DNA from: Elusimicrobium sp. An273
GTDB lineage: Bacteria > Elusimicrobiota > Elusimicrobia > Elusimicrobiales > Elusimicrobiaceae
DNA length: 64,000 nucleotides
Assembly (NCBI RefSeq): GCF_002159705.1
Contig: NZ_NFJD01000001.1
Location: forward strand, 62,001-126,000
Direction of reading: 5' to 3'
In this document: positions 1-64,000 of the stretch, piece after piece
Position numbering within the stretch: position 1 is the stretch's first letter
Layout of the letters: each line of letters opens with the position of its first letter
Notes under the pieces: model-generated
Database searches by the model: none
Seen by the model: the letters and a program-made list of their open reading frames with translations, nothing else
What the model was told of the DNA's origin: nothing
Program-made: the position numbers and the translations under genes

Positions 1-453
1 GCTTTACTGGGGGCCTGCTTGGCTTTTTGGCCCTACAACCACGCCAAACGCAAAATTTTTCTGGGAGACAGCGGCTCCACCTTTTTGGGCTTTATGATTG
101 CCGCCCTCTCCATCGGCACCGGCTACAGTGAACGCACCTCTTGGGGCTTTTTGGCGCCGCTGTTTATTCTGGCGGTTCCGCTGTTTGACACGGCCTTTGT
201 CAGCCTGGCGCGCATCTTAAAACACAAAAATCCCCTCAAAGGAAGCAACGATCACATCGCCCTGCGGCTTAAGAAACTCCACTGGAAATCCCCCTTTATT
301 TTGCTTACGTTTGCCGCGGCCGGGCTGTTTTTTAACATCATGGCCTTTACGCTGACGCACTGCTGTATTGAAATTGCGCTGGCTTTATTTGTGTTTTCGG
401 CCCTGGCCTTGGGGCTGATTGCCGTATGGCTGCTGCATATTAAAACGGAATAG
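1..453 (+). CDS. Undecaprenyl-phosphate sugar-1-phosphate transferase, WecA/MraY family (3' part)
   Basis: The reading frame is open at the left edge of the window, so only the C-terminal ~150 residues are visible. They carry the family hallmark LGDSGSTFLGF (catalytic Asp region), then several hydrophobic segments and a basic cytoplasmic stretch with NDHIALRL, at the place of the His-rich loop of WecA-like enzymes. The family transfers a sugar-1-phosphate to undecaprenyl phosphate at the inner membrane to start O-antigen, capsule or wall polymers. The polytopic C-terminus fits. The sugar specificity cannot be read from this fragment, and the poor match to the MraY-type His loop favours the WecA/TagO side. 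Confidence 0.85.
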   Translation, partial: ALLGACLAFWPYNHAKRKIFLGDSGSTFLGFMIAALSIGTGYSERTSWGFLAPLFILAVPLFDTAFVSLARILKHKNPLKGSNDHIALRLKKLHWKSPFILLTFAAAGLFFNIMAFTLTHCCIEIALALFVFSALALGLIAVWLLHIKTE

Positions 454-500
454 CGCGTTTGGCGCCCGCGCAAAGGGCCCCAAACAAGCGTTTTAAGCCG

Positions 501-530
501 TTGGAAGGGCGTTTGCCAAAAAGGTATAAT
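501..530 (+). promoter_or_regulatory. Candidate sigma70-type promoter upstream of nadD
   Basis: TTGGAA at 501-506 and a perfect TATAAT at 525-530 are 18 bp apart. A transcript from here would have a leader of about 165 nt before nadD. The leader contains an imperfect hairpin near 650-678. A second TATAAT at 689-694 lies 8 nt before the nadD start codon. The 249-nt gap 454-702 holds nothing else I can support. Confidence 0.45.
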
Positions 531-702
531 AGATATATACGACGAAGTGAAACAATCCTTCCGGTAAACTTTGCCCTATGTTTCTGTCCTACGCCAAGGG
601 GTTTTAACCGATTAAAACTCCTTCCCTCCGACCAAAGGCCGGGCCCAAGCGCCTGCCTGCCGGAAGCTTGGCGTTGGCAAAAAACTTGTATAATGAGGTG
701 TT

Positions 703-1833
703 ATGAAAGTTCTCGTTTTTGGCGGCAGTTTTGACCCCGTTCACAAAGGGCACGTATCGCTTTTCCGCCGTGCGATGAAAACCATCGCGCCGGACGTGGC
801 GCATATCGTGCCGGCCTATCATTCCCCTTTTAAAGCAAAATCTCCTACGCCCTTCCGCCTGCGCATGAAAATGCTCAAACAGGCCTTTGCGGGGTTTAGC
901 GGCAATATCGTGTTTGACGATTACGAACTGAAACAAGGCGGCAAAACCTACACCTACCAGCTGGTGCAATACCTTAAAAAGCGTTATAAAAACCCGGAAA
1001 TTTACTTGCTGGTCGGTACGGACTGCCTAAACGACCTGCACAACTGGAAAAACCCGCGCTATATTTTTGAAAACGCCACGGTGGTGGCCGGCAAACGGCG
1101 CGGATATGACGAAAACCCCGCCGCATTTAAACATATTTTTCTGCCGGGCTTTTTCCCCAAGCTTTCTTCCAGCCGCGTGCGCGCGCATATTTTGGCCTGC
1201 GGCGACGTGCCGGACACCATTCCGCCGCAAATTGCCCCCACCATCCGCGAAAACAAACTCTACGGTTTGACCGTGCACGACTGGCTCCGGGCGCACTTAA
1301 AAACCAACCGTTACCTCCACTCCAAAAACGTGGCGGAAATGGCCGCCGCGCTAAGCGATATCTACGACGTAAATGTGGAATCGGCCGTCAAAGCCGGCAT
1401 TATGCACGACGCCGGAAAAGGCTTTTCCGGCCCGGAGCTCATCCGTTTTTGTAAGGAACATAAAATCAAGGTGCCGTTTTTTGAGGACATCTGCCGCTTG
1501 GAACCCAGCCTGCTGCACAGTTATGCCTCGGCTTGGATTGCCAAACACCTCTTTGGCGTGCACGATAAGGACATTCTAAACGCCATTACCGAGCACACCT
1601 TGGGCAGCCTGCACATGAGCACTCTTTCCAAAATTCTGTTTGTGGCGGATATTTCTTCCAAGGACCGCAAGTACAAAGACGCGTTCCTCATCCGCAACCT
1701 GGCCTTGCAGGATTTGGACGCCGCGCTTCTGTACGCCGCCAACCGCAAACTGCTTTTTACCATTGACTCGCAAAAATGGCTCTGCCCGGTGGGGATTGAT
1801 TTATGGAACCATCTTATAAAACAAGAAAAATAA
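703..1833 (+). CDS. nadD: Nicotinate-nucleotide adenylyltransferase fused to a YqeK-type HD hydrolase
   Basis: Residues 1-185 are a NadD nucleotidyltransferase with the FGGSFDPVHKGH motif near the N-terminus and a later SSSRVR motif. It would convert NaMN and ATP to deamido-NAD in NAD synthesis. After a short linker, residues ~195-376 form an HD-domain hydrolase of the YqeK type, with the metal-binding His-Asp pair in GIMHDAGKG at residues 235-236 and a further ITEHTLG segment. YqeK proteins hydrolyse symmetrical dinucleoside tetraphosphates. In many bacteria nadD and yqeK are adjacent genes; here they are one 376-residue protein. A GAGGTG Shine-Dalgarno supports the start. The next gene begins inside the last 31 nt. 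Confidence 0.93.
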   Translation: MKVLVFGGSFDPVHKGHVSLFRRAMKTIAPDVAHIVPAYHSPFKAKSPTPFRLRMKMLKQAFAGFSGNIVFDDYELKQGGKTYTYQLVQYLKKRYKNPEIYLLVGTDCLNDLHNWKNPRYIFENATVVAGKRRGYDENPAAFKHIFLPGFFPKLSSSRVRAHILACGDVPDTIPPQIAPTIRENKLYGLTVHDWLRAHLKTNRYLHSKNVAEMAAALSDIYDVNVESAVKAGIMHDAGKGFSGPELIRFCKEHKIKVPFFEDICRLEPSLLHSYASAWIAKHLFGVHDKDILNAITEHTLGSLHMSTLSKILFVADISSKDRKYKDAFLIRNLALQDLDAALLYAANRKLLFTIDSQKWLCPVGIDLWNHLIKQEK

Positions 1834-2678
1834 TAGAGCGCTGTTTGCTTGTGCTGCTGGCGGGCGTGCTGGTATGGGCGGGTGCGGCCCAGTTTTCTTC
1901 GCCGCTGGCCCAAGCGCTCATCCGGCATGATGCGTCCGAAATTCAGCTTACGGTGCTGACCTCCCCGGCGATGAAATTTTCCTATAACCCCGCCACCCAA
2001 AAAGCGGTGGTGGCCGTCAGTTCCGAAAAACGCTCTTCCAAAAAACACGGTTCCTATACGCCGGAAAAAGGGGAACGCTTTTTTATTCCCCAAACCGAAA
2101 AAAGGGAAGACTTTTGGAATCATTTTAAGCATAATTTGTCTTCCTGGCGCTACAACCCGCTGCTGGCCGCCCGCACGGGCTGGGAATATCTTACCGCCTG
2201 GCACGACCGGCGCACCAATATCTCCCCGGCGGAATTTTTGCTGCTTGCTTTGGAACTGTCTAAACTGGACGCGGCGGACTTTGCCGTCCGCCTGCCGGCA
2301 GCGTCCAAATCCAAAAGAGTGCGCACCCCGGCGCCCCTGCCGGAAATAGAAGACATGGCCCCGCTGGCGGTGAAAGACAGACCCATCGTGGTGGAAATTT
2401 TTAATGCGTCCGGCAAGCGCGGCCTGGCCTTGGCGCTTACCCAATACCTGCGCGAGCAAAACGAAAAAGGCCTGCTGCGGGTGGACGTGCTGCAGTACGA
2501 CAATTACCCTTCCTATCAGGAACAGTCGTTTATTGTGGACTACAGCGGCCGGCTGGTGCAGGTCAAACAGCTTAGCCTGGCAATCGGCATCAACAGTGAA
2601 ATCAAGTCCGAAAATGCCGCCAACGCCATCTGCGATACCCGCATCGTGCTGGGGAAAGACTTTGAAATGCCGCTTTAA
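1803..2678 (+). CDS. Membrane-anchored protein with C-terminal LytR_C domain
   Basis: This 291-residue protein has an N-terminal transmembrane segment (about residues 11-30), then a variable region, and a C-terminal domain of ~90 residues beginning VVEIFNASGKRG. That start is typical of the LytR_C fold found alone or behind LCP domains. No LCP catalytic domain is present, so wall-polymer ligase activity is not expected. It overlaps nadD-yqeK by 31 nt in another frame and precedes rsfS, so it belongs to the nadD-rsfS operon. LytR_C proteins often sit between nadD/yqeK and rsfS in other bacteria. The molecular function is unknown. Confidence 0.7.
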   Translation: MEPSYKTRKIIERCLLVLLAGVLVWAGAAQFSSPLAQALIRHDASEIQLTVLTSPAMKFSYNPATQKAVVAVSSEKRSSKKHGSYTPEKGERFFIPQTEKREDFWNHFKHNLSSWRYNPLLAARTGWEYLTAWHDRRTNISPAEFLLLALELSKLDAADFAVRLPAASKSKRVRTPAPLPEIEDMAPLAVKDRPIVVEIFNASGKRGLALALTQYLREQNEKGLLRVDVLQYDNYPSYQEQSFIVDYSGRLVQVKQLSLAIGINSEIKSENAANAICDTRIVLGKDFEMPL

Positions 2679-2728
2679 AATGCTAGACTAATTTTATTGT
2701 TATTATAACCGTTTTACAGAGGTGGTTT

Positions 2729-3301
2729 ATGAACACGAAAGAACTCGTTTGCCTGGCGGCCCGCTTGGCCGACGGCAAAAAAGCCGAAAACATTAAAGTA
2801 ATTGACCTGGGAGGACTCTCTTCCCTGTGCGATTATATTTTAATTGCCACTGCCACCTCTAAGCCGCATTTGGATGCGGTGGAAGAAGAAATCAGCAAAA
2901 AACTCAAAGAACTGGGCTACTATAAGCTCAACCGCGACGGGGGCGACAGCAACCTCTGGCGCGTGAGCGACTACGGCGGCTTCCTAGCGCATGTGATGAC
3001 TCAGGAAGCGCGCGATTTCTACGCCTTGGACAAAATTTTCAGCTTTGGCAAAGAAATCAACTTTAACGAGCCCGTCAAAAAGGCGGCCAAGAAAAAACCG
3101 GCGGCCAAAAAAGCTGCCGCCAAAAAAACAACGGTCAAAAAAACGACTGCCAAAAAAACAACCGCAGCCAAAAAGACCGCTGCCTCCAAACCGGCAGTCA
3201 AAAAGACTGCCGCCAAAAAAACAACGGCTAAAAAAGCCGTTTCCAAAAAAACCGCTGCCAAAAAAACGACCGCAGCCAAAAAGACCGCCTCTAAAAAATA
3301 A
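2729..3301 (+). CDS. rsfS: Ribosomal silencing factor RsfS with a histone H1-like basic tail
   Basis: Residues 1-112 are a complete RsfS (Iojap/YbeB) domain, with the conserved VIDLGGLSSLCDYILIATATS stretch and a WRVSDYGGFLAHVM segment. RsfS binds ribosomal protein uL14 and blocks subunit joining under nutrient limitation. Residues ~116-190 are an extra tail made almost only of Lys, Ala and Thr (units such as AAKKTT), resembling histone H1-like nucleoid proteins. Normal RsfS is about 105-120 residues, so the tail adds ~75. It is in frame and ends at a single stop 6 nt before argS. A GAGGTGG ribosome binding site precedes the ATG. The tail could bind rRNA, DNA or polyphosphate. Confidence 0.92.
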   Translation: MNTKELVCLAARLADGKKAENIKVIDLGGLSSLCDYILIATATSKPHLDAVEEEISKKLKELGYYKLNRDGGDSNLWRVSDYGGFLAHVMTQEARDFYALDKIFSFGKEINFNEPVKKAAKKKPAAKKAAAKKTTVKKTTAKKTTAAKKTAASKPAVKKTAAKKTTAKKAVSKKTAAKKTTAAKKTASKK

Positions 3302-3307
3302 TTCAAC

Positions 3308-4900
3308 ATGCTAGAAAAACTGAAACAAGACATTACCTTAAAATTATCCAACGCGGACTACTTCAAAGGTTTTGAATTGCCGGAAGTAGAATTTTCCGCC
3401 GCGCCCGCCCATACCGGGGCGGACATTTCGCTCGTTTGGGCCATGGCAGCCGCCAAAAAGATGCACAAAAATCCATTGGAGATTGCCAAAGAGGCCTGCG
3501 TCGTCCTGCGCGAGATTACCGCCATTGCCGACGCTTCCGCCCTGCCGCCCGGGTTCATCAACCTGAAACTGGAAGACAAATTTATTATTGATACCGCTTC
3601 CGACCGCCGCATCAAAGACCGCGGGGCCGAAACTTCCAAACACAACATTTTAATTGAATTCGTTTCCGCCAACCCCACCGGCCCTCTGCACGTGGCCAGC
3701 GGGCGCGGCGCCAGCTTGGGGGACAGCTTGGTGAAAATCCACCGGGCGCTGGGCTATTCGTGCGACAGCGAATACTACGTCAACGACGCCGGCAACCAAG
3801 CGCAGCTGCTGGCGGAATCGGTCAAAGCCCGCAAAGAAGGCAAAGAGCCGCCGGAAAACGGCTACCACGGGTCGTACCTGATTGATTTAGTCAAGCGGAT
3901 GCCCGCCGATTTGCAGGAAGAAGACTACGGCCGCTGGGCCATGGAAGAACTTATCAAAACCCAGCAGCAGGACATGAAGGACTTCCATGTGGATTTCACC
4001 CGCTGGTTCCGCGAGTCCGACCTGCACAAAGAACACGCCCCGCAAAAAGCCCTGCAAGCGCTTACCGAAAAGGGATATACCTACGAAAAAGACGGCGCGG
4101 TATGGTTCGGCTCCACGCAGGACGCCGAAGCGCAGGACGACAAAGACCGCGTGCTTGTGCGCACAGACGGGCGCCCCACCTATTTCTTGGCGGATATCGC
4201 CTATCACAAAAACAAATACGACCGCGGCTACGATACCCTGATTGATATTTTAGGGGCCGACCACCACGGCTATGTACCGCGCATGAAGGCGGCGGTGCAC
4301 GCCTTGGGCAAAGAAGAAAGCTCCTTCGTGCCGATTATTCACCAGCTGGTGCACTTAACCGAACACGGCGAGCAGGTCAAAATGTCCAAGCGGGCCGGGC
4401 GGTTTATCACGCTGCGGGAACTGATGGACGAAGTGGGCACGGATGTCTGCCGGTTTTTCTTTGCCAGCCGCACCCCCAACGCCCATATGCTTTTTGATAT
4501 GGACTTGGCCAAAAAGCGCACCAACGAAAACCCCGTTTTCTATGTACAATACGTACACGCGCGCATTCATTCCATTTTTAAGGCCGCCGCGGAAAAAGGA
4601 TTTACGCAATACAACGGCGTACGCACGCCGCTGGCGCCGCAGGAACGCGCGCTGTTGTTGAAACTGGTTTGGTTTAAACAAGTGCTGCGCAACTGCGTGG
4701 CCGATTTGAGCCCCCACCATTTAACCACCTATCTCGTGGAACTGGCGGGGCTTTTCCATGCGTTCTACGACACGTGCCGCGTGCTGGACGAAGACAACCC
4801 GGAGCAGACGCATTCCCGTTTGTTTATTTGCCAGCGCGTAGCGGAACGCATCAAGAAAGGGCTGGAATTTATCGGCGTGAGCGCGCCGGAAGTTATGTAG
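3308..4900 (+). CDS. argS: Arginyl-tRNA synthetase
   Basis: This class I aminoacyl-tRNA synthetase of 530 residues has a short N-terminal Add-1-type region, the active-site segment FVSANPTGPLHVASGRGA, the second signature VKMSKRAGR, and an all-alpha anticodon-binding C-terminus. The usual HIGH/HVGH motif reads HVAS here, keeping the first His but not the second. The KMSK motif is intact. It lies 6 nt after rsfS and is probably co-transcribed. No clear Shine-Dalgarno is seen before the ATG at 3308, which suggests coupling to rsfS translation. Confidence 0.97.
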   Translation: MLEKLKQDITLKLSNADYFKGFELPEVEFSAAPAHTGADISLVWAMAAAKKMHKNPLEIAKEACVVLREITAIADASALPPGFINLKLEDKFIIDTASDRRIKDRGAETSKHNILIEFVSANPTGPLHVASGRGASLGDSLVKIHRALGYSCDSEYYVNDAGNQAQLLAESVKARKEGKEPPENGYHGSYLIDLVKRMPADLQEEDYGRWAMEELIKTQQQDMKDFHVDFTRWFRESDLHKEHAPQKALQALTEKGYTYEKDGAVWFGSTQDAEAQDDKDRVLVRTDGRPTYFLADIAYHKNKYDRGYDTLIDILGADHHGYVPRMKAAVHALGKEESSFVPIIHQLVHLTEHGEQVKMSKRAGRFITLRELMDEVGTDVCRFFFASRTPNAHMLFDMDLAKKRTNENPVFYVQYVHARIHSIFKAAAEKGFTQYNGVRTPLAPQERALLLKLVWFKQVLRNCVADLSPHHLTTYLVELAGLFHAFYDTCRVLDEDNPEQTHSRLFICQRVAERIKKGLEFIGVSAPEVM

Positions 4901-4929
4901 CCCGGATTGCATTTTACAACTGCCTGTAT

Positions 4930-4972
4930 AAAAATCTCTTTCCCCCTCTTGGGCGGACGGAGATTTTTATTC
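4930..4972 (+). terminator. Possible argS terminator
   Basis: AAAAATCTC (4930-4938) can pair with GAGATTTTT (4960-4968), with a 21-nt loop. The stem is AT-rich and the loop long, so this is only a weak candidate. Confidence 0.3.
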
Positions 4973-5000
4973 TGGGGCGTTTAAAAATAAGGGGAACTGT

Positions 5001-8000
5001 ATGAAAAAAACCATTCGTTTAATTGGGGCCTTGTTGTTTTTTCCTTTGGCGCTAAGCGCCCAAAGCCTGCCCAAAGCCGAAGAAGCGTACGCCCAAGGGG
5101 ATTTTTCCCGGGCGCTTACGCAGTATGAAGCCGTTTTAAAGACCGCCACCGGCGACGACCGCCTGCAGGCGCAGCTGCGCAAAGCGTCCTGCGAATATGG
5201 CCTGGGCGAATATATGACGGCGGCGCAAACCATGCTCTCCTACGACCTGCCCGCCGACGACCTGTGGAAAGCGCGCTTTTTGTTGTACCGCATCCAAATG
5301 GCCGAGCAAGTGGCGGCGGTGTACCCCTCTCTTATGAACGAACGGGAAATCGCGGCGCCAAACACTTCCCCTGAACAATGGACGCTGGCCCAATGGAACC
5401 AGCAAATAGACCGCGACTACCAAACGCTCTGGGCCCTGCGCGCGGCATTGATAAACGACCCGGTGGAACGGGAAACCCTTATTTTAGATATTCAAAAAAC
5501 CGACACGCGGCGCATCCCCACCCTGTTTGATGTGGTGGTGCACAACTGGATCAGCCGCTTGCAAGGCCAAAACGCCCCCGTACCGCTCGCGCGGGAAGAA
5601 GCCTACTTTTTAGACGGCACCGCCCAGCCGCTGGCCTCCCGCCAGGAAACGGCCCAACAGCTGGCCTATCTGCTGGAAACGGCCTACTTGCTGGACGGCA
5701 AAAACCGCAAAGACGCCAAAACCTTCTGGCGTACGCAATACATTTTGCTCCCCTTTGACTCGCCCTCCCTCTTCCGCCTGACTCAGCCGGAAAAAGCGCT
5801 TCAAAAAGCGGTAGAACAACTGCAGTTAATCAGCGGCTACACGCCGCAAAAGATGGGCTTTTGGAACAAGCTCAAAAATTATGTTTCGCCGGAAGGCACC
5901 GCCTACGGCCGTTCGTACGCGGCGTACCGGGCGGCCCAGCTGCTAAACGTACACGACGACCCCGAAACGGCGCTTAAAATTTGTCAGTATGCCCAGGAGG
6001 AACTGGAAGGATCGTACTATACGTCGCTCTGCGAGCAGCTGGCGCAGCAAATTACCCAAAACGAATTGTCTTTTGACCGCCTGCCCCAAGCCTATTCGCA
6101 CCGGCCGGAGATTTCTTTCTCCGTGCGCAACGCGCCGGCCGTTTATGTGCGCGTATACCCCACGTCGCGGGAAGAATTGCAGCGGCTTTACCACCAGGTT
6201 TATTTAAGCGACACCGTAAACTCCTGGAATTTCCTTTCCCAAATCAGTTCCAAAAACATTCCTCTCTTTTTAGACCGCGCCCCGCTCCACACGCTCTCCC
6301 AAGCGGTCTCGTATGAAAAACCGTACCGGTCTAAAAAAATCTCGCTAAAGCTGCCGGAGCTGGAAAACGGTTTTTATGTGGCGCTGGCCAGCTGGGACGA
6401 ATCGTTTGACGAAGACAAGTCCCCCGTGCTCGCCACCGTGCTCAACGTAACGGACTTAGCCCTTTTTGTAACGGCCGCCATTGAAGACAACCCCGACAAA
6501 TACACCGCCGAACTGACGGGTTCCGCCCATACGTACCGCCCGGATTTATTCCGGTTCTATACCGTCAATCTCAAAACGGGCCTGCCGGAAGGCAATGCGG
6601 ATTTGGACATTATCACCGCTTGGAACGGCACGCGCCAGCGCGGATTTACAACCGAGGACGGCTCTTCCTCCGTGGCGCGCGAGATTGTGGTCTCCCCCAA
6701 TAATGATAAGCGCAGTTCTCACTTTGTAAACGTATTGGCCCAAAAAGACGGCAGCCAAGCCTATACGGCCAATGCGGTGTACTTCCATTTTTACAACAAA
6801 GATCTCATCCGCCTGTTTGCCCAGACCGACCGCCCCATCTACCGCCCGGGGCAAAACGTGCAGCTGGCGGTAAACGCATTTGAAGTCTTGCCGCGGGGCC
6901 TTCGGGTGCTGCCGGGCCGCCGGGTGGAAATAGAAGTAACCAATGCCTCCGGCGAAAAAGTATTTTCGGCGGCGCCTTTGTTAAACGAAATGGGCACGGC
7001 TTCGGCCCAGTTTGTCCTGCCGGAAGAAACCATGCTGGGCTACTTCCAAATCCGCGCCTCGGTAACGGCGGGCGGCCGCTCGTTCCGCACGTACAACTCG
7101 TTCCGCGTGGAAGACTTTAAACGCCCCGATTATGAATTGACGCTGGGAGACCCGGCCAAAACCATGGAATACGGCAAGGCCGCTTCTATCGGCGGGCATG
7201 CCCAATACTATATGGGCGCCCCGCTGCAAAACGCCACCGTCCAATACACCGTTTCCCGCCAGCGCTACGTTCCGCCGTTTTATTGGTGGTATCCCCGCAT
7301 TTTGCAGGCGGAAAACACCCTGCTTGCCGAAGGCAAAACGACAACGGACGAAAACGGCGATTTTACCGTGTCCTTCACGCCCGCGGCGCCGGAAGAAGAG
7401 GACGCTTCTTTTGCCAAATACGTCGTTACGGCTGAAGTATACGATGAAAGCGGCCGCGCCATTGACGCGTCCCGCACCTACACGCTAAGTGCAAAACCCA
7501 AATTGTTTAAAGTGGAATTTTCACAAGGGTTTTACGACGCCAAAAAAGAAATTTCTTCGTTGGCGACGATTGATTTGACCGACGCACAGGGAAAATCCGT
7601 CTCCGGCAAAGTGACCGTACAGGTGGCGCGCCTGCAAAATAAACTTCCCCAGCTGGAAGACGAAGTTTACGCCCACCGCACGCCGTCGCTGGAAGAATGG
7701 TATCAAAACGCCCCGGAAGAAAAAACGGTGTTTAGCAAAACGCTCAATTTCAAAACGCCCGGCCCGCAAAAGTTGGCGCTTGCGGCGCTGGAAGAAGGCG
7801 TTTACCGGCTGAAATTAAAATCCGATAAAGCCGACCCGCAGCAGATGATTTTTATCGTAGCGGCCGAACAGTCTGCCCTGGCCCTGCCGGACGTAACCCT
7901 CGTCCAGCACGCCGCCTACTACCCCGGCGAAACCGCCCGCGTGCTGTTGGGCGCCGGCGCGCTGGAAGGCTCTAAGCGCGTGGAAGTGTATTGGGGAGAC

Positions 8001-10943
8001 ACCTTCCTCAAACACAAGGACTTGCTGCCCGGCGGCGTATCGGTGTATTCCTTCCCGGTGGAACAGGAAGAACGCGGCGGCCTGGCGGTGGCGTGGTTTG
8101 GCGCCAGCAACTACACCTTCCACCAAGGTTCCGCCCAGCTGGAAATTCCGTTTGACAATAAAGAGCTCGGCGTTACGCTGGACGTTCCCGCTTCGGTGCG
8201 CCCCGGCGAAACGACGGCTTGGAAACTGACCGCCAAAGACATTACCGGCAGCCCCGTCAGCGGGCAGGCCAGCCTCACGGTGTACGACAAATCGCTGGAC
8301 TATTACGCCAAGCAGGAAAATCCGTTTACGCTGGCTTCCCTGTTTTCCCAAAACACCAGCCTGGGCGACCGCTCGGCCAGCGCCTTGCGCGGTTCCTTTT
8401 CCCGCGCGTATAACGCGCCGGAACGCCCGTATTTGGTGCCGCCTACCCTGCCGCAGTTAAACCTGCGCCTGCCGGTGCGTTTCTTTAGAAATATGGCCGT
8501 CGCCGGCGGCGCCATGCTGACCGCCGCCCCGCAGCTGATGAAAACGGCCAGCAACGTACTGCTGCAGCAAGAATCGGCGGTAATGGATACGGCGGCCGCC
8601 GCCCCCGCAGAAAGCCGCTCGGCCTATGCCGAAGAAGAAGCCGCCTCCGACGATGCGGCGCAAACGGCCTTGCGCACGGATTTTTCCGAAACGGCTTATT
8701 TCAACCCGGCCCTGCCGCTTGTCAACGGGCAGGCATCCGTCCGCTTTACCATGCCCCAAAGCCTGACGGCGTGGAACATTTTGGGCTTTGTGCTTACCAA
8801 AAATGCCGATTTCGGCGCGTTTTCCGCCCAAACCGTTACCCGCAAAGACTTTATGGTGCGCCTGCAAATGCCGCGTTTTTACCGCGAAGGAGACAAAGGC
8901 GTCCTGCAGGCGGCGCTGACTAACCTGACGGATAAAAAGCTTACCGCGGAAGTGGACATTGCCCTCCGCGCCGACAATGCCCCCGCCAACGAGGCCTTCG
9001 GTTTATCCAAAACCAAAAAGAGCCTTGCCGTCGGCGCCAACAGCACGGAATTTGTAACGTGGGAAATTACCGCTCCTTCCCAGCCGGCGCTTTATCAAGC
9101 CACCGTTACGGCGCGCAGCGGCAAAAACAGCGACGGCGAACAAAAAACCCTGCCGGTCTACCCCGGCAAAGAACGCCTGCTGGCCACCGTCAACACCGCG
9201 CTTAAAAACGGGGAAAACACGCTGGAAATTACCGAGTTAAACGACGTGCCCGACGCCGAAGCGCAAACCGCCGTTCTGACGCTGAACCCCAGTTTGGCGC
9301 TGTCGGTGCTCAACTCCATGCCGAACTTGCTTTCCACCCGCTATAACGACTTGGTTTCCTCGCTCAACCGCTACGTACCGCTGGCGGTCGTCAATACATT
9401 CTACACGCAGTACCCCCAGCTCAAAGAAGCCGTGGCCAAACTGCCCAAACGCACCGGCGTGAACGCTTCGTGGAACGAGTCCGACCCGCTGCGCCTTACC
9501 CTGCTGCAGCAAACGCCTTGGCTGCGCCAAGCGCAGGGTGCGGCCGTCCACACGGCGGATATTATTGATTTATTTAATCCGCAAATCGTGGCCAAAACGA
9601 AAGCCAAAGAATGGGCGAGAATCGTCAAATTCCAAAACGCAAACGGATCCTTTGCGTGGTTCCCCGGCGGGCAGGAAGACGAATATTTAACCCTCTACGC
9701 CCTGCATATGTTTGCCCAAGCGCTTTCCTACGGGGCCGACATTCCGCAGGAGCAAGCCCAAAAGGCCTTTGCCTACATCGTCCCGCGTATTGAAAAACGC
9801 CTGCAGGACGACAAAACCGGCTCGGAAACGACCGTGGCCTTTGCGTTGTATGCGGCGTACACGCTTTCGTCTTTCCCGCCCAACTGGGCGCAAACGGCAC
9901 AGGCCAAGCCGTATGTCAAACGCTGGGCGGACTACGCCGACCAGCTGGCCCGCTTTATGACGCCGCTGGGGCAAATTTATGCGGCCTCCGTCTACCACCG
10001 CTTGGGCGACGACGTAAAAGCCAACCGCTATCTGGACTTGGTGCTCTCGCGCATGAAACAAGACGAGCTGACGGGCGCCTATTTCGCGCCCGAGCCGCAA
10101 AGCTGGGTGTGGTACCGCGATACCCTTTCCACCCAAACGACCACCTTGCGCACGCTGTTGGAACTGCGCCCGGAATCGGATAAAATTGACCCGATGACCC
10201 AGTGGATTCTGTTCAACCGGCAAGTGAACGAATGGTCTGACCCCAAAGCCGCCGCACAGGCGATGTTTACCCTGCTTAAAGTCATGCAGCACAAAGGGGC
10301 CCTGTCGCTGCCGGTGGAATATACGGTGCAGTGGGGCGGAGAGAAGAAATCGTTCTCGTTTGAACCCTTTGACTGGACGGAAGACTTGCAGCTCGTGCGC
10401 CAAGGCGGCCAAATTACGCCGCAGGCGCTGCGGGCGCAAATTACCAAAAAAGGCGTGCTGACGGACTTTGCTTCCCTGTCGGTCATTTATCAGTCGGCCC
10501 AGGCCAAAGCCTCGCCCAAGGGCGTGCTCAACGTAACGCGCAAATACTACACCCGTTTTACTCAAGACGGCGTGCAGAAAATCCGCCCCGTGCAGGATTT
10601 GGGCGAAGTGCAGGTGGGCGACGAAGTGGAAGTGCACCTGACGCTTACTTCCGACAGCGCGTTTGAATACGTCCTGCTGACAGATCCCAAACCGGCCGGA
10701 TTTGAAAGTGACGAGCTGACCAGCGGCTGGACGCACGAGCCGCTGTGGCTCTACCGCGAAAACCGCGACGCCGAAACCAATTTCTTTATCAATTGGCTGC
10801 CGGCGGGCACGGTTACCTTGCGCTATGTGCTGCGCCCCACGCTGGAAGGCCGTTTTCACGCGCTGCCGGCGCAAACCCAGTCCATGTACGCGCCGGAGTT
10901 CGGCGCGCATACGGCGGCGGAAGTACTAAGCGTAAGCAAGTAA
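5001..10943 (+). CDS. Large alpha-2-macroglobulin family protein, secreted
   Basis: This 1980-residue protein has an N-terminal signal peptide (MKKTIRLIGALLFFPLALSA). A ~350-residue helical, TPR-like region follows. Next come macroglobulin domains including the MG2-type motif TDRPIYRPGQNV near residue 610, an A2M domain with FTMPQSLTAWNILGF near residue 1250, an alpha/alpha toroid region, and a C-terminal bait-receptor-like domain. Bacterial A2M proteins are periplasmic protease traps or envelope guards. Where a thioester CxEQ motif should lie (near residue 1440, LLSTRYNDLVSSLNRY) there is no Cys-Glu-Gln, so this belongs to the thioester-less, YfaS/Bacteroidota-like class. AAGGGG precedes the ATG. 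It is flanked by a strong terminator and appears monocistronic. Confidence 0.88.
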   Translation: MKKTIRLIGALLFFPLALSAQSLPKAEEAYAQGDFSRALTQYEAVLKTATGDDRLQAQLRKASCEYGLGEYMTAAQTMLSYDLPADDLWKARFLLYRIQMAEQVAAVYPSLMNEREIAAPNTSPEQWTLAQWNQQIDRDYQTLWALRAALINDPVERETLILDIQKTDTRRIPTLFDVVVHNWISRLQGQNAPVPLAREEAYFLDGTAQPLASRQETAQQLAYLLETAYLLDGKNRKDAKTFWRTQYILLPFDSPSLFRLTQPEKALQKAVEQLQLISGYTPQKMGFWNKLKNYVSPEGTAYGRSYAAYRAAQLLNVHDDPETALKICQYAQEELEGSYYTSLCEQLAQQITQNELSFDRLPQAYSHRPEISFSVRNAPAVYVRVYPTSREELQRLYHQVYLSDTVNSWNFLSQISSKNIPLFLDRAPLHTLSQAVSYEKPYRSKKISLKLPELENGFYVALASWDESFDEDKSPVLATVLNVTDLALFVTAAIEDNPDKYTAELTGSAHTYRPDLFRFYTVNLKTGLPEGNADLDIITAWNGTRQRGFTTEDGSSSVAREIVVSPNNDKRSSHFVNVLAQKDGSQAYTANAVYFHFYNKDLIRLFAQTDRPIYRPGQNVQLAVNAFEVLPRGLRVLPGRRVEIEVTNASGEKVFSAAPLLNEMGTASAQFVLPEETMLGYFQIRASVTAGGRSFRTYNSFRVEDFKRPDYELTLGDPAKTMEYGKAASIGGHAQYYMGAPLQNATVQYTVSRQRYVPPFYWWYPRILQAENTLLAEGKTTTDENGDFTVSFTPAAPEEEDASFAKYVVTAEVYDESGRAIDASRTYTLSAKPKLFKVEFSQGFYDAKKEISSLATIDLTDAQGKSVSGKVTVQVARLQNKLPQLEDEVYAHRTPSLEEWYQNAPEEKTVFSKTLNFKTPGPQKLALAALEEGVYRLKLKSDKADPQQMIFIVAAEQSALALPDVTLVQHAAYYPGETARVLLGAGALEGSKRVEVYWGDTFLKHKDLLPGGVSVYSFPVEQEERGGLAVAWFGASNYTFHQGSAQLEIPFDNKELGVTLDVPASVRPGETTAWKLTAKDITGSPVSGQASLTVYDKSLDYYAKQENPFTLASLFSQNTSLGDRSASALRGSFSRAYNAPERPYLVPPTLPQLNLRLPVRFFRNMAVAGGAMLTAAPQLMKTASNVLLQQESAVMDTAAAAPAESRSAYAEEEAASDDAAQTALRTDFSETAYFNPALPLVNGQASVRFTMPQSLTAWNILGFVLTKNADFGAFSAQTVTRKDFMVRLQMPRFYREGDKGVLQAALTNLTDKKLTAEVDIALRADNAPANEAFGLSKTKKSLAVGANSTEFVTWEITAPSQPALYQATVTARSGKNSDGEQKTLPVYPGKERLLATVNTALKNGENTLEITELNDVPDAEAQTAVLTLNPSLALSVLNSMPNLLSTRYNDLVSSLNRYVPLAVVNTFYTQYPQLKEAVAKLPKRTGVNASWNESDPLRLTLLQQTPWLRQAQGAAVHTADIIDLFNPQIVAKTKAKEWARIVKFQNANGSFAWFPGGQEDEYLTLYALHMFAQALSYGADIPQEQAQKAFAYIVPRIEKRLQDDKTGSETTVAFALYAAYTLSSFPPNWAQTAQAKPYVKRWADYADQLARFMTPLGQIYAASVYHRLGDDVKANRYLDLVLSRMKQDELTGAYFAPEPQSWVWYRDTLSTQTTTLRTLLELRPESDKIDPMTQWILFNRQVNEWSDPKAAAQAMFTLLKVMQHKGALSLPVEYTVQWGGEKKSFSFEPFDWTEDLQLVRQGGQITPQALRAQITKKGVLTDFASLSVIYQSAQAKASPKGVLNVTRKYYTRFTQDGVQKIRPVQDLGEVQVGDEVEVHLTLTSDSAFEYVLLTDPKPAGFESDELTSGWTHEPLWLYRENRDAETNFFINWLPAGTVTLRYVLRPTLEGRFHALPAQTQSMYAPEFGAHTAAEVLSVSK

Positions 10944-10954
10944 AAATCTCACGC

Positions 10955-10995
10955 AAAAAAACACCCCGAACGGAACTTCCGTTCGGGGTGTTTTT
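10955..10995. terminator. Bidirectional intrinsic terminator
   Basis: A perfect 15-bp inverted repeat (ACACCCCGAACGGAA and its complement, 10961-10991) is flanked by an A run on the left and a T run on the right. It can end both the A2M gene (plus) and the GT8 gene (minus). Confidence 0.85.
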
Positions 10996-11010
10996 ACAAG
11001 GCGCAAGCTT

Positions 11011-12033
11011 CTAAAACTCGGGCTTTAGCCAAGCCTTCAGCGCAAAACGAAGCGCCTTAACGGGACGTGCAAAACAATCCGGCATCAGCTGGAAAAACAC
11101 ACGGTTCTGCAGGCCGAATTTGCGGCAAAAGGCCACATAGGCCCGGCTGTCCTTGCGCACGGACACCGGCGCCCCGCCCTTTTTAATCCACTCGGCATAT
11201 CCGCGGTACCATTCCCGAAAATAATAATAACACCAAAATTTGCGCGGGCCCGTGCTGTGCACGATATACGCCCGTTTCAAATCGGCATGGGAAGAAGACG
11301 CCGGCCGGTTATAATCCCGCGGCAAAACCGTTGCCTGCCAGCCGAAATGATCCACCGCCACATTAATTACCGCCTGATCCGGCAAAAACAAATAATCCGC
11401 CCAGCGGGCCATTTGCGCATACAGCCAATCGGTAATTTCCGCATAGCGGCCGGGGCAAGGCAGCTTTCTGGTCAGGGCAAATACGCCCGCATTGTACCCG
11501 GGGGAGGAAGGATTTACCCCTTCCGGCACCGAAAAGAAATTGCGCGCGACCGTCGTCATCACCGGATCTAAGGTTATGCCGATACCGTTGGAAATTTGGT
11601 CAAACACGCCCGCCAATTCCTTGCGCACCAGCACATCGGAATCCAAAAACAGCACGCGTTCATAGCGGTCTAACAGCCGAAAGCATTCAAACCGGGCGTA
11701 CGACGCCGGAGTAAAAAGCGTAATACTCTTGCGGGCCGGCACCGGGTAGGGCATATCAAAATCCACCACCTGCACGCGGTCGGACAAAGACGTAAAAATT
11801 TGGCGCAGTTTATCATCGGCCTGCCAGATAAACACAAAAATATCGCTCTGCTCCGCCAACTGCGGGGAATGGCGAAGAAACGAATCAACCGATACATACG
11901 TGCAAAACGTAAAAGCGCGGCTGCAGGTCAGCACGACGGCCGTCTTCCGCGGCGAAGCAAGCTCCGTATGCAAATTGATCCGGCGGCGGTTTTCTGCACA
12001 CTGTTGCGCCGTATATTGCCAATCGCAAGACAT
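11011..12033 (-). CDS. Family 8 glycosyltransferase
   Basis: The protein has the GT8 (LgtC/GspA-like) layout. An N-terminal AVVLTCS strand starts the Rossmann-like fold, followed by a FTPASYARF segment and the metal-binding DxD motif in VLFLDSDVLV. Then come PGYNAGVF, and near the C-terminus IVHSTGPRKFW, which matches the conserved HxxGxxKPW region. The enzyme would add a hexose from a nucleotide sugar, probably to a lipopolysaccharide core or glycogen-like acceptor. I chose the ATG at 12033 because GGGGTG lies 4 nt before it. An in-frame ATG at 12045 would add four residues. It stands alone between convergent A2M and divergent nagF. Confidence 0.85.
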   Translation of the reverse strand: MSCDWQYTAQQCAENRRRINLHTELASPRKTAVVLTCSRAFTFCTYVSVDSFLRHSPQLAEQSDIFVFIWQADDKLRQIFTSLSDRVQVVDFDMPYPVPARKSITLFTPASYARFECFRLLDRYERVLFLDSDVLVRKELAGVFDQISNGIGITLDPVMTTVARNFFSVPEGVNPSSPGYNAGVFALTRKLPCPGRYAEITDWLYAQMARWADYLFLPDQAVINVAVDHFGWQATVLPRDYNRPASSSHADLKRAYIVHSTGPRKFWCYYYFREWYRGYAEWIKKGGAPVSVRKDSRAYVAFCRKFGLQNRVFFQLMPDCFARPVKALRFALKAWLKPEF

Positions 12034-12215
12034 AAAGCACCCCATTTATAAATGTAACTATTTGGAAGAATATCAAAAATAAACCGCCTCCGTCAAACCG
12101 CAGGGCCGGGGCGGCGGCCGGGCCCCGTCTGCAAGCCTGCGGCCTGCGCCTTTTTCTCTTCTTAAAAAAAGCCTGATAATATACTATAATGGAGGTAACC
12201 TTTGAAGGAGTTTTT

Positions 12216-14696
12216 ATGTCCAATACATTTACCGTTTATTCTCCCGTTGCGGGAGTAGCCGTTCCGTTGGAAAAAGTACCCGATCCCGTTTTCAGCGAAC
12301 ATATGCTGGGTGACGGCATCGCCATTGACCCGGTGGAAGACACCGTGTTTGCGTTATTTGATGGAAAAATTATCAATTTTAATAAAGAATCCCATGCGTT
12401 TGTGCTGGGCGCAAACGGCGTGGAAGTGCTGGTGCATGTAGGGTTGGAAACAGTTACCTTAAAAGGGGAAGGTTTCACGCCGCTGGCCAAGACGGGGGAT
12501 ATGGTAAAAAAAGGGCAGCCCCTGCTGAAATTTGATCCGAACGTCATCGCCCAAAAAGCCGCCAGCCCGCTGGTGATGGTGGTGGTTACGACCCCGCCGG
12601 AATCTTCCGTTGCAAATAAGGCGGACGGCATTTTGAAAGTGGGTGATCCGCTGTTTCAGCTGCCGTCAGTGCAGGCGGTCGAAGCCTCTTCTTCCGATGA
12701 ACCGCTCACGCAAAGCGCCCCCATTACCGTGATCAACCCCAACGGCCTGCATGCCCGCCCCGCCGGGGTGCTGGCCCAAATGGCGCTTAAATATCCGTTT
12801 ACCGTTGAAATCGTAAAACAGGGCACCGCCGCCAATGCAAAAAGCGTGGTAGCCATCATGGGTATGGCGCTGGCCTATAACGATACCGTTACGCTGCGCG
12901 CCGGCGGGCCGCAAGACCAGGCAAAAGCGTTCTTGGCGCAGCTGGAAACGGCCTTTAAAGAAGGGCTGGGCGAAAACACTTTTCCCGCGCCCGCGCCAAC
13001 GGCTGCACCCGCTTCGTCGGAGCAAAAAGCCTTAACCGCCTGTGCGGGGCTGGCGTTTGGAAAAGCGTTTCTGTATCACGCGGCCGATATTGCCTTTGAA
13101 GAAAACGCCGCCGATTCCGCCGCCGAACAAAAACGCCTGACAGACACACTGCAGGCGGTCATTGCGGAAACGGAAAGCAAAATCGCCTCCGAAAAGAATG
13201 AAGAAGCCAAAGCCATTTTAGGCGCGCATTTAAGCATTTTGCAAGATCCAGAACTGGCCAAACAGGCACAGCAATCCGTCCAGGCCGGCAAATCTGCCGC
13301 CTACGCCATCAGCGAGGCCATCCGCGCCAGCATCGGCGTACTGCAAAAAACCGCCAACGCCTTCTTAATGGAACGCGCCGCCGACTTGAAAGATTTGCGC
13401 CGCGCGCTGTTATTGCGTTTGGGCGGCAAAAGCCAAACCGCCCCGCAAGTGCCGCAAGGGTGCATTCTGGTGGCGGAAGAACTGCTTCCTTCCGAAGCGT
13501 CCGCCTTGGAAGGGCAAGTGGCCGGCGTGTTGTTAGCGGCCGGCTCTCCCACGGCGCATGCCAGCATTATTTTGCGCAATATGGGCATTCCCACCGTGGT
13601 GCGCGGCGGGCAGAAAGTGCTGGATATTCCGGCCGGAACCTCCATTTGCTTAGATGCCGACCACGCCCTTTTTACCGCAAATCCCACGCCTCAACAGCAG
13701 GCCGATTTTTCCAAACGCCTTGATCAACACCGCCAAGAACGCTTGGCGCAGGAACAAGCCGCCCACGAAAAAGCCTGCACGCAGGACGGCGTGCAAATTT
13801 GGGTAGAAGGAAATGTTTCCAACGAAAAAGAAGCCGCCCGCGCAATCACAAACGGGGCTGACGGGCTGGGCTTAGTACGCACGGAATTTTTATTCCACGG
13901 CCGCACGCAAGCCCCCTCCCAGCAGGAACAGCAGACCGCTTACCAAGCGGTGGTCAACGCCGCACAAGGCCGCCCGGTTACCCTGCGCACGCTAGACGCC
14001 GGGGGCGACAAGCCGCTTCCTTTCGTGCATATTCCCAAAGAGGAAAACCCGATTGTCGGCATTCGCGGCATACGCGCTTTTAAACACAACGAAGCTTTTT
14101 TCCGCACCCAACTGCGGGCCATGTTAAGCGTGGCGCCGCAAACGGGCAATTTGCGCATTATGCTGCCGATGGTGGCTTTTAGCGAAGAAATGGATTTTTT
14201 CAGACAGGTCATTTTAGAAGAAAAGCAAGCCTTGGGCGTTAAAAATAACGTGCAAATCGGGATGATGGTGGAAGTTCCTTCCGCGGCGCTCAGCAGCCGT
14301 CAAATGGCGGAACGGGCGGATTTCTTTTCCATCGGCACCAACGATTTAACGCAATATACCCTTGCCATTGACCGCGGCCACAAAGAATTAAGCGTCCTAG
14401 CCGATTCGCTCCACCCGGCCGTGCTGCGCCTGATCGGGCTTACCTGCGAAGGAGCCCGGCAGCAGGGCAAACCGGTGGCCGTCTGCGGCGCTATGGCAGG
14501 AGACTTGACCGCCATTCCTTTCCTGATAGGATTAGGCGTAACGGAACTGGCCGTAGGCGCAGGAGCGGTGGCGCAAATTAAAGCCCTGGTGCGCCGGCTT
14601 GACAGCCGCCGCTGCGGGCAAGCCGCGCAAAAAGCCGTTACGTTGGCCAGCGCAAAAGAAGTGCGCGCTTTGGCCAAGGCGGAATTTGGCGTATAG
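12216..14696 (+). CDS. nagF: PTS fusion protein EIIA(Glc)-HPr-Enzyme I, GlcNAc type
   Basis: Three phosphotransferase modules lie in one 826-residue protein. Residues ~1-150 are an EIIA(Glc)-like domain with the phospho-His in EVLVHVGLE (about residue 73). Residues ~165-255 are HPr with NPNGLHARPAG (His ~179). Residues ~275-826 are Enzyme I with the phospho-His in GSPTAHASI (~448), a PEP-binding LRTLDAGGDKPL segment and the C-terminal VCGAMAGD cysteine. The same architecture is NagF of Pseudomonas. The following nagB and nagA point to N-acetylglucosamine uptake. No EIIBC permease is in the window. Start 12216 is preferred because AAGGAG lies 5 nt upstream; an ATG at 12189 lacks this. Confidence 0.93.
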   Translation: MSNTFTVYSPVAGVAVPLEKVPDPVFSEHMLGDGIAIDPVEDTVFALFDGKIINFNKESHAFVLGANGVEVLVHVGLETVTLKGEGFTPLAKTGDMVKKGQPLLKFDPNVIAQKAASPLVMVVVTTPPESSVANKADGILKVGDPLFQLPSVQAVEASSSDEPLTQSAPITVINPNGLHARPAGVLAQMALKYPFTVEIVKQGTAANAKSVVAIMGMALAYNDTVTLRAGGPQDQAKAFLAQLETAFKEGLGENTFPAPAPTAAPASSEQKALTACAGLAFGKAFLYHAADIAFEENAADSAAEQKRLTDTLQAVIAETESKIASEKNEEAKAILGAHLSILQDPELAKQAQQSVQAGKSAAYAISEAIRASIGVLQKTANAFLMERAADLKDLRRALLLRLGGKSQTAPQVPQGCILVAEELLPSEASALEGQVAGVLLAAGSPTAHASIILRNMGIPTVVRGGQKVLDIPAGTSICLDADHALFTANPTPQQQADFSKRLDQHRQERLAQEQAAHEKACTQDGVQIWVEGNVSNEKEAARAITNGADGLGLVRTEFLFHGRTQAPSQQEQQTAYQAVVNAAQGRPVTLRTLDAGGDKPLPFVHIPKEENPIVGIRGIRAFKHNEAFFRTQLRAMLSVAPQTGNLRIMLPMVAFSEEMDFFRQVILEEKQALGVKNNVQIGMMVEVPSAALSSRQMAERADFFSIGTNDLTQYTLAIDRGHKELSVLADSLHPAVLRLIGLTCEGARQQGKPVAVCGAMAGDLTAIPFLIGLGVTELAVGAGAVAQIKALVRRLDSRRCGQAAQKAVTLASAKEVRALAKAEFGV

Positions 14697-14732
14697 TTTT
14701 GTTTTCAAAGCAAGAAGCTTCGGGAGCTGCGT

Positions 14733-15560
14733 ATGCGTTTGGTAGTAACCAAAATGAATTTGGGATTATGGGCGGCGGCGTATGTAAAAGAAAAAATACA
14801 CGCCTTCCGCCCAACGGCCGAAAAACCGTTCGTCATGGGGCTGCCCACCGGCGGCACCGTGGTGGATTTTTACGCCAACCTGCGGCTTTTTTACAAAGAA
14901 CATTTGTTGGATTTCCGGCATATTGTTACGTTTAATATGGATGAATATGTCGGGCTTCCGCAGGATCATCCCCAAAGCTACCACAGCTATATGCGCCAAA
15001 ATCTGTTTTCCGAGGTGAACATCCCCCCCGAAAACACTCATATCTTAGACGGGCAGGCGGCCAATTTGCCGCTGGAGTGCGCCCAGTACGAGCGGGCAAT
15101 CCGCCAAGCCGGCGGCATTCACTTGTTTCTGGGCGGGGTCGGGCGAAACGGGCATATCGCTTTTAACGAGCCAGGCTCCTCCTTTGACAGCCGCACCCGC
15201 CCCGTCAATTTAACGGCGGCCACCATACAGGCCAACTCGCGTTTCTTTTTAAACGACGTTCACCGCGTCCCCACGCAAGCCTTAACCGTGGGGATTGGCA
15301 CCATTTTGCAAGCGCAGGAACTTTTGTTTTTGGCCTCCGGCCCGTCCAAAGCGGGGGCGGTGGCGCAATTATGCAAACCGGGCCTTAGCGAAGCCTGCCC
15401 GCTTACGGCGCTTAAATTGCACCCCCACGCCACCCTGCTGGCGGACTCCGCCGCCTGCGCCCTGGCCGAAGGGCCCATCCGCCAACAGTTAGATGCGCTG
15501 ATGCACAGCCAGCCCGATGCGCCGCATTGGGTGGTGGAACTGCCTAAGGAGGCGCTATGA
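14733..15560 (+). CDS. nagB: Glucosamine-6-phosphate deaminase
   Basis: The 275-residue NagB-family protein would convert glucosamine-6-phosphate to fructose-6-phosphate and ammonia. Conserved segments are LPTGGTVVDFY (phosphate loop), FNMDEYVGL (general-base Asp), GGVGRNGHIAFNEPGS (catalytic Asp/His region, with Asn-Gly-His) and a C-terminal TALKLHPHAT. The canonical GxGxDGH reads GVGRNGH, so the Asp before Gly-His is replaced by Asn. A GGGAG site lies 6 nt before the ATG. It sits 36 nt after nagF and overlaps nagA by 4 nt, which defines a nagFBA operon. Confidence 0.93.
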   Translation: MRLVVTKMNLGLWAAAYVKEKIHAFRPTAEKPFVMGLPTGGTVVDFYANLRLFYKEHLLDFRHIVTFNMDEYVGLPQDHPQSYHSYMRQNLFSEVNIPPENTHILDGQAANLPLECAQYERAIRQAGGIHLFLGGVGRNGHIAFNEPGSSFDSRTRPVNLTAATIQANSRFFLNDVHRVPTQALTVGIGTILQAQELLFLASGPSKAGAVAQLCKPGLSEACPLTALKLHPHATLLADSAACALAEGPIRQQLDALMHSQPDAPHWVVELPKEAL

Positions 15561-16720
15561 ACGATTTTTTAATTACACCCGTTTGTGCCGTTACCCCGCA
15601 AGACACGCTTCAACAGGCGGCGATTTGGATTCAAAACGGGCACATCTTCCGCATCTTAGACGCGGAGGAACTTCCGCCGCAGGCCCAGCAGCTGCCCCGC
15701 ATTGAGGCAAAGGGCTGTGTGGCCATTGCTGGATTTATTGATCTGCATATTCACGGTTTTGCCGGTTTCGGCCCGGAACTGGCCGACCCGCAGGCCTTGC
15801 TGAATATGTCGGAAGCGTTGGCGCAAACCGGGGTATGTGCTTTCTGCCCCACGCTCTATTGCGCTAAACCGGCAGAGATGGAAAAACTGCTTCGCAAACT
15901 CCGCCCGGCGGTAGGGTTGGAAACGGGCGCCAAAATCATCGGATTTCACTTGGAGGGGCCGTTTATTTCCCCCAAAAAGCCGGGCGTGATGAAGCCGCAG
16001 GATATTGCGCCGGCCGATTTAAAAGCGTTTCAAAAAATTTGTGAAGCGGGCGACGGAACCATCGTTTCCGTTACCTTGGCGCCGGAATTGCCCGGCATTG
16101 AACCGGTGATTGATTACGCCAAACAAAACGGCATCCTGCTGCAAGCCGGCCACACCAACGCCACGTATGATGAATTTCTGCTGGGGGCGGCGCGCGGCGT
16201 TACCCACGTAACCCATTTATTTAACGCCATGAGCCCTTTCAACCACCGCGAGCCGGGCGTGGCGGGCGCGGCGCTGATGCATCCCGGTATTTCGTGCGAA
16301 CTGATTGCCGACGGCGTGCATGTGCACCCGGACATTGTGTCCTTTTTGCGCACGGTCAAACCGATTGAAAAAATTATTGCCATTACGGACGCGCTCCTTC
16401 CCACCGGGCAAAAAGAGGGCCCCTTCCTTGCCAACGCGGAGGAAGTGGTCTTTAAGGGCGGCGTCTGGCGGCGTCGGAAGGACGGCGTGATCGCCGGCTC
16501 GGCCCTTACCATGGCCCAAGCGTTTAAAACGCTGTTGGACTGCGGCTACACCTTGCCGCAGGCGGCGGCGTGCACTTCGTCCAATGCGGCCCGCTTAATA
16601 GGCCTCTCCAAGTATGGCGCGTTGGAAGAAGGAGCCTCGGCCGATATTGTATTGCTGAACGCTTCTTTTGAGCCGGAAAAAGTATTTTTACGCGGGCAAA
16701 TGCGGGTGCCGGCAGATTAA
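15557..16720 (+). CDS. nagA: N-acetylglucosamine-6-phosphate deacetylase
   Basis: This 387-residue amidohydrolase would remove the acetyl group from GlcNAc-6-P to feed NagB. The metal-binding DLHIHGFAGFG motif lies near residue 62. It is followed by GFHLEGPFISPKKPG (metal-ligand Glu), the VTHLFNAMSPFNHREPG substrate-binding motif and ITDALLPTG with the catalytic Asp. Its ATG overlaps the nagB stop (ATGA), which indicates translational coupling. A strong terminator follows at 16738. Confidence 0.95.
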   Translation: MNDFLITPVCAVTPQDTLQQAAIWIQNGHIFRILDAEELPPQAQQLPRIEAKGCVAIAGFIDLHIHGFAGFGPELADPQALLNMSEALAQTGVCAFCPTLYCAKPAEMEKLLRKLRPAVGLETGAKIIGFHLEGPFISPKKPGVMKPQDIAPADLKAFQKICEAGDGTIVSVTLAPELPGIEPVIDYAKQNGILLQAGHTNATYDEFLLGAARGVTHVTHLFNAMSPFNHREPGVAGAALMHPGISCELIADGVHVHPDIVSFLRTVKPIEKIIAITDALLPTGQKEGPFLANAEEVVFKGGVWRRRKDGVIAGSALTMAQAFKTLLDCGYTLPQAAACTSSNAARLIGLSKYGALEEGASADIVLLNASFEPEKVFLRGQMRVPAD

Positions 16721-16737
16721 TGGGCAGCTCCAATCAC

Positions 16738-16773
16738 AAAAAAGCCGGGAGAAAAAATCTCCCGGCTTTTTAT
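16738..16773. terminator. Bidirectional intrinsic terminator
   Basis: AAAAGCCGGGAG pairs with CTCCCGGCTTTT around a 7-nt A-rich loop, with A and T tracts on both sides. It separates the nag operon from the convergent pilin-like genes. Confidence 0.85.
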
Positions 16774-16792
16774 ATTTCGCAAAAACCGTTTC

Positions 16793-17326
16793 TCAACTGC
16801 ACCAGCCCGAAGCGGTGGAATCCAACCCGTACACTTCGCAGGAGCCGTCCCCGGCTCCGTCGTTGCACAGGAAATTATCCCGATTGGAATTGGTTTCCAA
16901 TTCGCCCAAATACAAGAAGTTCACGCCGGCGTTGTCCCCTTTGCGGCGCACGGCACACACGCCGTTAATAATGGTGGCGGTAGAGCCGGAAACCGAGCCT
17001 TGCGGCAATAGCGTGTATTTGAAATCTTTGGTGTAGAGGGTATTCCCCGTGCAGCGCGTCAGGCGGGCGCCCGTAGAGGCGTCCACACACGGAATGGTAA
17101 CGTCCAAATTTTCAAAGCCAAACAATCCGTTTGCGTAGTTTTCTCTGTCCATATTGTCCAAGGTGCGCAATTTGGACTCTAAAATTTTTTTCATCAACGT
17201 CCGCGCCTCGGCCATGCGGGATTTTTCCACGGTTTTATCATACATCGGCACCGCCATCGTCACTAACAGCGACACAATCATCACCGCCACCAAAATTTCC
17301 ACCAGCGTAAATCCTTTTTTCTGCAT
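16793..17326 (-). CDS. Type IV pilin-like / pseudopilin protein 1
   Basis: The protein starts MQKKGFTLVEILVAVMIVSLL, a class III signal peptide: short basic leader, Gly before the prepilin peptidase cut, Phe+1 and Glu+5 in a hydrophobic helix. The mature part (~170 residues) has a long amphipathic helix and a Cys-rich C-terminal region (GVCAV, NFLCNDGAGDGSCEV, GWCS) that probably forms disulfides. Such proteins are assembled by type IV pilus or type II secretion machinery. AGGAG lies 6 nt before the ATG. It is the third and most diverged of three tandem copies. No pilus motor or secretin genes are nearby. Confidence 0.87.
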   Translation of the reverse strand: MQKKGFTLVEILVAVMIVSLLVTMAVPMYDKTVEKSRMAEARTLMKKILESKLRTLDNMDRENYANGLFGFENLDVTIPCVDASTGARLTRCTGNTLYTKDFKYTLLPQGSVSGSTATIINGVCAVRRKGDNAGVNFLYLGELETNSNRDNFLCNDGAGDGSCEVYGLDSTASGWCS

Positions 17327-17334
17327 ACAAGCTC

Positions 17335-17826
17335 CTATAACGTATCCAAGCCGAAAATATCACACGCCTCCGAGGAAGCATCGGGCTCTTTGCAATAAAG
17401 CTGCTGGTTTTCCCGGTCGAAATAAAACGATACGCCCTTATACGGATCGGTGCGTTTTTCGGCTTTGACATACGCCACGCCGTTTTCATTTACAAGCGCC
17501 GTATACGAAAACCGCGAACATTGCAGCGTGCGGTTGCTGTCCACCAGCGAGCATCCCGTCGGCAAGTTGGAGGAGTCGAACATATCCATCCGCGGGAAAG
17601 AATAATTGGTTTGTCCTTTCTGCGCCACCAGCGCAGCATACGAGCGAAAGCCAAATTCGCCCGCCAGGCGTTCGCTGGAGTCGTAAATGGTTCTCAGCAT
17701 GGCCTGCGCCTCGGAAGCGTGGGCTTTTTCCACCACTTTTCTATACTGCGGCAGCGCCACGCCGGACAAAATTGCCACAATCAATACAACCGTCAATAAT
17801 TCAATCAGCGTAAATCCTTTTTTCAT
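17335..17826 (-). CDS. Type IV pilin-like / pseudopilin protein 2
   Basis: MKKGFTLIELLTVVLIVAILS is a class III prepilin signal with Gly(-1), Phe(+1) and Glu(+5). The QYRKVVEKAHASEAQ helix closely matches the QYRRSVERTRVAEAL segment of the next copy, showing duplication. The C-terminal half has a SYTALVNENGVAYVKAEK strand region and a final CDIFGLD motif shared in variant form with the neighbours. The start at 17826 has GGAGAG upstream and places the signal as in the neighbours. An ATG at 17838 would add MERA. It is transcribed with the flanking pilin-like genes. Confidence 0.85.
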   Translation of the reverse strand: MKKGFTLIELLTVVLIVAILSGVALPQYRKVVEKAHASEAQAMLRTIYDSSERLAGEFGFRSYAALVAQKGQTNYSFPRMDMFDSSNLPTGCSLVDSNRTLQCSRFSYTALVNENGVAYVKAEKRTDPYKGVSFYFDRENQQLYCKEPDASSEACDIFGLDTL

Positions 17827-17837
17827 AGCTCTCTCCA

Positions 17838-18341
17838 TTAGGGAACAACCGGAATCACGGTGAATTCGCAGGCGGCTTTATCCAAATTCAGGCGCTCGCA
17901 CGCATCCGAACCGCTGGTTCCGGGACAGCAGGTAAATTGATCGCCCGCATAATACACAATCGTTCCTTTATAAGTACCTTTTTGCAGCGTGGCCGACACC
18001 CACGGTTCCCCGACTGTACACATTCTGCCCGCACAGGATTGGACTAAATTATACTGGAAATTTTCCGTAAGCAGGGTGGTGTCGCTGGTTCGTTTTCCTT
18101 TCATATCGATGTCCAGCTTGTCAAAAGAAACCGCCGGTTGAACCAGTTGCAATCCCCACTTCCAGCCGCGTTCGGTCATCAGCCGTTCCCGCGCGTCGTA
18201 AATGGCAGGCAGCATCTGCAGCGCTTCCGCCACGCGGGTGCGCTCCACGCTGCGGCGGTACTGGGGCAGCGCAATCGCCGTTAAAATACCCATAATCAGC
18301 ACGACTGCCAATAATTCAATTAAGGTAAACCCTCTTTTCAT
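17838..18341 (-). CDS. Type IV pilin-like / pseudopilin protein 3
   Basis: This is the first gene of the tandem. It starts MKRGFTLIELLAVVLIMGIL, a class III prepilin signal, followed by the IALPQYRRSVERTRVAEAL helix found in Elusimicrobium-type pilin-like proteins and a Cys-containing C-terminal head. An upstream in-frame ATG at 18428 exists, but AGGGAG 5-6 nt before 18341 and the position of the signal peptide fix the start. Mature length is about 160 residues. The substrate or role (pilus subunit, pseudopilin, DNA uptake) cannot be deduced. Confidence 0.87.
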   Translation of the reverse strand: MKRGFTLIELLAVVLIMGILTAIALPQYRRSVERTRVAEALQMLPAIYDARERLMTERGWKWGLQLVQPAVSFDKLDIDMKGKRTSDTTLLTENFQYNLVQSCAGRMCTVGEPWVSATLQKGTYKGTIVYYAGDQFTCCPGTSGSDACERLNLDKAACEFTVIPVVP

Positions 18342-18504
18342 AAAAACTCCCTGTAAAAGTATAGGCTTTTTATCGTTTATTACAATACCCATTATAACTA
18401 AAAAACTCTTTCCGTGCCAAGCCGCCAAACTGCTTTTAAAACCTAAATTTTGTATGATATAAGACGGTTTGGCCGGATGCTCTGCGGCCGGAAGGAGGAT
18501 TAAT

Positions 18505-19608
18505 ATGAGAATTTATGATGATATCCAGCTGGATTATTGCGACGTTTTGCTGCGCCCCAAACGCTCCACGCTGGCTTCCCGCTCGGAAGTAATTGTAGAG
18601 CGCGAATATACGTTTAAATGGTGCCCCCGCTCCCTCACGGCTACCGGCATTGTAGCGGCCAATATGGCCACTACCGGTACGTTTGAAATCGCCAAAGAAA
18701 TGCAAAAACTCCGCCTGATGAGCGCCCTGCACAAACATTATACGGCCCAAGAACTGCTGCAGTTTCTTAAAGACAACGCCCAAGCGTTTGGCAACAACGA
18801 TTTGCTGTTTGTCAGTTCCGGCGTGTCGGACGCGGATTACGAAAAACTCAAACAAGTTATGGCCTCCAAGCTCATCAACAACATCTGCGTGGACGTAGCC
18901 AACGGCTACTCGCCGTACCTGATTAACTACATCCGCAAAATCCGCAAAGACTTTCCGCAGGCGCTTATTATGGCGGGCAACGTCGTAACCGGCGATATGT
19001 GCGAAGACCTGATTTTAAACGGAGCCGATATCGTAAAAGTGGGCATCGGGCCCGGCTCGGTGTGCACCACCCGCAAGCTGACCGGCGTCGGACGGCCGCA
19101 ATTTTCTACCGTCATTGAATGCGCCGACGCGGCCCACGGCGTGGGCGGAATGATTTGCGCCGACGGCGGCTGCACCGTGCCCGGGGACGTTTGCAAAAGC
19201 TTATGCGCCGGGGCCGATTTTGTGATGCTGGGCGGCCTGCTGGCGGGCCACACCGAAAGCGGCGGCGAGATGTGCACCAAGTCGTTCCAAACGGGCGAAG
19301 TAGAGATGATTGACGACAAAACCTGCGCCATGCGCATTGAAGAGAAACAATATAAGAAATTCTACGGTATGAGCTCCGAATACGCCCAAGACAAACACTA
19401 CGGCGGGATGAAAAAATACCGCGCCAGCGAAGGAAAAGTAGTGGAAATTCCCTTCCGCGGGCCGATTGAGCACACCCTGCTGGCCATTTTGGGCGGCATT
19501 CGCAGCTGTATGACGTATATCGGCGCCAAACGCCTAAAAGATATGCCCAAATGCGCCACTTTCTACCGCGTCAACCGGCAGCTAAACACCATCTTTGGCA
19601 ACGATTAA
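18505..19608 (+). CDS. guaC: GMP reductase
   Basis: The 367-residue TIM-barrel enzyme starts MRIYDDIQLDYCDVLLRPKRST, as in the GuaC1 subfamily. It carries the catalytic Cys in GIGPGSVCTTR, the GGMICADGGCTVPGD phosphate loop and the GMSSEYAQDKHYGG flap. It would reduce GMP to IMP with NADPH and release ammonia in purine salvage. GGAAGGAGG precedes the ATG at 18505; an upstream ATG at 18469 is unlikely. A -10-like TATGAT lies at 18453-18458. It is monocistronic, with a terminator at 19629. Confidence 0.95.
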   Translation: MRIYDDIQLDYCDVLLRPKRSTLASRSEVIVEREYTFKWCPRSLTATGIVAANMATTGTFEIAKEMQKLRLMSALHKHYTAQELLQFLKDNAQAFGNNDLLFVSSGVSDADYEKLKQVMASKLINNICVDVANGYSPYLINYIRKIRKDFPQALIMAGNVVTGDMCEDLILNGADIVKVGIGPGSVCTTRKLTGVGRPQFSTVIECADAAHGVGGMICADGGCTVPGDVCKSLCAGADFVMLGGLLAGHTESGGEMCTKSFQTGEVEMIDDKTCAMRIEEKQYKKFYGMSSEYAQDKHYGGMKKYRASEGKVVEIPFRGPIEHTLLAILGGIRSCMTYIGAKRLKDMPKCATFYRVNRQLNTIFGND

Positions 19609-19628
19609 CGCACGCGCTTTCTTAGACA

Positions 19629-19656
19629 ACGCGCCGCCCAAGCGGCGCGTTTTTTA
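19629..19656 (+). terminator. Intrinsic terminator of guaC
   Basis: ACGCGCCGC and GCGGCGCGT pair around a CCAA loop and are followed by a run of six T. Confidence 0.85.
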
Positions 19657-19826
19657 TGCGCCCAACTAATCCTTTTTTGGCCTTGAGCTTCCCCCGCTAA
19701 AGAGCCATACTGGGGGTACACCGCCCAGCGGGCGGCCCGGGGGAGCCAGGCGTCTATTTTACCCCCAGCCAACATGTTGGTATCCCCCGCCCCCTTCCGG
19801 GCGGGGGCTTTTACGCACCGACATAC
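19657..19826. ncRNA. Candidate structured non-coding RNA between guaC and the FKBP gene
   Basis: The 302-nt gap 19609-19910 holds no ORF I can support but several nested GC-rich pairings. CTTCCCCCG near 19689 pairs with CGGGGGAG (19738-19745, one bulge). CCGCCC-AGC-GGGCGG (19721-19735) is a tight hairpin inside it. TGGGGGTA (19711-19718) is exactly complementary to TACCCCCA (19760-19767), crossing the first stem. CCAACATGTTGG (19769-19780) is a perfect palindrome. CCCCCGCCC/GGGCGGGGG (19784-19807) ends in CTTTT like a weak terminator. It matches no RNA family I recognise, and the 4.5S/SRP core motif is absent. It could be a small RNA, a cis-regulator of the isomerase gene or a selfish repeat. 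Confidence 0.35.
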
Positions 19827-19910
19827 GGATTTTTTAGCCCATTTTTAAACAAAACTGTTACAATATACCCATATACTCGCCCAGAACTTCTGCGGCAAAA
19901 GGAGATAAAA

Positions 19911-20327
19911 ATGATTAAAGAAGGTTCTAAAGTCAAATTTGACTATACCCTCACGGTAGACGGCAAAACCGCCGACACCTCCGCAGGACGCGGCCCGCTG
20001 GAATATGTGCACGGGGCCGGGCATATTATTCCGGGGTTGGAAGAAGAACTGACCGGGATGAAAGTGGGCGACAAGAAAACGGTAAAAGTCTCCCCTGAGA
20101 AAGGCTACGGAAAAGTATTGCCCGAAGCCATCCGCCGCGTGCCGAAAGAAGCCATCGGCGGCGCCGAAAACCTCAAAGTAGGCGATATGGTGGGCGCCAG
20201 CAATGCGGGGCACACCTTCCGCGCCGTGGTGAAAGAAATTACGGACAAAGAAGTCGTGCTGGATTTCAACCACCCGCTGGCCGGCAAAGAATTAACGTTT
20301 GACGTGGAAATTAAAGAAATTAATTAA
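19911..20327 (+). CDS. FKBP-type peptidyl-prolyl isomerase, SlyD-like
   Basis: This 138-residue protein follows the SlyD plan. An FKBP half with DYTLTVDGKTADTS and the active-site segment YVHGAGHIIPGLEEELTGM is followed by an IF-type insert domain (about residues 68-120). It ends with EVVLDFNHPLAGKELTFDVEI, the SlyD signature where the chain re-enters the FKBP fold. The His/Cys-rich metal-binding tail of E. coli SlyD is missing. It would act as a cytoplasmic prolyl isomerase and chaperone. AAAGGAGA lies before the ATG, and terminators follow directly. Confidence 0.92.
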   Translation: MIKEGSKVKFDYTLTVDGKTADTSAGRGPLEYVHGAGHIIPGLEEELTGMKVGDKKTVKVSPEKGYGKVLPEAIRRVPKEAIGGAENLKVGDMVGASNAGHTFRAVVKEITDKEVVLDFNHPLAGKELTFDVEIKEIN

Positions 20328-20344
20328 CCGTATTCGGTTTTTTA

Positions 20345-20371
20345 AACGGAGCCCGCCAGGCTCCGTTTTTT
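20345..20371 (+). terminator. Intrinsic terminator of the FKBP gene
   Basis: ACGGAGCC and GGCTCCGT pair around a CGCCA loop and are followed by TTTTT. Confidence 0.85.
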
Positions 20372-20375
20372 ATTT

Positions 20376-20409
20376 AAAAACCCCGCCTGTTTTAAAAGGC
20401 GGGGTTTTG
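20376..20409. terminator. Terminator between FKBP and rex (mainly for rex)
   Basis: AAAACCCCGCCT and AGGCGGGGTTTT pair around a short loop, with A and T tracts on each side. It lies 10 nt past the rex stop on the minus strand. Confidence 0.8.
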
Positions 20410-20418
20410 TAAAACGCG

Positions 20419-21057
20419 TCAGCGGCTTTTTAACTTGGCGCACAATTCGGCCAAACCCGAAGAAATGTCCTCTTTCTGCACCACCACGCCGGGCGGAACG
20501 GTTAAATTGACGGGGGCAAAATTCCAAATGGCTTTAATCCCCGCCGCCACCAGCGTATCGGTAATGCCTTGGGCCGCGGCCGCGGGCACGGTTAAAATGG
20601 CTATTTTTAAATTTTGTTTTTCAATGATTCCCGCCAATTGCGCCGTGTGATACACCTGCACGCCATGAACCGAATTGCCCACTTTTTCCGGGTGCGTGTC
20701 AAAGGCCGCCACAATTTCAAGCCCGTGGTTTTTAAATCCGTCAAACCCCAACAGCGCCGCGCCCAAATGGCCAACGCCCACCAAAAAAGCTTTGTTTAAA
20801 TTGTTCCAGCCCAAAAATTTTTCAATAACGGCAATCGTCCCCGCCACTTTAAAGCCGGCCCGCAGTTTGCTGGGGGCGCCCACGGCCTGCAAATCTTTTT
20901 TGATGACGATGGGCAGCAGCTGCGTTTCTTCCGCCAAAGCGGTGGAGGACACCAATTCCCGCCCGTAGGCGTGCAGATTATAAAATATCCGCAGATACTG
21001 CGGCAGGCGGCGGATGGTTTGAATGCTGATTTCTTTTTTATGATGGAATATACTCAT
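20419..21057 (-). CDS. rex: Redox-sensing transcriptional repressor Rex
   Basis: This 212-residue Rex-family protein has an N-terminal winged helix (ISIQTIRRLPQYLRIFYNL, then VSSTALAEETQL) and a Rossmann NAD(H) domain with FLVGVGHLGAALLGF and the FDTHPEKVG segment. The C-terminal helix IWNFAPVNLTVPPGV is typical. Rex releases DNA when NADH is high and so induces fermentative genes. It is divergent from adhE. Its own promoter carries an inverted repeat matching one at adhE, which suggests autoregulation. The region after the recognition helix (DLQAVGAPSKLRAGF) differs from the usual DFSYFGxFGKRGVGY, consistent with an altered operator. No Shine-Dalgarno is seen. Confidence 0.93.
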   Translation of the reverse strand: MSIFHHKKEISIQTIRRLPQYLRIFYNLHAYGRELVSSTALAEETQLLPIVIKKDLQAVGAPSKLRAGFKVAGTIAVIEKFLGWNNLNKAFLVGVGHLGAALLGFDGFKNHGLEIVAAFDTHPEKVGNSVHGVQVYHTAQLAGIIEKQNLKIAILTVPAAAAQGITDTLVAAGIKAIWNFAPVNLTVPPGVVVQKEDISSGLAELCAKLKSR

Positions 21058-21076
21058 ATGTATCGTCTGAAAACTC

Positions 21077-21094
21077 TGGATATTACAATATCCA
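21077..21094. promoter_or_regulatory. Candidate Rex operator 1 (rex promoter)
   Basis: This is a perfect 7-4-7 inverted repeat, TGGATAT-TACA-ATATCCA. It starts exactly at the end of the rex -10 box and covers the expected transcription start. The geometry equals that of the classical Rex box (7-4-7), but the half-site differs from TTGTGAA. Confidence 0.6.
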
Positions 21095-21122
21095 TAATAT
21101 CTATTTGTAAAGTCCTTGTCAA
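21094..21122 (-). promoter_or_regulatory. rex promoter
   Basis: On the minus strand TTGACA (21122-21117) and TATTAT (21099-21094) are separated by 17 bp. The -10 box abuts the inverted repeat at 21077-21094. Confidence 0.65.
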
Positions 21123-21153
21123 GCCTTTCTGCGGTTGTTTTATAGAAGGGTTA

Positions 21154-21182
21154 TTGACATCATTTCGTGCAAAATATAAAAT
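21154..21182 (+). promoter_or_regulatory. adhE promoter
   Basis: TTGACA (21154-21159) and TAAAAT (21177-21182) are separated by 17 bp, close to the sigma70 consensus. The second operator copy begins 2 nt downstream. Confidence 0.7.
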
Positions 21183-21183
21183 A

Positions 21184-21201
21184 TAGATATCAAAATATCC
21201 A
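21184..21201. promoter_or_regulatory. Candidate Rex operator 2 (adhE promoter)
   Basis: TAGATAT-CAAA-ATATCCA is a 7-4-7 inverted repeat with one mismatch between its arms. It matches operator 1 in both half-sites apart from one position and lies at the same place relative to its promoter, over the start site. Confidence 0.6.
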
Positions 21202-21236
21202 TAGAGATGTTTTTGTATATCACAAGGAGACTATTT

Positions 21237-23876
21237 ATGGCGGAAAAGAAAACTGCGCCGGCTGTTGCCACCCCGGAAGAATTGGCCCACTTGGACCAAA
21301 TTGTTTCGAAGGTCAAAGAAGCCCAGCGCGTGTATGCGACATATACGCAAGAACAAGTAGACAAAATTTTCCGCGCGGCCGCTATCGCCGCTGCGCAAAA
21401 CCGGATTCCCCTGTCCAAACTGGCGGTGGAAGAAACCGGCATGGGGGTAATGGAAGACAAGGTAATTAAAAACCAATTCGCTTCCGAATACATTTACAAC
21501 CAATACAAAGACACCAAAACCTGCGGCGTCCTCTCGGACGACGACGCGTTCGGTTTCCGCCAAGTGGCAGAGCCTATCGGACTAATCGCCGGGATCATCC
21601 CGACCACGAACCCGACTTCTACCGCTATTTTCAAAAGCTTGCTTGCTTTGAAAACCCGCAACGGGATTGTGTTCTCTCCGCATCCGCGCGCCAAAAAATG
21701 CACCATCGCCGCGGCGAAAATCGTGTTGGACGCCGCCGTGGAAGCCGGCGCGCCCGCGGGCATTATCGGCTGGATTGAAAACCCGACTATGCCCCTTTCC
21801 AACGCGCTCATGCACCACAAAGACATCAACCTGATCTTGGCCACCGGCGGCCCCGGCATGGTGAAAGCGGCGTACTCCTCCGGCAAGCCGGCCATCGGCG
21901 TAGGCGCCGGCAACACCCCGGTAGTGATTGACGCCACCGCCAACATCAAAATGGCCGTCAGCTCCGTGATTATGAGCAAAACCTTTGATAACGGGATGAT
22001 CTGCGCCAGCGAACAGTCCGTCATTGTGGAAGACCCGGTGTACGATAAAGTGAAAGAAGAATTTATCGCCCGCGGGTGCCACTTTGTAACCGGAAAAGAC
22101 CGCAAAAAACTGGCCGACACCATCGTCATTAACGGCAAGCTGAACTCCGCCATCGTCGGACAAAGCGCCGAAAAAATTGCGGAAATGGCCGGCATTAAAG
22201 TGCCCGCCGGCACCAAAATTTTGATTGCCGAAGCCAAAGAAGTAAGCGACCAAGAACCCTTCGCCCGCGAAAAACTCTCCCCGGTATTGGGTTTCTACCG
22301 CGCCAAAGATTTTAAATCCGCCGCGCAGCTGGCCAAGGATTTAATCCTCTACGGCGGCGCCGGACATACTTCCGTGCTGTATACGGACGAAGCCAACGAA
22401 GACCATATTGACTACTTCAAAGATATGCCCACCGCCCGCACGCTGATCAATATGCCTTCTTCCCAGGGGGCCATCGGCGACGTGTACAACTTCAAGCTCG
22501 CCCCGTCTTTGACGTTGGGCTGCGGCTCTTGGGGCGGCAACTCCGTCAGCGAAAACATTGGGGTAAAACATCTTATGAACGTGAAATCCGTCGCGGAACG
22601 CCGCGAAAATATGTACTGGTACAAAGTACCTTCCAAAATCTACTTCAAACGCGGCGCCCTGCCGCAGGCCTTGGCGGAACTTTCCGACAAGCACCGCGCC
22701 TACATCATTACCGATAAAACCATGGAACAGCTGGGCCATGTGCGCGCCGTGGCGGATGTGTTGGAAAGCCTCAACATCAAGTTCCGCGTCTTCTCCAACG
22801 TTCTGCCGGATCCGAACATTTCCAACGTGCAGGAAGCCTTAAACATTGCCAATTCCTGGCAGCCGGATATGATTATCGCCTTAGGCGGCGGTTCTGCCAT
22901 TGACGAAGGAAAAATGGTGTGGCTGATGTACGAAAACCCGGATACCAGCTTTGAAGATATCGCCATGCGCTTTATGGATATCCGCAAACGCATTTACGCG
23001 GCGCCGCCCTTGGGCAAAAAAGCCGTGATGGTAGCCATTCCCACCACCTCCGGCACCGGTTCCGAAGTAACGCCGTTTACGATTATTACCGACGAAAAAA
23101 CCGGCACCAAATACGCCATTACCGATTATGCGTTAACGCCGGATATGGCAATTATCGACCCGGAATTCGTGCTGAATATGCCCAAATCGCTGACGGCTTT
23201 CTCCGGGTTGGACGTGCTGACCCACGCCATTGAAGCCTACACCTCCGTATACGCCACCAACTTTACGGACGGCCAAGCGTTGGAAGCCATGCGCCTGGTA
23301 TTTAAATACTTGGAAAAATCCTACACCAACGGCGCCAAAGACATCAACGCCCGCGAAAAAATGCACTACGCGGCCACCATTGCCGGTATGGCTTTTGCCA
23401 ACGCGTTCTTGGGTCTTTCGCACTCCATGGCGCACAAACTGGGCGCCATGTACCACGTGCCGCACGGATTGGCCAACGCCCTCTTGCTCTCGTACGTTAT
23501 TGAGTTCAACGCCACGGACAAACCGACCAAGCAGGGCCTGTTCCCGCAGTACAAATATCCGTTCGTCAAAGGCCGCTACGGCAAAATTGTGGACTTCCTG
23601 CTGCCGCACAACAACTTGGGCGACGATAAGGACGCCAAAGTACAAAAACTCATTGATATGGTGGAAGATTTGAAACACAAGCTCAACATCCCCCGCTCTA
23701 TCAAAGAGTACGGCATTCCGGAAAAAGAGTTCTTGGACAACTTGGATAAGCTTTCCGAACTCGCTTTCGACGACCAGTGCACCGGCGGCAACGCCCGCTA
23801 CCCGCTGATCAGCGAAATCAAGGACTTGTACCTCAAAGCGTACTACGGAGAACCCGTGAAACACAAAGCCAAATAA
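21237..23876 (+). CDS. adhE: Bifunctional acetaldehyde-CoA / alcohol dehydrogenase
   Basis: The 879-residue AdhE has two enzymes in one chain. The N-terminal CoA-acylating aldehyde dehydrogenase (about 1-440) contains GIIPTTNPTSTAIFKSL, GVGAGNTP and the catalytic Cys in DNGMICASEQS. The C-terminal iron alcohol dehydrogenase (about 450-879) contains IALGGGSAIDEGK, IPTTSGTGSEVTPF and metal-ligand histidines in LTHAIEAY and GLSHSMAHKLG...HVPHG. It reduces acetyl-CoA to ethanol with two NADH. AAGGAG precedes the ATG at 21237; the in-frame ATG at 21207 would add ten residues without support. It is divergent from rex, with a matching operator in its promoter. Confidence 0.97.
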   Translation: MAEKKTAPAVATPEELAHLDQIVSKVKEAQRVYATYTQEQVDKIFRAAAIAAAQNRIPLSKLAVEETGMGVMEDKVIKNQFASEYIYNQYKDTKTCGVLSDDDAFGFRQVAEPIGLIAGIIPTTNPTSTAIFKSLLALKTRNGIVFSPHPRAKKCTIAAAKIVLDAAVEAGAPAGIIGWIENPTMPLSNALMHHKDINLILATGGPGMVKAAYSSGKPAIGVGAGNTPVVIDATANIKMAVSSVIMSKTFDNGMICASEQSVIVEDPVYDKVKEEFIARGCHFVTGKDRKKLADTIVINGKLNSAIVGQSAEKIAEMAGIKVPAGTKILIAEAKEVSDQEPFAREKLSPVLGFYRAKDFKSAAQLAKDLILYGGAGHTSVLYTDEANEDHIDYFKDMPTARTLINMPSSQGAIGDVYNFKLAPSLTLGCGSWGGNSVSENIGVKHLMNVKSVAERRENMYWYKVPSKIYFKRGALPQALAELSDKHRAYIITDKTMEQLGHVRAVADVLESLNIKFRVFSNVLPDPNISNVQEALNIANSWQPDMIIALGGGSAIDEGKMVWLMYENPDTSFEDIAMRFMDIRKRIYAAPPLGKKAVMVAIPTTSGTGSEVTPFTIITDEKTGTKYAITDYALTPDMAIIDPEFVLNMPKSLTAFSGLDVLTHAIEAYTSVYATNFTDGQALEAMRLVFKYLEKSYTNGAKDINAREKMHYAATIAGMAFANAFLGLSHSMAHKLGAMYHVPHGLANALLLSYVIEFNATDKPTKQGLFPQYKYPFVKGRYGKIVDFLLPHNNLGDDKDAKVQKLIDMVEDLKHKLNIPRSIKEYGIPEKEFLDNLDKLSELAFDDQCTGGNARYPLISEIKDLYLKAYYGEPVKHKAK

Positions 23877-23891
23877 GCTTTGCAGAAACAC

Positions 23892-23924
23892 CAAATGCCC
23901 CGGATGATAATCCGGGGCATTTTT
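23892..23924 (+). terminator. Intrinsic terminator of adhE
   Basis: AATGCCCCGGAT and ATCCGGGGCATT pair around a GATA loop and are followed by T residues. Confidence 0.85.
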
Positions 23925-24009
23925 ATGGGTGCCGCGAGCCCCTTCTGCCCGACACCGCCCCGATAACTTATTTTTAGAAAGCCCGCCGCCTAGGCAAAAA
24001 GCAATTTGA

Positions 24010-24015
24010 TATAAT
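24010..24015 (+). promoter_or_regulatory. -10 box 6 nt before the MerR-type gene
   Basis: TATAAT with a TGA extension just upstream (extended -10) ends exactly 6 nt before the ATG, and no Shine-Dalgarno is present. This is the expected layout of a leaderless mRNA. Confidence 0.5.
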
Positions 24016-24021
24016 ACATGT

Positions 24022-24363
24022 ATGGGATTGGAAGAAATTGAGGAGAAGGATTATTTCTCCATCGGCGACGTAAAACGCATTACCGGGGTGCCGGAGTATT
24101 CCATACGCTACTGGGAGGCCGAATTCGGCCTGATTCGCCCCATCCGCCTGGAAAGCGGCCACCGCCGCTACACCAAAGAAGACGTCTATACCATTCTCAA
24201 AATTAAAGATTTAATCTATAAACACAAGCTCACGCTGGAAGGCGCCAAAAAGCAGCTCTCCAAATATCAATTCCCGGCGGCAGGCCGCGGCGAAAAGCCC
24301 CGCACGGACATCAAACTTCTGACGGAAATTAAAGAAACGCTGGAAGATTTGCTAAAAGAATGA
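24022..24363 (+). CDS. MerR family transcriptional regulator (small)
   Basis: This is a 113-residue DNA-binding protein. YFSIGDVKRITGVPEYSIRYW forms the MerR helix-turn-helix, and the wing region reads SGHRRYTKEDV. A short coiled-coil follows, with ~30 variable residues at the end. It lacks the Cys-containing effector domains of metal sensors. Small MerR proteins of this type often sit near tRNA genes and ihf/pheT in other bacteria, but its targets here are unknown. It lies between adhE and two tRNA-Pro genes and appears to be transcribed as a leaderless message. Confidence 0.85.
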   Translation: MGLEEIEEKDYFSIGDVKRITGVPEYSIRYWEAEFGLIRPIRLESGHRRYTKEDVYTILKIKDLIYKHKLTLEGAKKQLSKYQFPAAGRGEKPRTDIKLLTEIKETLEDLLKE

Positions 24364-24400
24364 TAAAATATATGTGTAGCCGGTAAACGGCTCATATTTT

Positions 24401-24475
24401 CGGGGAGTGGCTCAGAGGTAGAGCGCTCGCTTGGGGTGCGAGAGATCGCGGGTTCGATTCCCGCCTTCCCGACCA
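24401..24475 (+). tRNA. tRNA-Pro (anticodon GGG)
   Basis: A complete cloverleaf is readable. Acceptor arms CGGGGAG and CTTCCCG pair with one G-U. The anticodon stem CTCGC/GCGAG encloses loop TTGGGGT with anticodon GGG. The T arm has GGTTCGATTCC. The 3' CCA is encoded. It reads CCC/CCU proline codons. Confidence 0.95.
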
Positions 24476-24490
24476 TTTAAAACTATTTAT

Positions 24491-24566
24491 CGGGGCGTAG
24501 CGCAGATGGTAGCGCGCACGGTTCGGGACCGTGAGGTCGTGGGTTCGAATCCCGCCGCCCCGACCA
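24491..24566 (+). tRNA. tRNA-Pro (anticodon CGG)
   Basis: Acceptor arms CGGGGCG and CGCCCCG pair fully. The anticodon stem CACGG/CCGTG encloses TTCGGGA with anticodon CGG. The T loop is GGTTCGAATCC and CCA is encoded. It lies 15 nt after tRNA-Pro(GGG). Its last nucleotides and the following flank are repeated at 28946-28966, marking an integration site. Confidence 0.95.
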
Positions 24567-24579
24567 TTTAAAAAGACAC
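24559..24579 (+). repeat. Direct repeat, left copy (att-like, in tRNA-Pro 3' end)
   Basis: It covers the last 8 nt of tRNA-Pro(CGG) and 13 nt of flank, and is identical to 28946-28966. Confidence 0.8.
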
Positions 24580-24600
24580 TTCTTACGAAGTGTCTTTTTT
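24571..24600 (+). terminator. Intrinsic terminator of the tRNA-Pro pair
   Basis: AAAGACACTTC and GAAGTGTCTTT pair around TTAC and are followed by TTT. Confidence 0.85.
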
Positions 24601-24604
24601 GTTG

Positions 24605-24894
24605 CCTGTGCGGCTTGAGTTCCGTCGGGAAATTGCCTCCGTTTTTATACATCGCCGTCCTAGATACCTTTTAGAGATACAGAAAAAAAGGCCCAAACTG
24701 GGCCTTTTTCTCTAACTGGCAAATAGAAAGGACCCAATGTTGATTTTGTAACAGGAATCTATTTTTAGTTTTCTCATATTTGCAGTCCGCAGGCGTTTTG
24801 ATATAGAACGGGGATTCTTCGGGTGCGCTTAAACTTTATGCCGCAGAAAATCCAAGGATCGTTGAAAATTAGCCCCTAAAGGAGCGATGATACT
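24605..24894. other. Gene-free left part of the island
   Basis: No supportable ORF lies here. The only clear structure is a terminator-like hairpin at 24683-24709 (AAAAAGGCCC, AAACT loop, GGGCCTTTTT), which could end transcription from either side. The rest looks like eroded sequence. Confidence 0.5.
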
Positions 24895-25154
24895 TTACAT
24901 CGCGAGCCACCGGGAGGCTTCCTGTTCTGTTAAATTCATTTTTTAAGAAAAAAGCCTTCTATAAACTTATATACGCCGGTAGCCGCTTTGAACAACGGGA
25001 ACCCGCCCGTTTCAATATCTATCAAATCCCGCTGAATCGTACGTTCGGTTACTTCCAGCTCACGGGCCTCTCGCCGAATGTTTATCCCCTCTCCGTCCAA
25101 CCTATTGAGCAAATATAACAAACGGTTTAATTTTTTAAGGTTCCGCTCTTTCAT
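24895..25154 (-). pseudogene. N-terminal remnant of a WYL/DeoR-type HTH regulator
   Basis: The first 72 codons (25154-24936) encode a winged helix: LYLLNRLDGEGINIRREARE, then LEVTERTIQRDLIDIE, then GVYKFIEGFFLKK. This is the usual N-terminus of YafY/WYL regulators, which are ~300 residues. The frame stops at TGA inside an A run. In the -1 frame an overlapping stretch continues as MNLTEQEASRWLAM before a stop at 24895, resembling the next helix of such proteins. I read this as a frameshifted, truncated gene. A stand-alone HTH protein of 72 residues is the alternative. Confidence 0.5.
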
Positions 25155-25238
25155 AAAATGTGTTTAATCCTATATTTGCTTATATCATACCAACATAAAT
25201 GTTTTATTGCCAACTTCTATTCATAAGCTTCTAAGGAT

Positions 25239-25268
25239 TTGACTTTTATAATTATTTTATAGTATAAT
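25239..25268 (+). promoter_or_regulatory. Promoter of the CHAP-like gene
   Basis: TTGACT (25239-25244) and TATAAT (25263-25268) are separated by 18 bp. The leader is about 80 nt. Confidence 0.65.
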
Positions 25269-25355
25269 ATATATTATTATCCTACCTTTCTATTTGTCTT
25301 TCCCTTCAAAAAGATGTTTCCCCCTCTGTAGTATATACCCACCTAAGGAGTTCTT

Positions 25356-26636
25356 ATGAAAACCTACCACACACGCCGCAATACCGAACCTTACCAAACA
25401 ATGGAATACCAAAACGAACTACACAAGAATCCTCATATAGAGGTTTTGTACTCCGATCCCCCTCAGTTACGAGTAAACGGGGAAATTATTCCCTGGCCGC
25501 AGGGGAAAACACCCGAAGAAGCATACCAGGATTATTTAGAGAGAGAAAGTAAGTCCGTACCTCTTAATCAACTATCAGAAGAAGAACTCTCTCCGGCTGA
25601 AGAACAATATTTTGTTCGCCAGCAAGAATATTCCTTACATCCCTTGCGCCAGCAGTATTTGCAAGACCGGTTGAAACAACTGGACTATTTGGACCGCCAG
25701 CAAGCCCTCCAAGATGACTTTACCACCCGCATGTACGGGAAAAAAGATTACTCTAAAGAGCAGAAAAAAATTCGGCAGGAATTGCAGCTAGGTTCTACTC
25801 CCCAAAAGCGCCAAGCAGAAAAAAAATTCTCTTGGCAAGATTTACAAGCTGGCAGGCGTTCTCAACTACCCGGCACCCAATCCCCCGCGAAACGGTTCTG
25901 GGATATTGCGGACGAACAGACTGGCCAGGAAAATTACCCCAACACCCCTACCGCCGTCAGTAAAGAAATCAGCCGGTATAAACGTGAAAATCCCAATGAG
26001 TATGCTTCCTATTTGAAAAAATGGCAAGACGACCAAAAAAGCTGGCAGGAAATAGACCAGGATATTCAAGACGGCACTCTATCCAAACAAGATATTTCTC
26101 CCGCTCAATGGGATACCATTTTAAGTAAAAGCCAAAAAGAATTAGACGACAAACAAGACCCTCAAAAGAACCCAGAGCAAAAACCTTACTGCAATATCTA
26201 TGCCCGCAACAGACTTCTTCAAAAAGGTATTTATATGGCGCCCGACAAAAATGCAAACCAAATGATTGAAGATATAGATAAAAAAGGTTCCGGCTGGGAG
26301 AAACTGCCTAAAAAAGTAGACGCGCAGGGCAATCCTACCGGTAAATTAGACCACCAAGAAGCCCAACGCCGAGCCGAAGCTGGCGGCACGGTGGTGGCCA
26401 CCTATCACAATCCCAATAATGCCGAACACGGACATATCGCACTTGTGAACGCCGAAGCGGGAATGAAACGCTCCGGCAAATGGGGCGGAGAAGTTCCTTC
26501 AGTAGATGGATATAATCCAGACACTAAACAAATAACCGAGGGAGGCTCTCTAAGCGAACAGTTTAGTACGCCGCGGGAACCCCATATGGATTATTATGAA
26601 TACACGGGCCCTGAAAAAGAAAAGGAAAAAGAATAA
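25356..26636 (+). CDS. Hypothetical protein with C-terminal CHAP/NlpC-like Cys-His domain
   Basis: This 426-residue protein has no signal peptide. Residues ~1-270 are highly charged and rich in Gln, Lys, Glu and Asp, with predicted helix and repeated PEEA/QKxxRQ-type segments. The last ~150 residues look like a papain-fold amidase: Cys at ~279 in YCNIYARN, an Ala-Gly-Gly-Thr-Val-Val strand, and HGHIALVN with His at ~359. This spacing is usual for CHAP or NlpC/P60 domains that cut peptidoglycan. AAGGAG precedes the ATG. It is followed with zero spacing by a secreted protein. An amidase toxin with an immunity partner is one reading, and a phage-type lysin another. I do not recognise the full-length family. 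Confidence 0.6.
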   Translation: MKTYHTRRNTEPYQTMEYQNELHKNPHIEVLYSDPPQLRVNGEIIPWPQGKTPEEAYQDYLERESKSVPLNQLSEEELSPAEEQYFVRQQEYSLHPLRQQYLQDRLKQLDYLDRQQALQDDFTTRMYGKKDYSKEQKKIRQELQLGSTPQKRQAEKKFSWQDLQAGRRSQLPGTQSPAKRFWDIADEQTGQENYPNTPTAVSKEISRYKRENPNEYASYLKKWQDDQKSWQEIDQDIQDGTLSKQDISPAQWDTILSKSQKELDDKQDPQKNPEQKPYCNIYARNRLLQKGIYMAPDKNANQMIEDIDKKGSGWEKLPKKVDAQGNPTGKLDHQEAQRRAEAGGTVVATYHNPNNAEHGHIALVNAEAGMKRSGKWGGEVPSVDGYNPDTKQITEGGSLSEQFSTPREPHMDYYEYTGPEKEKEKE

Positions 26637-27551
26637 ATGTATAATAAAAAAATGAAACATTTATTTGCGCTATTTTTGCTTAGTGTATGCTGGTTAAGTG
26701 GGCAGGCCGATTCCCTGCCCACCAATCAGGAGGATAAACCCAAATACACAGAAGCCGTCGTTTATTCCCGCTTTCGGGGGTTTAATATGCCTAAGCCCGA
26801 TGAAAACAACGCCTATGTATTAGGAGAATTTACCTATGGCAATGAATGGACGGATTACTTTATAAGAGAAAATAATTTATATTTTAATTGGTCCGGGACT
26901 CTTTATTTTCATCTTATTCCGGCAGATCCCTTTCCTATCTTGGAAAGTTTTCAATTGTGGCAAGATAATTACCAAGAATTTGAGAAACAATTTTTAGCAG
27001 AATTTGCCGTCCCGCATTTAGACGGAAAGAATTTTTCGCTTCCATGCGGAAAAAATTCCTCGGTAGAATTTATAAAACAAATCAAAAAGGGTGCCCCCGG
27101 AGAAGAAAGTGACGTATTCTACAAAGTCATCTGGCATAAGGACGGGAAACAACATACGTTTACCCGCGAAGAATGCCCCGTCCCGGTGATAGATTTTCCG
27201 CCCGGCCAATTTGCTTATTGCGACGAAAATATACTCTATTACGACGGCTTTGACGATTTTCCATGGCCGGGAAGAAATAAAGCCCGGCGCGGCATTTTCT
27301 TTTGTGATTTGCAAAATCACACCCGCGGGGCTTATGCCGCCACCCCGTACGAAACAAAAGAGAAATCCGCCCTTTATCCTTACAATCCCATCGGAATACC
27401 GGGCACAAATTGGATTTTTTATTTACAGGATTCCGACGAATCTCCCCGCAAAAGCCAGCTTGTGGTGCGTCCCAAACTAACACCGGCGCAAGCGGAAAAA
27501 GCCGCCCAAGAATACCAAAAGTTTATTCAAAGTAACACTAAAAATGAATAA
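26637..27551 (+). CDS. Secreted or periplasmic hypothetical protein
   Basis: The 304-residue protein has a signal peptide (MKHLFALFLLSVCWLSGQADS). The mature part is acidic, rich in Phe, Tyr and Pro, and has four Cys. I do not recognise the family. It starts directly after the stop of the CHAP-like gene (TAAATG), with AAAGGA upstream, so the two are co-expressed. An alternative ATG at 26652 has TATAAT exactly 6 nt before it. Its place behind a possible amidase would suit a periplasmic immunity protein, but nothing in its sequence proves this. Its 3' end overlaps the start of the next, broken gene. Confidence 0.6.
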   Translation: MYNKKMKHLFALFLLSVCWLSGQADSLPTNQEDKPKYTEAVVYSRFRGFNMPKPDENNAYVLGEFTYGNEWTDYFIRENNLYFNWSGTLYFHLIPADPFPILESFQLWQDNYQEFEKQFLAEFAVPHLDGKNFSLPCGKNSSVEFIKQIKKGAPGEESDVFYKVIWHKDGKQHTFTREECPVPVIDFPPGQFAYCDENILYYDGFDDFPWPGRNKARRGIFFCDLQNHTRGAYAATPYETKEKSALYPYNPIGIPGTNWIFYLQDSDESPRKSQLVVRPKLTPAQAEKAAQEYQKFIQSNTKNE

Positions 27552-28583
27552 ATTATTGTTCATTCTGCTCCTTTTTCTTTCCTGTATGTCCTCCCGTGCC
27601 AACGACTCCGCCGGTTATGTGTTGCCCACGGGCGGCGTGGTGTTTGAAAAACAAGACGGAATTAAAATGAAAACCGAAGCTCTCTATATCCGCCGGGGCA
27701 GATAGAAGTAAATTATCTGTTTGAAAACACCACAGACAAAGACATTACCACCCAGGTTTTCTTCCCCCTGCAGCCTATTGCGGCGGTAGCGGATTATTAT
27801 GGATATACCCAGGAAACCTTACACCAGTTTCATTTCAAATTGTGGGTAAATGAAAGCCTAAAAAATATCAAGCCATTTTTAACCTAAAACAAGGCAAACG
27901 CGCTGTACCTGCAGTGGCTAATTCTCTGTGAAAATACCCGGAGGAAGGGCTGAAAGAATCTTTATTTCACGAGCGTGTATCAGCGATGAAAGAAAAAGAC
28001 CGCCAACTATTAATAGACGGGAATTTCCTGCACTGGGGGCAGCGTATTTCTTCCCAGTAAAGAACCGGGCGACTACGAAGAAGCCGAGGGCTGGACGATT
28101 ACCGACCGTGAGGAGGATTTGTGGACAAAAGAAATTTCCTATTTTTGGGTTCAAACTTTTCCCGCCGGCAAAACCGTGCATATCCGCCACACCTATACAC
28201 CTTCTGCCAAAACCACCAATACGGGTATGCCTTTTTCCTCTTGCATCAACCCCGACACATGGGACTACCAGGATTTCGTCCGCATTCCGACTCCGACGGG
28301 CACCGACCACCTGTGGGATAAGTTAGAAGCCCAGCACTATGTGGAATACATCCTCACCACCGCCAACAACTGGCAGGGGTTTATAGATGATTTCAACCTG
28401 CTGGTGGAAAGCCCGCTTAAAAGCGTGGGCTGTTTTGAAGGCCATCCTTTCTACGGTGAGAAGTATTTTGCGCTTAGCCGCAAGTATTTCTACCCGGAGA
28501 GAAATTTGTCGGTGGATTTCTTAGAAAAGGGCACTATCCCGTCCTCTTACAAACCTGCAAGCGATCCGGCCTCTTCTGCGTAA
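27545..28583 (+). pseudogene. DUF4424-like secreted protein, broken by several frameshifts
   Basis: A signal peptide (MNKLLFILLLFLSCMSSRA) begins at 27545. The homology then moves between frames. NDSAGYVLPTGGVVFEKQDG runs from 27601 to a stop at 27703. IEVNYLFENTTDKDITTQVF continues in another frame from about 27699. Further pieces follow, and the longest (28119-28583) has YFWVQTFPAGKTVHIRHTYTP. The order and spacing match DUF4424 proteins (N-terminal NDSA...GGL.F, then FENTTDKD, FFPL, and FPAGKTV...HTY). At least five single-base lesions are needed to restore one frame. The intact genes on both sides argue against general sequencing error. Function unknown. Confidence 0.6.
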
Positions 28584-28753
28584 ACGGCCCCGCCAATATG
28601 CGCAAGGAGCCCAACGGAGAAATTGTCGGAGAAATGAAAGACGGCACCTATGTTTGGGTCTGGCCCGGGGAAAAACAAGGCAACTGGTATCCTGTTTTGC
28701 AAAATAATTTACAGGGATATACACACAAACAAAATTTAATAAAAGTATTTTAA
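28553..28753 (+). pseudogene. SH3b-domain fragment
   Basis: An open frame of 66 codons without a start of its own reads CVNGPANMRKEPNGEIVGEM, then DGTYVWVWP, GNWYPV and GYTHKQNLIKVF. That is a bacterial SH3 pattern (NxRxxPNGxxIG ... WYxV ... GYxHxxxL). It overlaps the end of the DUF4424 remnant in a different frame and may be its former C-terminus or a separate gene. It was probably a peptidoglycan-binding module. Confidence 0.5.
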
Positions 28754-28759
28754 TCCCTG

Positions 28760-28900
28760 TTTTTCCCTGTTCTAGGGTGTAGGGAATGTATATGCAAAGG
28801 CAAAGCCTCCGTATAAAATAAGCGGGGGCACTCAGCTTTTGCCCACATACAAAGGGCAACTTTTACGGTTTTTCCCTGTATTTTGCCTGATAAACAGGGA
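28760..28900. repeat. Short repeats inside the right end of the island
   Basis: TTTTTCCCTGT occurs at 28760-28770 and 28869-28879, and the inverted core ACAGGGA lies at 28894-28900. They lie within 190 bp of the right direct repeat and could be remnants of recombinase arm sites. The rest of 28754-28945 has no ORF. Confidence 0.3.
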
Positions 28901-28945
28901 TTTTGCTTCCCCGTTCTTACACCCTTTGGCAGTCCGCACGCCGTG

Positions 28946-28966
28946 CCCGACCATTTAAAAAGACAC
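28946..28966 (+). repeat. Direct repeat, right copy (att-like)
   Basis: It is identical to 24559-24579. The sequence before it is not a tRNA, so only the 3' fragment and flank were duplicated. Confidence 0.8.
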
Positions 28967-28988
28967 CTTTTCCAAGGTGTCTTTTTTG
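28957..28988 (+). terminator. Duplicated tRNA-type terminator
   Basis: AAGACACCTT and AAGGTGTCTT pair around TTCC and are followed by T residues. It is a diverged copy of the hairpin at 24571-24600. Confidence 0.75.
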
Positions 28989-29008
28989 TTTATCTATGCA
29001 AGGTTCAT

Positions 29009-29593
29009 CTATTCAATTGGAGTTGTGGGTTTGGACGGGTCAATTTGATGGCCTTTTTCATCAAACAGTGTGTATATCCTCTCTATTTCGGAAACTATCA
29101 TTTCATCCAGCGAATTCCATGATTTAAGAGGGGTTGCATCATAGCATTCGCAATAATACACTTTGTCATCCGTTGTATTCAAATAAAGTTTGGATCCGTC
29201 ATATTTATAAGTTCCAAAAAAGAACATCGCCGGTGATGAATTCTTGGGCCTGCCATACTTCTGGATATCTTCAACATTAAACGGATACCATAAATCCAAA
29301 TCTGATCTGTTGTATGATGTTCTGCAACCATGAAAAGCTAATGTGCAATTCATGATATCAAAGCCATTGGCGACATTCACCAAAAAATCTTTGTATATTT
29401 TCGGAATAGCTGTTCCCAAGCTTTTTTCCAAGTTGCATATTTCGGCTTCCGTAGCGCATGGATACATAACATTCAACCACGCAAACTCGGCAATATGGGG
29501 CGCTTTCCCTATCAATAAAGCCCCGTTTTTAGAATGCTCCACCCCCAGCGGGGCGTAACGCATTAATAATTTTTCTAATTTTTCTCTTGTCAT
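29009..29593 (-). CDS. SMI1/KNR4 (SUKH) family protein
   Basis: This 194-residue protein has the SUKH core: EAEICNLEKSLGTAIPKIYKDFL (helix ending in the IPxxYKDFL motif), NGFDIMNCTLAFHG, and a C-terminal beta region. SUKH proteins commonly act as immunity proteins against polymorphic nuclease toxins. No toxin gene is adjacent. The codon use is AT-rich like the island, although it lies just outside the right direct repeat. The start at 29593 avoids overlap with the upstream gene; an in-frame ATG at 29674 would overlap it by 52 nt. No Shine-Dalgarno is visible. Confidence 0.72.
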   Translation of the reverse strand: MTREKLEKLLMRYAPLGVEHSKNGALLIGKAPHIAEFAWLNVMYPCATEAEICNLEKSLGTAIPKIYKDFLVNVANGFDIMNCTLAFHGCRTSYNRSDLDLWYPFNVEDIQKYGRPKNSSPAMFFFGTYKYDGSKLYLNTTDDKVYYCECYDATPLKSWNSLDEMIVSEIERIYTLFDEKGHQIDPSKPTTPIE

Positions 29594-29622
29594 TGATTGA
29601 ATTTCGTGTCTTGCAAAAACTT

Positions 29623-30564
29623 TTACGGAACCAAAACTATTTCTTCCACGCCTTCCACCGTGCAATCTTTCCACAAGTTTTGCGGCGGGAGCCGGCGGCC
29701 GTCTATCACCTGGGGATCCCCCAGCATTTTTTCCAACGCCAACACCAAATCCATATAATGCCCGGCGCCCATTTCCGCAAACACCACATCATATTGGTTC
29801 AGCGCCGCCGCAATGTTTTGCAGCATGAACCGGCTCCGCGCCAGCCCGGCAGCATGATTCAAGCGGTAAAAAGGCGTTTTAGTTACCCACTTTTCGGGAT
29901 AAATGTTCATGAGGTCTTGGTAGAGGCGGATGAAATCGGTTTCAGCAAAATTTTGTTTGTAATACTTTTTAAAATAAGCATTCAGACGTTTTTCGGTAAA
30001 CAGTTCGCCCCACGCGGCATGGTGATCCCGCTTGGCATACGAAGCAATTGCTTCCGCGGGCGTAAACGGCTGATCGGTTTCCCGGGCGCGGCCATACCCA
30101 TCGCGAATCATCCACAGCATTTGCCAATCCTCGTACGAAAATCCGTTTTCTTTGGCAAACTGCCATTGTTTTTCAAGTGACAGATCGGCCCGCACCAGCG
30201 GGATTTGCCATTTGCCGCAGAGCGCGGCGGTATAGCTGTCCTCCGCTTCCGTGCACGGGCCGCCAAACACTTCTGCGGGCTCCCGCTCAACCAAAGCCAC
30301 CTGTGGGGCATACACGTCAAACGCATATTGCACGGACGGCAGAGACTCCGCCCCATGCCGCGCCGCCAATAGTACCAGTTTTTTATCCCCTTTTTGATAC
30401 ACCGTCAAGAAAGGAGGGGTCGGGAACAATTCATATTTTTCCTGGTGAAGCTCTCTGCGCGCGTCAGACAAGGCGGAAAAATCCGCCGTAAACGGCTGCG
30501 CCGCCGCGTAACTGCACAAAAAAAGGCTAAAAATTTCCCAAATAAATGTATGCATTTTGACCAT
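29623..30564 (-). CDS. Secreted TraB/GumN- or ChaN-like protein
   Basis: This 313-residue protein has a signal peptide (about residues 1-22). Features recall the Tiki/TraB-GumN/EreA-ChaN superfamily: an early AARHGAESLPSV segment after a strand, a PQVALVEREP motif (family Glu-x-x-Pro region), RDGYGRARETDQ in the middle, and FAEMGAGHYMDLVLALEKMLG near the end with the final Gly-x-Gly-His. Some relatives are metal-dependent hydrolases. The assignment rests on motif spacing alone. The next gene downstream on this strand is the SUKH gene. A -10-like TAAATT lies 6 nt before the ATG. Confidence 0.5.
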   Translation of the reverse strand: MVKMHTFIWEIFSLFLCSYAAAQPFTADFSALSDARRELHQEKYELFPTPPFLTVYQKGDKKLVLLAARHGAESLPSVQYAFDVYAPQVALVEREPAEVFGGPCTEAEDSYTAALCGKWQIPLVRADLSLEKQWQFAKENGFSYEDWQMLWMIRDGYGRARETDQPFTPAEAIASYAKRDHHAAWGELFTEKRLNAYFKKYYKQNFAETDFIRLYQDLMNIYPEKWVTKTPFYRLNHAAGLARSRFMLQNIAAALNQYDVVFAEMGAGHYMDLVLALEKMLGDPQVIDGRRLPPQNLWKDCTVEGVEEIVLVP

Positions 30565-30628
30565 ATTTCAAATTTAGCAATCCTGCCCCAACGTGTCAAC
30601 AAACGGCTTTTTTGCTACACTATGCATA

Positions 30629-31567
30629 ATGAAACTAAAAATCAAAAATTCTACCCTCGCGGCCGCTTCACCGCTCTACATTTTTGTCTATATTCTCCTC
30701 GCGCTCATTGCGTTGTTTGTATTGCAGTGGCTGCTTTCCCACCTGCAGCCCGTAACTGCCGTGTGGAAGGATTTGCTGGCCTATGCACGTGGGAAAAGCC
30801 TGCTTTCTTATGCGTTTATTTACATTTTCCCGTGGTTGGCAGGGCTGTGGGTGGTGCTCTTTTTCTGCTCCCGCGCGACACGCTGGAACAAAGCCCGCAA
30901 AACAAACCCCATTGTCTTTTTGTCGTTTGAAGAAACGGGCGTTCTGTTGGGCCACAAAAACCCGCGGGCCGACCGCTGCCTGCCCTACGCCGAAACGGAT
31001 TTATCCGTTTGCCTGCCGGTATTCGTTACCTATAATAAATACGGCCAAGCATTCGCGCACCTGGCCGAGCTGGAAATAGCCTTTTCCCAAACGGGCAAAA
31101 CCTATTCCGTCCGCCATAAGGGCAAACTGCCGTTTGTACAAACCTTGCTGGATGAAGGCAAAAAATTCCGCACCGCTTCCGCCACGGTTCGGCGTTTGGA
31201 AACCGATAAATTGCCCAGCCAAAGCGAAACCAATTTCATTCATTTCTTGGAAGAACAGCTGGAAAACCACCGCCGCTACGGGCAGATGCTGCCGGAATAT
31301 CCGGCCCCGCGGGCCGTTTGGCTGGTGTTGGGGCTGACGTGCCTAGCCGTGATAGAATGGGGCATAGGAATGGCGTTGTCCGTTTTTCTCAAAACAAACG
31401 CAAGCCCGGTACTGCTGGCGCTTTTGTGCGTACTTGCGGCGGGGCCGCTGGTTTGGGCGGTGTGGAATATCCAAAGATACCGCGCCTTCCGCGCGGCAAG
31501 CCAAAAACTGCAAACGCTAAAAAACGCCTCTTCCGCGGCAGAAGGAGGCACTGCCACGCGCTTTTAG
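30629..31567 (+). CDS. Membrane protein of unknown function
   Basis: This 312-residue protein has two N-terminal transmembrane segments (about 15-40 and 60-85), a ~140-residue soluble central domain, and two C-terminal transmembrane segments (about 230-255 and 258-280). Both ends are probably cytoplasmic. No family recognised. The start at 30629 is chosen because the upstream ATG at 30593 would place a polar leader before the first membrane segment. TACACT ends 7 nt before the ATG and there is no Shine-Dalgarno. It is divergent from the TraB-like gene. Confidence 0.6.
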   Translation: MKLKIKNSTLAAASPLYIFVYILLALIALFVLQWLLSHLQPVTAVWKDLLAYARGKSLLSYAFIYIFPWLAGLWVVLFFCSRATRWNKARKTNPIVFLSFEETGVLLGHKNPRADRCLPYAETDLSVCLPVFVTYNKYGQAFAHLAELEIAFSQTGKTYSVRHKGKLPFVQTLLDEGKKFRTASATVRRLETDKLPSQSETNFIHFLEEQLENHRRYGQMLPEYPAPRAVWLVLGLTCLAVIEWGIGMALSVFLKTNASPVLLALLCVLAAGPLVWAVWNIQRYRAFRAASQKLQTLKNASSAAEGGTATRF

Positions 31568-31672
31568 TTGCAGCCGCCCGTAAGAGCACATTGAGCGGCG
31601 CGGGCAAAATTTGCCCTTGTATTTTCAGTTCAATTCTTACATAATATAAAAGTTATTTTACGCGGGGGTTTT

Positions 31673-31783
31673 ATGACTTCTGACCTTTACAAAAATATCC
31701 TGCCCGCCGCCAAGGGCGAAACCGTCTGGCAGGGCAAATGCTATCTGGCCCGTCGGCTGGCGGCGTTTTTCGGCCGAAAGTAG
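31673..31783 (+). CDS. Possible 36-residue small protein
   Basis: An ATG-initiated frame encodes MTSDLYKNILPAAKGETVWQ and then a basic end with LARRLAAFFGRK. It has its own upstream AT-rich promoter-like stretch (TTACATAATATAAA) and a downstream terminator at 31829. The C-terminal half could form an amphipathic basic helix. GGGGG lies 5 nt before the ATG. It is very short and has no recognised homologue, so it may be chance. Confidence 0.3.
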   Translation: MTSDLYKNILPAAKGETVWQGKCYLARRLAAFFGRK

Positions 31784-31828
31784 CCGGCCGCCTGTTCTAC
31801 TGCATACGGGTTATAACCCTTTTTAACC

Positions 31829-31862
31829 GCACCCGGGAGCTTTCCTGCGGGTGCATTTTTTT
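31829..31862 (+). terminator. Intrinsic terminator upstream of moxR
   Basis: GCACCCG and CGGGTGC pair around an 12-nt loop, followed by A and seven T. Confidence 0.75.
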
Positions 31863-31925
31863 ATAATATAGGGAAAAGAAACACCGCCGTTTGGCGCCGC
31901 CCCAGCAGGCGGCAGGAGGGGGATT

Positions 31926-32909
31926 ATGGATATCACGACACTTAACAAACAAGTCCAGCAGGAAAGCATTTTTTTGCAAGATTTAAAAAGAGAAGTAGGC
32001 AAAGTTATTGTGGGGCAGGAAGCCCTGTTGGAAAAAATGCTGGTGGCCTTGCTGGCGGACGGACACATTTTAATTGAAGGCGTGCCGGGCCTGGCAAAGA
32101 CCTTGGCGGTCAAAACGCTGGCCCAAGCCATTCACGCCCAGTTCCAGCGTATTCAGTTTACGCCCGATCTGCTCCCCGCCGATATTACCGGTACGCTTAT
32201 TTTTAACCCCAAGGACGGTTTATTCTACCCCAAACGCGGCCCGGTGTTTTCCAACTTTGTTCTGGCCGACGAAATCAACCGCTCCCCGGCCAAAGTGCAA
32301 AGCGCCCTGTTGGAAGCCATGCAGGAACGCCAGGTAACCATTGGCGAGCAAACCTACAAACTGCCTTCCCCCTTTATGGTCATGGCCACGCAAAACCCGG
32401 TGGAACAGGAAGGCACCTACCCCCTGCCGGAAGCGCAGGTAGACCGCTTTATGCTCAAGGTGCTGGTAACCTATCCGACCAAAGAAGAAGAAAAAATGAT
32501 TTTGGAACGCATGGCCTCGCACCAAACCATTGAAGTAAACACCAACGTAACGCCGGAAATGATTTTGAAAGCCCGCGCGGTAACGGACAGCATTTACGTG
32601 GACGATAAAATCAAAAATTACATTGTGGAGCTTGTTTTCGCCACGCGCGACCCCAAGGCCGCCGGCTTGGAAAAACTGGCCTCTTTTATCGCCTACGGCG
32701 CCAGCCCGCGTGCCACCATTTTCCTCACGCAGGCCGCCAAGGCCTACGCTTTCTTAAACGGCCGCGGCTACGTAACGCCGGAAGACATCAAAGCCATCGG
32801 CTTAGACGTGCTGCGCCACCGCGTGCTTTTGTCGTACGAAGCCGAGGCGGAAAACATTTCTTCCGACCAAATCGTCAAACAAATTTTTGACGCCGTGGAC
32901 GTACCGTAG
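31926..32909 (+). CDS. MoxR-type AAA+ ATPase
   Basis: This 327-residue MoxR-family ATPase has Walker A in IEGVPGLAKTLA (Gly-Leu-Ala-Lys-Thr form typical of MoxR), Walker B in VLADEINR, a sensor 1 region MATQNPVEQEGTYPLPEAQ and an arginine finger in QVDRF. MoxR proteins act as chaperones that assemble or metallate partners with VWA domains. It heads a cluster of eight same-strand genes with DUF58 and Bat proteins, its usual partners. AGGAGGGGG precedes the ATG. Confidence 0.95.
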   Translation: MDITTLNKQVQQESIFLQDLKREVGKVIVGQEALLEKMLVALLADGHILIEGVPGLAKTLAVKTLAQAIHAQFQRIQFTPDLLPADITGTLIFNPKDGLFYPKRGPVFSNFVLADEINRSPAKVQSALLEAMQERQVTIGEQTYKLPSPFMVMATQNPVEQEGTYPLPEAQVDRFMLKVLVTYPTKEEEKMILERMASHQTIEVNTNVTPEMILKARAVTDSIYVDDKIKNYIVELVFATRDPKAAGLEKLASFIAYGASPRATIFLTQAAKAYAFLNGRGYVTPEDIKAIGLDVLRHRVLLSYEAEAENISSDQIVKQIFDAVDVP

Positions 32910-32927
32910 TCCGCCTAGGGGGTAGCC

Positions 32928-33818
32928 GTGGATACTGCGGAAATTTTAAAAAAAGTACGCCAAATTGAAATCCAGACGAACAAATTGGTGTCGGAAACGT
33001 TCGCCGGGGAGTATTTAAGCGCGTTTAAAGGGCAGGGAATAGAATTTGCCGAAGTGCGCGAATACACACCGGGGGACGACGTCCGCTCCATCGACTGGAA
33101 CGTAACCGCACGCACCGGCGTACCTTATATTAAAAAGTATAACGAAGAGCGCGAGCTGACGCTGATGATTGCGTGTGACGTGTCCGGCTCCCAAAAATTC
33201 GGCTCTTCCAGCAAACTCAAGCTGGAAGCCGCCGCCGAATTAGCCGCGCTGTTTGCCTTTTCCGCCATTCAAAACAGCGATAAAGTGGGCCTCATGCTGT
33301 TTTCGGACAAAGTGGAACTGTTTGTTCCCCCCCGCAAAGGCAAAAAACACGTGCTGCGCCTCATCCGCGAGCTGGTGGCTTTTGAACCGCAGGACACCGG
33401 CACCAACATCGGCCTGTGTTTGGAGACACTGTCCAAAGTCATCAAACGCCAGGGAATTTTGATTTTGATCTCGGACTTTTTGGCGCCGGTATCGTCGTTT
33501 TCCAAACCGTTCAAACTGGCGGCGCGCAAGTTTGACTTGATTCCCGTCATCGTACACGATAAGCTGGAAACCCGCCTGCCGCCCGTAAGCGCCTGTGTGG
33601 ACGTAACCGACCCGGAAACGGGGGAAGAAGATTTCTTGTGTCTGTCTTCGGGCGAGATCAATACCGCCCTGGACGACTACGCCCGCACCCAGCATTTAAA
33701 TTTGCAGGCTTTGTTTAACCCGTATAAGATTGAGCCCATCCGCGTGGATACGGCCCTGCCGCCGGCGGATCCGGTCATTGCATTTTTTAAACAACGCGCC
33801 AAAAAAATCAGGAGATAG
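32928..33818 (+). CDS. DUF58 domain protein (VWA-like)
   Basis: This 296-residue protein has the DUF58 signature YTPGDDVRSIDWNVTARTG, followed by a VWA-type fold with the incomplete MIDAS-like CDVSGSQKFGS near residue 83. It is a standard companion of MoxR in Bat clusters and is believed to act at the inner membrane on envelope folding. The start is a GTG with TAGGGGG upstream. It lies 18 nt after moxR. Confidence 0.93.
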   Translation: MDTAEILKKVRQIEIQTNKLVSETFAGEYLSAFKGQGIEFAEVREYTPGDDVRSIDWNVTARTGVPYIKKYNEERELTLMIACDVSGSQKFGSSSKLKLEAAAELAALFAFSAIQNSDKVGLMLFSDKVELFVPPRKGKKHVLRLIRELVAFEPQDTGTNIGLCLETLSKVIKRQGILILISDFLAPVSSFSKPFKLAARKFDLIPVIVHDKLETRLPPVSACVDVTDPETGEEDFLCLSSGEINTALDDYARTQHLNLQALFNPYKIEPIRVDTALPPADPVIAFFKQRAKKIRR

Positions 33819-33819
33819 C

Positions 33820-34728
33820 GTGAAAAAATTTCTTTTGCTTTTATGTATTTTGTTTGCGGCGCCGCTGGCCCGGGCGCAGGAAATCAGCGTAGTGGAAACC
33901 CGCGCCGCCGAGTCGGTGCCGTTTGCCCAGCCGTTTGCCCTGCAGTTTGTGCTTTCGCACACGCCGGGATATCAGGTAACGGTGCAGGAGGAATCGCTCT
34001 CCCCCCAGTTTGAAATTACCCAAGTTTCTTCGGCCGACAATTCCCCCGGCACGGTAACGTATGATTTTACGGCCCTTCCTTTTGCCTTGGGCAAAACCAC
34101 CTTTACCGTTACGTTTGAGCTGTCGCAAGACGGCAAGCCGCTGGCGCAAACCAAACAGGAAGTGTTTATCAACGTCCCCCGCGCCCAAACCTTCGACGAC
34201 CCCAACCTGCGGGAAATCCGCCCGCCGCACATTCCTTCGGGCTGGCTGGCGTGGCTGGTGGCCCTGCTGTTGCTGGGCGCGCTGGTGTACGTGTGGCGCT
34301 ATTGGTACAAACGCCTGCACGAACGGGCCCGCACCATACGCTTGGAGCAAGACACCCGCCCCGGCAACGTCATTGCTCTTTCTAAAATAGACGCCCTGCT
34401 GGACAGCGGCCTGTGGGAAAACCAGCAGTATAAACTGTTCTATATTGCCCTTTCCGATATTCTGCGCGAGTACCTGTGGCGGCAATTTCATATAGACGCC
34501 TCCGCCGACACGACGGCAGAACTCTTGCGCCGGGTCAAAAATATGCCCCAAATGGCGCAGCTTATGTACCAACTGCGGGACTTTTTAAGCTCCGGCGACT
34601 TGGTAAAATTTGCCAAAGCCGTCCCCAGCCAGCAAATCCGGGATAAAGACGTGCAGCTGCTGCGGGAAATTATTATAGAAACCTCCCCGAAAGAACTGGC
34701 CCCCGAGGCGCCGAAGGAGGGCGTATGA
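33820..34728 (+). CDS. Membrane protein of the Bat cluster (DUF4381-like position)
   Basis: The 302-residue protein has a signal peptide (VKKFLLLLCILFAAPLARA), a ~110-residue extracytoplasmic beta-rich domain, one transmembrane helix at ~135-155 (WLAWLVALLLLGALVYVW) and a helical cytoplasmic tail. The layout resembles a short BatD/DUF4381 protein. The GTG start at 33820 is supported by AGGAGA 5-6 nt upstream and by the signal peptide. It overlaps the DUF58 stop region closely and overlaps batA by 4 nt. Confidence 0.75.
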   Translation: MKKFLLLLCILFAAPLARAQEISVVETRAAESVPFAQPFALQFVLSHTPGYQVTVQEESLSPQFEITQVSSADNSPGTVTYDFTALPFALGKTTFTVTFELSQDGKPLAQTKQEVFINVPRAQTFDDPNLREIRPPHIPSGWLAWLVALLLLGALVYVWRYWYKRLHERARTIRLEQDTRPGNVIALSKIDALLDSGLWENQQYKLFYIALSDILREYLWRQFHIDASADTTAELLRRVKNMPQMAQLMYQLRDFLSSGDLVKFAKAVPSQQIRDKDVQLLREIIIETSPKELAPEAPKEGV

Positions 34729-35852
34729 TGATTTTTTTCCTGGCCAGCGTACTGTTTTTGTTATTGGTGCTGGCGGCCAATTTGTTTATTAAGCGCGCCC
34801 CGCAGGCAAGGGCCGTATTGCTGGCGGCGGCCGCCTCGCTGGCGCTGGTAAGCCTAGCGGGGTTGCTGTTTGTGCGCTGGTCGGGCGGCCACGCGGAATT
34901 TCTGCGCCCGTGGGCGTTTCTCTTTTTGCTGGTGCCGTTTGCGGTACTGATGGCGCAGACGGTTTTCCGCGGGGCGTTTACCCGCCGCATCGCCTACCCG
35001 ATGACGCACCTGAAAGTGGAGCAAGCGTCGCTTCGCGTCTTGTTTACCAAATGGCTGCCGCTGGGGCTTTACACGCTTTCTTTGCTGTTTATGACCGTGG
35101 CCCTCGCCCGGCCGGTGCGGGTGGACAGAACCGTCCTGCCTCCCACGGAAGGGATTGATATCATTTTGCTGATGGACGTTTCGGCCTCTATGCAAAAGCA
35201 GGATTTTTACCCCAACCGTTTTATTGCCGCCCAGCAAACAGCTTCCCGCTTTATTTCCAAACGCTTTAACGACCGCATTGGCCTGGTGGTCTTTGCCAAA
35301 GAAGCCATGCTCCAAGCCCCCTTAACCCTAGACCACGAAGCCCTGCAGGAATACCTTTCCACCTTATACCTGGGCATTGTAGACCCCAACTATACCGCCA
35401 TTGGCGACGCCTTGGGCGTGGCGGCCAATCACTTAAAAGACAGCAAAGCCAAAAGCAAGGTGATTATCCTGCTGACGGACGGCGACTCCAACGCCGGCAC
35501 CATTGCCCCGCAAATGGCCGCCAAAGCCGCGGCCGCGTACGGCATACGCGTCTATACCATCGGCACCGCCAGCGCCCCGGGGGAAAGCCTCTATTCCAGC
35601 GCGGAGGACGAAATCAACGAAGGGCTGCTGATGGAAATTGCCAACACCACGGGCGGAAAATTCTACCGCGCCAAAAACGAGGCGGAACTGACCCAAATTT
35701 ACGATACGATCAATGAACTGGAAAAAACGGAATTCGCCCCCAGCTCCACCGTCAACCGCAGCGACGCTTACCAGCCGTTTTTGCTCTTGGCGCTGGCGTG
35801 CGCGTTTGCCGCGTTTGTATTAGAAAAAGTATTTTTTATCAAGGTGCCTTAA
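34725..35852 (+). CDS. batA: Aerotolerance protein BatA (VWA domain)
   Basis: This 375-residue membrane protein has two N-terminal transmembrane helices, a third near residue 110, a von Willebrand factor A domain with a full MIDAS (LLMDVSASMQ, later a Thr and LLTDGDSNAG), and a C-terminal transmembrane helix. BatA and BatB are paired VWA proteins of the Bacteroides aerotolerance operon; in Bacteroidota they support envelope stability. Its ATG overlaps the previous stop. Confidence 0.92.
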   Translation: MMIFFLASVLFLLLVLAANLFIKRAPQARAVLLAAAASLALVSLAGLLFVRWSGGHAEFLRPWAFLFLLVPFAVLMAQTVFRGAFTRRIAYPMTHLKVEQASLRVLFTKWLPLGLYTLSLLFMTVALARPVRVDRTVLPPTEGIDIILLMDVSASMQKQDFYPNRFIAAQQTASRFISKRFNDRIGLVVFAKEAMLQAPLTLDHEALQEYLSTLYLGIVDPNYTAIGDALGVAANHLKDSKAKSKVIILLTDGDSNAGTIAPQMAAKAAAAYGIRVYTIGTASAPGESLYSSAEDEINEGLLMEIANTTGGKFYRAKNEAELTQIYDTINELEKTEFAPSSTVNRSDAYQPFLLLALACAFAAFVLEKVFFIKVP

Positions 35853-35853
35853 T

Positions 35854-36897
35854 ATGGAATTATTTGCAAAACCGATTTTTTTACTGTATTTGATTCCCGC
35901 CCTGCTGGCGGCGGGGCTGGCGGCCTGGCTGGGGCTTAAGCTCAAAAACCGCCTGATCAGTATTTTGTTCGGCCCGCTGGCATATGCCAAGCTGACGGCC
36001 GGGCTGCGCCCGGTAACGCGCTGGCGCGGGGTGCTGTTTTTCCTGACGTTGTTTTTCTTGTTTGCGGCGCTGGCCGGCCCCCAATGGGGAACGGAAGTTA
36101 TTGAAGCGCAGGGCACGTTTGCCCAAACGGTTATCGCCGTAGACGTATCGGCCTCCATGCGGGCGCAGGACTTAAAGCCCGACCGGCTGGATAACGCCAA
36201 AAATATGCTCCGCATGCTGGTAAGCAATTTAAAAGACGAGCGCATCGGCGTTTTGGCCTTTACCTCCCAAGCCTTCATTCAGTGCCCCATTACGACGGAC
36301 GCCGACGCCCTGACCTATTTCATTACCTCCCTGCAGCCGGACATGCTGCCCGTGCCGGGCACGTCTTTAGCCGCACCGGTACAGCTGGCGGCGCGGATGC
36401 TTTCCAAATATCCGGGCCAAAAAGCGCTTATTTTATTAACCGACGGGGAAGACCACTCCCCCGATGAACTGAAAGCCGCTCAGGAAACCGCCTTAAAAAA
36501 CGGCATCCGCATTATTGCCATCGGCATCGGCACCAAAGAGGGGACTCTCATCCCCAGCCGCACCGATTCCTCCGGCCGCGTGTTGGAATACAAAAAAGAC
36601 AAGGAAGGCAAAACCGTGGTTTCCAAACTGGACGAGAACACCTTGCTGGAATTAGCCAAGGCAACGGGCGGGGTCTATATTCCTTATACAACGCCCGCTC
36701 AAGTGGCCGCCAAGGTGGAGGCCGCCGTCAAGGGGCTGGATCGCTCCGTTTCGCGCACGGCCGCACGGGCCGCATACAAAAACCGCTATGCCTTCCCGCT
36801 GATTGCCGCCATGCTGTGCTTGGCCGGCTACCTGCTGTGGCCCCGCGGGCGCAAACCGGCGGAGTCCAAAGAAGAAAAAGAGTCTCAAAAAAGGTAA
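35854..36897 (+). CDS. batB: Aerotolerance protein BatB (VWA domain)
   Basis: This 347-residue paralogue of BatA begins with a transmembrane helix and a second helix near residue 60. Its VWA domain has MIDAS residues in IAVDVSASMRAQDLKPDRL and LLTDGEDHS, then TPAQVAAKVEAAVKGL and a final transmembrane helix at ~310-330. The LKPDRL motif after DxSxS is conserved in BatB. It begins 1 nt after batA ends. Confidence 0.93.
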   Translation: MELFAKPIFLLYLIPALLAAGLAAWLGLKLKNRLISILFGPLAYAKLTAGLRPVTRWRGVLFFLTLFFLFAALAGPQWGTEVIEAQGTFAQTVIAVDVSASMRAQDLKPDRLDNAKNMLRMLVSNLKDERIGVLAFTSQAFIQCPITTDADALTYFITSLQPDMLPVPGTSLAAPVQLAARMLSKYPGQKALILLTDGEDHSPDELKAAQETALKNGIRIIAIGIGTKEGTLIPSRTDSSGRVLEYKKDKEGKTVVSKLDENTLLELAKATGGVYIPYTTPAQVAAKVEAAVKGLDRSVSRTAARAAYKNRYAFPLIAAMLCLAGYLLWPRGRKPAESKEEKESQKR

Positions 36898-36906
36898 AAT
36901 AAGTAT

Positions 36907-37566
36907 ATGAAGAAATTTGCCTGTCTGATCCTGCTTTTGGCCGTCAACTCCGCCTATGCCGGAGTACGGGCGGACTTGCGCCAAGGCGGCAAATTGTATG
37001 AAAACAAAAAATACGGGCAGGCCCTTTCCAAATACAACGAAATTTTGCAGGAAAACCCCAAAAACGAAGACGCTTCTTTTGGGGCCGGCGCGGCGGCCTA
37101 TTATTTGAAAGACTACCAAGCCGCCGAAAAATCTTTTGAGCAAACCGTCCAACAACAAGGCGAGCTGGAACAAGACGCCCTTTTTAACCTGGGCAACGCC
37201 TACTATCGGGCCGGCAATGTAAAAGAAGCCGAAAAAGCATACCGCCAGGCCATTGTCAAAAATCCCAAAGACAAAGAAGCCATTCACAATTTGCAAATTC
37301 TGCTCCAGCAGCAGCAAAACCAGCAGAATCAAAATAATCAAAACCAACAAAACCAAGATCCCAATTCGTCCAATCAGAACCAGCAAAACCAGAACGATCA
37401 AGGCGCCTCCCAAGACCAACAGGATCAGCCCTCTCCTTCCGATTTGCAGGATCAAATGGATAAAACCGATGCAGACCGCGTGATGCAAATGGCCCGGGAA
37501 AACGAATACAAAAAACCCACTCAAACCGGTTCTGCGCAGGGAAGCAGTGTAGAAAAAGATTGGTAA
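36907..37566 (+). CDS. batC: BatC-type TPR protein
   Basis: The 219-residue protein has a signal peptide (MKKFACLILLLAVNSAYA) and three TPR-like repeats (GKLYENKKYGQALSKYNEIL, EDASFGAGAAAYYLKDYQAA, QDALFNLGNAYYRAGNVKEA). Residues ~135-190 are a low-complexity Gln/Asn-rich stretch, and the rest is a charged C-terminus. BatC proteins in other bacteria have the same TPR plus Gln-rich design. It lies 9 nt after batB. TAAAAT ends 6 nt before its ATG, so an internal leaderless start is possible. Confidence 0.88.
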   Translation: MKKFACLILLLAVNSAYAGVRADLRQGGKLYENKKYGQALSKYNEILQENPKNEDASFGAGAAAYYLKDYQAAEKSFEQTVQQQGELEQDALFNLGNAYYRAGNVKEAEKAYRQAIVKNPKDKEAIHNLQILLQQQQNQQNQNNQNQQNQDPNSSNQNQQNQNDQGASQDQQDQPSPSDLQDQMDKTDADRVMQMARENEYKKPTQTGSAQGSSVEKDW

Positions 37567-37570
37567 GCGT

Positions 37571-39385
37571 ATGAAAAAAGTTTGTTTATCTGTTTTATTT
37601 TTCTTTTTTGCCGTATATGCCGCGGCCCAAGTGTCCATTACGGCCCGGGTGGATAAAACCGCGCTTACTTTGGACGACGAGCTAACCCTTTCGGTAGAAG
37701 TCAAAGGCGCGGCGGGCAATATGCTTATGCCGCAGTTGCCCAGCCTGCCCGCGTTTAACGTGTATTCGCGCGAAGTGGAACAAAACACCGTCAACGGCAA
37801 AACAACCACTTTCTTCCGCTACGTCATGCTGCCGCGCTTTGTGGGCAAAGCCACCATTGGCGCCATTCGCTTTACTTATAACGGAAAGACCTACACGACC
37901 GACCCCATTACGGTAAACATCTACCGCAATGCGCAGGGCGTGCAAAGAACCCAGCCGGCCTCGTCCACCGCCCGCGTGGCATCTTCCGGCAATTATGATT
38001 CCGCCGCCGTCAAACGCCCGGTGGAAAAAGCCGACCCCAATTTGCCCCCGCTGGAGCGCAACCTGGCCAATCAGGCCTATGCCCGCGGGAATGAAAACTA
38101 TTTTTTAATTGCTGCCGTCAGCGACGAAACCCCCTATGTAAATGAAGCGGTTACGCTGGCCGTACGTTTTTATTACAACCGCCCGTTTTACGACGCGCCC
38201 TACCAAAAGCCGACCGTTTCCAACATTTTTATGGAAGACGCCGGATCCTCGCAGGGGACGCAAAGCATCGGCGGCGTTTTGTACCGCTACGAAGAACAGC
38301 GCTACCAGCTGACGGCCCCCACCGCAGGCAAAGCCACCATTGGGCCGGCGTCCGTACGCTATATGACGGGCTCCTCCCCGCTCTCCGCTTTAGACCGCCT
38401 GTTTGGCGGCTCGGCGGTCAGCGCCGAAGAAACCGCCCAGTCCGCCCCGATTACGCTTCAAGTGCGGGCCGTGCCGGCGGCGGGAAAGCCCAAATCGTTT
38501 TACGGGGCGGTGGGTTCCGGCTACACGATCTCCGCCCAGGCAGACCGCACCCAAGTGGAAGCGGGCGAAGCCGTCAATTTAACCATCACCGTCCAGGGGC
38601 CGGGCAATCTCAAATCCACGGAGGATTTGGAACTCCCCTCCTTAGACGGCTTTAAAACCTATCCCGCCCAATCCGTTTCCGACACTTCTTCCGCCGGCGG
38701 CAGTGTAAAAAGCTACAAAATTTTTAAAGCGGTTTTGGTGCCGTCTGCCTCCGGGGTATATACCATTCCTTCGGTAAAATGGTCTTATTTCAACCCGGCT
38801 ACCGCCTCTTATAAAACGATTCATACCGAACCGATTACTCTTCAGGTTTCCACCTCCACCAAGACAGACCGCGGCTTTGACTTTGGCGCCGCCGCCCCTA
38901 CCGGAAGCGGCTTTCAGGCGCTGGGGCAAGATATTGCGTACTTGAAAACTTCTTACGCGCCGGAAGATTCTTTCCTGGAAAAAATCAGCGTTTGGAAAAC
39001 CCTCAACTGGATTATGCTGGGCCTGCTGGCGGCCAGCGTGCTGTTTGCCTCTATCGGGCGCAAGTCGCTTGCGCAAAAGCGGGCCTACGGCGTGGCCAAA
39101 AGCCAGCTTAAAAAAGCCCTTTCGGACGAAGCCGTAGCAGACGCCGTGGCAGACTATTTACAGCAAAAACTTAAAATCAGTACCGGCAGCCTGCCGCTTC
39201 GCTCTATTGTCAAATCCCTGCAGCAGCGCGGCATTACGCCGGCTACGGCGGAAGCGTTTTCTTTATTGTGGCAGCGGCTGGAAACGGCCCGTTTCGCTCC
39301 CGGCACGCCCGACGCCCAAAGCGCGCAGGATTTGGCCCGCCAGGCGCTGGATATTTTGAAACTGATGGAGGAGGAAGCCCAATGA
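37571..39385 (+). CDS. batD: Aerotolerance protein BatD
   Basis: This 604-residue protein has a signal peptide (to ~residue 20) and begins SITARVDKTALTLDDELTLSVEVKGA, the BatD start. Several Ig-like beta domains follow, with FTYNGKTYTTDPITVNI and VKWSYFNPATASYKTIHTEPI. A transmembrane helix lies at ~475-495 and a helical cytoplasmic domain at the end. Length and architecture match the family. It is 4 nt after batC and overlaps batE by 4 nt. Confidence 0.93.
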   Translation: MKKVCLSVLFFFFAVYAAAQVSITARVDKTALTLDDELTLSVEVKGAAGNMLMPQLPSLPAFNVYSREVEQNTVNGKTTTFFRYVMLPRFVGKATIGAIRFTYNGKTYTTDPITVNIYRNAQGVQRTQPASSTARVASSGNYDSAAVKRPVEKADPNLPPLERNLANQAYARGNENYFLIAAVSDETPYVNEAVTLAVRFYYNRPFYDAPYQKPTVSNIFMEDAGSSQGTQSIGGVLYRYEEQRYQLTAPTAGKATIGPASVRYMTGSSPLSALDRLFGGSAVSAEETAQSAPITLQVRAVPAAGKPKSFYGAVGSGYTISAQADRTQVEAGEAVNLTITVQGPGNLKSTEDLELPSLDGFKTYPAQSVSDTSSAGGSVKSYKIFKAVLVPSASGVYTIPSVKWSYFNPATASYKTIHTEPITLQVSTSTKTDRGFDFGAAAPTGSGFQALGQDIAYLKTSYAPEDSFLEKISVWKTLNWIMLGLLAASVLFASIGRKSLAQKRAYGVAKSQLKKALSDEAVADAVADYLQQKLKISTGSLPLRSIVKSLQQRGITPATAEAFSLLWQRLETARFAPGTPDAQSAQDLARQALDILKLMEEEAQ

Positions 39386-40104
39386 AGCGTTTCTTGGCCT
39401 TGACCTTGTTGCTGGTAAGCGTTGCATCCGCCGCGTGGGCGCAAACCGCCTTAGAACAGGCCGAAAATTTTTACCGCCAGGGCAAATTCTCCGCCGCCTT
39501 AGGCATTTATGAAAGCGAACTAAAAAAAGTGCCCAACGACCCCTATCTTTACTACAATATAGGTAACTGCTATTTTAAGATGGGCAGCCGCGGCTTGGCC
39601 ATTGCCAATTATTACCGGGCCTTCCGCTTGGCGCCGCGCGACGCAGACATCCGCCACAACCTGACGCTGAGTTTGAGTTCGGTGGGAGAGCGGCTGGTGC
39701 CTTCCGGCGTGCCGGTTGTTTTGCACCAAGCGTTTTACAGCCTGTCTTACAGCGAGCTGAAAGGGTTGCTGTTTGCACTGCTTTGGCTCTTTTGTGCGTT
39801 GGCCAGCCTGTGGCTGTTAAAACGCAAATGGGGGCGGATGCTGGCGGCAAGCGCCGTTATTTTGCTTTTGTGCGCCGGGTGGTTTTATTTACGCCACACT
39901 CTGCAGGTGGAACACTTGGCGGTGATTGCGGCGCCGGTGGCCGAAATCCGCAGCGGGCCGGGCACCAATTTTCCGGCCAGCGCCTCTTTGGCCCAAGGCC
40001 ACCTGATTACCGTGGAAGACGCCAAAGACGAATGGTACGAAGTCATCGTCAAATCCCAGGGGCTGAAAGGCTGGGTGGAAAAAAGCGCCGTAGAACAGAT
40101 TTAA
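39382..40104 (+). CDS. batE: BatE-type TPR and SH3 protein
   Basis: The 240-residue protein has a signal peptide (MKRFLALTLLLVSVASAAWA), TPR repeats (AENFYRQGKFSAALGIYESELKK, LYYNIGNCYFKMGSRGLAIANYYRAFRL), two transmembrane helices (~130-150 and 155-175), and a C-terminal SH3b domain with IRSGPGTNFPAS...GWVEKSAVEQI. This is the usual last gene of Bat operons. GGAGGA and the ATGA overlap with batD fix the start at 39382. Confidence 0.9.
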   Translation: MKRFLALTLLLVSVASAAWAQTALEQAENFYRQGKFSAALGIYESELKKVPNDPYLYYNIGNCYFKMGSRGLAIANYYRAFRLAPRDADIRHNLTLSLSSVGERLVPSGVPVVLHQAFYSLSYSELKGLLFALLWLFCALASLWLLKRKWGRMLAASAVILLLCAGWFYLRHTLQVEHLAVIAAPVAEIRSGPGTNFPASASLAQGHLITVEDAKDEWYEVIVKSQGLKGWVEKSAVEQI

Positions 40105-40116
40105 CGCGAGGTGTGT

Positions 40117-40674
40117 ATGTTTGTCAAACAACAAGCCGACGAGCTGATTCAAGCCGTTACCTATGTGAAGGAAAACCTGGCAGATAAAGTGGAAGAACTG
40201 GCTGCCAAAGTGGTGGAAGCCTTTAAAAGAGGCAACAAAGTGATTTTGATGGGAAACGGCGGCAGTGCGGCGGACGCGCAGCACATTGCGGCCGAATTTG
40301 TGGGCCGTTTTAAAAAAGAGCGTCCCTCTTTGCCGGCTTTGGCGCTAAATACCAACTCCTCCACGCTTACCGCCATCGGAAACGATTATTCGTACGATGT
40401 GGTTTTTTCCCGCCAGATTGACGGCTTTGCCAAAGAAGGGGACGTTGTCATCGGCATTTCCACCTCCGGCAACAGCAAAAACGTGTATTTGGCCTTGGGA
40501 ATGGCAAAACGCAAAGGCTGTTTTACCGCCGCTTTTTTGGGCAAAGACGGCGGCACCATTAAAGATATCTGCGATTTGCCGCTTATTGTAAACGTCAAAG
40601 ATACGCCCCATATTCAGGCCTGCCATATTTTTATGGCGCATTGTATGTGCGACTTGGTAGACCAGGCCTACTGA
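40117..40674 (+). CDS. gmhA: Phosphoheptose isomerase (SIS domain)
   Basis: This 185-residue SIS-domain protein has the substrate loop LMGNGGSAADAQHIAAEFVGRF, the FSRQIDGFAKEGDVVIGISTSGNSKNV phosphate-binding motif and the zinc-site HIQACHIFMAHCMCDLVD ending. All three match GmhA, which converts sedoheptulose-7-phosphate to D-glycero-D-manno-heptose-7-phosphate for LPS core. Other LPS heptose genes are not in the window. It starts 12 nt after batE and is followed by rpiB, which supplies the same pentose/heptose pool. The ATG at 40117 fits the GAGG site; a GTG at 40111 is less likely. Confidence 0.92.
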   Translation: MFVKQQADELIQAVTYVKENLADKVEELAAKVVEAFKRGNKVILMGNGGSAADAQHIAAEFVGRFKKERPSLPALALNTNSSTLTAIGNDYSYDVVFSRQIDGFAKEGDVVIGISTSGNSKNVYLALGMAKRKGCFTAAFLGKDGGTIKDICDLPLIVNVKDTPHIQACHIFMAHCMCDLVDQAY

Positions 40675-40677
40675 TTT

Positions 40678-41130
40678 ATGAAAATAGCGATTGGTTGCGA
40701 TCACGCGGGATTCCCGCTAAAAGAAACCGTGAAAGAGACGGTAACCCGCCTTGGACACGAAGTGATAGACTGCGGTACTTTCAGTACCGAACGCGCCGAC
40801 TACCCCGACTATGCCGACAAGGTTGCCAAGCTGGTGGCCTCCGGCCAGGCCGACCGCGGCATCTTGCTGTGCGGCAGCGGCGTAGGCGTGTGCGTAACCG
40901 CCAACAAAACAAAAGGCGTGCGGGCCTGCGTCTGCCACGACGCGTACAGCGCCAAACAGGCGGTGGAGCACGATGCGTTAAACGTGCTGTGCCTGGGCGC
41001 GCGCATTATCGGGCCGGCGTTGGCCGAAGAACTGACCCAACGTTTTTTAAGCGCCTCCTTTCTGACGGGTTCCCGCCACGAAGGCAGGCTAAATAAAGTA
41101 AAAGCGATTGAAAACGCAAATTTTAAATAA
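40678..41130 (+). CDS. rpiB: Ribose-5-phosphate isomerase B
   Basis: The 150-residue RpiB/LacAB-family enzyme begins IAIGCDHAGFPLKE (active-site Asp-His) and carries GILLCGSGVGVCVTANK with the catalytic Cys, followed by CHDAYSAKQAVEHDALNVLCLGARIIG. It interconverts ribulose- and ribose-5-phosphate in the pentose pathway. It lies 3 nt after gmhA. Confidence 0.95.
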   Translation: MKIAIGCDHAGFPLKETVKETVTRLGHEVIDCGTFSTERADYPDYADKVAKLVASGQADRGILLCGSGVGVCVTANKTKGVRACVCHDAYSAKQAVEHDALNVLCLGARIIGPALAEELTQRFLSASFLTGSRHEGRLNKVKAIENANFK

Positions 41131-41169
41131 GACTGCAAAGTCTTAAAATAAGAAAGGATGATGAAACTT

Positions 41170-42834
41170 ATGAACACACAAGCAAACCCCATGGCCGAAG
41201 GAATTATCAGAGAAGGTGAAATCAAGCTGGAAGGGCTGGATTTCAACACCAAATTCTGGGCCAAGGATCCCACTCTTTGGAAACACGACAAAGAGCATAT
41301 GGAATTTATCGTTAAATTCTTAGGCTGGCAGAAAGTCTACGACTGGACGCTGGAACGGATAGACGAAGTGTTGGCTTTTGCAAATGACGTAAAACAAAAT
41401 TTCAAACACTGCGTGATTATGGGTATGGGCGGCTCGTCCCTGGCGCCGGAAGTGTTCCGCACGGTTTTCGGCAAGCAGGACGGCTGGCCGGAACTCATCG
41501 TTCTGGATACCACCAACCCGGACTGGATCGGCGCGGCCCGCGCCCGCATCAACCCGGCGCAGACGCTGTTCATCTTCGCCAGCAAATCCGGCGGCACGGT
41601 GGAACCCTCCTCTCAATTTGCCTACTTCTTGGATGAAGTGAAAAAAGCCGGCGTCAAAGAACCCGGCCAAAACTTCGCCGCCATTACCGACCCGGGCACC
41701 GGGCTTGTGGCTTTGGCCAAAAAGCATAATTTCCGCAAAGTATTTTTGAACCCGGCCGACATCGGCGGTCGTTTTTCCGCGCTGTCTATGTTTGGCATTG
41801 TGCCGGCCGCCATTATGGGCGTAGACGTCAAACGCCTGCTTACCGTGGCCAAAGAAGAAGCCGCCACGTTCGGCCCCGACGCCCCGGTAAAAGACAACGC
41901 CGCCGTGAAATTGGGCGCATTTATGGGCGCGTGCAACGTCAATCACAACCAAGACAAACTGACGCTGCTGACCCCGAAAGATTTTGCCACCTTCGGCTTG
42001 TGGGCCGAACAGCTGGTGGCCGAATCTACCGGCAAAGAAGGCAAAGGCATCGTGCCAGTGGCGGGCGAAACCCTGACGCCCAACTTTGACTACCGGGAAG
42101 ACCGCCTGTTTGTGCACCTTTCCACCGGCAGTGAAGACGACAAGCGCGTCAGCGCCATTGCCAAAGATTTAGCCGAACGCGGATATCCGATTTTGACCAT
42201 TTTTATGAAGGATATCTACCAGCTGGGCGCGATGTTCCTCTTGTGGGAAATTGCCACCGCTGCGGCGGGCGCCATTTTGGGCATTGACCCGTTTGACCAG
42301 CCCAACGTGCAGGAAGCCAAGACCTTAACCAAAAACATCTTGGCCAAGCTGGAAGCGGGCGACATCCCGGCCGAAGTATCCGCGCCGATTTTGGTTTCCG
42401 CCGACATCGCCGACGAAGTGAAGTTGGACACGCTCTCCCAAGATCTTTACTCGCTCTTGGAAAGCAACGACTATGTGGCCATTTTGCCTTATGTCTACCC
42501 GTCCGAAGACGTGGAAAAAGCCCTGTTGGCCCTGCGCGATAAAATTATGGCCCGCACCAAACGCGCCGTACTGTTTGGCTTCGGCCCGCGCTACCTGCAC
42601 TCCACCGGCCAACTGCACAAAGGCGGCGGCAACAACGGCGTGTTTTTAATCCTCTCCGCCGATCCGGCCAAGGACATCAAAATCCCCGGCCAGCACTACA
42701 CCTTCGGCCAGCTCTGCAATGCGCAGGCGTTGGGCGATTTTCAGGCGCTGCAAGCCAAAGGCAGACGGGTCATTAAGCTGCACTTAACCCAGCCGCTTTT
42801 GGAAAGCATCAAAAAAATCAGCAGCTTGTTCTAA
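41170..42834 (+). CDS. pgi: Glucose-6-phosphate isomerase
   Basis: This ~554-residue PGI belongs to the subtype otherwise found as the C-terminal half of transaldolase-PGI fusions. Conserved segments are VIMGMGGSSLAPEVFRTVFG, TLFIFASKSGGTVEPSSQFAYF (phosphate site), DIGGRFSALSMFGIVPAAIMG (catalytic Arg region) and LHSTGQLHKGG near the C-terminus. It joins glucose-6-P to fructose-6-P, the product of NagB. Three clustered ATGs (41158, 41161, 41170) follow AAAGGA. I chose 41170, though the first two cannot be excluded. A terminator follows. Confidence 0.93.
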   Translation: MNTQANPMAEGIIREGEIKLEGLDFNTKFWAKDPTLWKHDKEHMEFIVKFLGWQKVYDWTLERIDEVLAFANDVKQNFKHCVIMGMGGSSLAPEVFRTVFGKQDGWPELIVLDTTNPDWIGAARARINPAQTLFIFASKSGGTVEPSSQFAYFLDEVKKAGVKEPGQNFAAITDPGTGLVALAKKHNFRKVFLNPADIGGRFSALSMFGIVPAAIMGVDVKRLLTVAKEEAATFGPDAPVKDNAAVKLGAFMGACNVNHNQDKLTLLTPKDFATFGLWAEQLVAESTGKEGKGIVPVAGETLTPNFDYREDRLFVHLSTGSEDDKRVSAIAKDLAERGYPILTIFMKDIYQLGAMFLLWEIATAAAGAILGIDPFDQPNVQEAKTLTKNILAKLEAGDIPAEVSAPILVSADIADEVKLDTLSQDLYSLLESNDYVAILPYVYPSEDVEKALLALRDKIMARTKRAVLFGFGPRYLHSTGQLHKGGGNNGVFLILSADPAKDIKIPGQHYTFGQLCNAQALGDFQALQAKGRRVIKLHLTQPLLESIKKISSLF

Positions 42835-42847
42835 TCTTACCACGCAA

Positions 42848-42884
42848 ACAAGGCGGTCTTTTTACAAGGCCGCCTTGTGCTTTT
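42848..42884 (+). terminator. Intrinsic terminator of pgi
   Basis: ACAAGGCGG and CCGCCTTGT pair around a 13-nt loop and are followed by GCTTTT. It ends 8 nt before the miaB start. Confidence 0.65.
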
Positions 42885-42891
42885 AAAACAA

Positions 42892-44121
42892 ATGAATAAA
42901 GTATTTATCCAAACGTATGGCTGCCAAATGAACGTGGCCGACTCGGACGAAATGTTTGCGCATTTAGCGGCGCGCGGCGCCGTGCTGACCGATAAACTGG
43001 ACGAGGCCGACACCGTGCTGATTAACACCTGCACCGTGCGCGACCATGCCGAACACCGCGCCGTGTCTTTCTTGGGGCGGCTGGCAGCGTGGAAAAAAGA
43101 AAAACCGGGCCGCGTGATTATTTTTGCCGGCTGCGCCGCCCAGCGCTTGGGAAGCGCACTGCAAAAGAAATATCCGTTTTTGGATATTCTCTCCGGCGCC
43201 AAGAACATTGAGCATTTTTCCGATACGCTGGATAAAAGCGGCCTCTTTGGCACGCCGTCGGCGGCCGGGGCGCTTCCGGCTCCGGGGCTGACCGGGTACG
43301 TCACCATTATGCGCGGGTGCAATTTTGCCTGCACCTATTGCATTGTGCCCAGCGTGCGCGGGCCAATTAAATGTTTGCCCGTGCAGGATATCTTGCAGGA
43401 AGTTGCCCGCAAAACGGCGGCCGGCGCCAAAGAAATTATGCTCTTGGGCCAAACGGTAAACGCCTATGAGGACGGAGCGGTTTCGTTTGCGGATTTGTTA
43501 AACCGCGTCAGCGAAGTGCCCGGCGTAGAACGCGTGCGCTTTACGAGCCCGCACCCCATTTATTTTACGCCCGCTTTTTTAAACGCCGTCAAAGCCAATC
43601 CCAAAATCGCCCGACACGTGCATTTGCCGGTGCAAAGCGGATCCACCAAAGTGCTTCAGGAAATGAAACGCGGCTACACGCGGGAATTATTTTTGGAAAA
43701 AATCCGCGCCCTAAAAGCCTGCGGGTTTAACATTTCTACGGATATTATCGTCGGGTTTCCCACCGAAACGGAAGACGATTTTCACCAAACGCTTACCTTG
43801 GTAGACGAGGTGCAGTTTTTTATCGCCTATTGCTATAAATACTCCCCCCGCCAAGGCACGCCGGCCGCCCAAATGAAACTTCTTCCCGAAAATGTACTGG
43901 AAGAAAGACTTGATATTTTGTTAAATAAAGTAAGAGGCCTTTCGGACGCGGCCTACCAAAAGCAAGTAGGCTCCGTGCAGGAAGTGCTTATGGAAACGGA
44001 AGACAAAGGCCGTTCTTCCGAAAATTTTTGGGTAAAGACAAAACAAAAACACCCGGTAGGGTCGCTGGTTCGCACCACAATTGAGCGGGCCGACGGGACT
44101 TTATTATTTGCGAGGGACTAA
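42892..44121 (+). CDS. miaB: tRNA-2-methylthio-N6-dimethylallyladenosine synthase
   Basis: The 409-residue radical-SAM methylthiotransferase has an N-terminal cluster domain (IQTYGCQMNVADSD, NTCTVRDHAEHR, AGCAAQRLG: the three Cys of the auxiliary cluster), the radical-SAM motif GCNFACTYCIVPSVRG and a TRAM domain at the end. It adds the methylthio group at A37 of tRNAs, acting after MiaA, which is encoded 800 nt downstream. The start at 42892 gives the canonical N-terminus; an in-frame ATG at 42877 lies inside the pgi terminator. Confidence 0.95.
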   Translation: MNKVFIQTYGCQMNVADSDEMFAHLAARGAVLTDKLDEADTVLINTCTVRDHAEHRAVSFLGRLAAWKKEKPGRVIIFAGCAAQRLGSALQKKYPFLDILSGAKNIEHFSDTLDKSGLFGTPSAAGALPAPGLTGYVTIMRGCNFACTYCIVPSVRGPIKCLPVQDILQEVARKTAAGAKEIMLLGQTVNAYEDGAVSFADLLNRVSEVPGVERVRFTSPHPIYFTPAFLNAVKANPKIARHVHLPVQSGSTKVLQEMKRGYTRELFLEKIRALKACGFNISTDIIVGFPTETEDDFHQTLTLVDEVQFFIAYCYKYSPRQGTPAAQMKLLPENVLEERLDILLNKVRGLSDAAYQKQVGSVQEVLMETEDKGRSSENFWVKTKQKHPVGSLVRTTIERADGTLLFARD

Positions 44122-44123
44122 GT

Positions 44124-44588
44124 ATGACAAAAAATTTCTCCGAAAAACGCAGACATCCGCGCATGCCGGTAATCAGCAATCTGATTGAACCGGTCAACCT
44201 GCATTATAAAACCGAAGACGGAAAAGAAACTTCTTTAGTCGCCATCTTGGCGGACTTGTCCGCTTCCGGTATGCGTATGATCAGCTTTTTAGGCGCGCCG
44301 CTGGCCGATCGCTTTTCCATCAGCCTGCAGCTGCCCGGCACCGGCAAAATGGAAGTGGAAGCCAAGCTGGCGTGGGTCAAACAACGCGAAAATGTGTACA
44401 CCATCGGCATTGAGTTTATCAAAATGGCGGACAAGGACGCCAAAGTCATCAGCGAAATGGCCGACGACTTTAACGACTGCGACACCCGCATTTTGCTGAA
44501 ACTGCCCGAAGTGTGCGTAGCCGGCTGCAAGTGCCACAAAATCTGCAACAAAATTCAAAAAGACGAAAGCCTTTTTGAAGGCAAATAA
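44124..44588 (+). CDS. PilZ domain protein with Cys-rich tail
   Basis: This 154-residue protein has a PilZ fold with the c-di-GMP contact motifs RRHPRMPV (RxxxR) at residues ~9-16 and ADLSASGMRM ((D/N)xSxxG) at ~48-57. It should therefore bind c-di-GMP. The C-terminal ~30 residues contain five Cys in CVAGCKCHKICNK, plus one earlier, a possible metal or redox site not usual in PilZ. It lies 2 nt after miaB and is followed by a terminator. No diguanylate cyclase is in the window. Confidence 0.85.
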   Translation: MTKNFSEKRRHPRMPVISNLIEPVNLHYKTEDGKETSLVAILADLSASGMRMISFLGAPLADRFSISLQLPGTGKMEVEAKLAWVKQRENVYTIGIEFIKMADKDAKVISEMADDFNDCDTRILLKLPEVCVAGCKCHKICNKIQKDESLFEGK

Positions 44589-44610
44589 ATCCCAAACTTC
44601 GCAAATAAAT

Positions 44611-44642
44611 AAAAAGCCCCGGGCCGACACCCGGGGCTTTTA
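44611..44642 (+). terminator. Intrinsic terminator after the PilZ gene
   Basis: AAAAGCCCCGGG and CCCGGGGCTTTT pair around a CCGACA loop and end in T residues. Confidence 0.85.
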
Positions 44643-44909
44643 AATGGGTTTTCTTACAGCCTTTCCAGCAAAAAAGGAGCAGTCGTACTTCTTTAGTTGC
44701 ATTTTTACGACTGCCAATCTTTCTAGGAAAAGGCCCGTTTGTTTAGAATAAATATTTAGAAACAATTTATCGCCCACATTTGTCTATAAAGACCTCCTCT
44801 ATCCCCTCTGCTCCGCCCCTTTCCCAGCGCAATTACCATACGTTTCCCCTTGCTCTTGCCGAGCAAACGCAAAAGTAACGCAGGGCAAGACCCTCCGTCC
44901 CAAATTTAT

Positions 44910-44915
44910 TAAAAT
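44910..44915 (+). promoter_or_regulatory. -10 box 6 nt before miaA
   Basis: TAAAAT ends exactly 6 nt before the miaA ATG, and there is no Shine-Dalgarno. A leaderless transcript is likely. Confidence 0.45.
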
Positions 44916-44921
44916 ATAGAT

Positions 44922-45875
44922 ATGAAACCCATTGTACTCTGCGGCCCGACCGCCTCCGGCAAAACAGAACTGGCGCTGGAACTCGCCCGCCAAACGGGGG
45001 GGATGATTGTGTCGGCTGATTCCCGCCAAGTATACACCCGCTTAACCGCCGGCACCGCCAAACCGCAGGGCCAGTGGCACAATGGATATTACCAAGTGGA
45101 AGGCGTTCCCTACGGCCTGGTGGATTTTTTGCCCGTTACGGAAACGTTTAACGCGGGCGCTTTTCGCAAACGTGCGGCCGAAATAGCCGCCCAACACCCG
45201 GACAGACAACTTATTTTTGCCGGCGGAACGGGAATGTATTTACACGCTTATTTTGTGGGAATGGACGAACTGCCCTCCTCTACGCCTAAAACGCGGGAAT
45301 ATCTGTCGGCCCTTTTAAAAGAGAAAGGCAAGCAGGGCCTGCATGCGGAACTGGAAAAGAAAGACCCCGCTTCCGCCGCCCAAATTCCGGCGGGAAACGT
45401 TCAGCGCACGATGCGCGCCTTGGAACTTTTCTTGCTGACGGGACGGCCGGCCAGCGAACTCAAAAGCGGCCACTTTTTTAAATTGCCCGATCCAAAAACT
45501 TCGTTTTGGGTATATTTGGATTGGGATAAAGAAATTTTAAACGAGCGGATTGCCCGCCGCACCGAATCTATTTTTGACCCGATGTGCCAAGAAACCCGCC
45601 AACTGCTCCAAGAAGGCTTTGCCGCGGATATACCCGCCTTAAAAAGCTTGGGCTATCCGCAGGCGGTGCAATATCTGTCCGGCAAGCTTTCCCGGCAGGA
45701 AGCGACTAAACAGATTGCTCTTCTCACCCGCCAATACGCCAAACGCCAGCGCACCTGGTTTAATCGCTACACCAACGCCCTTCGCCTGCCGCTCCACACG
45801 CCGGCCGATTTTCAGCCCCGGTCGTTGGCCCGGCAAATTTTAGTGCAGCTCGCCGCTTCGCAGCAGGCAGGATAG
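44922..45875 (+). CDS. miaA: tRNA dimethylallyltransferase
   Basis: The 317-residue MiaA begins PIVLCGPTASGKTELALELA (P-loop), followed by IVSADSRQVYTRLTAGTAKP (substrate-binding Asp-Ser-Arg), FAGGTGMYLHAYFVGM and a C-terminal RQYAKRQRTWFNR motif, all diagnostic. It adds the dimethylallyl group to A37 of tRNAs reading UNN codons, the substrate of MiaB. It is followed after 2 nt by hflX; miaA-hflX order is common in bacteria, where hfq often lies between. hfq is missing here. Confidence 0.96.
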   Translation: MKPIVLCGPTASGKTELALELARQTGGMIVSADSRQVYTRLTAGTAKPQGQWHNGYYQVEGVPYGLVDFLPVTETFNAGAFRKRAAEIAAQHPDRQLIFAGGTGMYLHAYFVGMDELPSSTPKTREYLSALLKEKGKQGLHAELEKKDPASAAQIPAGNVQRTMRALELFLLTGRPASELKSGHFFKLPDPKTSFWVYLDWDKEILNERIARRTESIFDPMCQETRQLLQEGFAADIPALKSLGYPQAVQYLSGKLSRQEATKQIALLTRQYAKRQRTWFNRYTNALRLPLHTPADFQPRSLARQILVQLAASQQAG

Positions 45876-45877
45876 AT

Positions 45878-47122
45878 ATGGAACGCGTCATTTTAGTAAG
45901 CGTTTGTCTAAAAAGCGAAACGTTTAACGAAGAATCGCTGGAAGAGCTGCGCCGCCTGGCCCACACGGCGGGCGCGGAAGTGGCGGAGACTTTTCGCGTG
46001 CGGGTGCAGGCATTCGGTGCCGCGGCGCTGATCGGCCGCGGAAAAGCCGAAGAAATCGCCCAAGCCGTACGGCTTAACGAAGCGCAGACGGTCATTTTTG
46101 ACGATGAAATCTCCCCCGCCCAACAAAACAATTTAGAAGAAATCATCCCCGCCAAGGTAATAGACCGCACCCGCCTGATTTTAGACATTTTCGCCCAGCG
46201 CGCCCGCACCCAGGAAGGCAAACTGCAGGTGGAACTGGCCCAATTAAAATACCTCCTGCCGCGCTTGGGCGGCAAAGGAACGGCCCTGATGCAGCAAAAA
46301 GGCGGAATCGGCCTGCGCGGGCCGGGCGAAACCAAATTGGAATATGACAAACGCCGCCTGCGCTTGCGCATCAGCAAATTGGAAAAAGAAATAGAGCAAG
46401 TGAAACAAGAACGCTCCCTGCGCCGCCAGCGGCGCGGGCAAATTCCGTTGCCGCAAATTGCCATTGTAGGCTACACCAATGCCGGCAAAAGTACGCTCTT
46501 AAACGCACTGACCAACCAAACCGCCGTCTACGCAGACGACAAACTTTTTGCCACGTTAGATCCAACCACCCGCCGCGTCCGTATGCCGGCCGGCGGAGAA
46601 ATGCTGTTTACGGACACGGTGGGATTTATTCAAAAACTGCCGCACAGCCTGGTCAGCTCCTTTCGCGCCACGCTGGAAGAAACTACTTTTGCAGACGTTA
46701 TCTTGCACGTGCAGGACGCCTCCTCCCCCCACCGCGCCGAACAAGCGGCCACCGTGCGCAAAATTCTGACGGATTTGGGCGCCCAGAAAACCCCGCTTAT
46801 TGAAGTGTTTAACAAAGCCGATTTACTCTCCCCCGCCCGCCAGGCGCTCCTACAGGCACAAGTTCCGCAGGCGCTTTTTGTCAGCGCCGCCCGCGGCACC
46901 CACCTGCGGCAATTGCTTGAGCAAGTGGAAGAAGCCGCCGCCTACCGCTGGAAACTGCACCGCCTGGTGCTGCCGCCGCAATCGTTTGCCCTGCTTGGGA
47001 AAATATACGAAAAAGCTTTGGTGACCGGACGCAAAGAAAAACCGTCCGGCGCCGTGGAACTTACCTTAATGGCGACGGACGGCAATTTTGCCAGCCTGCA
47101 AAAATTATTAAAAACGAAGTGA
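45878..47122 (+). CDS. hflX: Ribosome-associated GTPase HflX
   Basis: This 414-residue GTPase has the HflX N-terminal domain (LIGRGKAEEIAQAV, TVIFDDEISPAQQNNLEE, VIDRTRLILDIFAQRARTQEGKLQVELAQL), then GGIGLRGPGETKLEYDKRRLR. The G domain contains GYTNAGKST (P-loop), DPTTRR, DTVGFIQKLP and NKADL. HflX splits stalled ribosomes. The C-terminal extension of ~90 residues is family-typical. It is translated just after miaA. Its last 15 nt overlap the convergent protease gene. Confidence 0.95.
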   Translation: MERVILVSVCLKSETFNEESLEELRRLAHTAGAEVAETFRVRVQAFGAAALIGRGKAEEIAQAVRLNEAQTVIFDDEISPAQQNNLEEIIPAKVIDRTRLILDIFAQRARTQEGKLQVELAQLKYLLPRLGGKGTALMQQKGGIGLRGPGETKLEYDKRRLRLRISKLEKEIEQVKQERSLRRQRRGQIPLPQIAIVGYTNAGKSTLLNALTNQTAVYADDKLFATLDPTTRRVRMPAGGEMLFTDTVGFIQKLPHSLVSSFRATLEETTFADVILHVQDASSPHRAEQAATVRKILTDLGAQKTPLIEVFNKADLLSPARQALLQAQVPQALFVSAARGTHLRQLLEQVEEAAAYRWKLHRLVLPPQSFALLGKIYEKALVTGRKEKPSGAVELTLMATDGNFASLQKLLKTK

Positions 47123-48097
47123 AGCCGCCTGTTCGGCCTTTACGATAGCGTCAAACTTCTTGTTGGAAGGGGTGGCAAAGTCGGGAATTACCCCCACCGT
47201 CCGCAAATTGGGAACTTTGTTGCGGATAAAATTGAGGGTAGAGCCGTTAAACCCGGTAAAGAAGAAGAAGTCCCGGGCGTTGCGCAAGGTAAGCAAGGTC
47301 TTGCCCTCGGCATCGTGGAAAGAGGCGCTTCCGTCCTGCGCATAGAGCAAGGAAGAAACAAGCCCCACCAAATCGCCGGAGCGCGTAAACACGCCGCCGC
47401 CCGAGTTGCCCTGCCGCACGCCAAACCCCGGCGAGATAAAATGCTGCAGTTCCTGTACGAAATACACTTCCGGCGAATTGCCCGGCAAATACGAAATCAC
47501 GCCGGCCGTGGTTTTGGGCACCACAATCTGCGGTTTTAATTTGGAGGTGCCGATGCCCGATACATTAAGCAGCCGGGCTCCCGCCGCATTCAGCTGGGCC
47601 TGCGCTTCCGTATCAAAACGAAGTTTCTTTTCAAATTCGCCGCGCGTCAAGGCGCGGCCGTCTTCCAAATTAATGTAGGAATATTCGGCTTTTTGCGGAT
47701 CAAAGCGGATTAAGGCCGCGTCCATACCGCTGATGCGGTTCTGCCCGGGGAAAAACCCCGGATAAATATACACGCTGGGCGAGACGGTGCTGTGCTTGAC
47801 CCGTACCCGGGCCAGCAAATCCGGAGACTCTGCCAACGTAATTTCCACCGTACAAGGGCGCGTGGCGCAGGCGGAATAGACGCAATGGGCCGACGTTAAA
47901 AACCAATTGGGGTGCAGCCGCACCGCTTGGCAGTTGTAAACGGAAACCTGGGTGTTAAAAGTTTGGTCGGTCGGCCAGGTGGCGATTTCTTTTTGAATTA
48001 AAAAAGCGTTTTCATTGATCGGCGCAGGGGCCTGCTCCAACGCCTGCAGCATCGGAGTAAAACAGAGCGAAAAAAGAAATATACAAAGTAGTCTCAT
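47108..48097 (-). CDS. Secreted trypsin-like serine protease
   Basis: This 329-residue protein has a signal peptide (about 1-19) and a chymotrypsin-fold S1 domain with the whole triad: His in WFLTSAHCVYSA, Asp in SGMDAALIRF and Ser in RQGNSGGGVF. Two Cys after the His (ACATRPC) may form a disulfide. The C-terminal ~60 residues have no known motif. It is an envelope or secreted endopeptidase with unknown substrate; possible targets of the large A2M protein would be proteases of this class, but the genes are not linked. TAGACT lies 6 nt before the ATG, with no Shine-Dalgarno. Confidence 0.85.
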   Translation of the reverse strand: MRLLCIFLFSLCFTPMLQALEQAPAPINENAFLIQKEIATWPTDQTFNTQVSVYNCQAVRLHPNWFLTSAHCVYSACATRPCTVEITLAESPDLLARVRVKHSTVSPSVYIYPGFFPGQNRISGMDAALIRFDPQKAEYSYINLEDGRALTRGEFEKKLRFDTEAQAQLNAAGARLLNVSGIGTSKLKPQIVVPKTTAGVISYLPGNSPEVYFVQELQHFISPGFGVRQGNSGGGVFTRSGDLVGLVSSLLYAQDGSASFHDAEGKTLLTLRNARDFFFFTGFNGSTLNFIRNKVPNLRTVGVIPDFATPSNKKFDAIVKAEQAASLRF

Positions 48098-48175
48098 ATG
48101 TAAAGTCTACATAAAAAACGGTTAAATTTCCATGTTAAACGCCAGATACCAGCTTTTCATAACGTTTAAATTTAA

Positions 48176-48181
48176 TATAAT
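48176..48181 (+). promoter_or_regulatory. -10 box 6 nt before plsY
   Basis: A perfect TATAAT ends exactly 6 nt before the plsY ATG. No Shine-Dalgarno fits, so the mRNA is probably leaderless. Confidence 0.5.
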
Positions 48182-48187
48182 GGTTAT

Positions 48188-48820
48188 ATGATTACGACTG
48201 TTACCATTCTCGTTTTGTTTAGTTATTTACTCGGGTCCGTCCCGACCGGTTATCTGATTGCCAAACGCTCCATGGGCATTGACATCCGCGAATACGGCTC
48301 CGGCAACCCCGGGGCGGCCAACGTGTACCGCACGGTCGGCAAATGGGCGGGCATTGCCACGTTTCTCATTGACGGATTGAAAGGCTTTATTCCGGTGTGT
48401 CTGGCGCGCCACTATTGCCCGGAGAACTACTGGGTGGCCATTGCCTGCGGCGTAATTGCCATTTTAGGCCATATGTGGACGATTTACCTTAAATTCCGCG
48501 GCGGAAAAGGCGTGGCCACTTCGGCCGGCGTATTTGCCGCCTTGCTGCCGATTCCCACCGCCATCGCTTTTGCCTCGTTTGTGGTGTGTGTGGCGTTGTG
48601 GGGGCGCATTTCCATCGGTTCTATTTGCGCCTGTGTCGTGCTGCCGATTGCCAGTTTCTTTATCGGCAATCATCCGCTTTCCGTGAATTTGATGGTAACG
48701 GCCGTCAGCTTGCTGGTGATCTACAAGCATATTCCCAACATCAAACGCCTGCTCGCGCAAAAAGAACTTAAATTTGAAGACGGCGCCAAAAAGAGAAAAG
48801 AACAACATGAAAATAAATAA
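48188..48820 (+). CDS. plsY: Glycerol-3-phosphate acyltransferase PlsY
   Basis: The 210-residue integral membrane enzyme has the three PlsY motifs: SYLLGSVPTGYLIAK with IREYGSGNPGAANVYRTVG (motif 1), KFRGGKGVATSAGV (motif 2) and the C-terminal VIYKHIPNIKRLL (motif 3). It acylates position 1 of glycerol-3-phosphate using acyl phosphate. It overlaps gpsA, which makes the glycerol-3-phosphate, so the pair forms the entry to phospholipid synthesis. A short charged tail follows. Confidence 0.95.
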   Translation: MITTVTILVLFSYLLGSVPTGYLIAKRSMGIDIREYGSGNPGAANVYRTVGKWAGIATFLIDGLKGFIPVCLARHYCPENYWVAIACGVIAILGHMWTIYLKFRGGKGVATSAGVFAALLPIPTAIAFASFVVCVALWGRISIGSICACVVLPIASFFIGNHPLSVNLMVTAVSLLVIYKHIPNIKRLLAQKELKFEDGAKKRKEQHENK

Positions 48821-49811
48821 AATCACTGTTTTAGGGGCCGGCATTTGGGGCAGCGTAATCGCCCAGCATTTGGCTAAAAAGGGCTATAATGTGGCTCTGT
48901 GGGAATACAACGAGCACCTGCTCAATGTGCTTAAAACCATGGGCCGCCACCCCAACATCCCCAATTTTAAACTTCACGACAATATCCGCCTAACCGGTGA
49001 CGTGGCGGAGGCCGTGCAGGACACCGATTTAATTATTTTTGTCATTTCTTCCAAAGCCATCCGCTCCTTCTGCCGCAAGCAGCTAAAGCCGCTTTTAAAC
49101 GGGCGGGCGGTGCCGGTGGTCAGCGCCTCCAAAGGCATTGAGGACAAAACATTTAAAACCATTTGCGAACTGATTGAAGAAGAACTTCCGCAGTTAAAAG
49201 ACAAAGCACTTGCCTTCTCCGGCCCCAGCTTTGCGTTGGAAGTAGCACAGGATGTGCCGACCAAAATTATGCTGGCCGGGAAAGACCCCGCCTTGGTGGA
49301 TGAAATCCGTGATGTGATGAGCGGAGACCCGATCATCGTCGTTCCCGCGTCCGACCGCCGCGGCGTGGAATACGGCGGCGGCATTAAAAATGTGCTGGCT
49401 ATCGGCTGCGGGGTAATAGACGGCATTGGCGACGGAGCCAACTCCAAGGCGGCGCTGATTACGCAGGCCATGCAGGAAATGAACGATATTATCGTCAGCC
49501 AAGGGGGCCAGCCGGGCACCGTTTACAGCTTGGCCGGATTTGGCGATGCGATTTTAACCGGTATGTCCGCCATCTCCCGCAACCGCCGCTTGGGCGAAAA
49601 GCTGGGCTCGGGCCTCTCGTTGGAAGAAGCCAAGAAAGAAGTGGGCACCATCGCCGAAGGCGTAAACTCCGTGCAAAGCGTATACGACATCGCACGCAAA
49701 AACAATTTAAAAACCCCGATTTTGGACGCTATTTGGCAAATTGTCTGCCAAGGCAAAAAGCCCTGGGTGCTGCTGCACGCCATGGGATTTACCAACCGGG
49801 GCAACAAATAA
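48807..49811 (+). CDS. gpsA: NAD(P)H-dependent glycerol-3-phosphate dehydrogenase
   Basis: The 334-residue GpsA starts INKITVLGAGIWGSVIAQHLA (Rossmann loop) and contains VVSASKGIEDKTFKT, LAFSGPSFALEVAQDVPTKI and YGGGIKNVLAIGCGVIDGIGDGANSKAAL with the catalytic Lys. It reduces dihydroxyacetone phosphate to glycerol-3-phosphate. The start at 48807 overlaps plsY by 14 nt; an in-frame ATG at 48774 has no support. Confidence 0.95.
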   Translation: MKINKITVLGAGIWGSVIAQHLAKKGYNVALWEYNEHLLNVLKTMGRHPNIPNFKLHDNIRLTGDVAEAVQDTDLIIFVISSKAIRSFCRKQLKPLLNGRAVPVVSASKGIEDKTFKTICELIEEELPQLKDKALAFSGPSFALEVAQDVPTKIMLAGKDPALVDEIRDVMSGDPIIVVPASDRRGVEYGGGIKNVLAIGCGVIDGIGDGANSKAALITQAMQEMNDIIVSQGGQPGTVYSLAGFGDAILTGMSAISRNRRLGEKLGSGLSLEEAKKEVGTIAEGVNSVQSVYDIARKNNLKTPILDAIWQIVCQGKKPWVLLHAMGFTNRGNK

Positions 49812-49862
49812 TTTAAAATGCGTCTTTCGGGCCCGGCCCGGGGACGGTAAGGAAAGAAGAAA

Positions 49863-50126
49863 ATGAATAAGGACGACGTAATCCGCCATTTAACCCGGCA
49901 TGTGTTGGACAAGAAACAGGCCAAAATGTCGGTGGATAAAGTTTTTGAAATTATTAAACACGGTTTAAAAAGAGACGGCAAAGTAGTCATCAGCAATTTT
50001 GGCTCGTTCCATTTAAAAACCGCCCGCCCCGTTACGCGCCGCAACCCCAAAACAGGCGCCAAGGTGCAAGTGCCCGCCAAGCAAAAAGTGCGCTTTAAAC
50101 CTTCGGAAAATTTGTTGAAAAAATAA
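49863..50126 (+). CDS. HU/IHF-family DNA-binding protein
   Basis: The 87-residue protein has the HU helical N-terminus and the beta arm with GKVVISNFGSFHLKTARPVTRRNPKTGAKV. The RNPKTG tip, with the intercalating Pro, is present. It bends DNA and organises the nucleoid. Whether it is closer to HU or IHF cannot be decided by eye. AAGGAAAG lies before the ATG, and a terminator follows. Confidence 0.92.
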   Translation: MNKDDVIRHLTRHVLDKKQAKMSVDKVFEIIKHGLKRDGKVVISNFGSFHLKTARPVTRRNPKTGAKVQVPAKQKVRFKPSENLLKK

Positions 50127-50140
50127 TCTGCTTTTCCAAT

Positions 50141-50170
50141 AAAAAACCCCGCCACAAGGCGGGGTTTTTT
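50141..50170. terminator. Bidirectional intrinsic terminator
   Basis: AAAAAACCCCGCC and GGCGGGGTTTTTT pair around ACAA. It serves the HU gene (plus) and the six-gene ileS operon (minus). Confidence 0.88.
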
Positions 50171-50184
50171 AAATTCAAACGAAT

Positions 50185-50898
50185 TTAGAGTACCTGTTTC
50201 AATTCAATCGGCAGATCCGTCTTGTCAATCCGCACGGCGCTGTGCGTATTGGTTTTTTGATCCAACCCAAAGATATTCACCCGGTAAATGACCAGCATCT
50301 TGCCGTCATTTTCCTGCACGTCCTGAATTTCAAACACTTTATCCGGCAGGTTGCTGGTGGATTCCAGCACCACCACATAATCTTTGGCAAAGTTGGCTTC
50401 CGGATATTTGCCGCGGGCGGTGCGCTTGAATTTTTTATATTCTTCCAAGTTTTTAATCACCTTCGCCTGGACGGGGGCTTCAATCATCGAAATTTTGCTG
50501 TCGTCTTCATTTTTCGGGGAGACGGGGGCCACGCTGGATTGAATCCGCGTCCGTTCTACATCGCCCAGCATCACCGCGCTGTCGTCCTGCGAGGGGGCGT
50601 CTATAGAATCACCCGTTCGGGAGACCACCCGCTCTATGCCCTGCACTTTAATTTTAGACAGCTGGGACGGTATTTGGGAATCATCCACATACTTGGGCTC
50701 CAAAACCGCCACTACGCCTTCGGGTTCATCGGCATCCTGCATATCCACCACCAGCAGGGAATCGCTCCCCGCCGGGGTTTCGGTATTTTGCGCAAGCACC
50801 GGCGCCACAGAGGAGCCCCCCATCCGCGCCAAAAACCACCCCGCCAAAAATACCAGCACAAAAGCGCCGGCCAATATCCAATTTTTTTTATCCATCAT
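50185..50898 (-). CDS. Single-pass membrane protein of unknown function
   Basis: The 237-residue protein starts MMDKKNWILAGAFVLVFLAGWFL, an N-in anchor, followed by a ~90-residue acidic linker rich in Ser, Asp and Val and a C-terminal ~90-residue domain with NLEEYKKFKRTARGKYPEANF and VVVLESTSNLPDKVFEI. I do not recognise the domain. It is the last gene of the ileS-lspA-queF operon. Its ATG overlaps the queF stop (ATGA), which fixes the start at 50898. Confidence 0.65.
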   Translation of the reverse strand: MMDKKNWILAGAFVLVFLAGWFLARMGGSSVAPVLAQNTETPAGSDSLLVVDMQDADEPEGVVAVLEPKYVDDSQIPSQLSKIKVQGIERVVSRTGDSIDAPSQDDSAVMLGDVERTRIQSSVAPVSPKNEDDSKISMIEAPVQAKVIKNLEEYKKFKRTARGKYPEANFAKDYVVVLESTSNLPDKVFEIQDVQENDGKMLVIYRVNIFGLDQKTNTHSAVRIDKTDLPIELKQVL

Positions 50899-51302
50899 TT
50901 TTTCTCGTATTTCGCCGTAATGACCGAGCGCAGCCCGCCGCGCGGCGTAAACACACCGGTTACCACCGCTCTTTTGGGCTTGCACGCTTTTACCACGTCA
51001 TCCAAAATTTTATTGGCGATGTTTTCCATAAATATACCCATATCGCGGTATTCCAGCAAATAGTACTTCAGCGATTTCAGTTCCAGGCACAGTTCATCGG
51101 GTACATATTCAATGGTAATCACGCCAAAATCCGGCAGCCCCGTTTTGGGGCAGACGGACGTAAATTCCGGCAATTCTATCTTAATGTCATAATCCCGTTT
51201 ATATTGGTTGGGCCAGCATTGAATGTCCGGCAGTACCGCATCCGCATTTTTACGGGCATGATCCGAAGTATAACCAAAGTCAATATCGTGCATATGATTC
51301 AT
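50895..51302 (-). CDS. queF: NADPH-dependent preQ0 reductase
   Basis: The 135-residue YkvM-type QueF has the catalytic Cys and Asp in EFTSVCPKTGLPDFG and the NADPH/family motif ELKSLKYYLLEYRDMGIFME. The end contains VTGVFTPRGGLRS. It reduces preQ0 to preQ1 for tRNA queuosine. The start at 51302 overlaps the stop of the ATPase gene (ATGA). A second ATG at 51293 is three codons downstream. No other queuosine gene is in the window. Confidence 0.94.
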   Translation of the reverse strand: MNHMHDIDFGYTSDHARKNADAVLPDIQCWPNQYKRDYDIKIELPEFTSVCPKTGLPDFGVITIEYVPDELCLELKSLKYYLLEYRDMGIFMENIANKILDDVVKACKPKRAVVTGVFTPRGGLRSVITAKYEKK

Positions 51303-53251
51303 TTTATTTTTAACATCCTCACTGAATTTAACAAAACGATTAACACCACCGCCAGGCTCCCGCCCACTAAAAGCGGCCAGCCGGAAGGCTGCGGCATACG
51401 CCCCACCAGCCACGCCGCCACAAGGCCATTAAGCAGTACGGCCAGCAGTACGTTCATTGCGACCACCCGGCGCAGTTTCTTATTTATTGTAAATAAATAG
51501 GAAATGGGAAACAAGTCCCGCCGTTTTACAATAACATCCACCCAGTTGTTGTACACGTTGCGCCCGGAGGAAAACACAATTCCCGCGTCGGCCTTGAGCA
51601 AGGCGATAATGTCGTTGAACCCGTCCCCCACCATGACCACTTTCTTTCCCAACGCGCGCAGGTTGGACACGATTTCCGCCTTGGTCTTGGGCAGCACGTT
51701 AAAATTCATTTTTTCAATTCCCGCTTCTTGGGCAATGACGCCCACGGAAACTTCATTGTCGCCGGAAATTAAAATTACGTCTTTTCCCAGCGATTTAAGC
51801 AATGCCACCGTTTCCTTGGCTCCGGGCCGCAGTTCATCCGACAGGGTCAAAAAGCCCAAAAATTTCCCGTTCCGGGCCACGCATACCACCGCTTCCGCCG
51901 CCGTGGCGATTTTGGCGGAAGTTTTAATGCCCTGTTCCTCCAGCCATTGGGTGCGTCCGGCCAAAATTTTGTCTTCCCCGCACGTGGCCTGCACGCCTAG
52001 CCCGGGCAACACGTCAAAGCACAGCACCCGCTGGATTTTTACTTTGTGCTTTTTTGCATACAAATTGATGGCATCTGCAAACGGGCCGTCCACCAATTGC
52101 TCGGCCGAAGCAATCGTTTCCAAGAGCTGCCGCTCCGATATTTTTTTGGCCGGATATACGCCAGACACCCGCAGTTCGCCATATGTCAGCGTGCCGGTTT
52201 TATCAAAAAATACCGTATCGGCCTGCGCCAGTTCTTCCAAGGCGTATACATTTTGAATTTTAATTTTGCTGGCCCGTGCGCCGGAACGCGTAAAAAACGA
52301 CGGGAACACCGCCGCAAATACGAGCGCGGCCGGGCAGCCCGCCGCTAAAATAAAGAGGAAAATCCCCAAGCAGTGAAACCATTGCCCGGCGCCGTGCGTG
52401 TAGAGCAAAAACCCATATACGCCCCCCGCCGCCAGCAACAGCAGCAGCAACACCCACCCGGAAAAAGCATCCAGCGCGCTTTTAAATTTACTGCGCAGCA
52501 ATTCCCCTTTTTTAATGGCGTCAATCACGCTCATCAACGCCGAGGCAGCCAACACTTCCGTTACTTCCACATATATTTCCGCCGATTTGTTCAGCGTGCC
52601 CGCATACACCCGGCTCCCTTCCGTTTTGGAGGTCGGCAGCATATTGCCGGTAATCAGCTGTTCGTCAATGGACGTTTTCCCCTGGCGGACGATTCCGTCC
52701 GCCGCCAAGCGTTCGCCCGGTTTTACAAAAATCAAATCGCCTTTTTTCAGTTCGTTGGCAAATACTTTTCTAAATTGTCTGCCCACGCACAAACGGCCGG
52801 ATTTGGGCAAAAAATCATCTATTTTTTTAATAAATACGCGGGCGCGTTCTTTTTCGCGGGTCAAGCGGCGTTCCGCCCACAGGCCCAGCGTAACCAAAAG
52901 CCCAGAATACAAAAACAAATCGACAGACGGGCCAAACAGTTTAACGGTAAGAAACGTGTTTAAAGAAGCATACACAAACCCGGCCCCGGCACACAGGCTA
53001 ATCAGCACCGCAAAACTAAAACGCCCCGCCCAAATGTCTTTGGCGGCCGAACGCACCAGCACATCGGCGCAGAACAGAAAATTCATCAGCCCCAAAATAA
53101 AAATTCCCACTCCGGAATGATGAAACGTAAGCGAAAAAAGCACCAGCACCAAAAAGCAGGAGGAGAGAAAAAAACGGTATGTAAACGCCCGGGACGGCAC
53201 AGAAAGTGCGGCCGGCTCCGGGCGGGAAATAACAGTAGATTGTTCTGACAT
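51299..53251 (-). CDS. P1B-type heavy-metal ATPase homologue with altered key motifs
   Basis: The 650-residue P-type ATPase lacks an N-terminal metal-binding domain. Transmembrane segments, an actuator domain, the phosphorylation site DKTGTLT (Asp350) and the hinge GDGFND (542-547) are present. Three signatures deviate. The actuator TGE reads TGN (201-203), losing the Glu needed for dephosphorylation. The membrane CPC/CPx motif reads CPA (306-308). The nucleotide-domain SEHP motif is replaced by AEQLVDGP (383-390), with no His-Pro. It may be a regulatory or slow-cycling pump. It sits between a TPR lipoprotein gene and queF in a tightly coupled operon. Metal specificity cannot be assigned. Confidence 0.85.
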   Translation of the reverse strand: MSEQSTVISRPEPAALSVPSRAFTYRFFLSSCFLVLVLFSLTFHHSGVGIFILGLMNFLFCADVLVRSAAKDIWAGRFSFAVLISLCAGAGFVYASLNTFLTVKLFGPSVDLFLYSGLLVTLGLWAERRLTREKERARVFIKKIDDFLPKSGRLCVGRQFRKVFANELKKGDLIFVKPGERLAADGIVRQGKTSIDEQLITGNMLPTSKTEGSRVYAGTLNKSAEIYVEVTEVLAASALMSVIDAIKKGELLRSKFKSALDAFSGWVLLLLLLAAGGVYGFLLYTHGAGQWFHCLGIFLFILAAGCPAALVFAAVFPSFFTRSGARASKIKIQNVYALEELAQADTVFFDKTGTLTYGELRVSGVYPAKKISERQLLETIASAEQLVDGPFADAINLYAKKHKVKIQRVLCFDVLPGLGVQATCGEDKILAGRTQWLEEQGIKTSAKIATAAEAVVCVARNGKFLGFLTLSDELRPGAKETVALLKSLGKDVILISGDNEVSVGVIAQEAGIEKMNFNVLPKTKAEIVSNLRALGKKVVMVGDGFNDIIALLKADAGIVFSSGRNVYNNWVDVIVKRRDLFPISYLFTINKKLRRVVAMNVLLAVLLNGLVAAWLVGRMPQPSGWPLLVGGSLAVVLIVLLNSVRMLKIK

Positions 53252-53253
53252 AA

Positions 53254-54240
53254 TTAATTCGGGAAGAAACGCTCCGCCAATACGCGTTGGCGCCCTTCTT
53301 CCGTGCGCATCAATTTTATTTTGCGGTCATACTTGGCGGCATTGGCCGGATCCAGCTTTTTGGCCACCATATAGTTTGCCGTCGCCGCTACCGGATCTTC
53401 CACCGAAAGCATATCCCCCATTAAATCATACGTGGGCACATACTGGCTGGCAAGCTCCTTGGATTTGACCAACAGCCCCAAGGCGTAATCCGTCTCGCCG
53501 CGGCGGAACATCAAATCCCCCATGTAATAATAGGCCAACGCATAGGTAGGCTTAATGGAAACCGCCTCTTCCAAATCCGCATACGCCTGGGCCGGATAGC
53601 CCGCTTTGATAAAAGCGCGGGCGCGTTCCAAATACGGGCGGGCATCGTCGGGCGTGAGCGAAATTAAATACGTATAATCATCCAGTGCCAGTTCGTATTG
53701 GCCCGAAGCAAAATACGCCAAGCCGCGGTTTAAATAAAGAAGCGGCTCATCCTGCCGGATACGAAACGCCCGGTTAAAATCCGCCAAAGAATCCGTTACA
53801 CGGCCCATGCGAAAGTAAGCAATGGCACGGTTCATTAACGCGGTAAAGTATTTGGGATTTAAGCTAATGGCATCGGACAAATAGTAAACCGCCGGCACAT
53901 AGCGGCCCATATCAATATACAAAGCGCCCAAGTTGTTGTATATTTCCGGGATATTGGGGTTGGCTTCTATGGCTTTTAAATAATCCTGCTCGGCATAAGC
54001 GCGGTTTTTGGCGCGTTCTTTTTCATTTTCAAACGGAAGGCGTTCCCACAAAATCCCCCGGTTGGCCAGGGCAGAAGCGTTTTTGGGATCTTGTTTGAGA
54101 AGGCGCGAATACAACTGCATCGCCTGCGTGTAGTTGCCTTTAGAAGTGGCCAACTGGGCCTGCTTAAAAAGGCGTTCATTTCCATCGCTGCACGCGGCCA
54201 ACAGCAAAACGGCTGCGGCGCACCCTAATATCTTTTTCAT
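53254..54240 (-). CDS. TPR-repeat lipoprotein
   Basis: The 328-residue protein has a lipoprotein signal ending in LLLAACSDGNE and about eight TPR units (for example GNYTQAMQLYSRLLKQDP, PEIYNNLGALYIDMGRYVPA, ALMNRAIAYFRMGRVTDSL, LYLNRGLAYFASGQYELAL). It is an envelope scaffold of unknown partner. It starts at 54240, overlapping the lspA stop by ATGA and preceded by GGAGGA. Having the lipoprotein signal peptidase gene directly upstream is apt. Confidence 0.88.
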   Translation of the reverse strand: MKKILGCAAAVLLLAACSDGNERLFKQAQLATSKGNYTQAMQLYSRLLKQDPKNASALANRGILWERLPFENEKERAKNRAYAEQDYLKAIEANPNIPEIYNNLGALYIDMGRYVPAVYYLSDAISLNPKYFTALMNRAIAYFRMGRVTDSLADFNRAFRIRQDEPLLYLNRGLAYFASGQYELALDDYTYLISLTPDDARPYLERARAFIKAGYPAQAYADLEEAVSIKPTYALAYYYMGDLMFRRGETDYALGLLVKSKELASQYVPTYDLMGDMLSVEDPVAATANYMVAKKLDPANAAKYDRKIKLMRTEEGRQRVLAERFFPN

Positions 54241-54728
54241 CGTTCCTCCCGTTTTTTGCGGCGTTGCATGAACAGCGAAATCACAAACATACAACCGCCC
54301 ACTGTGATAAAGGAGTCAGCCACATTAAACACGGGCCAAACCCGGAAATCCAAAAAGTCAATAACAAATCCTAACAGTATTCTATCATAAAGATTGCCCA
54401 ATGCACCCGCCAAAATAAATACGGCGCCCCATTTTACCAAGCTTCCGCAGGAACATAATTCCCGCCAGCTGATAATAATATAGGCGATAATGGCCAGCAT
54501 GACGAAAATGAGCAGAAAATTGCCGTTTTGCATCATGCCAAAAGCCGCCCCCGTATTTTCCACATAGGTCAAATGGAAAAACGGAAGCAGCTCCACCGGT
54601 TGATCGGGCAAATAGAAAAAAGCGGCTACCTTGGTGATATGATCCAGCAGGAAAATTCCCGCCACCACGCTTAAAAGCATGCTGTTTTCTTTCATCCAAG
54701 AAAACGCTCTTTTCAAGAGATTACGCAC
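54237..54728 (-). CDS. lspA: Lipoprotein signal peptidase
   Basis: The 163-residue polytopic aspartyl protease has the two catalytic Asp motifs GALGNLYDRI and FNVADSFITVG, plus the VENTGAAFGM segment. It cleaves prolipoproteins after diacylglyceryl modification. The start is probably the GTG at 54728, overlapping the ileS stop by 8 nt with AGAGGAA upstream; an ATG at 54695 is the alternative. ileS-lspA order is widely conserved. Confidence 0.95.
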   Translation of the reverse strand: MRNLLKRAFSWMKENSMLLSVVAGIFLLDHITKVAAFFYLPDQPVELLPFFHLTYVENTGAAFGMMQNGNFLLIFVMLAIIAYIIISWRELCSCGSLVKWGAVFILAGALGNLYDRILLGFVIDFLDFRVWPVFNVADSFITVGGCMFVISLFMQRRKKREER

Positions 54729-57540
54729 GGACTTGTTCCTCTTCCTCTACTTTAATTCCCTCTTTTTCCAGCACGTCCGCGCACCGGGCGCACAAATCCG
54801 CATGGCCGGGCACCGAACCTACTTCGCGCTTCCACTGCCAGCAGCGGGCGCATTTTTGGCCGGCGGCGTGTTCCGCCGTTACTTCCAGCTCTTCTTTTCC
54901 GTCCGCAATTTCCACTTCGGACACGATGGCAATTTCCGGCCACAAGGCTTTCGTTTCTTCCAAGAACGCCTTCATTTCCGGATTGGAAGTTTTAAAAGTT
55001 ACCTTGGCTTCCAGCGAAGAGCCGATCACACCTTTCTGGCGGGTTTCTTCCAATACTTTCTGCACGGTTTCGCGCACGCGGCGGATTTTGTTCCATTTTT
55101 CTTCCAGTTTCACGTCCGGAATCATGGAAGCGTTGGCCGGCATGTTGGAAAGGAAAATGCTCTGCGGCAAATCGCGCCCCAGCGCGGTTTTGCGCAGTTC
55201 CTGCCAGGCTTCTTCGGCGGTAAACGAAAGCACCGGTGCCATGAGCTGCAACAGCGTAACGGCAATTTCGGCCAGCACCGTCTGCGCGCTGCGCCGCGCC
55301 GCAGACGAAGCCCCCAGCGTGTACAGGCGGTCTTTGGAAGCGTCCAGCATAAACGAAGACAGATCCAAAATACAAAAATCCGTAATCGCGCGGATGGCGC
55401 GGCGGAAGTTAAACTCGCTGTAGCCGGCATGGACTTCCTGGATTAACTCGTTCAGGCGTCCCAGCATATATTGATCCATCTCCGCCAATTCTTTGGCGGG
55501 CACGCGGTGCAGGGCCGGATCGTAATCGGACAGGTTGCCCAACGCATAGCGCACCGTGTTGCGGATTTTGCGGTACGTATCCACCGGGCCGCCTAAAATT
55601 TCGTCGGAAATGCGCACGTCGCCCTGATAGTCGGAGAAGGCCACCCACAGGCGCAGAATGTCGGCGCCGTATTTGTTGATGACGTCTTCGGGGTCTACGC
55701 TGTTGCCCAGCGATTTGTGCATCGGGCGGCCTTGCTGATCCAGCACCATGCCGTGCGTTAAAATCGTTTTGAAAGGCGCCGTTCCTTCCAACGTGAAGGA
55801 AGGAATATACGAACTTTGGAACCAGCCGCGGTGCTGGTCGGAACCTTCGGAATAGACGTCCGCCGGGAAGGACATGCCGCGGTCTTTCACCACGGCCGCC
55901 CACGATACGCCCGAATCCAGCCATACGTCCAAAATGTCGGTTTCTTTGCGGAATTCCCCGCACCCGCATTCGCAGTGATATCCTTGCGGCATCAGTTTTT
56001 CCACCGGGTCAATAAACCAAAAATCAGAGCCTTCTTTCATCGCGCGTTCTTTAATAAACGCAAACAGCTCGTGGTTTACCTGCGGCTTGCCGCATTTTTT
56101 GCAGTACAGCACCGTTACCGGGGTGCCCCAAAAGCGCTGGCGCGAAAGACACCAATCCGGCCGCAGCGCAATCATGGAGCGCATCCGCTCTTCGCCGCCG
56201 GCGGGATAGAATTTAACGTTGGACAGATTATCCATTAATTTCTGGCGCAGGCCGTCTTTGTCAATGCTCATAAACCACTGTTCGGTGGCGCGGAAAATAA
56301 TGGGGTTATGGCAGCGCCAGCAGTGCGGATAGCTGTGGGTGATTTCCTGCTCTTTAATAAGCGCTCCCAGTTCGTCGAGCTTTTTCACCATCAGCGGGTT
56401 GGCGTCAAACACGTGCATGCCTTCAAACACGCCCGCTTCTTTGGTGTAGCAGCCTTTTTCGTCCACGGGGCAGAAGGTTTCCAAGCCCCATTGTTTGCCG
56501 GCGCGGAAGTCGTCCTCGCCGTGGCCGGGCGCGATGTGCACGATACCCACCCCGGCGTCCATCGTTACAAAGTCCGTCCAGATGACGGGGTTTTCTTTAT
56601 GCGTCAGCGGATGATAGTATTTTAATCCCACCAAGTCCGCTCCGGCCACTTTGCCGGCTTGCGTGCAATCCAACCCGGTATTTTTCAAAAATTCTTCGGC
56701 CAGTTTTTCGGCCACAATGTAGTATTCGCCCGTTTTTTCGTCTTTCAAAACGGCGTAATCTTCGGTATTGGATACGGCGGCCGCCATGTTGGAAGGGATC
56801 GTCCACGGGGTGGTCGTCCAGACCGCCAGGCTGACGGGTTTGGTGTAATCCAAATCGCCAAAGATTTCTTTTTTGGGGTCTACCAATTTAAAACGCAGGT
56901 AAATGGAAGAAGATTTAACGTCTTTGTATTCCGTTTCGGCGTCGGCCAAAGCCGTTTCGCAGTGGGAACACCACGTAATGGTTTTTTGCCCTTTATACAC
57001 GTAGCCTTTTTCAATCAAATCCAAAAATACGCCGATCGTAATGCCTTCGTAGCGCGGTGACATGGTAAGATACGGGTTGTCCCAATCGCCCTGCACGCCC
57101 AGGCGTTTAAAGCCTTGGCGTTGCAAATCAATAAATTTGGCGGCAAAGGCGCGGGCTTTTTTGCGGAAGGCCGGCACATCGGTGATGTGCTTTTTGTCCT
57201 GTTTCAATTCTTTTAAAAGCGCCTGTTCAATGGGCAGGCCATGGCAGTCCCACCCCGGGACGTAGGGCGTATAATACCCCGTCATTGCGCGGCTTTTAAT
57301 AATAATATCCTTAATGGTTTTATCCAGAGCGTGCCCAATGTGAATTTTCCCGTTGGCATAGGGCGGGCCGTCGTGCAAGACAAAATGTTTGCCGGCTTCG
57401 TTCTTTTTAAGCATTGCTTCGTAAAGATGGATGGACTGCCAGAACTCCAAGATTTTGGGTTCTTTCTGCGCAAGACCTGCGCGCATCGGAAAATCCGTTT
57501 TGGGCAGCAAAACGGTATGGGAATACTTATTTTTTGCCAT
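54721..57540 (-). CDS. ileS: Isoleucyl-tRNA synthetase
   Basis: The 939-residue class I synthetase has PPYANGKIHIGHALDK (HIGH), the CP1 editing domain with TTPWTIPSN, WISRQRFWG-like CLSRQRFWGTPV, and the KMSKS-position motif MHKSLGNSVDPEDV, in which the first Lys-Met-Ser-Lys is Pro-Met-His-Lys. The C-terminus has a zinc finger with CARCWQW and CARCADV. It leads a six-gene minus-strand operon down to 50185. A TATAAT-like box lies at 57586-57581. Confidence 0.97.
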   Translation of the reverse strand: MAKNKYSHTVLLPKTDFPMRAGLAQKEPKILEFWQSIHLYEAMLKKNEAGKHFVLHDGPPYANGKIHIGHALDKTIKDIIIKSRAMTGYYTPYVPGWDCHGLPIEQALLKELKQDKKHITDVPAFRKKARAFAAKFIDLQRQGFKRLGVQGDWDNPYLTMSPRYEGITIGVFLDLIEKGYVYKGQKTITWCSHCETALADAETEYKDVKSSSIYLRFKLVDPKKEIFGDLDYTKPVSLAVWTTTPWTIPSNMAAAVSNTEDYAVLKDEKTGEYYIVAEKLAEEFLKNTGLDCTQAGKVAGADLVGLKYYHPLTHKENPVIWTDFVTMDAGVGIVHIAPGHGEDDFRAGKQWGLETFCPVDEKGCYTKEAGVFEGMHVFDANPLMVKKLDELGALIKEQEITHSYPHCWRCHNPIIFRATEQWFMSIDKDGLRQKLMDNLSNVKFYPAGGEERMRSMIALRPDWCLSRQRFWGTPVTVLYCKKCGKPQVNHELFAFIKERAMKEGSDFWFIDPVEKLMPQGYHCECGCGEFRKETDILDVWLDSGVSWAAVVKDRGMSFPADVYSEGSDQHRGWFQSSYIPSFTLEGTAPFKTILTHGMVLDQQGRPMHKSLGNSVDPEDVINKYGADILRLWVAFSDYQGDVRISDEILGGPVDTYRKIRNTVRYALGNLSDYDPALHRVPAKELAEMDQYMLGRLNELIQEVHAGYSEFNFRRAIRAITDFCILDLSSFMLDASKDRLYTLGASSAARRSAQTVLAEIAVTLLQLMAPVLSFTAEEAWQELRKTALGRDLPQSIFLSNMPANASMIPDVKLEEKWNKIRRVRETVQKVLEETRQKGVIGSSLEAKVTFKTSNPEMKAFLEETKALWPEIAIVSEVEIADGKEELEVTAEHAAGQKCARCWQWKREVGSVPGHADLCARCADVLEKEGIKVEEEEQVRA

Positions 57541-57711
57541 GATAGTCGTTCACTCCGTATATATAATTAAGGATATTTACATTATAGAAAATTTAAGGGC
57601 TCTTTCGCGCGGCCGCGCGGGATGGAAGATTTTAGAGAAAAGCAAAATGGCCGTTTTCCGCCAACCCGTTCCAACCGGATAAATGGTTTTGCAAACCCCG
57701 CCCGCGCGGGC

Positions 57712-58092
57712 TTATTTTTCGCCGGTTTGCTTGCGCAGGTAGTCGTGCAGTTTTTCCAAGGTTTCGCGGCTGACGGCGTGCTCCATTTTGCAGGCGTCCA
57801 TATCGGCGATTTTGGGGCTCACGCCGATAACTTGGGTAAGAAAGCGGCTTAAAATGGCGTGGCGTTTTTTCACGTCTTCGGCGGCGCGGCGGCCTTTTAC
57901 GGTCAGTTCAATGCCGCTGTAGGGCTGGTGGCGCACATATCCCCCCTGTGCCAGCGCTTTCATGGCTCCGGTTACGCTGGGTGTCTTGACGCCCAACATA
58001 TCGCGGATATCGCTCACCCGGGCCACGCCTTCACTGTTGGCACACAGCGAAACGGCTTCCAAATAGTCTTCCATATTGGGGGATAATTTCAT
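57712..58092 (-). CDS. MntR/DtxR-family metal-dependent repressor
   Basis: The 126-residue protein begins MKLSPNMEDYLEAV, with the Asp and Glu metal ligands of MntR. It has a winged helix (VSDIRDMLGVKTPSVTGAMKAL, GYVRHQPYSGIELTVKGRRAA) and a dimerisation domain with CKMEHAVSRETLEKL carrying a Glu-His metal pair. No SH3-like third domain is present, as in MntR. It would sense Mn or Fe. Start 58092 has GAGGAG upstream; longer in-frame starts are unlikely. It is divergent from gdhA; no metal transporter is adjacent. Confidence 0.9.
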   Translation of the reverse strand: MKLSPNMEDYLEAVSLCANSEGVARVSDIRDMLGVKTPSVTGAMKALAQGGYVRHQPYSGIELTVKGRRAAEDVKKRHAILSRFLTQVIGVSPKIADMDACKMEHAVSRETLEKLHDYLRKQTGEK

Positions 58093-58163
58093 CTCGTGCT
58101 CCTCTGCCCCGCGGGGCAGCTTGTGTGTGTATATCTTACCATATTTCATACCGAAAATCCCCC

Positions 58164-58193
58164 TTGCTTTCCCCCCGAAGATATGTTTATAAT
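58164..58193 (+). promoter_or_regulatory. gdhA promoter
   Basis: TTGCTT (58164-58169) and TATAAT (58188-58193) are separated by 18 bp, about 30 nt before the gdhA ATG. Confidence 0.6.
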
Positions 58194-58222
58194 GGGGGTA
58201 GCAAGACCCAAAAGGAGACGCT

Positions 58223-59572
58223 ATGGACACCAATACTTACACCGAGCAGTTCCTGGCGGCGCTAACCAAAAGAGACCCCGCCCAAAAAGTTTTTCACCAG
58301 GCCGTATTTGAAGTGGTCAGCACGTTAAAACCCGTGCTGGAGCAAAAACCGCTCTATATTAAAGAACGCATTCTGGAGCGGATTGTGGAACCGGAACGCA
58401 CCATTATCTTCCGCGTGCCGTGGCAGGACGACAAAGGGGAAATTCACGTCAACCGCGGGTTCCGCGTGCAATACAACAGCGCCTTAGGGCCCTACAAAGG
58501 CGGTATGCGCTTTCACGAAACGGTTACGCAGGACGTCCTTAAATTTTTAGGTTTTGAACAAGTATTTAAAAACAGTTTAACCACCCTTCCCTTGGGCGGC
58601 GGCAAAGGCGGCAGCGATTTTGACACGCGCGGCAAGTCCGACAGTGAAGTCATGCGTTTTTGCCATTCGTTTATCAACGAACTGTACCACCACATCGGCT
58701 ACCACACCGATATCCCCGCCGGAGACTTGGGCTGCGGAGCGCGCGAAATCGGGTACATGTTCGGGCAGTACAAAAAGCTGACCAACGATTTTACCGGCGC
58801 ATTCACCGGCAAAAAGCCCAACTGGGGCGGCAGTTTATTGCGGCCGGAAGCCACCGGCTACGGCGTGGCGTATTTTGCGCAGAATATGCTGGCCACCAAA
58901 GGCGACAGCCTGCAGCACAAAACGTGCATCGTGTCCGGCACGGGCAACGTGGGCATTTACGCCATTGAAAAGCTGACCCAGCTGGGAGGGAAAGTCGTCG
59001 GGTTTATGGATTACGACGGCAGCATTTACGACGAAAACGGCGTGGACGCCGAAAAGTTGGCTTTCCTGAAGGATTTGGTCTTTGTCCGCCGCGGCAGTTT
59101 AAAAGAGTACGACAAAAAATTCAAAGGCGCGCATTTCCGCCCCGGCAAAAAAACGTGGGACATTCCGTGCGACGTGGCCTGCCCCACCGCCTGCGAAAAC
59201 GAACTGCACACCGAAGACGCCAAACTGCTTTTGAAAAACGGCTGCAAATGCGTGTGCGAAGGCTCCAATATGCCCTGCACGCCGGGCGCGATTGAAGCGT
59301 TCCAAGAGGCGGGCATTTTGTATTCGCCCGGCAAAGCCTCCAACGCCGGGGGCGTGGCCGTATCGGGCCTGGAGATGACGCAAAACAGCATGCGCGTATA
59401 TTGGACGCGCGAAGAGGTAGACCAATACCTCCAGCGCATTATGAACAACATCCACCACAGCTGCCTCTCCGCCGCCGAAGAATACGGCATGAAAGGCAAT
59501 TATATGGCGGGGGCCAACATCGCCGGTTTTATAAAAGTGGCCGACGCGATGATAGACCAAGGGCTCGTGTAA
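58223..59572 (+). CDS. gdhA: NADP-type glutamate dehydrogenase
   Basis: The 449-residue hexameric-type GDH has GPYKGGMRFHETVTQDVLKFLGFEQ, PLGGGKGGSDFDTRGKSD (active-site Lys), HTDIPAGDLGCGAREIGYMFGQYK and GSLLRPEATGYG, all of the GdhA subfamily I. The nucleotide-binding loop is SGTGNVG. It makes glutamate from 2-oxoglutarate and ammonia or runs in reverse. AAAGGAG lies before the ATG. A symporter that may carry glutamate is convergent. Confidence 0.97.
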   Translation: MDTNTYTEQFLAALTKRDPAQKVFHQAVFEVVSTLKPVLEQKPLYIKERILERIVEPERTIIFRVPWQDDKGEIHVNRGFRVQYNSALGPYKGGMRFHETVTQDVLKFLGFEQVFKNSLTTLPLGGGKGGSDFDTRGKSDSEVMRFCHSFINELYHHIGYHTDIPAGDLGCGAREIGYMFGQYKKLTNDFTGAFTGKKPNWGGSLLRPEATGYGVAYFAQNMLATKGDSLQHKTCIVSGTGNVGIYAIEKLTQLGGKVVGFMDYDGSIYDENGVDAEKLAFLKDLVFVRRGSLKEYDKKFKGAHFRPGKKTWDIPCDVACPTACENELHTEDAKLLLKNGCKCVCEGSNMPCTPGAIEAFQEAGILYSPGKASNAGGVAVSGLEMTQNSMRVYWTREEVDQYLQRIMNNIHHSCLSAAEEYGMKGNYMAGANIAGFIKVADAMIDQGLV

Positions 59573-59585
59573 ACGTTCCTTTAAA

Positions 59586-59623
59586 CAAAAAAACGGAGAT
59601 GATTTTCCCTCTCCGTTTTTTGT
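59586..59623. terminator. Bidirectional intrinsic terminator
   Basis: AAAAACGGAG and CTCCGTTTTT pair around a 12-nt loop, with A and T tracts on both sides. It ends gdhA and the convergent symporter gene. Confidence 0.85.
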
Positions 59624-59635
59624 TTGCTAAATTCT

Positions 59636-60886
59636 TTATCCAATGCGTATGCCCTGCGGGTTGCCCGGCGCGGACGGCATTTTGGGGGCCGCCTGCGGCG
59701 CCCGGCGGGAATAAATTTTATCCACAATCACCGAAATGGCGCCGTCCCCCGTTACGTTGCAGGCCGTGCCGAAGGAATCCATAGCAATATAGAGCGCGAT
59801 CATCAGCCCCAGCTCCGCCTCGGAGAAGCCCAGCATGCTCTGCAAAATGCCCAGCGCCGCCATAATGGCGCCCCCCGGCACCCCCGGCGCGGCCACCATG
59901 GTTATCCCCAGCATGCAAATAAATCCGGCAAACCGGGCAAACGGCATGGGCGTCCCGCTCATAAACAAAATAGCCAGTGCGCAGGCCACAATTTTCATCG
60001 TGCTTCCGGACAAGTGAATCGTTGCGCACAGCGGCACCACAAAGCCGGCCACTTCCTCGCGCACGCCCAATTTGACGGTTTGCTTAAGCGTAACGGGAAT
60101 CGTCGCCGCGGAGGACTGCGTGCCCAAGGCCGTCATATACGCCACCGACATCGTTTTTAACATCGAAAACGGGTTTTTCCCCGCCACCACGCCGGCCGCC
60201 GCAAACTGCAAGAAAAGCATCACCGCCGTAATGACAAAAATCAACACGATGATTTTGGCGAATACGCCCAGCACCGCCACCACCTGGCCGGAAACCGTCA
60301 TATTTAAAAAAATGCCAAAAATGTAGTACGGAAGCAGCGGAATAATCACCCGCGCGATGACGCGGTCAATAATATCGCGAAAATCCCACATAATGCCTTT
60401 TAAACGACTGCCTTGTATGACCGCCATCCCCAGCCCCAGCGTAAACGCCAGCACCAGGGCGCTCATCACATCCATCACGGGCGGCATGGCCACCGTAAAA
60501 TACGGCTTTAACTCCGCCGCCGCCGCAAACTGCGCCGTTTGGGAAGACGTTTCCAACAAATACGGAAACACCGCCTCCGACACGCCGTAACTAAAAAAGC
60601 CCGACGCCAGCGTAAACCCATACGCCAACACCGTGGTAATCAGCAACAGCCGGCCCGCGCTGCGCCCCAACTCCGCAATGCCGGGCGCCACCAGGCCCAC
60701 AATCAATAACGGAATTATAAACCCTAAAAAATTTCCGAAAAACCCGTTAAACGTAAGGGCCGCCCGCACCAGCCAGTCCGGGAAAAACAGGCCGCACCCG
60801 ATCCCAAGCGCAATCGCACAGATTACCCCCGGCAGCAGCCCCCATTTTAATTTCAAATGCAGTTTTCTTTTTCTCAGTTTCATCAT
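59636..60886 (-). CDS. Dicarboxylate/amino acid:cation symporter (DAACS)
   Basis: The 416-residue polytopic membrane protein has the DAACS features. A serine-rich re-entrant motif lies in TALGTQSSAATIPVTLKQT, followed by FVVPLCATIHLSG, then the PGVPGGAIMAAL re-entrant loop, and in TM8 DSFGTACNVTGDGA, with the substrate-binding Asp and Asn. Members import glutamate, aspartate, serine or C4-dicarboxylates with Na+ or H+. Convergence with gdhA makes glutamate a reasonable but unproven substrate. ATGs at 60886 and 60883 are both possible starts. Confidence 0.9.
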   Translation of the reverse strand: MMKLRKRKLHLKLKWGLLPGVICAIALGIGCGLFFPDWLVRAALTFNGFFGNFLGFIIPLLIVGLVAPGIAELGRSAGRLLLITTVLAYGFTLASGFFSYGVSEAVFPYLLETSSQTAQFAAAAELKPYFTVAMPPVMDVMSALVLAFTLGLGMAVIQGSRLKGIMWDFRDIIDRVIARVIIPLLPYYIFGIFLNMTVSGQVVAVLGVFAKIIVLIFVITAVMLFLQFAAAGVVAGKNPFSMLKTMSVAYMTALGTQSSAATIPVTLKQTVKLGVREEVAGFVVPLCATIHLSGSTMKIVACALAILFMSGTPMPFARFAGFICMLGITMVAAPGVPGGAIMAALGILQSMLGFSEAELGLMIALYIAMDSFGTACNVTGDGAISVIVDKIYSRRAPQAAPKMPSAPGNPQGIRIG

Positions 60887-60966
60887 ATACCTTTTCGGGT
60901 CAACTGTTCTATTATACGAAACCTAACGAGGATTTGTTATAATAAATATCATTTTGGGGGAAATCT

Positions 60967-62319
60967 ATGCATAAACTGTTAGGGTGCATTTTCTGCCTTT
61001 TCTGCGCCAGCGCGGCGGCGGGCCTGTCCTTTTCCGCCCAAACGGCTTTGGCGGGCAGCGTTTCCCCCCAGCAACAGGATTTTACGCTGCAGCAATACAT
61101 TGCCCTGTATCTGAACTATTCCCCGCAGCTGCAAACGGAAACCAATAAATTAAAAATTGAGCATAATACCTATAAAAACGCCTTTACTACGGCCTTTCTT
61201 CCTTCTTTCTCGCTGGGGGTCAGCGCGTCGGAAACCTACGGGCGGAATTACCATTTTTCTTCGTGGGAAGATTTTCAGCACGGCGATTCCTACGGGCAGG
61301 CCCAAGGATCTTGGAATTTGTTTAACAGCGGCAAAGACGTGCTGAACTATAAAATGGCGTCTTTGGATTGGCAAATTGCCCAAATTAATTATGATTCCAC
61401 CGTTCAGCAGTACGTACTGGAAGCGGTGCAAACGTATTACAACCTGCTGCTGAGCCAGAAATTGCTGCAGGTATATGAAGACGACTTGGCCGTTGCAAAA
61501 AAACAATACGAGCAGGACAGTATTTTGTATGAAAACGGCTTAAAAACCCGCTCCGATTTACTTTCCAGCGACACCAACTGGCGCAGCAGCCAGCTTTCGC
61601 TTTTTTCGGCGCAGAACGACTATGCAAACGCTCTTAAAAATTTCAACATTGCCATCAACCGCCCCATCGAAGCGCCGGCCCGGCTGGATGAAAACATCCC
61701 CCAAGATTTGCCCGCGCTCCCGCCCCTTGACCAAGACCTTACCACCGCCATCGCGCACCGCTACGACGCCCGAACCCGCCGCTTGAGCCTCAAGCAAAGC
61801 GATATTACCCAAACCTTGGGCAACCTCAATACGCTCCCTTCCGTTTTTGTGGATTTGTTCGCCAACACCGGCCGCGGATTTTCCACTCACGAAAAGTGGG
61901 ATTATAATTACGGCATTTCGGCCGGGATTTCGTTTGACATCGGCTTTCTGTATTTCAACAAATACCGCGAACGCAAAAACGTCCGCCTGACCAACCAAAA
62001 CGCCCACTTGGAATACGAACAATTTTTGCGTTCGCTGCGCGACGACGTGGTGGAAACGCGCAATACGCTTTCCCTTAAAATGCGCTCGCTGGAAATTTCC
62101 AAACTGCGCCTGCAGGCCGCCACCGAAAAATTTGACGCCACCCAGCTGAAATACAAAAACGGGCTGATGGGCGCAACCGACCTGACGGTCGCCCGCCAAG
62201 AATTAATTTCCGCACAGGTGGATTACGCCACCTTGCTTTCCGAGCTGACGCTTTCGCGCCTGCGCTACCAATACGCCTTGGGAGAACAGCTGTATGATTA
62301 CAAACCGGAGGGGTTATGA
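60967..62319 (+). CDS. TolC-family outer membrane efflux protein
   Basis: This 450-residue protein has a signal peptide (to about residue 29) and a duplicated OEP architecture with long coiled helices. The first repeat is FTLQQYIALYLNYSPQLQTETNKLKI; the second half has LSLKQSDITQTLGN and LKYKNGLMGATDLTVARQELISAQVDY. It would form the outer membrane channel of a tripartite exporter with the next two gene products. GGGGGAAA precedes the ATG; TTATAATA lies about 30 nt upstream. Confidence 0.93.
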   Translation: MHKLLGCIFCLFCASAAAGLSFSAQTALAGSVSPQQQDFTLQQYIALYLNYSPQLQTETNKLKIEHNTYKNAFTTAFLPSFSLGVSASETYGRNYHFSSWEDFQHGDSYGQAQGSWNLFNSGKDVLNYKMASLDWQIAQINYDSTVQQYVLEAVQTYYNLLLSQKLLQVYEDDLAVAKKQYEQDSILYENGLKTRSDLLSSDTNWRSSQLSLFSAQNDYANALKNFNIAINRPIEAPARLDENIPQDLPALPPLDQDLTTAIAHRYDARTRRLSLKQSDITQTLGNLNTLPSVFVDLFANTGRGFSTHEKWDYNYGISAGISFDIGFLYFNKYRERKNVRLTNQNAHLEYEQFLRSLRDDVVETRNTLSLKMRSLEISKLRLQAATEKFDATQLKYKNGLMGATDLTVARQELISAQVDYATLLSELTLSRLRYQYALGEQLYDYKPEGL

Positions 62320-63299
62320 TTAAAAAAATGTTAAAACGCATCTGGAAGCCGATTTTGTTTTTACTGCTGGCGGCAGCCGTAGTGGCTGGCGGGTGGATGT
62401 GGGGCGTAAAGCCTTTGATTGCAAAACTCAAAGGGGATGTGATTATGCCGGAAGACATCGTATCCGTTAAAAAAGGGTCGGTGGAAATCTTTCTTAAAAG
62501 CCAAGGAACGGTCATGGCCAAGCAAGATATCAAAGTAACTTCCAAACCCAGCGGCATTCTGCAAGCCGTATACGTAAAAGAAGGCGATACCGTAAAAAAA
62601 GGAACCAAATTAGCCCTTATTAAACCGGGGCGCAATGAATTTGAAGATTATAAACCGGTGCCGATCTATGCGCCGGCGGACGGAACGGTGGTCAAATGCC
62701 ACGCCGATTCCAAAGAATACGAAAAAGACTTATCGGAGCGGAATTTATCGCTCCCCCGGCTGGGAACCTTTCTGGAAGGTTCTTACGACAATACCGAAAA
62801 TGCCACTTGCTTGCTGCGTTTGGTCAATACCGACACGCTGGTCATTCCGCTGTATGTAAGCGAAACGCAAGTGCTGCAGCTTAAAAAAGGAATGCCGGTG
62901 CAAATAGAAGTCATCTCCTTGGGCGATAAGGCCGAACCGTTAACCGGAAAAATCACGTACATTTCCACCCAAATCGAAAAAAGCGGCGACCGCTGGAGCG
63001 ACAGCAAAGGATTTTTGGTGTTGGTGGAGCTCCCCCGCGACGGAAAAAACATTTTGCTGGGCGTAAACACCAATATCACGATTGTGCTGCAAAAGAGCGA
63101 AAACGTCTTAACGATTCCGGCCAACGCCCTGTTTGAAAAAGACGGAAAGAACTATGTGTTCAAATACCGGGGCAAAAACAAAGCGGACAAGACCGAAGTT
63201 TCCACCGGGTTGGTAAACGACACGACCGTAGAAATTACCGACGGCCTGAAAGAAGACGACCAGGTGCTGATTGCGCTGCCCTACGGAGAATCATGGTAA
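62316..63299 (+). CDS. Periplasmic adaptor protein, MacA/HlyD type
   Basis: The 327-residue protein has an N-terminal membrane anchor (~10-30), a lipoyl/barrel-sandwich domain (TSKPSGILQAVYVKEGDTVKKGTKLALI, then PIYAPADGTVVKC), a short hairpin, a beta-barrel domain with LVNTDTLVIPLYVSETQVLQLKKG, and a C-terminal VEITDGLKEDDQVLIALP segment. It links the inner-membrane ABC transporter to the TolC-like protein. Its ATG overlaps the previous stop (ATGA). Confidence 0.92.
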   Translation: MIKKMLKRIWKPILFLLLAAAVVAGGWMWGVKPLIAKLKGDVIMPEDIVSVKKGSVEIFLKSQGTVMAKQDIKVTSKPSGILQAVYVKEGDTVKKGTKLALIKPGRNEFEDYKPVPIYAPADGTVVKCHADSKEYEKDLSERNLSLPRLGTFLEGSYDNTENATCLLRLVNTDTLVIPLYVSETQVLQLKKGMPVQIEVISLGDKAEPLTGKITYISTQIEKSGDRWSDSKGFLVLVELPRDGKNILLGVNTNITIVLQKSENVLTIPANALFEKDGKNYVFKYRGKNKADKTEVSTGLVNDTTVEITDGLKEDDQVLIALPYGESW

Positions 63300-63955
63300 T
63301 TCATTGTGAACATCTCGTAAAAATTTACCAAACCGCCCAATCGTTTCGGGCGTTGGATGACGTGTCGCTGGATATAGAAAAAGGGGATTTTATCTCCATC
63401 ATGGGCCCCAGCGGCTGCGGGAAAAGCACTCTTCTTAATATCTTGGGCCTTTTGGATGAACCCACTTCCGGCGAATACCTGTTAAACGGCGTCAAAACCG
63501 CCCGAATGCCCGACCGCACCCGCTCCCACTTCAGATGCACGAACATCGGTTTTATCTTTCAGTCGTTTAATTTAATGCCCCGGCTCTCCGTTTTGCAAAA
63601 CATCGCCCTGCCCATGCGCTACAACAGCCTTATTCCCCGCAAGGAAATTTTGCCGCGGGCGCGTGAACTGCTGCGCCGGGTAGGCTTGGAACAAAAAGCG
63701 GGAAATACGCCCCTGCAGCTTTCCGGCGGGCAATGCCAGCGCGTAGCCTGCGCGCGAGCCTTGGCCAACCGGCCGGAAATTATCTTGGCGGACGAGCCCA
63801 CCGGCAATTTGGATTCCAAATCCGGAGCGGAAATTTTGAATTTACTGCAAGAGCTGAACCAAAACGGGCTGACTATTATTATGGTTACGCACGACGAAAA
63901 AATTGCCGCCGGCGCCCGGCGCATTATCCGTATGAAGGACGGTAAAATCGTATGA
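63293..63955 (+). CDS. ABC transporter ATP-binding protein, MacB/LolD type
   Basis: The 220-residue ATPase has Walker A GPSGCGKST, the Q-loop FQSFNLMP, the signature LSGGQCQRVACARALA, Walker B IILADEPTGNLD and the switch His in MVTHDEK. The DEPTGNLDSKSG end is typical of MacB/LolD/FtsE-type importer-less ABC systems. It overlaps the adaptor gene by 7 nt and the next gene by 4 nt. Confidence 0.95.
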   Translation: MVIHCEHLVKIYQTAQSFRALDDVSLDIEKGDFISIMGPSGCGKSTLLNILGLLDEPTSGEYLLNGVKTARMPDRTRSHFRCTNIGFIFQSFNLMPRLSVLQNIALPMRYNSLIPRKEILPRARELLRRVGLEQKAGNTPLQLSGGQCQRVACARALANRPEIILADEPTGNLDSKSGAEILNLLQELNQNGLTIIMVTHDEKIAAGARRIIRMKDGKIV

Positions 63956-64000
63956 AACTGCCCGATTTAATTTCCACCGGCTGGGCCGAAATTACAAGCC
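63952..64000 (+). CDS. Start of the ABC permease gene (truncated by window)
   Basis: An ATG overlapping the ATPase stop (ATGA) opens a frame MKLPDLISTGWAEITS that continues past the window end. Position and this N-terminus fit a MacB/FtsX-like permease. Only 16 codons are visible. Confidence 0.6.
   Translation, partial: MKLPDLISTGWAEITS

Follow-up and report, generated by a model that had tools for sequence, protein, structure and literature searches.

Palindromes over the divergent rex and adhE promoters of Elusimicrobium sp. An273 are probable non-canonical Rex operators with counterparts in other phyla

The repressor Rex is a standard example of how redox state controls fermentation, and the operator it recognizes is regarded as almost universal. 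The canonical Rex operator (ROP) has the sequence TTGTGAA-N4-TTCACAA or TTGTTAA-N4-TTAACAA. In Rex of Thermotoga maritima, Arg48 touches the G of TTG, Lys49 touches the bases at positions 5-6, and the wing residues Arg60 and Gly61 contact the two T before that G from the minor groove (PMC8836258); Arg50, Arg51 and the wing residue Arg62 have equivalent roles in Rex of Streptococcus agalactiae (PMC8376106). Tyr98 of Rex is part of the NADH switch (PMC6125430).

In this study, we analyzed a window of 64,000 nucleotides from Elusimicrobium sp. An273 in which rex and adhE are divergent (Table 1). A first-pass annotation had proposed that two inverted repeats over the starts of these genes represent a non-canonical Rex operator. 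Our analyses support that proposal through the conservation of the palindromes, their tracking with rex and the divergent contact residues of the protein, and we consider it probable, at roughly 0.86, that the palindromes are non-canonical operators for the Rex encoded beside them.

The assignment of the rex product itself is based on several searches. It scored 256.8 bits against the NCBIfam equivalog NF003994 (cut-off 130), has a wHTH N-domain and a Rossmann C-domain by Pfam (PF06971 and PF02629), and carries the GxGxxG nucleotide site as GVGHLG at residues 94-99. The best PDB fold matches of its AlphaFold model, in which a C-terminal helix (the putative swap helix) is predicted at residues 198-210, were all Rex proteins, including the DNA-bound structures 3wgi, 7wb3, 3ket and 3ikt, and a PDB sequence search with the product also matched Rex. 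Among close relatives, those with names are gut Elusimicrobiales, which makes a gut-dwelling member of the Elusimicrobiaceae the most likely source of the window. Elsewhere in the window, a run of three pilin-like genes, whose leader sequences read GFTLIELL/GFTLVEIL, lies on the minus strand at 16793-18428, and a small gene for a MerR-type regulator (24022-24363) is situated close downstream of adhE.

Table 1. Coordinates in the window of rex, adhE and the promoters and predicted operators between them
Feature	Coordinates	Strand	Remarks
rex, redox-sensing repressor, 212 aa	20419..21057	-	Variant DNA-reading residues K53, K54, L65, R66; Phe105 at the Tyr98 position
rex operator (predicted, Rex-type)	21077..21094	-	TGGATATTGTAATATCCA on the rex strand; spans the expected transcription start; both arms kept in 41/41 genus genomes
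rex promoter	21094..21122	-	TTGACA-17-TATTAT; -35 kept in 41/41 genomes
adhE promoter	21154..21182	+	TTGACA-17-TAAAAT; -35 with 5 or 6 of 6 matches in 41/41 genomes
adhE operator (predicted, Rex-type)	21184..21201	+	TAGATATCAAAATATCCA; spans the expected transcription start; kept in 41/41 genus genomes
adhE, bifunctional acetaldehyde-CoA/alcohol dehydrogenase, divergent from rex	21237..23876	+	NCBIfam NF010378, 1367.9 bits (cut-off 951)

Both repeats and both promoters claimed in the first-pass annotation were found where it had placed them. The repeat nearest rex, TGGATATTACAATATCCA on the forward strand, is a perfect 7-4-7 palindrome (TGGATAT-N4-ATATCCA), and the one nearest adhE (TAGATAT-N4-ATATCCA) has a single arm mismatch (A2 against C17). 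Each -10 box leads straight into one palindrome: the minus-strand rex promoter has its -35 at 21122-21117 and, after 17 nt, its -10 at 21099-21094, the last base of which is the first base of the rex operator, and the plus-strand adhE promoter has its boxes at 21154-21159 and 21177-21182, also 17 nt apart. An 18-bp 7-4-7 palindrome thus overlaps the promoter of rex and that of a fermentation gene. The genome sequence (1.5 Mb, 97.8% complete) contains two exact matches to TRGATAT-N4-ATATCYA, both of them at this locus, and no site with one mismatch. At two mismatches there are 18 matches genome-wide versus 7 for a reversed control; those inspected were mostly intragenic or AT-rich and were rejected as additional targets. 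A search of the genome for canonical Rex boxes with one mismatch returned four matches versus three for the control, i.e. no enrichment. A different AT-rich palindrome, TAAATATCAATATATTTA, was observed at 1501-1518 of locus L014, 17 bp upstream of an ArsR-type-looking ORF, and is possibly that regulator's own operator.

In comparison with the canonical ROP, the palindromes have the same 18-bp 7-4-7 form, with T1, G3 and A6 in common, and the same kind of position, over promoters of the group comprising rex, adhE and hydrogenase genes. The half-site, in contrast, is TRGATAT and not TTGTGAA or TTGTTAA, as the first-pass annotation had also recognized: position 2 is A or G instead of T, positions 4-5 are AT instead of TG or TT, and position 7 is T instead of A. 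G3 and A6 are conserved contacts that are kept in the window operator.

The protein differs from well-studied Rex in a comparable manner. It shares with Rex of T. maritima (7WB3), S. agalactiae (3KET) and Thermus aquaticus (3IKT) the two-domain fold, the GxGxxG site and the redox-switch residues Arg16 and Asp188 (T. aquaticus numbering), present as R23 and D197. An ungapped alignment to PDB Rex, with contacts taken from PMC8836258 and PMC8376106, placed Lys53, Lys54, Leu65 and Arg66 at the base-contacting positions, three of which are changed. The recognition-helix Arg (Arg48/Arg50) is replaced by Lys53 and the wing Arg60-Gly61 by Leu65-Arg66, so that position 49 alone survives of the canonical reading set (in T. 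maritima numbering, Arg48, Lys/Arg49 and Arg/Lys-Gly at 60-61); in addition, Ser52 is replaced by Gln57. The divergence that had been noted just after the recognition helix lies in the wing, and it is joined by the Arg to Lys change within the helix. A changed position 2 beside a changed wing matches expectation, and suggests, short of proof, that the wing is what alters the choice of base there. At the position of Tyr98 the protein has Phe105. Phe stands there in every Rex of the genus examined, and most of the other Rex proteins examined have Tyr, so this genus could respond differently to NADH.

We gathered Rex proteins across the phylum and from other phyla and scanned the sequence upstream of each rex, which revealed that the GATA core of the window operator is widespread. 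The pattern TNGATA-N6-TATCNA was found upstream of 32/60 rex genes whose product has a GKP[KR] wing, 8/20 with a GRP[KR] wing and 40/40 of this genus (wing AP[ST]K), compared to an average of at most 0.07 in shuffled upstream regions and 0 for the genus set. These counts include one site that we discounted, a TCGATA site upstream of rex in genome G067 (L062/L126) that lies inside a stem of 11 bp with seven T directly after it and is likely a terminator; its effect on the class count is one or two. The canonical pattern TTGTNA-N6-TNACAA was in no upstream region of these three wing classes, in a sample that holds only three canonical Rex. No GATA-core site was found upstream of rex with GTPQ or GxPG wings, and those classes are consequently uninformative here. 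In a maximum-likelihood tree, all sampled Rex proteins that have a GATA-core site group in one clade (support 97/92) that leaves Thermus and Bacillus Rex outside.

Members of that clade with G[KR]P[KR]xG[YF] wings, from Elusimicrobiota, deltaproteobacterial genomes, Clostridia, Omnitrophota, Ignavibacteriota and Bacteroidota, have TNGATA-N6-TATCNA over the rex operon in common with the window. They differ from it in that position 2 is mostly C, A or T and in that their rex is in an operon with nuoE/hydrogenase genes or adhE, whereas the window rex is divergent from adhE. Co-varying palindromes with this 18-bp geometry occur over rex in other lineages as TAGATAW-N4-WTATCYA with GKPK wings and as TTGATAA-N4-TTATCAA with GRPK wings, and at the planctomycete locus L264 a site with exactly the half-site of the window (TGGATATAAATATATCCA) lies between rex and a gene for an iron-containing alcohol dehydrogenase. 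The neighbors of the genus in the tree are Rex proteins from a sister genus (L087-L090) that has an adhE-rex operon and the wing APGKTRLGY; the 18-bp box is absent there, and 19-bp TRGATAY...ATACYA dyads are found near -165 and across the start of adhE. Going by gene names that come from sequence reading rather than family searches, rex in clade relatives directly precedes adhE or the gene for a nuoE-like hydrogenase subunit, or is divergent from hydrogenase genes, and further GATA-core sites lie at a pyruvate:ferredoxin oxidoreductase-like operon and beside rubrerythrin-like genes. Genes of these types are already known as Rex targets (PMC5886521, PMC6391272).

These comparisons modify two suggestions of the first-pass annotation. 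The proposed lineage-specific specificity holds for the fine form, as TRGATAT and the wing AP[ST]KxRxGF are confined to the genus, but not for the GATA core, which is common to a multi-phylum Rex clade. The hydrogenase sites that were anticipated are not found by motif in this genome, but are present in other members of the clade. On balance, we favor the existence of a large multi-phylum specificity class of Rex in which an altered wing (G[KR]P[KR] or AP[ST]KxR in place of R-G) reads TNGATA-N6-TATCNA, with the wing tuning position 2. Any such wing-to-operator rule is loose: C or A predominates at position 2 with GKP[KR] wings and T with GRP[KR] wings, the genus has A or G there, and GKPK-wing Rex alone is associated with all four bases. 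A TRGATA or TCGATA Rex operator was not found in the literature searched, which excluded the main survey of Rex motifs (Ravcheev et al. 2012). If this class is real, existing Rex regulon predictions based on TTGTKAA would miss its targets, and the GATA-core motif could guide the search for targets in gut Elusimicrobia and in other anaerobes for which the classical motif gives no hits. The replacement of base-reading residues together with a matching shift of the operator, in dozens of species, would also provide a natural series for studying how the Rex wing sets sequence choice.

Within the genus, we searched 66 genomes, 42 of which have this type of Rex. In one of the 42 (G012) rex is represented by a 3' fragment alone, located at the end of a contig, leaving 41 with the 5' end of the gene and 24 without this rex. 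Loss of the repeats in relatives was the outcome that the first-pass annotation had named as counting against its proposal, and the opposite was observed: both sites are kept in 41/41 relatives with this rex and absent in 24/24 without it. The exact motif occurs in each of the 41 and in 0/25 of the others (the 24 and G012). Both sites have at least 10 of the 12 specified bases in every one of the 41, and T1, G3, A4, T5, T13, A14, T15, C16 and A18 are invariant at both. Most genomes without rex still have adhE, and the palindrome was absent from the adhE promoters of the 15 such genomes examined. In two of these 15 (L072 and L074) a lone half-site sits just after the adhE -10 region, which fits decay after the loss of rex. 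As rex lies next to adhE and the genomes are relatives of one another, the tracking of sites with rex could reflect tracking of the locus. In one genome placed in the same genus (G035; L066/L091), the Rex encoded just downstream of adhE is of a different type that looks more canonical (RKDLSYLGNSGKCRVGY).

An alternative is that the palindromes are bound by a different regulator, which would control rex and adhE together, with Rex reading something else. Such a regulator is conceivable in that the half-site does not resemble the classical Rex box and several families bind 18-bp palindromes over promoters. However, it would have to have been gained and lost exactly with rex, as the sites vanish precisely where rex is missing though adhE stays, and to recur next to rex across phyla, since the only neighbor that GATA-core palindromes in other phyla have in common is rex, beside hydrogenase genes or adhE; the genome also has no excess of canonical boxes that Rex could use instead. 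We therefore regard this explanation as improbable.

Less probable still is that the repeats act as RNA hairpins in each mRNA leader. The rex copy does form a hairpin of 18 nt (-6.2 kcal/mol, z -1.41), but the adhE copy does not fold as such a hairpin in its leader, and each repeat starts at or before the expected +1. A hairpin is disfavored because positions 2 and 17 vary without keeping pairing, the combination of A at position 2 with C at position 17 breaking the pair in 22/41 rex sites and 13/41 adhE sites. Finally, that AT-rich promoter DNA is palindromic by chance is refuted by conservation at both promoters in all 41 species beside a spacer between the two -35 boxes of about 46% identity (same-length pairs), and by the 40/40 upstream regions of the genus with a GATA-core site versus 0 in shuffles. 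Conservation is a stronger argument than the shuffle statistics of the window (two matches in the window at up to two mismatches versus 0.27 expected, at least two being reached in 4/100 window shuffles).

With the palindromes as operators of the adjacent-encoded Rex, we infer binding, repression and the response to NADH from sequence as follows. A dimer of NAD+-bound Rex would occupy each 18-bp site, with one wHTH domain per TRGATAT half-site. Because the site begins at the -10 box or immediately downstream of it and is expected to include +1, bound Rex would block RNA polymerase. A rise in NADH would cause Rex to close and leave the DNA, and the resulting induction of adhE would lead to ethanol formation and the reoxidation of NADH. 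Through the site at its own promoter, rex would limit its own amount by autorepression.

The distance between the two operators, start to start, is 105-109 bp (sd 0.87) in the window and its 41 relatives, about ten helical turns, and the internal distances between them shift in opposite directions so as to compensate (r = -0.86). This constant spacing would be consistent with cooperation between Rex dimers bound to the same face of the helix, which we offer as a suggestion only because few independent events underlie the pattern. As a separate observation on site arrangement, pairs of GATA-core sites, 14 bp apart and overlapping by a few bases, are present upstream of rex at four loci of Clostridia, Ignavibacteriota and Bacteroidota (L210, L225, L240 and L236).

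What the first reader, a model, noticed from the sequence alone, without database searches (positions are those of the whole stretch)
24559..28966. tRNA-Pro(CGG)-targeted genomic island bounded by a 21-bp direct repeat, without an integrase
The last 8 nt of tRNA-Pro(CGG) plus 13 nt of flank are repeated exactly 4.4 kb downstream, each followed by a similar hairpin terminator. The enclosed genes are AT-richer, partly broken and unlike their neighbours. The duplication is the footprint of site-specific insertion at a tRNA 3' end, and the missing recombinase implies decay or mobilisation in trans.
Basis: partly seen in the sequence, partly recalled or inferred. Interest (0 to 1): 0.7.

Follow-up and report, generated by a model that had tools for sequence, protein, structure and literature searches.

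The report
tRNA-anchored cassette missing its recombinase
A 4.4-kb mobile DNA cassette sits at the end of a tRNA gene in a gut Elusimicrobium relative; its kin in sister species form head-to-tail arrays of toxin and defence cassettes that appear to be inserted by large serine recombinases, an enzyme class thought to use tRNA genes only rarely.

Summary
A 21-bp exact repeat (45 nt, 89%) joins the 3' end of tRNA-Pro(CGG) to a copy 4,387 bp downstream. The enclosed DNA is AT-rich (44% GC vs 53.6%), partly broken and has no recombinase. The host is a Ca. Avelusimicrobium (Elusimicrobiaceae) gut MAG.

The right copy is more than a tRNA scar: it ends a conserved ~119-bp right-end block that recurs in tandem at the same tRNA in sister species. 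A conserved ~171-bp left-end block follows the tRNA. Sister elements with the same ends carry a large serine recombinase (LSR) beside tRNA-Pro; the window genome has none. The window unit equals a 21.5-kb LSR-bearing element of genome G007 (95% identity over 4.2 kb) minus 17 kb that includes the LSR. Other LSR-less units, 94-99% identical between species with 70-82% identical chromosomes, were exchanged as whole units bounded by the repeats.

Across Elusimicrobiaceae, LSR clades track tRNA isotypes (Pro, Val, Ser, Asp, His; one Arg). An uninterrupted site was found for a tRNA-Ser element, but none at this tRNA-Pro in 66 genomes. Decay is supported; mobilisation in trans is plausible but unproven. 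LSR use of tRNA genes is described as rare.

The parts
24401..24475 (+). tRNA-Pro(GGG), neighbour of the target; shares CCCGACCATTTAAAA at its 3' end
   Evidence: ARAGORN; repeat D1
24491..24566 (+). tRNA-Pro(CGG), the target gene (CCA encoded)
   Evidence: ARAGORN; same position in the relatives examined
24559..24579 (+). left copy of the 21-bp repeat (attL side); crossover inferred inside CCCGACCATTT
24567..24737 (+). conserved left-end block: terminator hairpin (24570-24599) and a second hairpin (24681-24713)
   Evidence: shared with LSR-bearing elements of G007, G016, G035 and with G029, G048, G052; homology stops at 24736-24738
24738..24762 (.). junction where about 17.1 kb of a G007-like element, including its LSR, is absent
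   Evidence: comparison with G007 and G029
24936..25154 (-). truncated HTH_11 regulator (72 aa; about 307 aa in G029 and G007)
   Evidence: Pfam HTH_11; lengths
25356..26636 (+). 426-aa putative effector: N-terminal region shared with other array proteins, C-terminal domain with invariant Cys279 and a conserved HGH motif
   Evidence: no Pfam, PHROG or PDB sequence match
26637..27551 (+). 304-aa protein with apparent signal peptide; putative immunity partner (function inferred)
   Evidence: follows homologous effector C-terminal domains in G007, G047, G048, G052
27544..28753 (+). broken DUF4424 gene
   Evidence: PF14415 on the 28119-28583 fragment; full-length copies in sister species
28872..28990 (+). 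conserved right-end block, with CCCTGTATTTTGCCTGATAAACAGGG at 28874-28899; longer homology from 28750 in several relatives
   Evidence: recurs in tandem at the same hotspot
28946..28966 (+). right copy of the 21-bp repeat (attR side); terminator hairpin follows to 28986

Best explanation
The 4.4-kb unit is an integrated element, now without its recombinase, of a family of tRNA-targeting mobile elements driven by large serine recombinases (LSRs) in Elusimicrobiaceae. Mechanism: the LSR recombines the joined right and left ends of a circular element (attP) with the 3' end of tRNA-Pro(CGG), with the crossover inside CCCGACCATTT. The element's left end supplies a new transcription terminator behind the tRNA; the old tRNA end and terminator move to the far side (attR). 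Because each insertion leaves a usable site, units accumulate head to tail. The cargo here is a putative toxin-immunity pair; other units carry type II CRISPR-Cas, restriction-modification or other defence genes. In this genome the LSR segment has been lost, leaving both ends and the cargo. Shown from sequence: the ends, the hotspot, the missing segment, unit-wise sharing between species, and the LSR-tRNA association. Inferred: LSR catalysis, the exact crossover point, the direction of the loss, toxin function, and whether LSR-less units move in trans by the LSR.
For: Same left and right end blocks in LSR-bearing elements at the same tRNA. LSR with Resolvase and Recombinase domains beside tRNA-Pro in G007, G012, G016, G031, G035, G048, G050 and others. 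Window 24763-28990 is 95.3% identical to the right part of a 21.5-kb LSR-bearing element in G007, and 24400-24737 to its left end, with 17.1 kb missing between. LSR-less units B and C are 98.8% and 94.4% identical between species whose chromosomes are 68-82% identical, with homology bounded by the att blocks. 45 of 55 near-full-length LSR homologues have a convergent tRNA within 4.5 kb, none in the other orientation; targets cluster on the LSR tree, 0 of 200 shuffles as low. Uninterrupted tRNA-Ser(GGA) sites in G010 and G057 match the joined flanks of a G047 LSR element.
Against: No uninterrupted tRNA-Pro(CGG) site was found in 66 genomes. Several array-bearing genomes, G047 (2 contigs, 96% complete) among them, have no Pro-clade LSR today, so the arrays need not be active. 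The end blocks are long enough for homologous recombination. All data are MAGs with contig breaks in these repeats. Nothing was tested by experiment.
Confidence: 0.8

Rival explanations
1. Cassette shuffling by homologous recombination. The end blocks and terminators (45-240 bp, 85-98% identical) are long enough for general recombination of incoming DNA, so LSR-less units move and are lost by RecA, and the LSR matters only for rare founding insertions.
For: Arrays without any Pro-clade LSR in the genome (G000, G010, G029, G047, G052). Shared homology extends past the cores into the neighbouring end blocks in the G012-G029 comparison.
Against: Does not explain why LSRs sit at tRNA 3' ends in one orientation or why the crossover marks coincide with the tRNA 3' end. 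It can only act once at least one unit is already present.
Confidence: 0.25
2. A tyrosine integrase, resident or lost, inserted the unit, as is usual for tRNA islands; the LSR is only passenger cargo.
For: Tyrosine integrases are the usual tRNA-targeting enzymes (PMC4383910). The window genome has two non-Xer-sized tyrosine recombinases elsewhere.
Against: No tyrosine recombinase match was listed inside any of the mapped arrays. G012, G016, G021 and G053, which have arrays or array ends, show only two tyrosine recombinases each, the Xer-sized pair. LSR clade tracks tRNA target.
Confidence: 0.06
3. The repeat is the remnant of a duplicated tRNA gene or of a shared tRNA terminator and not an integration mark; the AT-rich genes are unrelated.
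For: The adjacent tRNA-Pro(GGG) shares the same flank, and G003 has a second full tRNA-Pro(CGG) downstream, so tRNA duplication does occur here.
Against: Sequence upstream of the right copy is a conserved element end unlike the tRNA body, recurring in tandem in many species. Cargo identity between species far exceeds that of the chromosome.
Confidence: 0.02

Closest known systems
Serine-recombinase elements that use tRNA genes: mycobacterial AICEs at tRNA-Leu and Ralstonia phage phiRSM1 at tRNA-Ser (both as reported in PMC3218068)
   Same: A serine recombinase with integration at a tRNA gene
   Different: Here one LSR family covers at least five tRNA isotypes by clade, and at tRNA-Pro it is linked to tandem arrays of recombinase-less cassettes; host phylum is Elusimicrobiota; no conjugation or capsid genes were noticed
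Staphylococcal cassette chromosome (SCC) and its ccr-less pseudo-SCC elements (from general knowledge, not looked up here)
   Same: Large serine recombinase next to a fixed chromosomal 3' end, tandem composite islands, members that lack the recombinase
   Different: Target is a tRNA gene, not rlmH; ends, recombinase clade and cargo are different; no ccrAB pair or mec genes
Cis-mobilizable elements (CIMEs) (from general knowledge)
   Same: Both att sites present, no recombinase, kin elements with the recombinase at the same site
   Different: CIMEs are defined with ICEs and tyrosine integrases; no conjugative relative was identified here, and mobilisation was not tested
Integron cassette arrays (from general knowledge)
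   Same: Ordered array at one fixed site; each unit ends in a conserved right-hand site
   Different: No IntI tyrosine integrase; units are about 2-22 kb with several genes and their own terminators and regulators
Tycheposons and tRNA-repeat islands of streamlined marine and freshwater bacteria (PMC10872708)
   Same: tRNA-anchored flexible islands with repeated tRNA ends and varied cargo
   Different: Those are associated with a tyrosine recombinase (XerD-like)

Membership tests
tRNA-gene genomic island (Islander definition, PMC4383910) | tRNA gene plus displaced tRNA fragment in direct orientation flanking foreign DNA | tested here: met
   the tRNA part of the repeat is only 8 nt
tRNA-gene genomic island (Islander definition, PMC4383910) | a tyrosine integrase gene on board | tested here: not met
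   none in the unit or in the mapped arrays of kin
tRNA-targeting LSR element family described here | left-end and right-end blocks shared with LSR-bearing elements at the same tRNA | tested here: met
tRNA-targeting LSR element family described here | LSR gene (PF00239 + PF07508) convergent with the tRNA | tested here: not met
   absent from the window unit and its genome; present in kin. The window unit is filed as an LSR-less derivative, not as a complete member
SCC | Ccr serine recombinase and insertion at rlmH | tested here: not met
   target is tRNA-Pro(CGG); works like SCC only
CIME | att sites retained, recombinase absent, kin element with recombinase at the same site | tested here: met
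CIME | mobilisation by a resident conjugative element | not testable with these tools
   no assay; no conjugative relative identified
Integron cassette | IntI-type tyrosine integrase at the array head | tested here: not met
Integron cassette | folded attC site | not tested
   right-end block has inverted repeats by eye; no pair-conservation test was run
Tycheposon | tyrosine recombinase, tRNA-anchored | tested here: not met
   LSR instead, in kin; definition as given in PMC10872708
Phage satellite | phage packaging gene without capsid genes | tested here: inconclusive
   terminase large subunits in kin elements; none in the window unit; not every kin gene was scanned
Polymorphic toxin-immunity pair (cargo) | shared N-terminus joined to variable C-terminal domains, with an immunity gene next door | tested here: inconclusive
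   modular termini and a fixed neighbour gene seen; the predicted fold gives only weak hits to cysteine toxins, best E 0.18

The most novel reading that the evidence does not exclude
A tRNA-anchored, serine-recombinase cassette-array system: one LSR family, split into clades each devoted to the 3' ends of particular tRNAs (Pro, Val, Ser, Asp, His, perhaps Arg), which at tRNA-Pro inserts and collects small recombinase-less defence and toxin cassettes in trans. Its elements share a right-end signal (CCCTGTATTTTxCCTG...CAGGG) across different att specificities, which points to a common accessory factor for excision, replication or packaging.
Probability: 0.45. Interest if true: 0.8.

Novelty: new variant of a known kind. 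Interest (0 to 1): 0.62.

Why it matters
Serine recombinases are said to integrate into tRNA genes only rarely (PMC3218068) or not to be known to do so (PMC4383910, 2015), and the Islander island finder restricted itself to tyrosine integrases for that reason. A recombinase family with clade-by-clade tRNA specificity would be a natural series for learning how large serine recombinases choose their sites, and could supply integrases for conserved tRNA landing sites. The arrays also show how CRISPR-Cas9, restriction systems and toxin-immunity cassettes are exchanged in a little-studied gut phylum.

Tried and rejected
A tyrosine integrase in the unit or in the arrays: searched, none placed there. 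A recombinase remnant in the window: no significant tblastn hit. A strict uninterrupted site at tRNA-Pro(CGG), using joined flanks over the whole genus: none, only separate left and right matches. The right-end motif as a dif/Xer site: considered, but head-tail differences place the crossover at the tRNA 3' end about 50 bp away. A known RNA family in the end blocks: only the two tRNAs exceed their curated thresholds. PDB sequence searches for the two intact cargo proteins: nothing significant. Fold search of the effector model (pLDDT 70): no hit better than E 0.18; a papain-like toxin ranks first and a type VI amidase fourth, recorded only as a hint. The PADLOC scan failed on a coordinate error and was not repeated.

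Full report
WHAT WAS CLAIMED AND WHETHER IT IS THERE. The repeat is real. tRNA-Pro(CGG) is at 24491-24566. The 21-mer CCCGACCATTTAAAAAGACAC is at 24559 and 28946, extending to 45 nt at 89% identity, with a different but well-paired hairpin in each terminator. Simulated sequences never gave a match longer than 15 nt. The DNA between is 44.0% GC against 53.6% elsewhere, and no equal-sized window outside falls below 50.8%.

HOST. The MerR gene before the tRNAs finds relatives recorded as Elusimicrobiaceae, uncultured Elusimicrobium and Candidatus Avelusimicrobium excrementipullorum, many from gut or faecal samples. G001 in the same-genus set has the same contig position as that last MAG, so the window is taken to belong to that genus. 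The genus holds 66 genomes in the searchable set.

THE RIGHT COPY IS AN ELEMENT END. The matching sequence in relatives does not stop at the tRNA fragment. A block of about 119 bp (window 28872-28990), containing CCCTGTATTTTGCCTGATAAACAGGG and ending GCAGTCCGCACGCCGTGCCCGACCATTT plus terminator, recurs at the same hotspot in many species, three times in tandem in G052 and over several contigs in G048. Beside the tRNA, a left-end block of about 171 bp (24567-24737) is shared by many elements and stops at 24736-24738 in several comparisons. The copies differ upstream of CCCGACCATTT (tRNA body against element end) and agree after it, so the crossover is inferred to lie inside it.

THE RECOMBINASE. 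In G007, G012, G016, G035, G048, G050 and others, the first element after tRNA-Pro(CGG) carries a gene of about 550 aa related to one with Resolvase and Recombinase domains, that is, a large serine recombinase; in G050 it is followed by DUF2924 genes. The window's genome has no such gene. In G007 one element of 21.5 kb with both ends carries the recombinase near its left end and the window unit at its right end. Window 24763-28990 is 95.3% identical to it, window 24400-24737 matches the G007 tRNA and left end, and 17.1 kb is missing between. G029 lacks a slightly smaller overlapping segment (16.7 kb) and keeps a full 307-aa regulator, which in the window is cut to 72 aa. That the window lost the segment, rather than G007 gaining it, is inferred from the cut regulator and the broken DUF4424 gene.

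UNITS MOVE AS UNITS. Unit B, without a recombinase, is 98.8% identical over 4,464 bp between G012 and G029, while their right flanks are 75-82% identical. Unit C is 94.4% identical between G012 and G052; it sits next to the tRNA in one and last in the other. The homologies begin and end at the att blocks. A Cas9-bearing unit is 97.8% identical between G024 and G035, ending at the right-end terminator, where flanking chromosome is 74-83% identical. The window unit is 97.5% identical to G058's copy, while the next conserved gene is 71% identical.

A WIDER FAMILY. I took 55 near-full-length homologues of the recombinase. 45 have a tRNA gene within 4.5 kb after the stop codon, always in the convergent orientation; none has one in the other orientation. 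My rough estimate of the chance rate is 5-7% each, assuming 40-45 tRNA genes per 1.4 Mb (a recalled figure, not counted here). Of the ten exceptions, two are cut by contig ends (G035, where the contig starts inside the tRNA, and G049) and one (G036) has its tRNA-Pro 15 kb away. Targets are Pro(CGG), Val, Ser, Asp and His, with Arg in one case from another genus; two further genera of the family show the same layout. On a maximum-likelihood tree the targets follow the clades: 13 changes, shuffled mean 34.6, 0 of 200 shuffles as low. The Ser label is not one clade. Short repeats of the tRNA end close the elements at Val (10 nt) and His (11 nt). For a tRNA-Ser(GGA) element of G047, the joined flanks match uninterrupted sites in G010 and G057, and the tRNA with its first downstream bases in G000 too, with the junction CTCTCCG|CCATTT. 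That element's insertion replaces the encoded CCA end of the tRNA. The CCCTG...CAGGG motif lies near the far end of these other elements as well, so it is not tied to one att specificity.

CARGO. The window unit has a cut regulator, a 426-aa protein, a 304-aa protein with an apparent signal peptide and a broken DUF4424 gene. The 426-aa protein shares its N-terminal region with others whose C-termini differ. Cys279 is invariant and an HGH motif is largely conserved. The model has moderate confidence and its fold hits are weak. A toxin-immunity pair is my reading, not a result. Elsewhere the units carry Cas9 and Cas1, a DnaB-like helicase, phage terminase large subunits, a ParB-methylase and cytosine methylases. 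No capsid genes were noticed, so some elements may be phage satellites.

WHAT REMAINS OPEN. Several array-bearing genomes lack a Pro-clade recombinase today. All data are MAGs with contig breaks in these repeats. Whether recombinase-less units move by the LSR in trans or by homologous recombination between the end blocks cannot be decided from sequence.

KNOWN OR NEW. Serine recombinases at tRNA genes are described as rare, with mycobacterial AICEs at tRNA-Leu and phage phiRSM1 at tRNA-Ser as examples (PMC3218068), and in 2015 as not known (PMC4383910). Ten literature searches in an open-access library found no description of these elements in Elusimicrobiota, but that library lacks most subscription journals. 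I rate it a new variant of a known kind: it works like SCC, but with tRNA targets and recombinase clades that follow tRNA isotype.

Noticed in passing
L049 14156-19015; L108 1568-6427; L114 18401-19715 with L115 713-4288: A type II CRISPR-Cas system (Cas9, Cas1, probable Cas2, with a repeat array beside it in L049) is cargo of these tRNA-Pro elements and is 97.8% identical between species with 74-83% identical flanks.
   Followed up: partly
L105 9940-12987; L238 6470-9654: LSR elements at tRNA-Pro and tRNA-His carry a phage terminase large subunit and a ParB-methylase, with no capsid genes noticed; possible phage satellites.
   Followed up: partly
window 28874-28899; L236 12959; L237 10409; L238 11836; L239 14350; L242 14951: A CCCTG-box motif (CCCTGTATTTTxCCTG...CAGGG) sits near the far end of LSR elements with different tRNA targets; function unknown.
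   Followed up: partly
window 29009-29674: A SUKH-family (SMI1/KNR4) gene, 39% GC, lies just right of the unit and has no DNA match in the other 65 genomes of the genus; other species have a 439-aa gene there.
   Followed up: partly
L236 2738-2760 and 13029-13050: Insertion of the tRNA-Ser(GGA) element swaps the gene-encoded CCA end for TAT, so the tRNA would need CCA addition by enzyme.
   Followed up: partly
L059, L062, L065, L066 (about 200-500 bp after tRNA-Pro(CGG)); L058 3821-3896: More distant species show short tandem copies of the tRNA-Pro(CGG) 3' end, or a second full tRNA-Pro(CGG), without the end blocks.
   Followed up: no
window 3114-3227 and 3161-3288: Exact direct repeats of 20-21 nt lie close together near the left of the window.
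   Followed up: no
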